A stretch of DNA of 34,672 nt from Gammaproteobacteria bacterium. Lineage in GTDB: Bacteria > Pseudomonadota > Gammaproteobacteria > Pseudomonadales > Pseudohongiellaceae. Positions 1 through 34,672 of the stretch are shown here, one piece after another. The notes below the pieces were generated by a model that saw only the letters and a program-made list of their open reading frames with translations, did not search any database and was not told where the DNA came from. The stretch is from contig JAHEHN010000027.1 in assembly GCA_024644515.1 (NCBI GenBank), positions 1 to 34,672 of the forward strand. Reading direction: 5' to 3'. Position 1 is the first letter of the stretch, and each line of letters opens with the position of its first letter. Made by a program: the position numbers and the translations under genes.

Positions 1-101
1 CCTGTGGCCCAGCCTAACTTGAGCATAAAGTCAGGAGTTATAGGGTAAGAGCCCACTCTTCCCCTGATGCCATCGGTTCCAAAGTATTTTTTGTCGGTCA
101 C
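1..101 (-). CDS. glmM: Phosphoglucosamine mutase, N-terminal fragment (cut by window edge)
   Basis: Only the first 33 codons are inside the window; the gene continues beyond the left edge. The minus strand reads V(M)[19 protein letters not shown], the diagnostic N-terminus of GlmM. The enzyme interconverts glucosamine-6-phosphate and glucosamine-1-phosphate for peptidoglycan and LPS precursor synthesis in the cytoplasm. The start is a GTG at 99-101, about 8 nt after an AAGGTGG ribosome-binding site; a second in-frame GTG lies four codons upstream but would overlap that site. It follows folP by 52 nt on the same strand, the usual folP-glmM pairing. The catalytic serine region is outside the window. 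Confidence 0.93.
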
Positions 102-153
102 GTCTATGTCCACCTTCAACGTCTTGGAGAATTATTGTTTTTTTTATTGCTGG

Positions 154-1017
154 TTACATTACCTTCAGCACTTCATTGCAGACCTTTATTGCATCTACGG
201 TCCCGGCAACGTCATGGGTGCGCACCAGTCTTGCCCCATTCATCACGCCTATAACTGCTGCTGCAATACTGCCTGGAACCCGGTCTTTTTCACTGCGGCC
301 GGTAATTGTGCCGATCATTCGTTTTCTTGAGACCCCGATCAACACGGGTAATTTTAACGCTTGTAACTCCGTGAGTCTGCCCAGCAACTCAACATTATGC
401 TCCAGCGTTTTACCAAATCCGAAGCCAGGATCAAGCAGGATCCTGTCATTTTCAATACCCGCATCATTACAGACCTTAACCCGCTGTCTCAGAAAATCCG
501 CAATATCCGCAACAATTTCCTCATAGCCGGGAGCATCCTGCATATCCCTGGGTGAACCCTGCATATGCATCAGACAAACCGGCAGGCCTGCAACAGCAGC
601 AGCTTCCAATGCCCCTTCCCGCGCAAGCGCCCTGACATCATTGATCAATCCTGCACCAGCTGCTCGGCACTGACGGATCAGTTCAGGGTTACTGGTATCC
701 ACAGAAATTATGACATCCAGGTTTCGCTTTACCGCTTCCACAACTGGCAGCACACGGTCCATTTCCTGCTGACTGGAAACTTCTGTAGCACCCGGTCGAG
801 TAGATTCACCACCAATATCAAGAATAGCGGCCCCGGCATTAACCATTTCTTCGGCACGCTCCAGCACTTTTGAGAGAGAGACCAGTCCACTGTCATTCAT
901 AAGTTCACCGCCGTCCGAAAAGGAGTCGGGAGTGACATTAAGAATACCCATGACATGAGACACGGACAGATCGAGCTTTTTTCCGGCAAAATCAAACAAT
1001 GTTGAAAGTTTACTCAT
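154..1017 (-). CDS. folP: Dihydropteroate synthase
   Basis: Condenses 6-hydroxymethyl-7,8-dihydropterin pyrophosphate with p-aminobenzoate in folate synthesis; it is the sulfonamide target. The 287-residue protein has the normal length for the family. Visible DHPS motifs, in order, are GILNVTPDSFSDGG (about 24-37), GGESTRPGA, ISVDTSNPE, LINDVRA, LMHMQGSPRDMQ, LLDPGFGFGKT and the C-terminal IGVSRKRMIG, which carries the pterin/phosphate-binding lysine and arginine. The start is an ATG at 1017. It lies between ftsH (upstream, 89 nt away with an intervening hairpin) and glmM (downstream), as in Escherichia and Pseudomonas. Nothing unusual is seen in the active-site motifs. Confidence 0.97.
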   Translation of the reverse strand: MSKLSTLFDFAGKKLDLSVSHVMGILNVTPDSFSDGGELMNDSGLVSLSKVLERAEEMVNAGAAILDIGGESTRPGATEVSSQQEMDRVLPVVEAVKRNLDVIISVDTSNPELIRQCRAAGAGLINDVRALAREGALEAAAVAGLPVCLMHMQGSPRDMQDAPGYEEIVADIADFLRQRVKVCNDAGIENDRILLDPGFGFGKTLEHNVELLGRLTELQALKLPVLIGVSRKRMIGTITGRSEKDRVPGSIAAAVIGVMNGARLVRTHDVAGTVDAIKVCNEVLKVM

Positions 1018-1049
1018 ACTCTTGCTTCAAATTTTTAAAATGGGCCAAA

Positions 1050-1075
1050 TAAAAAGGAGCTCAGAAGAGCTCCTT
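1050..1075 (-). terminator. Intrinsic terminator or attenuator between ftsH and folP
   Basis: A perfect 9-bp stem AAGGAGCTC / GAGCTCCTT (1054-1062 with 1067-1075) closes an AGAA loop. Read on the minus strand it is followed by a TTTTTATTT run. It sits just after the ftsH stop codon and 33 nt before the folP start, so it would end or reduce transcription passing from ftsH into folP-glmM. Confidence 0.75.
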
Positions 1076-1106
1076 ATCAGCATTATTGGGTTTTCGGGAT
1101 TGTTGC

Positions 1107-3077
1107 CTAGTGCTCACCCGCCGGACCACCTATTGGCTTGTTGGAATCCGCTTTACTCTTGCTGTCCTTGTCGTCTTTTTTACCGTCTTCCGAATCATCA
1201 GCTGAAGCGCGCACACTTGTGCCAGAGCCATAATCATCATCATGCCAGCCTTCCGGTGTACGCGGCTTGCGCCCTTCCATAATGTCGTCAATCTGGCCGG
1301 CATCAATGGTTTCCCATTCCATTAAGGCATCTTTCATGGCATCCAGTTTATCCCGATTATCTGTCAGGATCTGCTGCGCACGGGAATAACAGGAATCGAT
1401 AATGCTGCGCACTTCTTCATCGATTGCCTTGGTGGTATCGGAGGAAAGCACTTTACTCTGGCCAGCCGAGGATCGACCCAGGAATACCTCATCTGCCTCA
1501 TCGTCATACTGCAAAGGACCGAGACGTTCGGAAAGACCCCACTTCTTCACCATATTGTGGGCCATCTGGGTAGCTCGCTGAATATCATTGGATGCACCAG
1601 TGGTAACCCCATCTGCGCCCAGGGTCATCTCTTCTGCAATACGACCACCGTAGAGACTGCAAATCTGACTCAGAATGCTCTGTTTGCTATGACTGTAGCG
1701 ATCTTCTTCGGGTAAGAACATGGTGACACCCAGTGCCCTGCCTCGAGGAATAATGCTCACCTTGTAAACCGGGTCATGCTCCGGGACCAAACGGCCCACT
1801 ATGGCATGTCCAGCTTCATGGTAAGCGGTATTTAATTTTTCTTTTTCAGACATGACCATGGACTTGCGCTCAGCGCCCATCATTATCTTGTCCTTGGCCT
1901 TTTCAAATTCTTCCATGGTCACCCGCTGCTTGCTTCCACGCGCAGCAAAGAGAGCGGCCTCATTGACCAGGTTTGCCAGATCAGCACCGGAAAATCCTGG
2001 CGTAGCTCGGGCCAGCACGGCCTCATCAACGCCATCAGATATCGGTACTTTACGCATATGCACTTTGAGGATCTGTTCGCGACCACGAATGTCAGGTAAT
2101 CCAACCACAACCTGACGGTCAAACCTGCCAGGTCGCAATAGCGCCGGATCCAGAACATCAGGCCTGTTGGTAGCAGCAACAACGATCACCCCTTCATTGC
2201 CTTCGAAACCATCCATCTCAACCAATAACTGGTTAAGAGTCTGTTCGCGCTCATCATGCCCACCGCCAACGCCAGCACCACGATGACGGCCAACCGCGTC
2301 GATCTCATCAATAAAAATAATACAGGGGGACTGTTTCTTTGCCTGATCGAACATGTCTCTGACACGCGAAGCGCCAACACCCACAAACATCTCTACGAAA
2401 TCAGACCCGGAGATGGAAAAGAAGGGTACCTTTGCTTCACCAGCAATAGCCTTGGCCAGAAGCGTCTTACCTGTACCAGGCTGACCTACCATTAGCACAC
2501 CGCGGGGTATTCTTCCCCCCAGACGTTGAAACTTGTCAGGCTCACGCAGAAAGTCCACCAATTCTTTAACATCTTCCTTGGCTTCATCAACACCTGCTAC
2601 ATCGGCAAAAGTGACCTTGACCTGATCTTCACTGAGCATCTTGGCCTTGCTTTTACCAAAGGCCATCGGACCGCCCTTTCCACCAACGCCACCACCCTGC
2701 ATTTGCCGCATGAAAAACATGAATACGGCAATGATGATCAGGATTGGAAACGAAGCAACAAGCAGTTGTGTCCAGATACTTTGCTGCTCTGGCTCCTGCC
2801 CGCGGATTCTCACATTATGGGATAGAAGATCATCAATCAGCTTGGGGTCTTCAATATAGGGTCTGATGGTATTAAAGCGAGTACCACTGCTTTTCATGCC
2901 GACAATATTGACACCACTAATAGTGACTTCGGTGACATTGCCTTGCTGAACTTCACGAATAAAATCAGAATAATCCAGCTGCTCGGCACTGGTCGGCTGA
3001 TTGAAATTATTGAATACCGTCAGCAGGACTGCCGCAATAATCATCCAAAGGAGTAAATTTTTTGCCATATCATTCAA
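1107..3077 (-). CDS. ftsH: ATP-dependent zinc metalloprotease FtsH
   Basis: Membrane-anchored AAA+ protease that degrades unassembled membrane proteins and regulators such as sigma-32 and LpxC. In the 656 residues there are two membrane segments (about 7-23 and 105-123) flanking a periplasmic domain. The AAA module has Walker A GQPGTGKT (198-205), Walker B IIFIDEID (253-260) and the second region of homology around [16 protein letters not shown]. The zinc site HEAGH is at 420-424. The listed start is TTG at 3077, giving MNDMAKN; a GAGGG site sits 7 nt upstream. An ATG three codons later (3068) would give the classical MAKN start but is 16 nt from that site. The C-terminal tail after about 600 is charged and low in complexity. 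It follows rlmE on the same strand after a 204-nt gap in which I see no convincing promoter. Confidence 0.97.
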
Positions 3078-3281
3078 GGGAAATGCCCTCTATATCTCTT
3101 AATTGCTTCTAAAATAACAAGGGATTTCAAATACTTAATCCCATCCAGCCCAAGATCTCAGTCTTTTTTGATCTTTAATTCTTGCATGAAACGGAGGCTT
3201 TGCCTACCAGAATCGGGCTCTGCACATTAACCTGAAAACCTGTAATACCAAGGTGTTGCCCCCTACATCATGCTCTGATGA

Positions 3282-3932
3282 TCAGGGTTTGAAGCCTTTT
3301 GCCAAAAGGTATATTTCTCTGGAACGTGACCGGGATGCATCAGGTTTTCTATTCAACACCTGGGTGAATTCCTGTTTCACTTCTTTCAGCAGAGGCTCAA
3401 AACCTTCACCGTGAAACACTTTTGCGAGAAAAGCACCGCCCGGTTTAAGGGTTATACGGGCAAAGTCCAGCGCAAGTTCAACAAGATGCATTGATCGTGG
3501 CTGATCTATCGCAGCCATACCACTTAAATTGGGGGCCATATCTGAAATTACAAGGTCAATGCAGCGTTGCTGCGTCGAATCACCGCCATTCACCGCTCCA
3601 TTCACCAATGCCAGAATTTCGTTCAGACAGCTCTCTTCTGTGAAATCTCCCTGAACAAAACTTACTCCTGCCACTGGATCCATCGGCAGAATATCGGAAG
3701 CAATCACCTTGCCTTTGTGGCCTGCAAGCTGAGCAGCCACCTGAGACCAGCCGCCCGGGGCCGCCCCGAGATCCACCACCGCCATGCCTGGTTGAATAAG
3801 ACGGTCGGATTTTTGAATTTCCAGCAATTTATAGCTGGCTCGGGAACGATAACCTTCAGCTTTGGATTTTTGCACAAAGGCATCATCAAAATGCTCTTTA
3901 AGCCAGTTTTTACTGCTTTTCGATTTCGCCAT
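3282..3932 (-). CDS. rlmE: 23S rRNA (uridine-2'-O)-methyltransferase RlmE (RrmJ/FtsJ)
   Basis: SAM-dependent methyltransferase that modifies U2552 of 23S rRNA late in 50S assembly. The 216-residue protein begins [17 protein letters not shown] and contains [13 protein letters not shown], the SAM-binding motif [14 protein letters not shown], the catalytic-region motif [13 protein letters not shown] and KVFHGEGF. Lysine and aspartate residues of the K-D-K-E tetrad can be placed in these motifs. The reading frame is open for 26 more codons upstream (to 4010), but the family N-terminus aligns to the ATG at 3932, which also leaves a gap for the divergent yhbY promoter. It is the upstream partner of ftsH, as in E. 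coli, where the pair is heat-shock induced; no clear sigma-32 site was found here. Confidence 0.95.
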
Positions 3933-3993
3933 TATTCCATTTACTGTAGAATCCACAGCCCTTTCGCCACGAGCCGGATACAATACACCAATC

Positions 3994-4311
3994 ATGAGTC
4001 TTGATAACAAATTACAGAAAAGATTTCGCAGTATCGGTCATCACCTTAACCCGGTGGTGATTGTTTCCAATGGCCTGTCTGACAATATCAATGCTGAACT
4101 GGACCGCGCACTATCAGACCATGAGCTTATCAAGGTCAGGGTTAATGCAGCTGACCGCGAAGACAAGAAATCGCTAATTGAAGAGATATGCCGGTTACAA
4201 AAGGCCGAACTGGTGCAGACTATCGGTAATATTGCACTGATCTACCGTGCAGCTGCCGAACAAAAACCTCATCTTTCAAATATTTGTCGCCATTCAGAAA
4301 TATCCCGCTGA
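3994..4311 (+). CDS. yhbY: YhbY/CRM-domain RNA-binding protein (50S assembly)
   Basis: A 105-residue single-domain protein of the CRS1-YhbY (CRM) family, associated with pre-50S ribosomal particles. It shows the family pattern: [19 protein letters not shown], the DHELIKVRV strand and [16 protein letters not shown] near the end. The open frame extends to 3862, but the homologous start is the ATG at 3994 ([20 protein letters not shown]). No Shine-Dalgarno sequence precedes this ATG. A TACAAT hexamer (3979-3984) ends 9 nt before it, so the message may have a very short or absent leader. It is divergent from rlmE (61-nt gap) and convergent with greA. Confidence 0.93.
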
Positions 4312-4373
4312 GGCTTTTTCGTTTAATCAGGTTTCCCGGAACAAGTTTACGCGCATTTTGTACTCACGCTATT

Positions 4374-4404
4374 CCTGCATAAAAGCTTTTCCTACATAAA
4401 AGCT
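4374..4404. repeat. Two-copy 17-bp tandem repeat at the yhbY-greA junction
   Basis: CCTGCATAAAAGCT (4374-4387) is repeated as CCTACATAAAAGCT (4391-4404), a 17-bp period with one mismatch. The second copy runs into the greA stop codon. It looks like a local duplication. The rest of the 91-nt convergent gap shows no clear terminator. Confidence 0.6.
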
Positions 4405-4879
4405 ACAGGTGCTCAACTTTTTCAATTTCGTATGACACTTCACCGCCGGGGGTATTCACGCTGACTTCATCACCCTCGCCTTTACCCATGATGGCGCGGG
4501 CAATGGGAGATCCGACAGATATCTTTGCGTTTTTCACATCTGCTTCATCTTCACCCACAATCTGATAGGTTACTGAAACGTCTTTATCAATATTGTACAG
4601 AGTGACCGTTGTTCCAAATATCACCTTGCCAGTTGCCGGAATTGACTTCACATCGATTATTTCAGAATCCGCCAGCTTGCCTTCTATTTCCTTGATCCTG
4701 CCTTCACAGAAGCTTTGCTGCTCACGAGCCGCATGATATTCGGCATTTTCCTTGAGGTCGCCATGTTCTCTGGCTTCCGCAATAGCCTGGGTAATTCTTG
4801 GGCGTACGTTGCTTTTCAGGTCATTTAGTTCTGTCCTGAGCGTTTCCGCGCCACCAATTGTCATAGGTACTTTTCGCAT
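4403..4879 (-). CDS. greA: Transcription elongation factor GreA
   Basis: Cytoplasmic factor that enters the RNA polymerase secondary channel and stimulates cleavage of backtracked RNA. At 158 residues it matches the family length. The N-terminal coiled coil contains the signature [20 protein letters not shown], whose acidic tip residues (D and E near 41-44) act at the polymerase active site. The C-terminal FKBP-like domain includes [28 protein letters not shown] and [10 protein letters not shown]. The start is an ATG at 4879 (MRKVPMT). It lies 155 nt downstream of carB on the same strand; in Pseudomonas aeruginosa greA is a member of the carA-carB operon, and the arrangement here fits that. 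Confidence 0.97.
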
Positions 4880-5034
4880 ATCCCTACTCTCTTTCTAACC
4901 TCTATCAGGTCATTAACTGTTTCGTATCTGTCGAGTCCCGGCAACAGGAGTTGCATCGGCTAGATACCAATTGATTCCAAAAGTGATACCAGCACCGACT
5001 TCGGCATCAATACTATAGAAGCGCCTGTCAGAAA

Positions 5035-8000
5035 TCAGGACGTATTTTGTGCATGCAGGTACTGCAGGCTGTTCACTGAGGTATCGCCACCAAATACAAG
5101 TGCCTCATAAACGGCCTTTGCACTGGCGATGGTGGTTGTACAGTAGACACCATGACGCAGGGCTGTACTACGAATGGTAGCGGAGTCTGCGATTGCCTGG
5201 CGCCCTTCCGTAGTGTTTACGATAAGGTCAATTTCATCATTTTTCAACATATCAACAATGTGGGGCCTGCCTTCCATGACCTTGTTTACGGACATAACAG
5301 GTATTCCGGCATCTTCGATAATTTTTGCCGTGCCTTTTGTCGCCACCAGGCGGAAACCCAGTGAATGCAGATTTTTCGCCAGCTCAGCGATTTCCGGCTT
5401 ATCAACTTCCCTGACACTGATAAATGCCGTTCCATTTAAAGGTAAATTAAGTGCACCCAGTCCCTGAGACTTGTAGTAGGCCTCGGCAAAAGTCGCCCCG
5501 GTACCCATCACTTCCCCGGTAGATTTCATTTCAGGCCCAAGAATCGGGTCAACACCAGGGAACTTGTTAAACGGGAATATAGCTTCTTTTACCGCATAAA
5601 AAGACGGCACAATTTCATTGGTAAAGTTTTGCGCTTCCAGAGAAATTCCAACCATGCATTTGGCAGCAATTTTTGCCAAAGACACGCCAATACATTTCGA
5701 AACAAAAGGCACGGTCCTGGATGCACGGGGATTGACCTCGATAATATAGACTTCCCCATCCTGATAGGCCAACTGGGCATTCATCAAACCAACAACACCC
5801 AATTCAATGGCAAGTTCTACACACTGCTGTCGAATCTTGTCCTGAATTTCCATTGGCAAACTGTAGGGGGGCAACGAACAAGCCGAGTCGCCGGAATGCA
5901 CACCAGCCTGCTCGATATGCTGCATGATAGAACCCACTACAACCTGCTTGCCATCACTCACCACATCCACATCCATCTCGATGGCAGAGTTCAGGTAATG
6001 ATCAAGCAATACCGGGCTTTCATGGGAAACATCAACTGCGCTATTGATATAACGTTTAAGTTCAGCCTCGTTGTAGACAATTTCCATGGCACGGCCACCC
6101 AGTACGTAGGAAGGACGCACAACTAGTGGATAACCAATTTTCTTGCCTTCGACCACGGCTTCTTCAAGGCTTCTTACCGTGCTGTTGGGCGGCTGTTTCA
6201 AATTCAGTTTCTGGATCAGATGCTGGAAGCGTTCACGATCTTCTGCTCTGTCTATGGCATCGGCTGAGGTGCCAATAATCGGTACACCAAGTCTTTCCAG
6301 TTGAGTAACCAGTTTAAGCGGCGTTTGCCCTCCAAACTGGACGATTACCCCATCAGGTTTTTCGATATGGACAATTTCCAGCACATCTTCCAGCGTGACC
6401 GGTTCAAAATAGAGGCGGTCAGAAATATTAAAATCCGTGGAAACTGTTTCAGGGTTACAGTTCACCATGATGGCCTCATAACCCTCTTCACGCATAGCCA
6501 GAGCTGCGTGCACACAACAATAATCAAACTCGATACCCTGGCCGATCCGATTCGGACCGCCGCCCAGCACGATGATTTTTTTTCTGTCGCTAACATTTGC
6601 CTCACATTCCTCTTCATAGGTGGAATACATATAGGCAGTTGCTGAGCTAAATTCCGCAGCACAGGTATCAACACGTTTATAAACCGGATGAATGTCAAGG
6701 CTATAGCGCTTGTTCCTGACGTCTTCTTCACTGAGCCCCATCACAGCAGCCAGCCTTTCATCCGAGAAGCCTTTACGCTTCAGGCGATAAAGAACATCGT
6801 GGGTAAAATCTTCCAGGGAGGCTCCCTTTAGCCTGTTTTCTTCCAGAATAATGTCTTCAATCTGGACCAGGAACCAGCGGTCAATGGCGGTATGTTCAAA
6901 CAAATCTTCAACCGACATGCCGGCTCGAAAAGCATCGGCGACATAGCGAATGCGATCACAACCCGGGTCTTTTAATTCCCTTAGCAAAACGTCTTTGGCA
7001 TTACTGGCTTCCACATCGAGCACCGGGTCAAAGCCGCAGATTCCGATCTCCATGCCACGCAAGGCTTTCTGCAAGGATTCCTGGAAAGTTCTGCCAATGG
7101 CCATCACTTCACCGACAGATTTCATCTGGGTAGTCAGTCGATCAGGTGCCTGGGGGAATTTCTCAAAAGTAAAACGTGGAATTTTGGTAACAACGTAATC
7201 CAGTGTTGGCTCAAAGGAAGCGGGTGTAATACCGCCGGTGATTTCATTACTGAGTTCATCCAGAGTAAACCCTACAGCCAGTTTGGCAGCTACACGGGCG
7301 ATGGGAAAACCGGTTGCTTTTGAAGCCAGTGCAGATGACCGTGAAACCCGCGGATTCATCTCAACCACAACCAGACGACCATCAACGGGATTGATACCAA
7401 ACTGTACATTGGAGCCGCCAGTTTCCACGCCAATCTCCCTCAATATGGCAATTGAGGCATTACGCAGAATCTGGTATTCCTTGTCGGTCAGGGTTTGCGC
7501 TGGCGCAACGGTAATAGAATCGCCTGTATGGATTCCCATAGGGTCGAAGTTTTCAATACTACAGACAATAATGCAGTTATCATTCTTGTCCCTGACGACT
7601 TCCAGTTCATATTCTTTCCAGCCAATCAGCGATTCATCAATCAGCAGTTCATTGGTCGGACTCAGATCCAGACCCCGCTTGCAGATCTCTTCAAATTCTT
7701 CCTTGTTATAGGCTATTCCACCGCCACTGCCACCCATGGTGAACGAGGGCCGGATAATACATGGAAAGCCAAGTAAATCCTGGGCCTTATAGGCATCTTC
7801 CAGACTACGGGCAATGTAATGCTTGGGCGTCTCAAGACCAATGGCGACCATGGCATTGTCAAACAGCTCCCTGTCCTCGGCTTTGTCGATAGCTTCCTTT
7901 TTAGCCCCGATAAGCTCAACACCATATTTTGCCAGCACGCCTTCACGATCCAGATCCAGTGCGCAATTGAGTGCGGTTTGCCCCCCCATGGTTGGAATAA

Positions 8001-8256
8001 TGGCATCCGGGCGCTCTTTTGCAATAATCTTCTCAACGGTGCGCCACTCCACCGGTTCAATATAGGTGGCATCCGCCATACCAGGATCGGTCATGATAGT
8101 GGCCGGGTTTGAGTTCACCAGGATAATTCTGTAACCCTCTTCCCGAAGTGCCTGGCAGGCCTGGGCACCTGAATAATCAAACTCGCAGGCCTGACCAATA
8201 ACAATAGGGCCGGCACCAATTATGAGAATACTTTTAATATCAGTTCTTTTTGGCAT
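5035..8256 (-). CDS. carB: Carbamoyl-phosphate synthase large subunit
   Basis: Makes carbamoyl phosphate from bicarbonate, ammonia delivered by CarA, and two ATP, feeding pyrimidine and arginine synthesis. The 1,073 residues match the usual length. Two homologous ATP-grasp halves are visible: residues 1-400 ([49 protein letters not shown]) and about 555-935 ([47 protein letters not shown]). An oligomerisation segment lies between them. The C-terminal MGS-like allosteric domain (about 936-1073, with [16 protein letters not shown]) binds effectors such as UMP and ornithine in homologues. It starts 28 nt after the carA stop and is co-oriented with greA downstream. Confidence 0.98.
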
Positions 8257-8284
8257 GATAAATTACAGTGTCGTTTCCTTGTTT

Positions 8285-9451
8285 TTATACGGCCTTACTT
8301 GCTTGCATCAGTTCAATGAAATGATCAAATACCGGTGCTATATCATGGGGACCGGGACTTGCTTCAGGATGCCCCTGAAAGCCAAATGCAGGTTTGTCAG
8401 TGCGATGAATGCCCTGCAGAGAACCGTCGAAAAGGGACTTATAGGTGGCAGTGAGGTAATCAGGCAGACTCTCTTCATCAACCGCAAAACCGTGATTTTG
8501 ACTGGTAATGAATACCTTGCTTGACTCAAGAGACTGTACCGGATGGTTTGCGCCATGATGGCCCAGTTTCATTTTTACTGTTTTGGCGCCACTGGCCAAT
8601 GCCAGCAGTTGATGTCCCAGACAGATCCCGAATATCGGCAGATCAGTTTCCAGGATCTCCTTAATGGCACTAATCGCGTAATCGCAGGGCTCGGGATCAC
8701 CCGGGCCATTGGACAGAAAAACACCATCAGGGGACATTGCCAGCACTTCACTGGCGGGCGTTTGCGCAGGCACTACAGTGACTTTGCAGGAGCGATCGGT
8801 CAGCATTCTGAGAATATTGCGTTTCACCCCGAAATCATAGGCAACCACATGAAACTGCCCTTCCTGCTCAGGCTTGCGGTGGCCTTCATTGAGATCCCAG
8901 AAGCCTTCCTCCCAGGAATAGGATTTCTCGCAACTCACTACTTTTGCCAGATCCATTCCAACCAGTCCGGGAAAACCCTTCGCAGCAGCCAGCGCCAACT
9001 CTCTACCGGCCGCGTTCTTTTCGAGATCAGCATCAAGCTCGCCACCGGCAATAATGCAGCCATTGAGTGGCCCATGATCACGCAGGATGCGAGTTAACCT
9101 GCGGGTATCAATCTCCGCAATGGCGATCACATTACGCTGTTTCAGAAATTCACCCAGGGATTGCTCGTTACGGAAATTACTGGCCAGCATAGGCAGATCA
9201 CGAATTACCATTCCTGAAGCCCAGACTTTGTCGGACTCATCATCCTCGGGGGTGGTGCCGGTATTCCCGATATGAGGATAAGTAAAAGTAATAATCTGCT
9301 GGGCATAGGAAGGATCGGTAAGGATCTCCTGATAGCCGCTCATGGCAGTGTTGAATACCACTTCACCAGTGGCTTGACCCTCAGCACCAATGGCTATTCC
9401 CTCAAACAGGGATCCATCTTCCAGGGCCAGTATGGCGGGCTTATAGTGCAT
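8285..9451 (-). CDS. carA: Carbamoyl-phosphate synthase small (glutaminase) subunit
   Basis: Hydrolyses glutamine and channels ammonia to CarB. The 388-residue protein has the CPSase small-chain N-terminal domain ([33 protein letters not shown]) and a class I glutamine amidotransferase domain. The catalytic triad is visible: Cys277 in FGICLGHQ, and His361 and Glu363 in [11 protein letters not shown]. The start ATG at 9451 follows a strong GAGGAG site at 3-4 nt spacing. It heads the carA-carB-greA cluster and is separated from dapB by a strong terminator, so it should have its own promoter within 9452-9600. I could not identify that promoter with confidence. Confidence 0.98.
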
Positions 9452-9461
9452 ATTCTCCTCG

Positions 9462-9543
9462 TTAGGCTATCGGGCTTTTCATTTTTGTTTCTGCGGGCCG
9501 AATTCAGCCCGAAGAAAGCTTCAACCAGTAAAACTGGCTGAAA
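9462..9543 (-). promoter_or_regulatory. carA leader region with alternative hairpins and a six-codon ORF
   Basis: Upstream of carA the minus strand can form hairpin A (9522-9543 area; CCAGT/ACTGG core with loop AAA). It can also form two mutually exclusive helices sharing TCGGGCT (9506-9512): a 5-bp proximal pairing with GCCCG (9494-9498), or a 7-bp distal pairing with AGCCCGA (9470-9476). A tiny ORF, ATG-AAA-AGC-CCG-ATA-GCC-TAA (9462-9482), ends just before the carA ribosome-binding site. No U-tract follows, so this is not a classical attenuator. A regulatory role is inference only. The remainder of 9452-9797, apart from the dapB terminator, shows no convincing gene. Confidence 0.3.
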
Positions 9544-9600
9544 AGTTAGTGAAAAATAGAGAATTCAGGACACCTAAAAAAACTGTCTATGAAAAAGTCT

Positions 9601-9636
9601 AAAAAAAAGCGGAATAGGCAAACCTATTCCGCTTTT
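9601..9636 (-). terminator. Intrinsic terminator after dapB
   Basis: A perfect 14-bp stem (AAAAGCGGAATAGG, 9605-9618; CCTATTCCGCTTTT, 9623-9636) closes a CAAA loop. Read on the minus strand the stem ends in an eight-U run. It lies about 160 nt downstream of the dapB stop and would insulate carA from dapB transcription. Confidence 0.88.
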
Positions 9637-9797
9637 CTCAATTCTTTTTCAGCACTCTTTTCAGAATATTAAACCGTTTAAGTGTCTTCATATTGAAAAA
9701 AGATTGTATGAAAAACTGGCACCCCTTGTCCATGTTACAAAGGATATTTATGAAAAAAGATCGTAGCTTGCCAGCTGAAGTTCCAGAAACGAACCAA

Positions 9798-10619
<822 letters not shown>

Positions 10620-10635
10620 TTATCAAGCGCTGGGA

Positions 10636-11754
10636 TCAGGGCTTCAATGTATCAACAAAACTTTTGACGCCATCAAACCAGCTGGATTTTTTGGGCGACT
10701 GCTTTTTGCCATGACTTTCATGTATTTCCTGAAATTCTGCAAGCAATTCTTTTTGCCTTTTAGTCAGATGCACTGGAGTCTCCACCACAACACGACAGAG
10801 AAGATCACCTGGAGCCCCACCGCGTACCGGAGTGACGCCTTTATTACGCAGTCGAAAAAGCTTTCCTGTTTGGGTTTCTGAAGGAATTTTGAGCTTCACC
10901 TTGCCTTCCAGTGTCGGTACTTCAAGCTCTCCACCAATGGCAGCATCCACAAAACTAATGGGGATTTCGCAATGCAGGTTACTGCCGTCACGGACAAATA
11001 TGGCATGTTCCTTCACGGCGATCTGAACATACAGATCACCCGGAGGGCCGCCATGAATGCCCGCTTCGCCTTCACCGGTCAGTCGAATTCTGTCGCCATC
11101 ATCAACACCAGCCGGTACTTTCACAGAAAGTGTCTTGGTTTCCTCAACATTTCCACGGCCGTGACAGATATGACAGGGATCCTTGATGGTTTTGCCGGCA
11201 CCCTGACAGCGAGGACAGGTTTGCTGCACAGAGAAAGGCCCCTGACGCATACGCACTTGCCCCATGCCATTACAGGTAGCACAGTTTTTCGGCGTCGTGC
11301 CTTTCTTGGCACCGCTACCGTCACAGGTTTCACAAAGAGTAGTTGTAGGAATACGAATTTTGACTTCAGTGCCACGCACTGCATCTTCAAGACTCAGTGC
11401 CAGGGTATAGCTCAGGTCTGCACCACGCTGCACATGACTGCGACCACGGCCGCCACCACCAAAAATATCCCCGAAAATATCACCAAAGATATCACCGAAG
11501 CCCTGCGCACCGGCACCACCGCCCTGTGCCCCAACGCCGGCATGGCCAAACTGATCATAAGCGTTGCGTTTTTCCGCATCACTCAGAACTTCATAGGCCT
11601 CGTTGGCTTCCTTGAAGAGCCTTTCAGACTCATCATTACCTGGATTACGATCCGGATGATGCTTCATGGCAATACGACGATAGGCCTTCTTTAATTCAGC
11701 ACTGTCCGCACCCCGTTCTACACCCAGAACTTCGTAGTAATCTCTTTTATCCAT
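10636..11754 (-). CDS. dnaJ: Co-chaperone DnaJ (Hsp40)
   Basis: Stimulates DnaK ATPase activity and delivers unfolded clients. The 372-residue type I DnaJ shows a J domain (1-70) with the essential HPD at 33-35 (KHHPDRNPG). A Gly/Phe-rich linker includes repeated [16 protein letters not shown]. The zinc-binding domain carries four CxxCxGxG motifs ([32 protein letters not shown]), and beta-rich client-binding domains follow. It is third in grpE-dnaK-dnaJ. An apparent intrinsic terminator lies between dnaK and dnaJ, so its level may be set below that of DnaK. Confidence 0.98.
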
Positions 11755-11770
11755 ACTAAACCCAAATACG

Positions 11771-11803
11771 AAAAAACTAACGTGAGCTTTAGCCCACGTT
11801 AGT
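11771..11803 (-). terminator. Terminator-like hairpin between dnaK and dnaJ
   Basis: On the minus strand, ACTAACGTG and CACGTTAGT (11776-11784 with 11795-11803) form a 9-bp stem that extends by an inner GC/GC pair past one mismatch. It is followed directly by TTTTTT. It lies in the 88-nt dnaK-dnaJ spacer, 17 nt before the dnaJ start. Partial read-through would give more DnaK than DnaJ, a common need; that effect is inferred. Confidence 0.7.
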
Positions 11804-11842
11804 CTTGTCAGTTAGCGTAAAAAGCCAGAAGTTGAAAACGTA

Positions 11843-13774
11843 TTATTTTTCGTCTTCTTTGACTTCTTCGAACTCGGCATCAACAGCATCGTCGTCACCG
11901 GAAGATGATTCACCAGCATCTGCAGACGCTCCGTGCGCGCCTTCAGCTGAAGCTTGCGCTTCTGCATACATGCGCTGAACCAGACCGCTGGAGGAATCCG
12001 TCAGTTCTTTGGTCTTCGCTTCTATCTCCTCCAGACTGTCACCTTTGAGGGCTTCTTCCAGAGCAGTAATAGCGGCTTCAATTTTTTCTTTCTCTTCAGC
12101 TTCCACCTTGTCGGCAGCTTCTGTCAGAGTCTTTTTGGTGGCATGCACAAGACCATCTGCCTGATTGCGAGCCGTGATCAGCGATTCAAATTTCTTATCC
12201 TCGGCAGCATGAGACTCGGCGTCCTGCACCATCTTTTCGATTTCTTCATCAGACAATCCACTGGAGGCCTTGATGACAATGGACTGCTCCTTGCCAGTGG
12301 CAACATCCTTGGCAGATACATTGAGAATACCATCAGCATTCAGGTCAAAGCTGACTTCAATCTGCGGCATACCTCTTGGTGCTGGCGGGATATCGGAAAG
12401 ATCGAAACGTCCCAGCGACTTGTTCTGTGAGGCCTGCTTGCGCTCACCCTGAACCACATGAATGGTTACTGCAGTCTGGTTATCATCGGCCGTTGAAAAG
12501 GTCTGTTTCTTGTTGCAAGGAATTGTAGTGTTCTTTTCTATCAAAGTACTGGCCACACCACCCAAGGTTTCGATACCCAGGGACAATGGCGTAACGTCCA
12601 GCAGCAATACATCAGTCACATCACCGGCAAGAACAGCGGCCTGAATAGAGGCACCCATTGCCACGGCTTCATCCGGGTTAACGTCCTTGCGGGCTTCCTT
12701 GCCAAAAAACTCGGTCACTTTTTTCTGGACCAGCGGCATACGTGTCTGGCCGCCTACCAGGATAATGTCATTAATGTCCGAGACGCTCAGGTCAGCATCT
12801 TTCAATGCTGTCTTTAATGGTTCCAGCGTACGCTCAACCAGATCTTCCACCAGGGATTCCAGCTTTGAGCGGGTGAGCTTCACTACGAGATGCTTCGGCC
12901 CACTGGCGTCTGCTGTAATGTAAGGCAGGTTCACTTCTGTGGACTGGGCAGATGACAACTCAATCTTGGCTTTTTCTGCGGCTTCTTTCAGACGCTGCAG
13001 TGCCAGTGGATCATTGTGCAGATCCATGCCAGAGCTTTTCTTGAACTCATCCGCCAGATAATCAATCAGACGCAGGTCGAAATCTTCACCACCAAGGAAT
13101 GTGTCACCGTTAGTAGAGAGTACTTCAAAGGAATGTTCACCATCTGTTTCAGCAATTTCAATAATGGAGATATCAAAAGTACCGCCACCAAGGTCATATA
13201 CCGCAATGGTAGAGTCGCCACCTTTCTTGTCCATTCCATAGGCAAGCGCCGCAGCCGTTGGCTCGTTAATGATGCGCTTTACATCAAGACCGGCAATTTT
13301 GCCCGCATCCTTGGTTGCCTGTCGCTGAGAGTCATTGAAATAGGCAGGTACAGTCACAACCGCTTCAGTAACGGATTCGCCCAGATAATCCTCTGCAGTC
13401 TTCTTCATTTTCTTCAGAACCTGCGCAGAAATCTGTGGCGGCGCCATGGTTTCACCGCGGACTTCTACCCACGCATCACCATTATCCGCCTTGACGATCT
13501 TGTAAGGCACCATCTTGATATCTTTTTGTACGACGGGGTCATCAAACTGACGCCCAATCAATCGCTTGATAGCAAACAATGTATTATCAGGATTGGTAAC
13601 AGCCTGACGTTTTGCCGGCTGCCCCACCAAAGTTTCGCCATCTTCTGTATAGGCGATGATCGAGGGAGTTGTACGATCACCCTCAGCATTCTCAATTACC
13701 TTGGCTTTACCGCCTTCCATGATAGAAACGCAGGAATTGGTTGTACCCAGGTCTATTCCTATAATCTTGCCCAT
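11843..13774 (-). CDS. dnaK: Molecular chaperone DnaK (Hsp70)
   Basis: ATP-driven Hsp70 that binds exposed hydrophobic segments. The 643-residue protein carries the phosphate-1 motif [13 protein letters not shown] (5-17), [20 protein letters not shown], the phosphate-2 motif [13 protein letters not shown] and the adenosine motif [10 protein letters not shown]. The interdomain linker is [19 protein letters not shown]. The substrate-binding domain and helical lid follow, ending in an acidic tail close to the EEVKD type ([10 protein letters not shown]). The start is an ATG at 13774, 10 nt after GGAG. It lies between grpE (129 nt upstream) and dnaJ, and has its own sigma-32-like site in that gap. 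Confidence 0.99.
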
Positions 13775-13824
13775 AATGTTTTCTCTCCAGCTAAGCTTTC
13801 GCTTAAATATCTTTAATACCGTCT

Positions 13825-13852
13825 ATATTGGCCCTGCATCAGATAATTCAAG
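13825..13852 (-). promoter_or_regulatory. Second sigma-32-like promoter, upstream of dnaK
   Basis: On the minus strand CTTGAAT (13846-13852) is followed after exactly 13 bp by GCCAATAT (13825-13832), close to the heat-shock consensus CTTGAAA / CCCCATNT (two -10 mismatches). The same DNA also reads as a sigma-70-like TTGAAT-18 bp-TATAGA. A 14-bp AT palindrome (13870-13883) lies just upstream and could act as an UP element. Confidence 0.45.
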
Positions 13853-13903
13853 ACCTGAGAGGGCTTTATTTAAAAATTTTTAACTCTTTTCCTGTCTTTG
13901 TGA

Positions 13904-14512
13904 CTATGCTTTGGAGCTCTTTGCCACTATCACCATGGCTGGCCGAATCACACGACCATTTAACAGATATCCTTTCTGCACTACGGTAAGTACCGTATTA
14001 GCCTCAACATCATCATTTTCGACAATTGACATGGCTTCATGCTGTTGCGGGTCGAATGGCTCGCCCTGGGGATCCAGTTGATCAATATTGTTCTTGCTTA
14101 GGGTTTCTGAAAAGCCTTTCAGGGTCAGCTCAACCCCTTCATACAAGGCTTTGACGCTTTCATCATCGGCGTTGGTTACGGCCTGCAGTGCGCGTTCCAG
14201 ATTATCCATTACCGGCAACAGTTCAGCGCCAAATTTCTCCAGGGCAAACTTGTGAGCTTTCTCCACATCCTGCTCACAGCGGCGACGCATATTTTGAACC
14301 TCAGCCTGGGCTCTCAATACCATGTCCTGCTGTTCAGCCAGGGCTGCAGCTACAGCCTCCTGAATAAGTTCATCAGTCTCACTGGAAACAGCAGACGCCC
14401 CGTCCGCGTCATTGGCGTTGGATTCAACGTCTCCACTCGCTTCCAGAATCTCTTCATCCCTTGTTTCCCCATTCTGATCATCAGGGGTTTTGTCAGCGCC
14501 TTCACCTGCCAT
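13904..14512 (-). CDS. grpE: Nucleotide exchange factor GrpE
   Basis: Releases ADP from DnaK and acts as a thermosensor in the chaperone cycle. The 202-residue protein has an acidic, disordered N-terminus (about 1-50), a long coiled coil (about 50-115, with [19 protein letters not shown]) and a C-terminal beta domain. The family signature is [13 protein letters not shown] followed by [20 protein letters not shown]. The start ATG at 14512 is preceded by GGAGG at 6 nt. It is first in grpE-dnaK-dnaJ, directly downstream of a strong heat-shock promoter match, and is divergent from recN. Confidence 0.97.
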
Positions 14513-14560
14513 CTTGCTCCTCCAGCCTAGTTCATTGATACAGCGTCAGAATATGCTGGA

Positions 14561-14588
14561 ATATGGGGGCAGCCAAAAGATAATCAAG
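14561..14588 (-). promoter_or_regulatory. Heat-shock (sigma-32) promoter of grpE-dnaK-dnaJ
   Basis: On the minus strand CTTGATT (14582-14588), a 13-bp spacer and CCCCATAT (14561-14568) match the RpoH consensus CTTGAAA-N11-16-CCCCATNT almost fully. It ends 48 nt before the grpE ATG. Together with the operon content this makes heat-shock control very likely. Confidence 0.85.
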
Positions 14589-14625
14589 GGTGAAAAATCA
14601 ATCCCGATTTATTCTAAAAACTGTA

Positions 14626-14654
14626 CTAACATCAGGGTAACAACTCGCTATAAT
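14626..14654 (+). promoter_or_regulatory. recN promoter abutting the start codon, with a possible LexA half-site
   Basis: CTAACA (14626-14631), 17 bp, TATAAT (14649-14654). The -10 ends only 6 nt before the recN ATG at 14661, so the predicted transcription start falls on or next to the A of ATG. An SOS-box half-site CTGT (14621-14624) overlaps the promoter, but the opposite half reads CAGG rather than ACAG at the right distance, so LexA binding is uncertain. Confidence 0.6.
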
Positions 14655-14660
14655 CAGACC

Positions 14661-16325
14661 ATGCTGCAACAACTGACTATCAATAATTATGCCATCGTCG
14701 ATCAGCTCGAAATTGAGCTGGCGCCTGGCATGACCGTCATCACCGGAGAGACCGGCGCGGGGAAATCCATCATGCTGGATGCCCTTGGTCTGGCTTTGGG
14801 CGATCGGGCTGACCGTGAGGTAATCCGGGGGGGTGCCGAGAGAGCCGATATAAGCGCCTGTTTCTTCATTGAAAAAAACCAGGAAGTTGCAAACTGGCTC
14901 AAGGAAAGTGATTTTGACCTGGCAGAAGACAACTGCATCCTGCGCCGGGTGATTTCCCGGGATGGACGCTCCCGCGCCTATATAAACGGCCAACCCACTA
15001 CGCTGAACAACCTGCGCGACCTTGGCGAAATGCTTATCGATATCCACAGCCAGCACGAACACCAGTCATTATTGAAAACAGCCACTCACCAGCGCCTGCT
15101 TGATAATTATTGTGGACTGCATCAGGACGCTGCAGAGGTCAAATCCCTGGCCACAAAATGGCGACAACTTAATCAGGAACTGGATGCTATACGCAGCCGC
15201 GCAGAAGAATCCAATGCCCAGTACCAGTTACTGAGTTATCAGGTAAAAGAGCTGGAAGAGCTTTCCCTGGGAGACGATGAACTGGGCATACTGGAAGAAG
15301 AGCACAAAAAACTCAGTCATGGCGAAGCCTCGATTCGGGTTAACCAGCAGGTGCTAGAGCTGTGTTGCGAAAATGATGAGTTCAATATTGAACAGTCTCT
15401 GAATAAGGCAATTTCCCTGCTCCAGGAAATTCCCTATAGCAGCAAGCAGACAGATGAAGCCGGTGAGCTCCTCAATACCGCCCTGATTCAGGTGGAGGAA
15501 GCCTCCTCAACTCTCAAGCATGCCATTGACCAGTTTGAGCTGGACCCCCAGCGTCTGAAAGAAATAGATCAGCGTATGGGACTGATACACCAACTGGCTC
15601 GCAAGCATCATGTACCTGCCAATGAATTACCGGCACTGACGCGAAAATTGAGCGAAGAGCTTGATGGTCTGAGTGAGGCGGATGTGCAGATAAGTCTGAT
15701 GGAGAAAGAACTGGAACAGCTCAAAAAGGGCTACTCTGATCTTGCAGGAAAACTAAGCAAGGCAAGGGCAAAAGGCGCAAAAAAACTTGCCTCTGAAATT
15801 AATCTTCAGCTCTCCACTTTGGGGATGAACGCTGCCAGCTTTAGTGTTGCATTAACCAGCTTTAGTGATACCACACCGCGAACCAGCGGTCTGGAAGGAA
15901 TCGAATTTCTGGTCAGCACCAACCCCGGGCAACCCCCCAGGCCTCTGGTCAAAGTTGCTTCCGGCGGCGAGCTATCGCGCATCAGTCTGGCCATTCAGGT
16001 AGTTACCGCGGCAACTTCCACTATTCCGTCCCTGGTATTTGATGAAGTAGACGTGGGAATTGGCGGCGGCGTCGCCAAAGCTGTCGGAGAACTCCTGCGC
16101 AAGCTTGGCGACAAGGGACAGGTACTTTGTGTCACTCATCAGCCTCAGGTAGCCAGCCAGGGCCATCAACATCTGTATGTCAGCAAATCCTCCGGGGAAG
16201 ATTCCACCGCCACACAATTACGCCTGCTCAATCAGAAAGAGCGTATTGAGGAAGTTGCGCGCATGCTGGGGGGGGAGGAGCTATCCGATCAGTCCCTTGC
16301 TCATGCGGAAAAGATGCTGGGATAG
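14661..16325 (+). CDS. recN: DNA repair protein RecN (SMC-like ATPase)
   Basis: SMC-family ATPase acting early in recombinational repair of double-strand breaks. The 554-residue protein has Walker A GETGAGKS (29-36), a Q-loop-type IHSQHEHQSLL (about 128-138) and a long central coiled coil (about 150-400). The ABC signature SGGELSR is at 434-440 and Walker B LVFDEVDVGIGG at about 458-469, then VTHQPQVAS. The frame is open from 14490, but the homologous N-terminus MLQQLTINNYAIVD begins at 14661. There is no Shine-Dalgarno site, and a perfect TATAAT sits 6 nt upstream, suggesting a leaderless message. It diverges from grpE; recN next to grpE is common in gammaproteobacteria. Confidence 0.97.
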   Translation: MLQQLTINNYAIVDQLEIELAPGMTVITGETGAGKSIMLDALGLALGDRADREVIRGGAERADISACFFIEKNQEVANWLKESDFDLAEDNCILRRVISRDGRSRAYINGQPTTLNNLRDLGEMLIDIHSQHEHQSLLKTATHQRLLDNYCGLHQDAAEVKSLATKWRQLNQELDAIRSRAEESNAQYQLLSYQVKELEELSLGDDELGILEEEHKKLSHGEASIRVNQQVLELCCENDEFNIEQSLNKAISLLQEIPYSSKQTDEAGELLNTALIQVEEASSTLKHAIDQFELDPQRLKEIDQRMGLIHQLARKHHVPANELPALTRKLSEELDGLSEADVQISLMEKELEQLKKGYSDLAGKLSKARAKGAKKLASEINLQLSTLGMNAASFSVALTSFSDTTPRTSGLEGIEFLVSTNPGQPPRPLVKVASGGELSRISLAIQVVTAATSTIPSLVFDEVDVGIGGGVAKAVGELLRKLGDKGQVLCVTHQPQVASQGHQHLYVSKSSGEDSTATQLRLLNQKERIEEVARMLGGEELSDQSLAHAEKMLG

Positions 16326-16348
16326 TCCAGTCACAAGTTACAAGTTAC

Positions 16349-16373
16349 AAAAAAGGCGACTGAATTAGTCGCC
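16349..16373 (-). terminator. Intrinsic terminator of fur
   Basis: GGCGACT (16355-16361) pairs with AGTCGCC (16367-16373) around a 5-nt loop. Read on the minus strand the hairpin is followed by six U residues (16354-16349). It lies 87 nt beyond the fur stop codon and close to the end of the convergent recN. On the plus strand there is no U-tract, so it serves fur. Confidence 0.75.
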
Positions 16374-16375
16374 TC

Positions 16376-16405
16376 GTCGGATGGCGCCGCGCTTATCCGA
16401 CCTAC
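16376..16405 (-). repeat. REP-like palindrome with GTAG head
   Basis: The minus strand reads GTAG followed by GTCGGAT, a 12-nt centre and ATCCGAC (arms 16395-16401 and 16376-16382; GTAG at 16402-16405). A GTAG tetranucleotide 5' of an imperfect palindrome is the hallmark of REP sequences mobilised by RAYT (TnpA-REP) transposases. Only one copy was seen in this window. Confidence 0.6.
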
Positions 16406-16459
16406 GAAAATCTCTTGTCTCTTGTCTCTTGTGACCTGTCTCTTGTGACTATTTATCCA

Positions 16460-16876
16460 CTATTCCTGACATTTGGCACACAAACCATAAATATAGAGAG
16501 AGTGGTCGGATATGGTGAAGCCATGTTTATCTGCTGCCGCTTTTTGCTGTTTCTCGATAACTTCATCGAAAAACTCTTCAACTTTCCCACATTTGGTACA
16601 AACAATGTGATCGTGGTGGTCTTCAGGGGTCATTTCGAATATGGAGTGGCCGCCTTCAAAATGATGACGGGTGACAAGACCCGCTGATTCAAACTGGGTA
16701 AGTACGCGGTAGACAGTGGCAAGACCCACATCTTCATCAGCATCCCGCAGCGCCTTATAAACATCCTCGGCGCTCATATGGCGGGACTCCGCAGACTCCA
16801 GTATCTGCATGATTTTTACCCTTGGCAGGGTAACTTTCAGCCCCGCTTTACGTAATTCCTGATTCTCTCCGGTCAT
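16460..16876 (-). CDS. fur: Ferric uptake regulator Fur
   Basis: Fe(II)-dependent repressor of iron-uptake genes. The 138-residue protein has the winged-helix domain with LRKAGLKVTLPRVKIMQIL, HMSAEDVYKAL and the recognition helix DVGLATVYRVLTQFE (about 49-63). The dimerisation domain has metal ligands around HHFEGGHSIFE and the HHDHIVCTKCG segment. Two CxxC pairs (C93/C96 and C133/C136) make up a structural zinc site of the E. coli type; Pseudomonas Fur lacks it. The frame is open to a GTG at 16921, but the homologous start is the ATG at 16876 (MTGENQELRKAG). It is divergent from bamE, a widely conserved fur-omlA arrangement, and has its own terminator. Confidence 0.95.
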   Translation of the reverse strand: MTGENQELRKAGLKVTLPRVKIMQILESAESRHMSAEDVYKALRDADEDVGLATVYRVLTQFESAGLVTRHHFEGGHSIFEMTPEDHHDHIVCTKCGKVEEFFDEVIEKQQKAAADKHGFTISDHSLYIYGLCAKCQE

Positions 16877-16946
16877 TTCACTACTGCCTCTTTCTGACGA
16901 TGCTCTTGGATAATTCGTCACTTAACAAGATTGATGAGTTTCAGGT

Positions 16947-16975
16947 ATTATGCCTTCTCCGGTTTTTATGTGAAA
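16947..16975 (-). promoter_or_regulatory. Candidate fur promoter
   Basis: On the minus strand TTTCAC (16970-16975), a 17-bp spacer and CATAAT (16947-16952) resemble a sigma-70 promoter (3/6 and 5/6). The -10 overlaps TATTAT (16946-16951) on the plus strand, a possible bamE -10, so the two divergent genes may share this segment. No clear Fur box was recognised. Confidence 0.35.
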
Positions 16976-16988
16976 GGCTGAACACCCG

Positions 16989-17399
16989 TTGCGAATTTAT
17001 AACCTGATTATCCTTGTGGGCTTTTCCCTGCTGCTAAGTAGCTGCGGCAGTGTGACCTCGTTTGCCTTTCCGGGGGTTTACCGTCTGAATATTCCCCAGG
17101 GTAATATTATTACCCAGGAGATGGTGGACCAGCTTCGTCCCGGTCTCACAAAACGCCAGGTCAATTTCATCCTTGGCACACCGCTGGTGAAAGATACATT
17201 TGATCAGGACCGATGGGATTACCTTTACAGCTTTCAGCCGGGCGGTGGTGAACGTGTACAGGAAAGGCTGACCGTGTTTTTTGAGAATGACCAGCTCACT
17301 CATTTCGTTGGTGATTTTGAACAGACACCGGAAAACGAACAATTTGATAACGTCAGCGCATCAGAATCCAGCGGCGAAATTTCTTCGTTCAACCAGTAA
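16989..17399 (+). CDS. bamE: Outer-membrane assembly lipoprotein BamE (SmpA/OmlA)
   Basis: Lipoprotein of the BAM complex that helps fold outer-membrane beta-barrel proteins. The 136-residue precursor has a lipoprotein signal ending in the lipobox LSSC (Cys19), so the mature protein is lipid-anchored. The SmpA/OmlA domain shows [38 protein letters not shown] and [12 protein letters not shown]. The start is a TTG at 16989 with an AAGG site about 11 nt upstream; no ATG lies near, and the signal peptide would be lost with a later start. The C-terminal 25 residues are Ser/Glu-rich and probably disordered. Confidence 0.94.
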
Positions 17400-17441
17400 T
17401 ACCCAAGCTGAAAACCACTCTGTAATAATAAGCACCTGGCA

Positions 17442-17792
17442 TCATTTACCGCTGCGTTTTTTTTGCACCCGATCCAGTCTCGCCTGCTTCGGATCCTTTA
17501 GCAGACTGCGATAAATTTCAACGCGATCATTTTCTTTAAGCACATATTCCTCTGGTTTTGGCAGATCGATTCCATTTAACGGCCTGGAAAAAATCCCCAT
17601 CGCCGCATCAGTGAAGTCGACGCCCGGAAATTTTTTATCAATAGCCGATTGTTTTACTGCCTCCAGTGCCGTGCAATCTTTTATTACATTAAGGCTGATT
17701 ATCATTTGACGCTGTGGCAGTGCAAATGCCACCTCCACCTTGATCGTTTCTTCCTGCGATACTGCGCTGCCTGAGTGATCAGCCTTTACCAT
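17442..17792 (-). CDS. rnfH: RnfH family ubiquitin-like protein
   Basis: A 116-residue member of the RnfH (UPF0125) family, small beta-grasp proteins whose molecular role is unsettled; in some bacteria the gene lies in rnf clusters. Features include KVEVAFALPQRQMIISLNV, the DFTDAAMGIFSRPLNGIDLP segment and the family's ending of ENDRVEIYRSLLKDPKQARL. The ATG at 17792 has a near-ideal GGAGGT site 5 nt upstream, so the longer frame (to 17807) was not used. It overlaps the end of ratA by 14 nt, indicating translational coupling; ratA-rnfH pairing is conserved in gammaproteobacteria. Confidence 0.92.
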   Translation of the reverse strand: MVKADHSGSAVSQEETIKVEVAFALPQRQMIISLNVIKDCTALEAVKQSAIDKKFPGVDFTDAAMGIFSRPLNGIDLPKPEEYVLKENDRVEIYRSLLKDPKQARLDRVQKKRSGK

Positions 17793-18222
17793 AGAGCACC
17801 TCCGCACGCTGACAAATGGCGTTCACCAGGTTTTTACTGGTGCTATCAAACAACTGCTTTAACGCCACATTCACCAGGCCAGAGGAAAACTCAAACTCCA
17901 TCTTCAAACTGATTTTACAGGCGGCATCACTCAAGGCATCAAAACACCAGGTCGCATCAAAGTGTTTAAAAGGCCCTTCTTTCAGCGCCATCTGCATACT
18001 TTTATCAGCGACAAGTGTATTGCACGTGGTAAATCCATAACGCAGCCCTGCCTTTCCCAGTACCAGACGCGCCGTTACCTGGGTTTCCTTTTTTGAAAGT
18101 ATTTCAGCTTCAAGACAGCCATCCATAAACTCAGGATAGGATTCAATATCATTGACCAGATCAAATAACTGACTGGCGCTATAGGGTAGCAAGGCACTTT
18201 GATTAATTGTGGTAAGTGACAT
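17779..18222 (-). CDS. ratA: RatA / COQ10-type START-domain protein
   Basis: A 147-residue polyketide cyclase/START-fold protein. In E. coli RatA (PasT) was reported to block 70S ribosome association, while eukaryotic homologue COQ10 binds ubiquinone; which role applies here is unknown. The N-terminal pattern PYSASQLFDLVNDIESYPEF is diagnostic, and the C-terminal helix contains ALKQLFDSTSKNLVNAICQRAE. It starts at an ATG 15 nt downstream of the transporter stop and overlaps rnfH at its end, so the three genes form one transcription unit. Confidence 0.92.
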   Translation of the reverse strand: MSLTTINQSALLPYSASQLFDLVNDIESYPEFMDGCLEAEILSKKETQVTARLVLGKAGLRYGFTTCNTLVADKSMQMALKEGPFKHFDATWCFDALSDAACKISLKMEFEFSSGLVNVALKQLFDSTSKNLVNAICQRAEVLYGKG

Positions 18223-18237
18223 CAGAGACTGTGGTTG

Positions 18238-19662
18238 TCAGAAACCAAACAGATTATGGGCAAAATATATACGGGAAACATTATTGGCAAACACAGCAAG
18301 CAGGATTACCGGAATAAATGTTCCCAGAGAAATACCAATATATTTTTCCAGCAAGGAATTGGTATAAGCATCATCTTCGAGAGACACCTCTTCATGCAAA
18401 CGATGCTTTTTCCAGCGGTAACAGACAAATAAACAAACCATAAATCCCATTAGCGGCAGAATGGTTTCGTAGAAGACATCGTAGATCAGGTCAAAAAATG
18501 ATTTGTTGAGACCGCCATAGTTGAGAAAGCTGGTAAAAAAATCACTCATGCCAAAAGACACCGTGGTGATCACAATAAAGATGCTCATAAACCCGGCAAT
18601 AATGACACACGCCTCACGTCTGGATTTATCTTTTTCATCCATCAGGTAGGCAATTGGAATTTCCGTAATCGAAACCAGGGAGGTTAGTGCGGCAAAAAAC
18701 ACCAGAGTAAAAAACATGGTGGAGACCACACTGGCACCAAAGTAACCAACAAAATCCTGCAGCGATAAAAACACCTGGGGCAGATAACTGAACATCAAAC
18801 TGATACTGCTGTCGGACAGCTCATCCGCGTTCACAGAAGGATCAATGGCAAATACCGCAGGAATAACCAGCAAACCGGCAAAAAAAGCTACACCGGTATC
18901 GGCAATGGCCACCAGCCGCGTCGAGCTGACCATTTTTTCTTTTTTACTAAGATAGGAGCCATAGGTAATCAAAATACCCATTCCCAGTGACAGCGAGAAA
19001 AAGCCATGATTGAGCGCGGAATTTATAACGCCACTATCAATTTTCGAGAAATCCGGAATCAGGTAAAACACCAACCCCGCAGTAGCATTATCCAGGGTAA
19101 GAACGAAACCGATGAGCAAAATCATCATGATGATTAAAGTCGGCATTATTATTTTTGCCGCGCGCTCAATACCATCATTAACCCCGCGAGCCAGAATATA
19201 AAACAATGCCGCTAAAAGGGGAGCGAGATAGGCAAACATAACCGGCGAACCGACAGTCTTACCAAAAGTATCCGGATCGGCCAGCATGGCGAGATTGCCA
19301 ATGGCAGACTGCAGCATATAGATCAGGATCCATACTGTAATGACAATATAGAACACGCCAATAAAGAAAGGCGTGATCAGACCAAGCCCGCCAACCATGC
19401 GCCAGGGTTTACTGCTGTCGGAAAGCGCATGGAAAGCACCCACAGGGCTTTTCTGGGAGGCACGTCCCATGGCAATTTCTGCGAGCATAACGGGAAAACA
19501 AACGAAGGCAATAAACAGGATGTAGATCAACAGAAACGCGCCACCACCATTCTTTGACGCCATCACCGGAAACCCGACCAGGTTCCCGATACCAACGGCA
19601 GAACCTGCAGACGCCAGGATGAAACCCAGTTTTGAACTGAACTGACCTCTCAAAACCGACAT
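18238..19662 (-). CDS. Sodium-dependent transporter (NSS/SNF family, LeuT fold)
   Basis: Inner-membrane Na+-coupled symporter, probably for an amino acid or related small solute; the substrate cannot be read from sequence. The 474-residue protein has about 11-12 hydrophobic segments. Transmembrane helix 1 carries the unwound motif ASAGSAVGIGNLVGFPV with KNGGGAFLLIY after it. The arginine that gates LeuT at this site is replaced by glycine, as in a common bacterial subgroup. The start was set at the ATG (19662), preceded by AGGGGG at about 5 nt, rather than the upstream GTG at 19686. It is first gene of an operon with ratA and rnfH and diverges from smpB. Confidence 0.92.
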   Translation of the reverse strand: MSVLRGQFSSKLGFILASAGSAVGIGNLVGFPVMASKNGGGAFLLIYILFIAFVCFPVMLAEIAMGRASQKSPVGAFHALSDSSKPWRMVGGLGLITPFFIGVFYIVITVWILIYMLQSAIGNLAMLADPDTFGKTVGSPVMFAYLAPLLAALFYILARGVNDGIERAAKIIMPTLIIMMILLIGFVLTLDNATAGLVFYLIPDFSKIDSGVINSALNHGFFSLSLGMGILITYGSYLSKKEKMVSSTRLVAIADTGVAFFAGLLVIPAVFAIDPSVNADELSDSSISLMFSYLPQVFLSLQDFVGYFGASVVSTMFFTLVFFAALTSLVSITEIPIAYLMDEKDKSRREACVIIAGFMSIFIVITTVSFGMSDFFTSFLNYGGLNKSFFDLIYDVFYETILPLMGFMVCLFVCYRWKKHRLHEEVSLEDDAYTNSLLEKYIGISLGTFIPVILLAVFANNVSRIYFAHNLFGF

Positions 19663-19732
19663 CAATACCCCCTGTTTTGAAACCACTTAGCTATTCGAAA
19701 AGGAGTGTACCAGAATTCAGCAAAGACTCTGA

Positions 19733-19761
19733 TAGGCAGAGCAGGTTATGGCGCCTATAAT
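19733..19761 (+). promoter_or_regulatory. smpB promoter close to the start codon
   Basis: TAGGCA (19733-19738, 4/6), a 17-bp spacer and a perfect TATAAT (19756-19761). The -10 ends 8 nt before the smpB ATG, leaving a leader of about 0-2 nt. No Shine-Dalgarno sequence is present (GGCACCCC precedes the ATG). Confidence 0.6.
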
Positions 19762-19769
19762 GGCACCCC

Positions 19770-20252
19770 ATGGCCAAAGCAAAAAAAAATAAAACTTCTG
19801 ACAACACCATTGTCGTTAACATGAAAGCCAGACATGACTATTTTCTGGGTGACAGTTACGAGGCTGGCATTGCGCTTCTCGGTTGGGAGGTCAAAAGCCT
19901 GCGCGAGAAGAAAGTCCAGTTGGTGGATAGTCACGTCATCATAAAAAATGGCGAAGCCTACTTGCTGGGTGCCCAGATAAACCCTCTGGACACCGCCAGC
20001 AGCCATATTATTGCCGATCCCACGCGTACCCGAAAATTGCTGTTACATGCTAAAGAGCTGGCCAGGATTTTTGCCGCGATTCAGCAAAAAGGGAATACCT
20101 GCGTGTGCACCAAGATGTACTGGAAAAATCATTTGGTGAAATGTGAGATTGTTCTGGCCAAGGGCAAACAGGATCACGACAAACGCGCCAGCCTCAAGGA
20201 AAGAGAATGGAACCTGGAGAAGCAGCGGACGGTAAGAACGGGCAACCGCTGA
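19770..20252 (+). CDS. smpB: SsrA-binding protein SmpB
   Basis: Binds tmRNA and brings it to stalled ribosomes for trans-translation. The 160-residue protein shows the OB-fold core [57 protein letters not shown] and the basic C-terminal tail [17 protein letters not shown] that enters the mRNA channel. The length is normal. The start is the ATG at 19770; the message is probably leaderless or nearly so. Its RNA partner ssrA is also in this window, 12.6 kb downstream, with an accessory gene block between them. Confidence 0.98.
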
Positions 20253-20279
20253 AGGCTTTTTAGATAGGCGCTGAAGGCT
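20247..20279. repeat. Short direct repeat at the 3' end of smpB
   Basis: CGCTGAAGGCT occurs at 20247-20257, including the smpB stop codon, and again at 20269-20279, a 22-bp period. It may be a small tandem duplication at the border between the core genome and the accessory block. Confidence 0.5.
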
Positions 20280-20291
20280 CTTGTTAAGGCT

Positions 20292-21161
20292 CTATTGCCC
20301 GGCTAATTCGCGGTAAAGACCTGGCAGGAAGCGTCCCGGATCACCCCAGGTGGCGTCAAACTCTGCAGTAGGATTGGCCGCAAGCACAGCATCCAGATCC
20401 ATATCCCGGGAAATCATTTGGCTTACCCGGCCCCTCACAACCTTGACCATATCAATACAGGCCTGAACATCTGCGCGACCGGTCACTATGCCATTGCCGG
20501 CAATAAACCGCGTATTGTTATCAGCAAGTGCCAGCGCCATTTCATTGCCCTCGACAAAACCCTCAATAGATCCACCGGCGAGCACCGGGTAGCGTTCCGG
20601 ACTATAGAGATCACCCAGGTGAATGACATTGGACTGCTGATAATGAACCATGAGATTGCCGAGGGAATGGGCCGGTTGCGCATGAATAATCGTTACCGTT
20701 TCTTCATCAAAGTAAAGTGTCATGCTGGATCCATCTGACAGCACAATATCCGGCCAGGCAGCTTCCGGGGCTGGCGGTCCGCCACGTTGCCCCGCCATGA
20801 GCACGCGGCGCACTTCTTCATGGGCGATGATGACTGCGCCACTCTCGCCAAAACCTGCATTGCCATCGGTGTGATCAGGATGTACATGCCCATTGATCAG
20901 ATACTCGACCTCGCCACCGGAAATTTCCCGAACCATGCCACGAATAGCATCAGCCAGTTCCGGACGTTTACTGTCTACCATGAGAGCGCGTCCATCCCCT
21001 GCCAGTACACTGATATTGGCATAGCCGCCACCGCTCAGCATCCAGACATTGCCGCTGACATGCTCCATCTGCAGCTCAGTCTGGGCAGATAAAGCCAGTG
21101 GAAAAAGACAACAAAAGTGGACGCTTAGCCAGCGTGCTTTGCTCAATAAGTAAGCCATCAT
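20292..21161 (-). CDS. Exported metallo-beta-lactamase-fold hydrolase
   Basis: A 289-residue MBL-superfamily protein with an N-terminal signal peptide (cleavage near LSA-Q, about residue 26). The zinc motif HVHPDH spans 92-97 and is followed by His165 (AHSLGN) and Asp184 (HLGDLYS). The last metal-ligand histidine expected in a GHG motif is replaced by asparagine (IAGNG, Asn222), so the second zinc site may be altered. The substrate is unknown; relatives include SoxH-like and lactonase-like proteins. It is the last gene of the ankyrin-cytochrome-DUF1552-MBL operon, 45 nt after the DUF1552 gene. Two adjacent ATGs (21161, 21158) are possible starts. Confidence 0.88.
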   Translation of the reverse strand: MMAYLLSKARWLSVHFCCLFPLALSAQTELQMEHVSGNVWMLSGGGYANISVLAGDGRALMVDSKRPELADAIRGMVREISGGEVEYLINGHVHPDHTDGNAGFGESGAVIIAHEEVRRVLMAGQRGGPPAPEAAWPDIVLSDGSSMTLYFDEETVTIIHAQPAHSLGNLMVHYQQSNVIHLGDLYSPERYPVLAGGSIEGFVEGNEMALALADNNTRFIAGNGIVTGRADVQACIDMVKVVRGRVSQMISRDMDLDAVLAANPTAEFDATWGDPGRFLPGLYRELAGQ

Positions 21162-21205
21162 TGGGTCGTACCCTGTCTATTTAACTCGGAGTTAGTTGTG
21201 ATTGA

Positions 21206-22546
21206 TCAGACTTCCAGTCGACCCGTGCTGTTACCAAAGGATTCCCGGTGTATGCCGAACTTATCCATTAGTCCCAGATACAGATTTGCCAGCGGTGTAT
21301 GGTCTGCAACCTTCAGGTGTCGACCACCTTCAAGCATGCCACTGGCACCGCCTACCAGCAGAATAGGCAGCGGATCAAAATTGTGCTCATTGGCATCACT
21401 CATGCTGCTGCCATACAGGATCATGGAATGGTCGAGCAGGCTGCCATCGCCATCAGGTGTGGCCGCCAGCTTGTCAAAGAAACCCTTGAGCACACTGATA
21501 TGATAATTATTAAGGACGGCAAACTGGTCCTTGTTTTTCTGTTCATTGGAATGATGCGAGGCATTATGAAAACCTTCATTGACGCCGCTACGTGGGTAAC
21601 GCACATTGCTGCCTTCCCCCGCCATCATCAGCGAAGAGATGCGGGTAATGTCAGACTTGTAAGCCAGCACCTGCAGGTCAAACATGAGATTTATATGATT
21701 TTCAAAGCCGCTGGGAATGCCAGCAGGCGCATCAGGAACCTCGAGGGATTCCGCCGACAACCTGGCATCTATCAGGGCGACACGACGCTCAATTTCCCGC
21801 ACCTCTTCCAGGTATTCATTTAACCTGACCTGGTCAGCGCTGGGCAGCTTGAGGTTCAGGCTGGCGACATCTTCACGAATAGAGTCCAGGAGACTTGCCG
21901 ACTGTCGTCGTCTTTCCCTGCGCTCAGTATCAGTAGTGCCATCCCCAAACAGTCTTTCAAAAACCAGTTGCGGGTTATTTTCCATCGGTAGTGCAAGTGA
22001 CGGGGTTTTCCAGGACAGGGAGGAGCGATAGGAACAGGTGAAGTTGACGTCGCCACAAGTGTTATTGGAAGGCTCTATGGCCAGTTCAACTGATGGTAAT
22101 GGTGTGTCCTGACCCAATTCATCTGCCATCACCTGATCAATGGATTTACCAACAAAAGCGCGATCACCGGCGACTGGATGGGCCGCAGTAAGAAAGGCGG
22201 CGGCAGCACGCTCATGGTTCTGGGCACCGCCACTATCTTCCCCTTCTTCCGGTCCAACCGGGGCATTCGCCAGACCGCTAATAATAGTTATTAGCTTGCG
22301 GTAATCTTCGAGGGGTTTCAGGATCGGGGTAAAGGCAAAATCTTTTCCGGTTTTTTCAGGTGTCCAGTACGCCATCGTGGCGCCATGGGGAATATAAATA
22401 TAGCCCATGCGCGGAGCAGGATTGGCAGCGGTCTGGGCAAGTGCGGTATGTGCCGGAATCATGGAATCCAGCAAGGGTAAAGCAATGGCAGTTCCCGCGC
22501 CCCTTAACAGGGTGCGGCGTGACAGGTGCTTTTTACTAATAAACAT
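21206..22546 (-). CDS. Tat-exported DUF1552 protein
   Basis: A 446-residue member of DUF1552, a family of unknown function first abundant in planctomycetes and usually encoded beside DUF1592-type cytochromes. The N-terminus carries a twin-arginine signal (HLSRRTLLRGAG then a hydrophobic stretch ending AHTALAQ), so it is folded before export. Family-typical segments are GYIYIPHGATMAYWTP, SMILYGSSMSDANEH and PILLVGGASG, resembling the DUF1501/sulfatase-like superfamily. I chose the ATG at 22546 (GGAG 6 nt upstream) over a TTG six codons earlier. It sits 76 nt after the DUF1592 gene in the same direction. Catalytic residues are not established. Confidence 0.9.
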   Translation of the reverse strand: MFISKKHLSRRTLLRGAGTAIALPLLDSMIPAHTALAQTAANPAPRMGYIYIPHGATMAYWTPEKTGKDFAFTPILKPLEDYRKLITIISGLANAPVGPEEGEDSGGAQNHERAAAAFLTAAHPVAGDRAFVGKSIDQVMADELGQDTPLPSVELAIEPSNNTCGDVNFTCSYRSSLSWKTPSLALPMENNPQLVFERLFGDGTTDTERRERRRQSASLLDSIREDVASLNLKLPSADQVRLNEYLEEVREIERRVALIDARLSAESLEVPDAPAGIPSGFENHINLMFDLQVLAYKSDITRISSLMMAGEGSNVRYPRSGVNEGFHNASHHSNEQKNKDQFAVLNNYHISVLKGFFDKLAATPDGDGSLLDHSMILYGSSMSDANEHNFDPLPILLVGGASGMLEGGRHLKVADHTPLANLYLGLMDKFGIHRESFGNSTGRLEV

Positions 22547-22622
22547 GTGACTCTCCGGAATCAATCAATTGTCGCCGTGCTTCCTGCATTTCCCGATAAA
22601 GATTACTGCCAATACTATAAAC

Positions 22623-24935
22623 CTAGCGCCCGGCAGTCTCCAGCGCGCTTTCAATTTTCGTGCGTCGGGTAAAGGCATCACTCAGGGCGATTTCCTGCAC
22701 CAGGGCACTAAAACGGAAATCGCTATCTTCTGCTCGCTGCACAACCTCGCGCACTGATGGCATATCGTAATACTCAACTTTCCTGCCCAGCGCATAGGTC
22801 ATCAGTTTTTCGATAAAATTTTCCACGAACAGGTCGCTACGTGCCATCAGGACATCGAACAGTCCTTCCGGCCCATCAATATCGGTACCATCCCAGAAAG
22901 TTGCTGCGGTATTAACCGGGATGCCGCTGGTCTGCTCGCGGAACTTGCCGATAGCATCAAAGTTTTCCAACGCAAAGCCAATGGGATCCATCATGTTGTG
23001 ACAGGACGCGCAGGCGGGATCAATACGGTGTTGTTCAAGACGTTGGCGCGGGGTCGTCGGAGCTTCTCCAGCCGTGGCAGTTTCTTCGAGATTGGTTTCC
23101 ACTCCCGGTGGCGGTGGTGGCGGTGGCGTTCCCAGCAGATTCTCCATTATCCAGGCTCCTCGAATTACCGGTGAGGTGCGATTTGGTGCCGAAGTGATAG
23201 TGAGTATGCTGCTGTGCCCCAACAATCCATGTCGTCCGGTTCCTGCCAAATTCACTTTGCGAAAATGGCTGCCACGAATATTGGGAATACCGTAATGTCG
23301 CGCCAGTCTCTCGTTTACGAAACTATAATCAGCAGTAAGCAGTTCAATCACCGGGCGATCTTCAAGGATTACTGATTCCAGTAACAATTCGGTCTCACGG
23401 CGCATGGCTACTTGCAGGCTGCCATCAAAATCCTGTGCCGTTGGATTCACACTATTTAGTTGTGACAGGGACAACCATGAGGCCGCAAAATTTTTCACCA
23501 GTGAATCCGCTTTGGGATCCCTAAGCATTCTTTGTATTTGCTGCTCCTGAACCTTGCTGTCTGCAAGAGCGCCTGACTCCGCCGATGCCAGCAATTCTTC
23601 ATCAGGAATACTGCTCCAGATAAAAAATGACAATCTTGATGCCAGTTCATAAGGCTGGAGCTCGTAGTTCTGTCCGACATTGATTCCTTCGGGCTCGCTT
23701 TCAAAGCGGAAAACAAACATCGGATCAACGAGAATACGTGCCAGGGCATATTGAATGCCCGTATCAAAATCCCGCAGTTCGCGACCATCCCGATAAAAAG
23801 CCAACAGCGTGTCCATGGCGCGTTCACTCACCGGCCGCCGGTAAGCCTTGTAAGCCAGGTTTTCCAGTATCTGCCGGGCGCAGGGTTCTTCTGCTGAAAC
23901 GCTGTCAGGTGTGCAGCTGAAAATTGCCTGACGACTGGGGGTGTCTCCAGGTCCGGAGGCATTAAGTGGCCCATTTATGGATACCGCACGCACCGAAGTA
24001 CTGTTCGACCAGACCGTATGCAGATCATCCACGCCGCGGGGTGACTGGGTTTGCACAAAAGCCGCTTCTATTTTGTGAGGCCCGGCGCTTATGCCCAGTC
24101 TTATCTGACTGGAGGCTCCTGCAGGAAATAAAGCAACGCGTTCGCCATTGATAACCAGCTCAACAGGATCTTCTATACCGACAGGGTCGAGGGAGAAAGC
24201 GGCGTTGGCACCGGTGCGACTGATCCTGAATTCATATTCTGCATCCAGCGGGAAAACATGCTCGAAGGCAGCACCCCCTCGGGTGCCCAGTGTAATACCT
24301 TCCAGATGTGCTGATTGATCCTGGCGGTCTGCGCGATAGGTATCGGTTCTGGCACTGGCTGTCATATCACCCACAGCGAGACGGCTGACCTTGTTCGCAG
24401 CAGAAATATAGGACTGCATCAATGCCGGAGAGACACTCAAGGCACTGGCGATATTATCGAATCCCTCGCTGGAGTTGTCCGCAGGAAACATCTCGGTCGC
24501 GTCTATCGGCAAGGCCAGAAGATCACGAATGGCGTTCTGGTATTCAGTGCGATTCATGCGATGTAACAATGGTGCACCGGTATTGGGACTATCACTCCAG
24601 GCACTATCAATGGCATGAGCCATATCAGCGACAAATGCCTGCACTTCATTATTCCCTGGTCGTTCTTTTCCCAGCGGCGGCATCATGCCGGCCTTGAGTT
24701 TCAGTAGCACCTTTTCCCAGGTTTCTGCATCACTTAACAGATCGTTTGTATCCAGCAAGTCAAAGGCAAGACCACCAGCGAAATCATCAAAGTTATGACA
24801 TTCACTGCAATAGTCTTCAAGCAGTTGCAGATGCTCAGGTTCAATGGCATCGGACTGTCCATAGAGCGTATTGGTCAGCCCCAAAAACATTAGCGCAATA
24901 GCCGGCAAGCGGGCCTTTTTCATTTTAGTGCTCAT
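22623..24935 (-). CDS. Planctomycete-type diheme cytochrome (DUF1587/1595/1592/1588/1585)
   Basis: A 770-residue exported protein with a signal peptide (about 1-26) and two c-type heme sites: CSECH at 43-47 and CASCH at 642-646. The domains are recognisable in order: an N-terminal cytochrome module, DUF1587 (RMNRTEYQNAIRDLLAL), a beta-rich carbohydrate-binding-like region (about 200-320), DUF1595 (YKAYRRPVSERAMDTLL), DUF1592 (LSFFIWSSIPDEELLASAE), DUF1588 (TSPVIRGAWIMENLLGT followed by seven prolines) and DUF1585 (LMTYALGRKVEYYDMPS). The function is unknown, presumably periplasmic electron transfer or oxidation. Its start overlaps the ankyrin gene by 11 nt (or lies 1 nt beyond it if the ATG at 24923 is used), so the two are translationally coupled. 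Confidence 0.92.
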   Translation of the reverse strand: MSTKMKKARLPAIALMFLGLTNTLYGQSDAIEPEHLQLLEDYCSECHNFDDFAGGLAFDLLDTNDLLSDAETWEKVLLKLKAGMMPPLGKERPGNNEVQAFVADMAHAIDSAWSDSPNTGAPLLHRMNRTEYQNAIRDLLALPIDATEMFPADNSSEGFDNIASALSVSPALMQSYISAANKVSRLAVGDMTASARTDTYRADRQDQSAHLEGITLGTRGGAAFEHVFPLDAEYEFRISRTGANAAFSLDPVGIEDPVELVINGERVALFPAGASSQIRLGISAGPHKIEAAFVQTQSPRGVDDLHTVWSNSTSVRAVSINGPLNASGPGDTPSRQAIFSCTPDSVSAEEPCARQILENLAYKAYRRPVSERAMDTLLAFYRDGRELRDFDTGIQYALARILVDPMFVFRFESEPEGINVGQNYELQPYELASRLSFFIWSSIPDEELLASAESGALADSKVQEQQIQRMLRDPKADSLVKNFAASWLSLSQLNSVNPTAQDFDGSLQVAMRRETELLLESVILEDRPVIELLTADYSFVNERLARHYGIPNIRGSHFRKVNLAGTGRHGLLGHSSILTITSAPNRTSPVIRGAWIMENLLGTPPPPPPPGVETNLEETATAGEAPTTPRQRLEQHRIDPACASCHNMMDPIGFALENFDAIGKFREQTSGIPVNTAATFWDGTDIDGPEGLFDVLMARSDLFVENFIEKLMTYALGRKVEYYDMPSVREVVQRAEDSDFRFSALVQEIALSDAFTRRTKIESALETAGR

Positions 24936-26517
24936 AGGCTATGCCGGCCTCGTCCATCAGCGCCTTTAACAGGGCAATAGTTTCAGGTTTTTGTTCTGCG
25001 CCTACAGCCGCAAGGAAAACACCTTCCGCCCAACGCAGGGCACTGCGACCAACAGCGTCCTGGGCATCCAGCTTTGCGCCCTCATCAGCAAGATATCGAA
25101 TTATGTCATTGGAACCCCGATTGGCAGCGCCAAGCAATGCCGTCAATCCCATGGAGTTGCTGGCATTAACATCCCCACCCAGGGCGACGTTGAGCTTGAC
25201 GGCCTCCAGTGAGGCTTCTTCAGACACGGTATAGGTTTGCGCAACAGTCCAGTTAACGCCAGCGGCAGCCATCAGAGCGGTGGTCCCTTCGTAGGTAGTG
25301 ATATGAGGATCAGCATCATACTCCAGCAGCATAGTCATGGCGGGGATATCGCCAGCCAGTGAAGCTCTGATAAACGGGGTCTGCCCGCTCATGTCGACCC
25401 AGGACACATCGTTCAGTGAGTAGAGCCACTTTTTTTCTGGCGGCCATTCCTTGGTGCGGGCATTCACATCGGCCCCTGCATCAAGCAAGCGTTTAATCAT
25501 GGCAAGAACAGGTTTTCTGTTAACACGGTTATCCTGGGGGTCATCTTCCAGGTCACTGTTCATGTCCAGATTACGATAATCCACGGCAGCAAACAGCGGC
25601 GTGCGGCCATAAAAATCATCAACATTCACCAGCGCTCCGGAATCCAGCAATAGCTCAGCGACATCAAGCTGATTATTTAACAGCGCCATGAGCAAGGGGG
25701 TAATCTCATTGGCCTCGCTGAGTTCAAGGTCAGCGCCATTTTCAACAAGCAGTCTTGCAGCATCGAACTTGCCATCACGGGCGGCATATAACAGCGGTGT
25801 CATTCCACCTTTCGCATCATATCGCTCACCACGGTGGGGAACGCCGCTACGGTTGATACCCACGCCTTCCGAGCCACAACCGGTGCCCTTGCAGGGAGGA
25901 ATATAGGCGGGAACAGGTCCCAGGCGGGTACGTGCATCAACATTCGCCCCATGCCGAATGAGCAAATCAATAACAACCACATGCCCTTCCCGAACAGCAA
26001 TCATTAATGCCGTTTGCTGAAATTCAGGGTCCCGGTAATCAACCAGAGCACCGCTGGCCAAAAGCAGATTGACGACTTCAGATTTGCCAGTATGTGCTGC
26101 CGTCATCAATATGGTTTCACCGTTTTCCGACAGGGTATTGGGATCAGCCCCTGCGTTGAGCAGCCAACTGACTATTTTTTTATTACCGTTCTGGGCTGCC
26201 AGAAACAGGGGCGAGATACCATTGCGATTCAGCACAAGGGGATCTGCACCGGCTTCCATTAACAGTGAAACCGATTCCTCTTGATCGCGCAGCACAGCCC
26301 AGTGCAGGGCTGTCGTACCATCATTGAGACTGCTGTTCACCTCTATGCCCTGTTCAAGCAACCGCGTAATTTCATCTATCTGTCCTTTTTCAGCCGCACG
26401 AGCGAGTTGCGCATGAGCACTGACATTGACTGAAAAAATCAAGGACAGGCAGGTGCAAATGACCAGCGCCACTTTAAGTAGGCGTACCCCTGAAAAATAG
26501 TTCACATTACTTCCCAA
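24925..26517 (-). CDS. Exported ankyrin-repeat protein
   Basis: A 530-residue protein with a signal peptide (cleavage near AHA-Q, residue 36), followed by about 10-11 ankyrin repeats, such as DGTTALHWAVLRDQEES, NGISPLFLAAQNGNKKIV and GMTPLLYAARDGKFDAARLL. Two longer insertions interrupt the array: after repeat 4 (CKGTGCGSEG region) and inside repeat 7. The solenoid is probably a periplasmic binding scaffold; the partner is unknown, and the adjacent cytochrome is a candidate. The start is a TTG at 26517 with a strong GGAGG site at 5-6 nt; an internal GTG at 26505 is an alternative. It is the first gene of the four-gene operon. Confidence 0.9.
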   Translation of the reverse strand: MGSNVNYFSGVRLLKVALVICTCLSLIFSVNVSAHAQLARAAEKGQIDEITRLLEQGIEVNSSLNDGTTALHWAVLRDQEESVSLLMEAGADPLVLNRNGISPLFLAAQNGNKKIVSWLLNAGADPNTLSENGETILMTAAHTGKSEVVNLLLASGALVDYRDPEFQQTALMIAVREGHVVVIDLLIRHGANVDARTRLGPVPAYIPPCKGTGCGSEGVGINRSGVPHRGERYDAKGGMTPLLYAARDGKFDAARLLVENGADLELSEANEITPLLMALLNNQLDVAELLLDSGALVNVDDFYGRTPLFAAVDYRNLDMNSDLEDDPQDNRVNRKPVLAMIKRLLDAGADVNARTKEWPPEKKWLYSLNDVSWVDMSGQTPFIRASLAGDIPAMTMLLEYDADPHITTYEGTTALMAAAGVNWTVAQTYTVSEEASLEAVKLNVALGGDVNASNSMGLTALLGAANRGSNDIIRYLADEGAKLDAQDAVGRSALRWAEGVFLAAVGAEQKPETIALLKALMDEAGIAYEH

Positions 26518-26929
26518 ATCTTCCTCCGGGAAAATTACTGTATGTCTGCAACTGAATGTAAATTAATAATCTTGTCCGGGCTCGTTATTACACTGAAAAA
26601 ATAGTGCATATTGCTTGCACATTAGCCCAACAATACTGCAACAAATGCCTCTGCACTATATAACAATGCCTATTGATACCTCAAGAATGCTTGATTGGCG
26701 AAACGGTAAAACTGACCCACAACCCTGTCAGCTTTTTCCTTATACAGACCAGCCTTCTGTTTCAGGCAATAATTACAGATCACGCGGTCAATAAAACCCG
26801 GTTGCCTGCAGAATTGATTCTGCTACATTACACCTCTATATCGACGCGCCTTGCCAGCAGCAACAATTTTATCTTTGAGGTGGCATCTCTAAAATATCAC
26901 TTGATTGCGGAAATGTTTTAAAACACCAC
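26518..26929. other. 412-nt intergenic region between the ankyrin operon and the DsbA-like gene
   Basis: This divergent spacer holds no convincing gene; an 82-codon frame at 26673-26921 has no ribosome-binding site and no family-like sequence. It should contain the promoters of both flanking units. A dyad, GTGCA (26604-26608) and TGCAC (26616-26620) with a 7-nt centre, could be an operator. I found no strong -35/-10 pair on either strand. Confidence 0.4.
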
Positions 26930-27607
26930 ATGCAACTGAATCTTTTCTATAAGCATAAAATCGCGCCCAAATTAGCCTTGGTATTTTTACTCGCCAGTGT
27001 TTTTCATTATTCCCAGGCACAGCCCAGAGAATTTATTGAAGGCGTTCATTACCAGGCGCTGGCAAATCCGGTGCCAACCCAAACCGATGCTGACCGAATC
27101 GAGGTACGGGAACTTTTCTGGTATGGCTGTCCTGAATGCGCCACCCTGGAACCTGTCATGAGTGACTGGGGTGAAGGCGTAAGAGGCGATCTGGTATTAC
27201 ATCGAACGCCAGCAATCTGGAATGACATCATGGCATTGCATGCGCGCATTTATTACAGCGCCATTGCGGTTAATGCTGAAGACCTTATTCACAGAGAAGC
27301 GTTCAAGGCAATACACCAGAACAATAATCCGCTACGCACCGAATCCCAGATCAGAGAACTGTTTCTTGCCAACAATGTAACTGCAGAAGCTTTTGAAAAA
27401 GCCTGGAATTCCGGGGAAGTGAATTCACAAGTAGAAAACGCAAGGCTTCGTACGGCCGAATACGGCGTAGACAAATTACCCAGTGTTATCGTCAATGGCC
27501 GTTTCGAGGTGACTCACAACAAAGCCATCTTCAATCATATCGAACTGAACATTGCGGTGAATATGCTTGTTCGACGTCTTCGCGACGAACGACGAACAGA
27601 TTTTTAA
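26930..27607 (+). CDS. DsbA-like periplasmic thiol oxidoreductase with CPEC active site
   Basis: A 225-residue thioredoxin-fold protein with a signal peptide ending SQA (about residue 30). The family sequence ELFWYGCPEC places the active-site cysteines at 67 and 70. In classical DsbA the pair reads CPHC; here it is CPEC, which should change redox potential. The cis-proline segment is KLPSVIVNGR (Pro184) and the helical insertion (about 95-165) is present. It may form or reshuffle disulfides in the cysteine-containing exported proteins next door; that link is inference. The start ATG at 26930 lacks a good ribosome-binding site. It converges on the PQQ gene. Confidence 0.88.
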   Translation: MQLNLFYKHKIAPKLALVFLLASVFHYSQAQPREFIEGVHYQALANPVPTQTDADRIEVRELFWYGCPECATLEPVMSDWGEGVRGDLVLHRTPAIWNDIMALHARIYYSAIAVNAEDLIHREAFKAIHQNNNPLRTESQIRELFLANNVTAEAFEKAWNSGEVNSQVENARLRTAEYGVDKLPSVIVNGRFEVTHNKAIFNHIELNIAVNMLVRRLRDERRTDF

Positions 27608-27651
27608 TTCATCTTTCGTCGTCTCTCGGCGCCCCGTTCGCAATCAGCTAC

Positions 27652-29496
27652 TCACTCAGGCGCGATTTCAAACGCAAACAGGGCATTGCCCGGACGACCT
27701 ACAATGCAGCAGTTACCTGACAGCATATAAACCATACCATCTACGACCACCGGCCCTGATGCATCAAAGGATCCGCCCTGGGCTTCTAGGCCATTGATGG
27801 TTTCAAACTGCGGATTACTATCAAAGGTCCACAATACTTTACCGTCCTCAGCGCTGTAGACACGCATGCCACCGTCGGCAGAACCACTAAAGACGGCGCC
27901 GGGAATAGCGGTGACAGCGGCAGATTGCGTGGCGCGACAGCCACGACCCGCCTGACAGAGTAAATCCTGGGGAGGTGCAACCCATACCCCCTGACCACTG
28001 GCAAGCTCAATACCGTGAACACCGCCCGAGTCTGGATTACCGTACCCCCCAACACCAACATAGGCCATACCGTCCGCGACTGACATGCCCCACCAACCAC
28101 CGGAAGCACTGCCCGGGGCAACATAATATTGCCAGACAAGTGCCCCGTTATTATTCGGATCAAGTGCATGGGCCATGCCGGACTTCTGCGGAATGACAAG
28201 TAATTCCCTGCCATCAGATGTTGAAGTAAGGATGGGTGAGGCAGAAAAATCCACATCCGGGCCAAGTTCAATGGGACAGTTGGCGCTATTACCATCACCG
28301 TTACGACTGCAGCCGGTTATAAAGGCATCATTCGGCGTCATCTGATTCACCCAGACTATTTCGCCAGTTTCGAGATCCATGGCAATAACCGCATCCGAGG
28401 TAATTGGTGCCGGATCGCCATAGGCATTACCGGTAGCGGTATAAAGCAGGCCCCGGTCTGGATCAATAGTCGGCGCATTCCAGATACCCGCGCCGGATGG
28501 ACCATATAGCTGAACACCGGTATCACTGAGTCCGCGCGGCTGAGGCTCATCCATGGTGTAGGTTTTCCAGAGTATCTGCCCGCTGTTGGCATCAAGCTTG
28601 GTAATACTGCCGCGAAAAGTACAACAGGGATAATCAGGCCCGGAGGAGTTGGTTTCTTCCACTACTCCTGCAGAGGGTACGTATAGATTGCCTTCGAACA
28701 GCGTGACCGAACCCGTACCGCGTACACCGGGATGATCTTCTACCCTGGATACCCAGATTTCTTCTCCATTCTGCGCATTCACCGCATACACATTACCGCG
28801 CAGATCCTGAAAAAACACGGCATAGCCATCACCACCTTCAGGCAGGTTTATCGGGCCCACAGACAAGGCACTGCGCACGCCATTGCGCGGCAGGTAGGTC
28901 CAGTAAGTACAACCACTTTTTGCATCAAGGGAATAGATGGCTCCAGCCTTGTTGCCAACAAACAGGCGACCAGAGACCACTGCCGGTTGGGCACGGGGCT
29001 GATCTTCCCCCGGCAGTCCAAACACCCACTTCAGGCGTAAATTGTGAATATTGTCTGCACTCATTCCGGCATCCAGCGCGGCGCGTGCATTACGATGATC
29101 ACTGCCCCAGCCATTCCAGGCCGGCGCCAATGCGGGATTTCCCATGCGCGGATTATCTGCACACAGATTGGTGGTCATGGTCAGATTCAATTCAGACATG
29201 GGACTACCGCTAATATATTCTGAGAGTGACTGCATCTGCCTATTGGTCAGGCCAGACGCCTGAATCCGCATGACTCCCTGAGTCAGTACACGATAGATAG
29301 TTTCCGGGGGCTGCTCTGCCAGTACCGATCTTGCCGGTGCCCGAAGCGCCTCATTAGCCGGCGCCTCATGACATGCTGCACAACGGGCGTTATATAATTC
29401 AGCACTATCCTGCGCCATTACCAACATTGGCAAAAACAGCAGTGGACTCAGCAAAAGCCATTCAAACAGACTCTCAAAAATACGAAAACTTTTCAT
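27652..29496 (-). CDS. Cytochrome c-PQQ beta-propeller dehydrogenase (polyvinyl-alcohol-dehydrogenase-like)
   Basis: A 614-residue exported quinoprotein. After a signal peptide (about 1-28), an N-terminal cytochrome c domain carries CAACH (39-43) and a likely axial Met76 (GVMRIQ). From about 130 on, PQQ/YWTD-type blades repeat, as in GNKAGAIYSLDAKSGCTYWT and GNVYAVNAQNGEEIWV. Two vicinal cysteine pairs, C291-C292 (DYPCCTF) and C596-C597 (GNCCIVG), are notable. An N-terminal heme fused to a PQQ propeller is the layout of polyvinyl alcohol dehydrogenase. The real substrate is unknown; PQQ binding is predicted from the fold. An AGAGGGGG site precedes the ATG. It diverges from the DUF6152 gene. 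Confidence 0.88.
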   Translation of the reverse strand: MKSFRIFESLFEWLLLSPLLFLPMLVMAQDSAELYNARCAACHEAPANEALRAPARSVLAEQPPETIYRVLTQGVMRIQASGLTNRQMQSLSEYISGSPMSELNLTMTTNLCADNPRMGNPALAPAWNGWGSDHRNARAALDAGMSADNIHNLRLKWVFGLPGEDQPRAQPAVVSGRLFVGNKAGAIYSLDAKSGCTYWTYLPRNGVRSALSVGPINLPEGGDGYAVFFQDLRGNVYAVNAQNGEEIWVSRVEDHPGVRGTGSVTLFEGNLYVPSAGVVEETNSSGPDYPCCTFRGSITKLDANSGQILWKTYTMDEPQPRGLSDTGVQLYGPSGAGIWNAPTIDPDRGLLYTATGNAYGDPAPITSDAVIAMDLETGEIVWVNQMTPNDAFITGCSRNGDGNSANCPIELGPDVDFSASPILTSTSDGRELLVIPQKSGMAHALDPNNNGALVWQYYVAPGSASGGWWGMSVADGMAYVGVGGYGNPDSGGVHGIELASGQGVWVAPPQDLLCQAGRGCRATQSAAVTAIPGAVFSGSADGGMRVYSAEDGKVLWTFDSNPQFETINGLEAQGGSFDASGPVVVDGMVYMLSGNCCIVGRPGNALFAFEIAPE

Positions 29497-29710
29497 TTTT
29501 CCCCCTCTGATCAGCGAACCAGGGTGCCGCTTAATCCCGATACTATTCCTAACTAATTAATCCCGTAACCGTACCAAAGCTTACCAGACCACTTTACCTA
29601 ATTGTTGCGTTTTTTGCGTTTTGCAGCGGAGAGGCTTCATGCTATTCTCATTCGCTCATATTCCCACAACCATAAAGCAGGCTGATATTACGGGAAGCTC
29701 AGGGGAAAAA

Positions 29711-30115
29711 ATGAAAAAAATTACTGCATTGTTTGCTGCTGCACTGCTTTTTATAACTGCAGGTGCCGCGCTTGGTCATCATTCCTTTGCCATGTTTGAC
29801 CAGACTACCAAGGTTGAATTCACCGGCATTGTTGCCGAAGTACAATGGACCAATCCACATGTCTGGATCATGGTTGATGTACCTTCTGATGATGGCACTG
29901 ACATAAGTTGGGGAGTTGAGTTCACCAGCAAGGTACATCTGACCCGTCGTGGCTTTTCTCCGGATTTATTTTCTATCGGGGATGAAGTGACCTTTTCTGT
30001 CAGCCCCTATGCTGATGGTAGTCCCGGCGGCAGATTCTTCTGGGTACAACTGGCTAACGGTACATATTATTGCGATGTCGGTGCCGCTCAACGTGTTTGT
30101 CAGGAAAGGAACTAA
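29711..30115 (+). CDS. Exported DUF6152 family protein
   Basis: A 134-residue protein with a signal peptide (about 1-22, ending GAALG). The mature start HHSFAMFDQTTKVEFTG and the segment WTNPHVWIMVDV are typical of DUF6152, a small beta-rich periplasmic family of unknown function. The frame is open from 29621, but the ATG at 29711 has a strong AGGGGA site 5 nt upstream and gives the signal peptide directly. Two cysteines near the C-terminus (YYCDVG, RVCQERN) could form a disulfide. It is followed 60 nt later by the next gene on the same strand, and the two probably form one operon. Confidence 0.85.
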   Translation: MKKITALFAAALLFITAGAALGHHSFAMFDQTTKVEFTGIVAEVQWTNPHVWIMVDVPSDDGTDISWGVEFTSKVHLTRRGFSPDLFSIGDEVTFSVSPYADGSPGGRFFWVQLANGTYYCDVGAAQRVCQERN

Positions 30116-30175
30116 ACCCCGATAGCGGGTAAACCCATTCAAGAAAAATCATAACCAATCAGCCGAAGCCTTCTT

Positions 30176-30976
30176 ATGAAATATTTCTCTTTGATACGCA
30201 CTACCTGTTTTAGCTACTTTGTAATTTTCCTGAGCGCCCAGCTTTTCGGTGTTGCTGCAAATGCCCAGGACGATGTTGTTTATCCAGCCAATGCCGAAAA
30301 CGTCAGTTATGCCGGACTCGACCAGTTACCTGACTGGCGCGGGCTCTGGTTTCCTGCTTTTGGCCAGGTTGGCGGTGGCGATCCTGTTCTGATTGGCGAA
30401 GCCAAAACACTCTGGGAAATGCATCAGGCCAGACTGGCGGCGGACCCCAATTATGAAGTCCCGGAAACTGCCAATAACTGCGAACCTGACGGCTTTCCCT
30501 ACATAATGAATTTTCCCTACAGCCTGGAGTTTCTGTTTACGCCAGGAAAAATCACTGTGATTCAGGAAGCACTGATGCAGGTACGCCGGATTTTTACTGA
30601 CGGCCGTCCCATGCCTTCGCGCGAGGAACTTGATCCAAACTATTTTGGCTATTCACGTGGGCACTGGGAAGGCGATACTCTCGTGGTTACTACCATCGGC
30701 ACTCAACCAGGTCAGCGCCTTGGTCGTCCGGGCATTACCAACAGTGACCAGCTTACCGTTACCGAACGAATTTACCTGGACCCTGAAAATGAAGATCAGC
30801 TCCATCTCGACTTCACCTTCGAAGATCCAAAAGTACTCGCCGAACCCTGGCACCTGACCTATACCTATAGTCGTGACCGCACCTGGGAACAGATCGAATA
30901 TATTTGTTCACAGAACAATCGGCATATTCTCGATGCTGATGGTCAGACCCTGCCACCGGAAGAACTGCATAGATAA
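30176..30976 (+). CDS. Exported protein of unknown function (GHWEGDTLVV family)
   Basis: A 266-residue protein with a signal peptide (about 1-30, ending ANAQ). I cannot name its family. The segment YFGYSRGHWEGDTLVVTTIG is shared by many secreted proteins that I know from gene neighbourhoods with DUF6152; a later stretch HLDFTFEDPKVLAEPWHLTY also fits that group. Two cysteines (NNCEPDG, EYICSQN) could pair. The upstream context (DUF6152, PQQ dehydrogenase) suggests work in the same extracytoplasmic pathway. A strong bidirectional terminator follows it. The function remains open. Confidence 0.75.
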   Translation: MKYFSLIRTTCFSYFVIFLSAQLFGVAANAQDDVVYPANAENVSYAGLDQLPDWRGLWFPAFGQVGGGDPVLIGEAKTLWEMHQARLAADPNYEVPETANNCEPDGFPYIMNFPYSLEFLFTPGKITVIQEALMQVRRIFTDGRPMPSREELDPNYFGYSRGHWEGDTLVVTTIGTQPGQRLGRPGITNSDQLTVTERIYLDPENEDQLHLDFTFEDPKVLAEPWHLTYTYSRDRTWEQIEYICSQNNRHILDADGQTLPPEELHR

Positions 30977-30990
30977 TTAATCACCGAACA

Positions 30991-31022
30991 AAAAAAAGCC
31001 CGATTAAAACCGGGCTTTTTTT
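30991..31022. terminator. Bidirectional intrinsic terminator between two convergent genes
   Basis: AAAAAAAGCCCG (30991-31002) and CGGGCTTTTTTT (31011-31022) form a 12-bp stem with an 8-nt loop, with a U-tract on both strands. It lies 14 nt after the plus-strand gene's stop and 18 nt past the minus-strand tannase-family stop, so it serves both. Confidence 0.85.
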
Positions 31023-31040
31023 ATACCAGTATTAAAAGCA

Positions 31041-32726
31041 CTACTCGACGCAGGAAAAATTCTCCGCACTATTAATATCACCCCGACCGTTATAACGCGG
31101 CCACTCAGGATAATGACATACCGGACGCGTACGACCGGCTGTCGCCTGATTGGCATCACTGGCCACCAGCTCACCAGGGGCCTGACCTCTTTCCACCCAG
31201 GCTTCCAGTGCATCAAGGCTTGAAAGACGTGCGTTAAATACTCCGGTGACATGGCCCATGCCCGGAATGGTATAGAACTTCACAAAATCAGACAGCGCCT
31301 CTTCATCATAACGCTGCTGCAATCGTTCCCAGTACTGGATCGAAGAGTACACAGGAATAAAATCATCCACCCTGCCATGAAAATAAATCAGCTTGCCACC
31401 ATTGTCCCGAAAGCGATCAATGTTGACGCTATTGGCACTGATCAACTCTACCAGTTCACCGATGCGCCCCGCATACTGTCCCGGATCAAAATCATTCATG
31501 GTATCCAGTGTCAGGTCCTGGGCGATGGCATAACGGGGTGTGGCATCACCGGGTCCATACTGAAGCGCCTGCTGCGGCCCTTCCCGTCCCAGATTGGTGC
31601 TGCCGCCGTCCATAAATGTGGAGCCCTCAAAAGGGGTCCACTTCGGAAACACAGAGGTCAGCTCATCATCTGCAAAGACACTGAAGCCAAGATCATAGGG
31701 AGTATCCATGACATTAAGCGCTTCAATCTGCGCATCAGACAAACAACGGTCACTGGTATCCGCACCATTGTCACAGCGAACCGGATTGTCCGAAGTGGTC
31801 AGCCTGAAATCTTCAGTCTCTTCCAGACAGGCTTCAACATTACTGATGATGCCATCTTCTGCCCGATCCAGATCATCACAGGCGGCATACACCGCTCCCA
31901 CATAACTCTCAATTTTTGCCGGACTGATCCAGCTGTCACCATTGTTGGCCAACAGAGCCCGGGCATAGCGATTGGCTGAAAGATGCAGCATCACCACGTT
32001 ATGTGCCGGATAGCCTGCTACGGCGCCATGGTAATCATCAGGATAACGCTGCACTGCATCGAATGCCTCATGTCCACCCTGGGAGCCCCCGATAATATAA
32101 TTGTACTGGGATGCCGTGCCATAGCGGGCCTGAACCAGATGCATGGCCACATCATGGGTTTTCTTGATTTGCTCATGACCGTAATTTCTCAACGCTTCCT
32201 CATACAGGAAGAAGCTGCCATCAAAACCGGGTAAACGGGATTTGTGTCCTGAATCACTGCCAAGGGTCACATAACCCCGGGCCAGTGGCGTTTCTTCTGA
32301 AGCCGGCTGCTTGGCATAATGTCCCAGACCGGTAATGACACGACCATTGAAGCCGCCACCACCCAATTGCAGGGATTTACCATTCCAGTCACTGGGCAGG
32401 TTCACCTGGAACTCTATATCCGGAGCGCTATACGTCACGGGATGGATATTACCTTTCACCTGACAGAATTCGCCGTTGCTATTATCCCGGGCATTGGCAC
32501 GCACCAGTTCGGTGGCAAAAATGGTCGCGCCTGTCGTGCCAAGACCAATGCCTGATGCCGGTATTTTTAAACCGTTGAGCGCGGCGCACGCTTGTGCCGC
32601 GTTCAGACTGGCCAGTTTGGGGCGCCAGGAAACATCCTGGGCCAAAGCCCCGCTGCCAAGGCAAATACTGGCTACCACTGATACCAGGCCTTTGATTATT
32701 ATTGATTTTTTAGCAGGTGTTGCCAT
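31041..32726 (-). CDS. Tannase/feruloyl-esterase family hydrolase, exported
   Basis: A 561-residue alpha/beta hydrolase with a signal peptide (cleavage near ALA-Q, about residue 29). The nucleophile elbow IIGGSQGGHEAF places Ser215; the acid is Asp454 or Asp455 (FHGRVDDFIP) and the base His492 (PGMGHV). Family members normally have cysteines next to the Ser and His (the CS-D-HC disulfide); here those positions are Gly214 and Val493. Several other cysteines (Cys88, 283, 300, 318, 328) could stabilise the lid. It likely cleaves an ester of an aromatic or phenolic compound, but the substrate is unknown. The ATG at 32726 has a GGGGGA site; an upstream frame to 32756 was not used. Confidence 0.87.
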   Translation of the reverse strand: MATPAKKSIIIKGLVSVVASICLGSGALAQDVSWRPKLASLNAAQACAALNGLKIPASGIGLGTTGATIFATELVRANARDNSNGEFCQVKGNIHPVTYSAPDIEFQVNLPSDWNGKSLQLGGGGFNGRVITGLGHYAKQPASEETPLARGYVTLGSDSGHKSRLPGFDGSFFLYEEALRNYGHEQIKKTHDVAMHLVQARYGTASQYNYIIGGSQGGHEAFDAVQRYPDDYHGAVAGYPAHNVVMLHLSANRYARALLANNGDSWISPAKIESYVGAVYAACDDLDRAEDGIISNVEACLEETEDFRLTTSDNPVRCDNGADTSDRCLSDAQIEALNVMDTPYDLGFSVFADDELTSVFPKWTPFEGSTFMDGGSTNLGREGPQQALQYGPGDATPRYAIAQDLTLDTMNDFDPGQYAGRIGELVELISANSVNIDRFRDNGGKLIYFHGRVDDFIPVYSSIQYWERLQQRYDEEALSDFVKFYTIPGMGHVTGVFNARLSSLDALEAWVERGQAPGELVASDANQATAGRTRPVCHYPEWPRYNGRGDINSAENFSCVE

Positions 32727-32789
32727 GGATTCCCCCTTCTCCAGATAAATAGTCAACAGGCAGCAATATTCCTGTTTTTTGCACCCCGT

Positions 32790-32840
32790 TGCAAATGCTT
32801 AATAGAGTCCCCATATAGTATTTACAGGATGTGATAGAAT
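32790..32840 (+). promoter_or_regulatory. Candidate ssrA promoter(s)
   Basis: Two overlapping options exist. One is TTGCAA (32790-32795), 18 bp, TATAGT (32814-32819), which would leave a short leader to be removed by RNase P. The other is TAGAAT (32835-32840), whose predicted start lies about 5 nt before the mature 5' end but which has no good -35. I cannot decide between them. Confidence 0.4.
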
Positions 32841-32947
32841 GTCCTTTCTTCTGGGGGTGATTTGGATTCGACGCCGGTACTAAAACCCAGGGTGCATGTC
32901 GAGAGGGTAGTAACTCTCGTAAAAAAATTGCTGCAACTTTTTTAGTT

Positions 32948-32980
32948 GCCAACGACGATACGTACGCTCTAGCCGCTTAA
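32948..32980 (+). other. tmRNA-encoded proteolysis tag ORF
   Basis: Codons GCC AAC GAC GAT ACG TAC GCT CTA GCC GCT TAA encode ANDDTYALAA, added after the alanine carried by tmRNA. The LAA end recognised by ClpXP is kept. E. coli uses ANDENYALAA and Pseudomonas ANDDNYALAA, so the Thr is a one-residue variant. Confidence 0.93.
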
Positions 32981-33198
32981 AGACCTTAAGTTAGGCTAGC
33001 GATTGCCAAGGGATGCCTGTAAACCGGAAGCAATTGTCATATAGAACAGGATCGACCCAACAGTGCGTTCGCCGCCGAGGGTCTAAACATTTAGCGAACT
33101 CGCCCTAAACACCCTGCCAGTCGGGTCGTGATGGGCTAACTCAATAGATATGGCTAAACATGTAGACCTCTAGGCAGAGGGCTGACGGACGCGGGTTC

Positions 33199-33218
33199 AA
33201 TTCCCGCCGCCTCCACCA
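33199..33218 (+). other. Probable attachment site (attL) at the ssrA 3' end
   Basis: The last 20 nt of ssrA, covering the T-loop, acceptor arm and CCA, are the standard crossover target of P4-type integrases. The integrase next door makes integration here likely. A matching repeat (attR) is expected beyond the right edge and could not be checked; the exact core length is unknown. Confidence 0.55.
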
Positions 33219-33249
33219 ACCAAGGGTTCAATGAGAACCAAGAAAGACC

Positions 33250-33287
33250 AAAAAAGCCCGTATATCCCAGTGATTTCGGGCTTTTTT
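33250..33287 (+). terminator. Intrinsic terminator downstream of ssrA
   Basis: AAAAAAGCCCG (33250-33260) pairs with CGGGCTTTTTT (33277-33287), an 11-bp stem with a 16-nt loop and a six-U run. It also has a U-tract on the minus strand. A smaller hairpin, GGTTC/GAACC, lies between it and the tmRNA end. Confidence 0.8.
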
Positions 33288-33330
33288 AATGCCTATAGCG
33301 TCCACTGAATACCCAGACAATCCAGCTTTT

Positions 33331-33384
33331 ATAGTAGTACGCATAGTAGTATGATGCTGAAAAGACCTCGACCGGTACTACTAA
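33331..33384. repeat. TAGTAGTA repeats in the integrase leader
   Basis: ATAGTAGTA occurs at 33331-33339 and again at 33343-33351 (12-bp period). Its inverse TACTACTA is at 33377-33384, immediately before the integrase ATG. Such repeats could be arm-type integrase or excisionase sites, or an operator for autoregulation. No clear Shine-Dalgarno site is present between the last repeat and the ATG. Confidence 0.5.
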
Positions 33385-33385
33385 A

Positions 33386-34633
33386 ATGGCCCGTACTACC
33401 AAACCCCTGACCAACACGGAAATCAGCAACGCCAAGCCCAGGAACAAGGTATATACCCTATCTGATGGTGGGGGCCTGCAGCTGCGTATCATGCCCAACG
33501 GCTCCAAAACCTGGCTACTGGACTATTACAGGCCCTATACCAAAGCCCGCACCTGTATCAGCTTTGGTGCTTTCCCAGCCCTTTCCCTGGCTGCCGCCCG
33601 CCGCAAGCGCGATGAGACGAAAGCCCTCCTGGCGCAAGGCATAGACCCCAAAGAGCACCGCGAAGAGGAGAATCTGAAGAACGAGGCCGCACACAGCAAT
33701 ACCCTGAAGAATGTGGCCCGGCAATGGCTGGAGGTCAAGAAAACCAAGGTTACCCCCGATCATGCAGAGGACTCCTGGCGGTCACTGGAACTCCACGTAT
33801 TTCCCGCTCTTGGGACTACACCGATACACAAAATAACCGCAATCAAGGCCATTGATACCCTCAAACCCATTGCCGCCAGGGGCAACCTCGAAACCGTCAA
33901 GCGTCTCTGCCAGCGCCTGAATGAAATCATGACCTTTGCCGCCAATACTGGCCTTGTTAGTGCCAATCCGTTGACCGGTATTGGTAAAGCCTTCCAGTCC
34001 CCCGGAAAACAGCATCAACCTACGATTACCCCCGGCCAGCTTCCCGCTTTGATGCGAACCCTGGCCAACGCCAGCATCAGGCGCACCACCCGTTGCCTGA
34101 TCGAATGGCAACTGCATACCATGGTGCGCCCCGGTGAGGCAGCAGGAACGCGCTGGGATGAAATCGACCTGGAAAAGAAGCTCTGGACGATACCCGCAGG
34201 CAGAATGAAGCAAAAACGGTCTCATTCAGTCCCACTATCTCCCCAGGCACTTCAGTTACTGGAACTGATGAAACCTATCAGCGGCAGAAGCGAATTCGTC
34301 TTTCCCTCGGACAGAAACCCCAAAAGCCATACTCACCCCCAGACAGCCAATATGGCGCTGAAGCGGATGGGATTTGGCAAGCAACTGGTTGCGCATGGCT
34401 TAAGAGCGCTTGCCAGCACTACGCTGAATGAACAGGGCTTCGATCCTGAAATCATTGAGGCTGCCCTTGCCCATGTCGGAAAAAATGAAGTCCGCAATGC
34501 CTACAACCGCGCCCAGTATATTGAACGGCGAATCCCCCTCATGAAATGGTGGAGCGAGCATATTGAAAAGGCCGCAACAGGCAACATGAGCATGACAGGC
34601 ACTGCAGCGCTGTCAATAATAGCCAACGGTTAA
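33386..34633 (+). CDS. P4-type tyrosine integrase
   Basis: Site-specific recombinase of 415 residues that would insert and excise the island at ssrA. The N-terminal arm-binding domain (DUF4102-like, about 1-90) shows TLSDGGGLQLRIMPNGSKTW and ISFGAFPALSLAAARRKRDE. A core-binding SAM-like domain covers about 105-205 (LKNVARQWLEVKK). The catalytic domain contains Arg248 (MVRPGEAAGTRW), a lysine near 275-277 (RMKQKRSHSVPLS), His337 and Arg340 (AHGLRALAST), His363 (LAHVGKNEVRNAYNR) and the nucleophile Tyr373. All key residues are intact, so it is probably active. Transcription runs away from ssrA into the island. The C-terminal 20 residues are not conserved-looking. After the stop, 34634-34672 holds nothing recognisable. 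Confidence 0.95.
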   Translation: MARTTKPLTNTEISNAKPRNKVYTLSDGGGLQLRIMPNGSKTWLLDYYRPYTKARTCISFGAFPALSLAAARRKRDETKALLAQGIDPKEHREEENLKNEAAHSNTLKNVARQWLEVKKTKVTPDHAEDSWRSLELHVFPALGTTPIHKITAIKAIDTLKPIAARGNLETVKRLCQRLNEIMTFAANTGLVSANPLTGIGKAFQSPGKQHQPTITPGQLPALMRTLANASIRRTTRCLIEWQLHTMVRPGEAAGTRWDEIDLEKKLWTIPAGRMKQKRSHSVPLSPQALQLLELMKPISGRSEFVFPSDRNPKSHTHPQTANMALKRMGFGKQLVAHGLRALASTTLNEQGFDPEIIEAALAHVGKNEVRNAYNRAQYIERRIPLMKWWSEHIEKAATGNMSMTGTAALSIIANG

Positions 34634-34672
34634 TCCGGACATTTTGACTGCTCTATCATTTCACGCGCCAGA

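Follow-up and report, generated by a model that had tools for sequence, protein, structure and literature searches.

Four adjacent genes at positions 20,292 to 26,517 of the window, the whole 34,672-nt contig analysed here from a gammaproteobacterium of the family Pseudohongiellaceae, make up one of about 16 copies of an exported redox cassette in the genome. Its cytochrome and DUF1552 protein are near-obligate partners, and its ankyrin-repeat protein marks one cytochrome subtype. We read the cassette as a periplasmic unit, amplified in this genome, for oxidation and electron transfer, with a DUF1552/cytochrome core and a sugar- or alcohol-derived substrate, an interpretation whose prospects we consider about even.

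24925..26517, minus strand: 530-aa ankyrin-repeat protein; Sec-type signal (by eye); GGAGG ahead of a TTG start
22623..24935, minus strand: diheme PSCyt3/PSD2-5 cytochrome, 770 aa; Pfam PSD4, PSCyt3, PSD3, PSD2, PSD5
24795..24809, minus strand: codons for residues 43-47, first heme motif CSECH (CxxCH)
23952..24365, minus strand: codons for model residues 191-328, a predicted jelly-roll insert (fold search)
22998..23012, minus strand: codons for residues 642-646, second heme motif CASCH (CxxCH)
21206..22546, minus strand: DUF1552 (HXXSHH, PF07586) protein; Tat-type signal; likely ATG start at 22546
22214..22216, minus strand: DUF1552 His117 codon (452-aa ORF numbering); sulfatase nucleophile position by spacing
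21551..21568, minus strand: DUF1552 HxxSHH codons (His333, His337, His338; alignment)
21383..21385, minus strand: DUF1552 invariant His394 codon (alignment)
20292..21161, minus strand: 289-aa MBL-fold protein; Sec-type signal (by eye); Lactamase_B

Gene arrangement and repetition of the cassette

All four ORFs lie on one strand, as an earlier note on this DNA described, and those for the ankyrin protein and cytochrome overlap by 11 nt (24925-24935). The Pfam matches of all four products exceed the cut-off. That note also gave gaps of 76 and 45 nt. As listed, the DUF1552 ORF starts at a TTG (22564), leaving 58 nt to the cytochrome; its seventh codon is the ATG at 22546. The family alignment supports Met in that column (52 of 59 members), so this ATG is the likely start, and with it the 76-nt gap stands; the last gap is 44 nt. 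Judged by eye rather than with a predictor, every product looks exported, as had been claimed, and the twin arginine of DUF1552 occurs in 59 of 59 aligned members.

Neither promoter-like sites (11, versus 7.1 with sd 2.8 in shuffles) nor terminator-like sites (6 versus 7.8) are clearly above chance, so co-transcription is read from gene spacing alone. These uninformative scans would suit four genes that are neighbours by coincidence, which we nonetheless find scarcely credible, because the arrangement is conserved elsewhere. Among 79 loci outside the genome, the cytochrome precedes DUF1552 in 75, the ankyrin gene is adjacent in 71 and the MBL gene in 36; gene orders are permuted among these loci, and the paralogues within the genome co-diverge. 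Coincidence is thus contradicted for cytochrome, DUF1552 and ankyrin, and the case is weaker for MBL. The genes belong together, and the idea that they rarely co-occur elsewhere does not hold.

The 79 loci over-represent the ankyrin type because the search pattern came from the genome's own paralogues (411 stretches matched, yielding 281 relatives, of which the best 80 were kept). In the 44 with full flanks, cytochrome, ankyrin and MBL genes accompany DUF1552 in 42, 44 and 26, respectively. Among the 79, L044, L048 and L058 have no adjacent cytochrome. Most of the eight without an ankyrin gene are cut close to DUF1552; L067, which is not cut downstream, lacks one despite a 10-kb downstream flank.

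The genome (2.71 Mb) carries 16 DUF1552 genes, with an ankyrin gene adjacent to 15 (some being contig-end fragments), a cytochrome to 13 and an MBL gene to eight. Two copies (L018, L019) have no adjacent cytochrome, in another (L011) it lies 1.4 kb away, and contig ends clip ankyrin or cytochrome genes at five (L012, L013, L015, L020, L022). The proposed four-gene operon is therefore not a single operon but one instance of a repeated cassette. Six sampled genomes of the genus, 2.6-3.4 Mb in size, have 12-17 DUF1552 matches each, some of the 15 in one genome (G003) being partial. Within the genome, paralogues co-diverge in Mantel tests (DUF1552-cytochrome r 0.85, n 11; DUF1552-ankyrin r 0.76, n 13; cytochrome-ankyrin r 0.88, n 8), the small n reflecting removal of near-identical rows and partial proteins. 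Co-divergence is weaker for MBL (r 0.47-0.59, n 7-8; p 0.08 with the cytochrome).

Beyond the genus, five of 298 other Pseudomonadota sampled have PF07586, and the same five have PF07631 (DUF1592 cytochrome). Both families also occur in five of 273 other Gammaproteobacteria, where two more genomes have half-length PSD4 matches alone over the cut-off. DUF1552 and PSD cytochrome genes adjoin in 16 of the 17 loci outside the genus, which are all the DUF1552 matches passing the cut-off in the sampled genomes; three genomes of the same family (G006, G007, G010) contribute seven, and one locus (L163) appears to repeat the contig of another (L098). The Planctomycetota are represented by one plasmid and Sphingobium by two of its twelve plasmid records. 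An ankyrin gene lies beside the ~800-aa diheme cytochrome in 7/7 loci, five of them from G006 and G010, and beside other cytochrome forms in 0/9, meaning none in the stretch read (L158 is cut upstream, and at L152 and L159 the sequence read extends little or not at all beyond the cytochrome on its upstream side). These counts use six-frame family matches, because shadow ORFs displace real genes in the gene caller's output where loci are GC-rich. Of the four-gene unit, then, the cytochrome and DUF1552 are the near-obligate part, the ankyrin protein is subtype-specific and the MBL protein is optional.

The cytochrome and its DUF1552 partner

The cytochrome is built, in order, of a heme domain, DUF1587, a jelly roll, DUF1595, DUF1592, DUF1588 with a heme, and DUF1585; PSD3, PSD5, PSD4, PSCyt3 and PSD2 follow one another in the sequence, with a CxxCH in PSCyt3. 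Both heme motifs named in the earlier note are present. In the alignment, which holds 68 of 77 candidates, two CxxCH motifs and Met85 occur in 68/68 and Met725 in 65/68; both hemes are probably His/Met coordinated. The structure model has pLDDT 88 and pTM 0.88, and a fold search matched only the jelly roll, which at Z 7.4-9.2 resembles CBM35/36/6-like modules as well as folds of the TNF/C1q and Pgp3 kinds. The search barely probed the remainder, which may still have known folds. The insert may bind carbohydrate; its likeness to carbohydrate modules is at the fold level, and Pfam assigns no CBM family to the window cytochrome. Sequence searches of solved structures returned nothing convincing for the cytochrome (best E 0.55) or DUF1552 (best E 0.67).

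The same PSCyt3/PSD domains occur in the 'planctomycete-specific' cytochromes of freshwater Verrucomicrobia, whose PSCyt3 genes are reported usually to adjoin a gene family of unknown function (PMC5615132). We infer that this neighbour is DUF1552. The window type differs in its jelly-roll insert and in being amplified in a 2.7-Mb gammaproteobacterium, and the accessible text of PMC5615132 mentions no ankyrin or MBL partner.

The DUF1552 protein matches its profile strongly (HXXSHH/DUF1552, 281 bits versus a cut-off of 30) and contains the H333-x-x-S-H337-H338 motif. Its model, of moderate confidence (pLDDT 75, pTM 0.80), probably has the alkaline phosphatase superfamily fold shared by sulfatases and nucleotide pyrophosphatases/phosphodiesterases (best Z 17.3, 246 residues aligned, rmsd 3.5), with Foldseek giving a best E of 2.4e-4 at a TM of only about 0.4. 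Comparison with sulfatase profiles, using nine references that passed the filter from 30 loci, provides a hint only (best probability 24% at E 8e-4, others 1-8%). Unlike that superfamily, DUF1552 has four invariant histidines, and where a catalytic Ser/Thr/Cys nucleophile would be expected it has His117, placed there by spacing to an LTG-like motif rather than by structure-based mapping. This histidine is invariant in 59/59 aligned proteins (of 97) and in 9/9 when distant members are included. The Asp/Asn metal pair that usually follows a late strand appears lost, reading Ser/Met by eye in a weak profile alignment. The four histidines would instead bind a metal in an alkaline-phosphatase-like pocket. 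The literature that our search reached, seen in part, contained no characterisation or biochemistry of DUF1552.

Could DUF1552 be a conventional superfamily hydrolase, akin to sulfatases or phosphodiesterases, whose task is to trim substrates while the cytochrome serves other periplasmic dehydrogenases? The resemblance in fold to phosphodiesterases and sulfatases (Z about 17) is consistent with this, as is the lead of PQQ enzymes among named neighbours (4/83 and 9/127, the latter taking in the window's own PQQ protein, added by hand). However, the histidine at the nucleophile position, the apparently replaced metal pair and the near-obligate pairing with the cytochrome make it unlikely in our view.

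The ankyrin and MBL-fold proteins

The ankyrin protein (Ank_2, 210 bits) belongs with the other cassette ankyrins, 73 in all, to one family with conserved inserts. The scaffold role suggested for it is one option only, since ankyrin proteins whose genes adjoin catalase genes, including a periplasmic one, reportedly aid heme loading, heme trafficking or catalase activity (PMC9426514, PMC7567364). Like the window ankyrin, AnkB of P. aeruginosa, which is periplasmic, and Cj1386 of C. jejuni are encoded beside a heme-protein gene. Their partner is a catalase, whereas the partners here are a c-type cytochrome and DUF1552, and none of the eleven window genes scanned around the cassette encodes a catalase. 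A heme or metal delivery factor of this kind, rather than a complex scaffold, would be compatible with the oxidation-unit reading and would fit the restriction of the ankyrin to the diheme subtype. We think such a role possible, though doubtful: the general Ccm route is the normal means of attaching c-type hemes, and the many repeats with conserved inserts fit a docking surface. In the oxidation-unit reading, the ankyrin would dock or help to assemble the diheme subtype, and the core proteins may form a complex.

The MBL-fold protein (Lactamase_B, 37 bits) had been proposed to open a product, a role that is now doubtful because part of the usual zinc site is missing. The window copy keeps six of seven usual ligands, Asn replacing the last, and the full two-zinc set (HxHxDH, His, Asp/Cys, His) is complete in one of 45 aligned proteins that passed the length filter. 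That protein is not beside a cassette. The 45 include at least one sequence (L065) that is not cassette-adjacent. Judging from these sequences, a binding protein or one-metal enzyme is more likely than a classical two-zinc hydrolase. The best NCBIfam match of three MBL proteins scanned is quinoprotein relay system zinc metallohydrolase 2 (TIGR04559), with which the window MBL has a PQQ context in common; unlike that family, it has a degenerate zinc site, and scores fall below the cut-off of 280 (72 bits in the window, 61.5 and 60 in the others). The MBL protein may be an optional accessory.

Relatives, substrate and electron flow

The earlier note envisaged oxidation of an organic compound, with electrons passing through the diheme protein, and domain fusions in relatives lend this support. 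Two cytochrome relatives (L152, L159) are fused to CBM26 and a glucose/sorbosone dehydrogenase domain (GSDH), and two (L156, L157) to three CBM2 modules; the latter adjoin flavoproteins resembling flavocytochrome c sulphide dehydrogenase. On two Sphingobium plasmids relatives adjoin cytochrome c' or c, and b561, and on a Planctomyces plasmid a 3-keto-disaccharide hydrolase. The CBM and GSDH fusions and b561 neighbours favour sugar or alcohol oxidation linked to respiration, in which DUF1552 would act on the substrate and the cytochrome would carry electrons towards the respiratory chain. The fused and b561-adjacent relatives are among the non-ankyrin cytochrome forms.

Neighbouring genes of the cassettes vary, and from Pfam counts of 83 and 127 neighbours no single substrate can be derived: behind the PQQ enzymes come DUF6152 (8/127) and many singletons. 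PQQ-domain matches number 33-51 in each of the six genus genomes. The family's other genera, which have few or no DUF1552 genes, are also rich in such matches (13-44), so the expansions of PQQ domains and of DUF1552 are not closely coupled.

Among the closest described systems are Cbp2D of Cellvibrio japonicus, which shares DUF1587 with the window cytochrome, and TERTU_2913/TERTU_3803 of Teredinibacter, both with X183 and X132 cytochrome domains. All are exported redox proteins with a C-terminal CxxCH domain, X132, which we take to be the PSCyt3/PSD core. Cbp2D has additional CBM2 and X158 domains, the TERTU proteins have X122, and both are linked to LPMOs; the window system has an ankyrin partner instead, with neither LPMO_10 nor a CBM family match. 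In a Teredinibacter relative, a GSDH-like domain pair is reported to have bound no PQQ and not to have oxidised glucose (PMC10916295).

Alternatively, the cassette might send electrons outwards, supplying an oxygenase or activating oxygen in the way proposed for Cbp2D with LPMOs. One cytochrome domain of Cbp2D, X183, is reported to be able to activate an LPMO (PMC8981238), and giant cytochrome relatives bear cellulose- and starch-binding modules. Against this, LPMO_10 (AA10), the sole oxygenase family searched, has no match in the genome or 17 relatives (0/18), and the same search found the family in one of 14 control genomes. An LPMO-donor model is disfavoured for this genome, and we regard outward flow in general as quite improbable.

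Regardless of the direction of electron flow, a genus with 12-17 copies of this unit in 2.6-3.4 Mb genomes is now shown. The near-obligate pairing, the ankyrin-marked subtype and a histidine site in what is probably a phosphatase-like fold together offer a concrete pair for co-expression. More tentatively, and against our own expectation, DUF1552 proteins may be exported metalloenzymes of a new class, in which histidines have taken the place of the nucleophile and metal ligands of an alkaline phosphatase fold and made it a redox catalyst strictly dependent on its own X132/PSCyt3 cytochrome. X132 is described as uncharacterised (PMC10916295), although Cbp2D is reported to be important for growth of C. 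japonicus on insoluble cellulose (PMC12542752). If true, the unexplained X132 cytochromes of cellulose degraders and planctomycetes would have their missing partner in DUF1552, and the genus would have multiplied the unit, with a dedicated ankyrin, into substrate-specific periplasmic oxidation units.

Gene layout and recurrence of the cassette

Four minus-strand open reading frames occur where the earlier note placed them; one junction is an 11-nt overlap and the others are short gaps. Pfam matches describe the products as follows.

24925-26517 (-), ankyrin repeat protein
22623-24935 (-), diheme cytochrome of 770 aa with five PSD/PSCyt3 domains (DUF1587/1595/1592/1588/1585)
21206-22564 (-), DUF1552 protein (Pfam name HXXSHH)
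20292-21161 (-), protein with a metallo-beta-lactamase fold (MBL)

The last gap measures 44 nt, not 45, and the 76-nt gap stands only if DUF1552 starts at the ATG at 22546. Export signals were assessed visually, and 59/59 aligned relatives keep the twin arginine of DUF1552. The observation of a four-gene exported operon is confirmed, and its interpretation as a periplasmic oxidation complex with an ankyrin scaffold holds in part.

The earlier note had proposed looking for co-occurrence of the families elsewhere, and 79 outside loci bear on this (scan of named genomes with a pattern from own-genome paralogues, best 80 of 281 relatives). Their record titles name Gammaproteobacteria, other Proteobacteria (one of them Deltaproteobacteria) and lineages of Acidobacteriota. 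The cytochrome is encoded directly upstream of DUF1552 in 75 of the 79 loci, ankyrin is adjacent in 71 (63 downstream, 8 upstream) and MBL in 36. Where flanks suffice (44 loci), the cytochrome occurs in 42, ankyrin in 44, MBL in 26 and all four together in 26, and the density of ankyrin frames near DUF1552 is ~ 7 times, and that of MBL frames ~ 8 times, the value in the outer flanks. Four MAG contigs whose titles name Bordetella parapertussis or Klebsiella pneumoniae (L065, L076, L100, L102) are apparently mislabelled, as they carry the cassette of uncultured environmental bacteria.

Gene order is permuted across 100 modules (own genome included): cytochrome-DUF1552-ankyrin in 38, the same preceded by MBL in 25, ankyrin-cytochrome-DUF1552 in 8 and the window order in 5. 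A ~ 158-aa family without a Pfam match occurs in 10 loci (e.g. L016:6297-6764, L045:12857-13327), directly after the ankyrin gene in those inspected. Five loci (L044, L048, L058, L018, L019) have DUF1552-ankyrin pairs with no cytochrome alongside.

In the window, genes for a PQQ/cytochrome protein, a DUF6152 protein and one of 266 aa with no Pfam match adjoin the cassette (27652-32756). Their order recurs in L031, L033 and L034 and is rearranged in L035; a tannase-family gene accompanies the set in the window, L031 and L033. The 266-aa family (window 30176-30976; no Pfam or NCBIfam match) occurs near cassettes in 28/100 loci, a count for which clustering also draws in DUF6152-bearing proteins. 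Further observations are smpB at 19770-20252 and a tmRNA gene at 32853-33218 (+), directly followed by a tyrosine integrase at 33386-34633 (+; NF007246, 530 bits), an arrangement suggesting that ssrA, immediately to the right of the region, may be the insertion site of a mobile element.

A core pair and a subtype-specific ankyrin

Because the scan pattern favoured close paralogues, we read 17 extra DUF1552 loci outside the genus, taken from profile searches. A PSD cytochrome adjoins DUF1552 in 16 (L164 is without). Ankyrin is adjacent in all seven loci whose diheme cytochrome measures 796-853 aa, five of them in two genomes of the window's own family, and appears in the stretch read in none of the nine with other forms: monoheme cytochromes of ~ 555-562 aa (L151, L160), a 628-aa form (L158) and six giants between 1254 and 2180 aa (L152, L153, L154, L156, L157, L159). 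PF07586 is present in 5 of 298 other Pseudomonadota and PF07631 in the same 5 (two share a genus); both families occur in 5 of 273 other Gammaproteobacteria, and two further genomes have only half-length PSD4 matches. The core is cytochrome plus DUF1552, with ankyrin confined to one subtype. On plasmids, Novosphingobium KACC 22771 carries cytochrome-DUF1552-ankyrin, and two from Sphingobium encode first a monoheme cytochrome and DUF1552, then cytochrome c or c' followed by cytochrome b561. A b561 gene also occurs at the DUF1552 locus of Novosphingobium RL4, and neither this stretch nor those of the Sphingobium plasmids contains ankyrin.

PSCyt3 genes are reported usually to adjoin a family of unknown genes and to have no known function (PMC5615132). 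A limited literature search found no published paper linking DUF1552 to ankyrin.

Amplification in the genus

The genome of the window, 98% complete with 2.71 Mb in 159 contigs, contains 16 DUF1552, 15 PSD4 cytochrome and 79 ankyrin profile matches, the last forming 18 reading frames by our count. All DUF1552 genes but one adjoin an ankyrin gene or a contig-end fragment of one (15 of 16; the exception, L021, is truncated by its contig end), so cassettes account for 15 of the 18 ankyrin frames. Of the remaining three, two are close to a contig start (C131, C11), one of these following an MBL gene, and the third, on C24, is isolated. A cytochrome gene directly adjoins 13 DUF1552 genes (two of these cytochromes are cut), lies 1.4 kb upstream at L011 and is not adjacent at L018 and L019; MBL adjoins eight. 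Identity of the paralogues is 40-54% to the window DUF1552 and 38-47% to the window cytochrome.

Partner distances co-vary within this genome (DUF1552-cytochrome r 0.85, n=11; DUF1552-ankyrin 0.76, n=13; cytochrome-ankyrin 0.88, n=8), more loosely for MBL (r 0.47-0.59, n=7-8; p 0.08 for one of three pairs); in other loci r is 0.73-0.87 (n=17-43), so cassettes seem to duplicate as units. Six sampled genus genomes have 16, 12, 17, 15, 16 and 17 DUF1552 matches; for six further genera in the family the counts are 4, 1, 0, 0, 2 and 0, and six genomes from outside the family yield none above cut-off.

Candidate functions of the proteins

The DUF1552 sequence matched no solved structure. Its model (pLDDT 75, pTM 0.80) matches phosphodiesterases and sulfatases with Z ~ 17 over ~ 246 residues, yet with a Foldseek TM of only ~ 0.4. 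His117, His333, His337 and His394 are present in 59/59 aligned proteins. Nine sulfatases have (L/I/M)(T/S/F)G at +8 to +10 from the nucleophile Cys, and LS or LT stands at +8/+9 from His117 in 46/59 DUF1552 proteins. His117, His333 and His394 survive at 22-33% identity (Planctomyces, Sphingobium, Novosphingobium RL4), as does, by eye, the HxxxH spacing for His337; His60 is less general (56/59, gone from distant members). We infer a putative metal site rebuilt out of histidines.

All 68 aligned cytochromes have exactly two CxxCH motifs. Met85 occurs in every one and Met725 in 65/68, so the hemes are probably His/Met-ligated, of the kind typical for electron carriers rather than catalytic hemes. 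In the window subtype ~ 160 residues separate DUF1587 from DUF1595 (only ~ 20 in L143 and L156); residues 191-328 are modelled as a jelly roll resembling CBM35/36/6 and equally TNF/C1q and Pgp3 folds. The whole model is good (pLDDT 88, pTM 0.88), and its fold search brought up no other solved fold, although its remainder may still have known ones.

Among 45 MBL proteins, 35 have the three first-site histidines, 31 a Tat-like twin arginine and one all seven ligands, that one adjoining no module. The window MBL has six of seven, the last being Asn, and lacks the twin arginine. The nearest NCBIfam model, the quinoprotein relay hydrolase TIGR04559, scores far below cut-off.

The ankyrins of 73 modules share conserved inserts between repeats and so form one family. 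Since the ankyrins AnkB and Cj1386 are reported to help catalase (PMC9426514, PMC7567364), a role in assembly would be a serious alternative to the scaffold proposed earlier.

The giant cytochromes carry fused domains: starch-binding CBM26 plus glucose/sorbosone dehydrogenase (L152, L159), three copies of cellulose-binding CBM2 per protein (L156, L157), or Ig- or PKD-type domains (L153, L154; the L153 GSDH match is below cut-off). A Planctomyces plasmid carries DUF1587, DUF1592 and DUF1552 with a 3-keto-disaccharide hydrolase gene. PQQ-domain matches (matches, not genes, among those listed) number 33-51 per genome in the six genus genomes, where LPMO_10 was not found, and 13-44 in other family genera. 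Taken together with the b561 neighbours and the jelly roll, these observations favour, though indirectly, the oxidation of sugars or alcohols, from which the cytochrome would carry electrons onward. The number of periplasmic-dehydrogenase-like genes is striking in the genus and in a sister genus (44 matches). A flavocytochrome c sulphide dehydrogenase-like flavoprotein lies beside DUF1552 and the CBM2-cytochrome (L156:6238-7542, L157:5959-7257).

Cbp2D is reported to be important on insoluble cellulose (PMC12542752, in whose main text the term 'DUF' is absent), its X183 domain to be able to activate LPMO (PMC8981238), and X132 is described as uncharacterised (PMC10916295). Given the DUF1587 annotation and the CxxCH, X132 would correspond to the PSD/PSCyt3 core. 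Rather than the operon itself, the surprise lies in the near-obligate core, the subtype-specific ankyrin and the sixteen-fold amplification.
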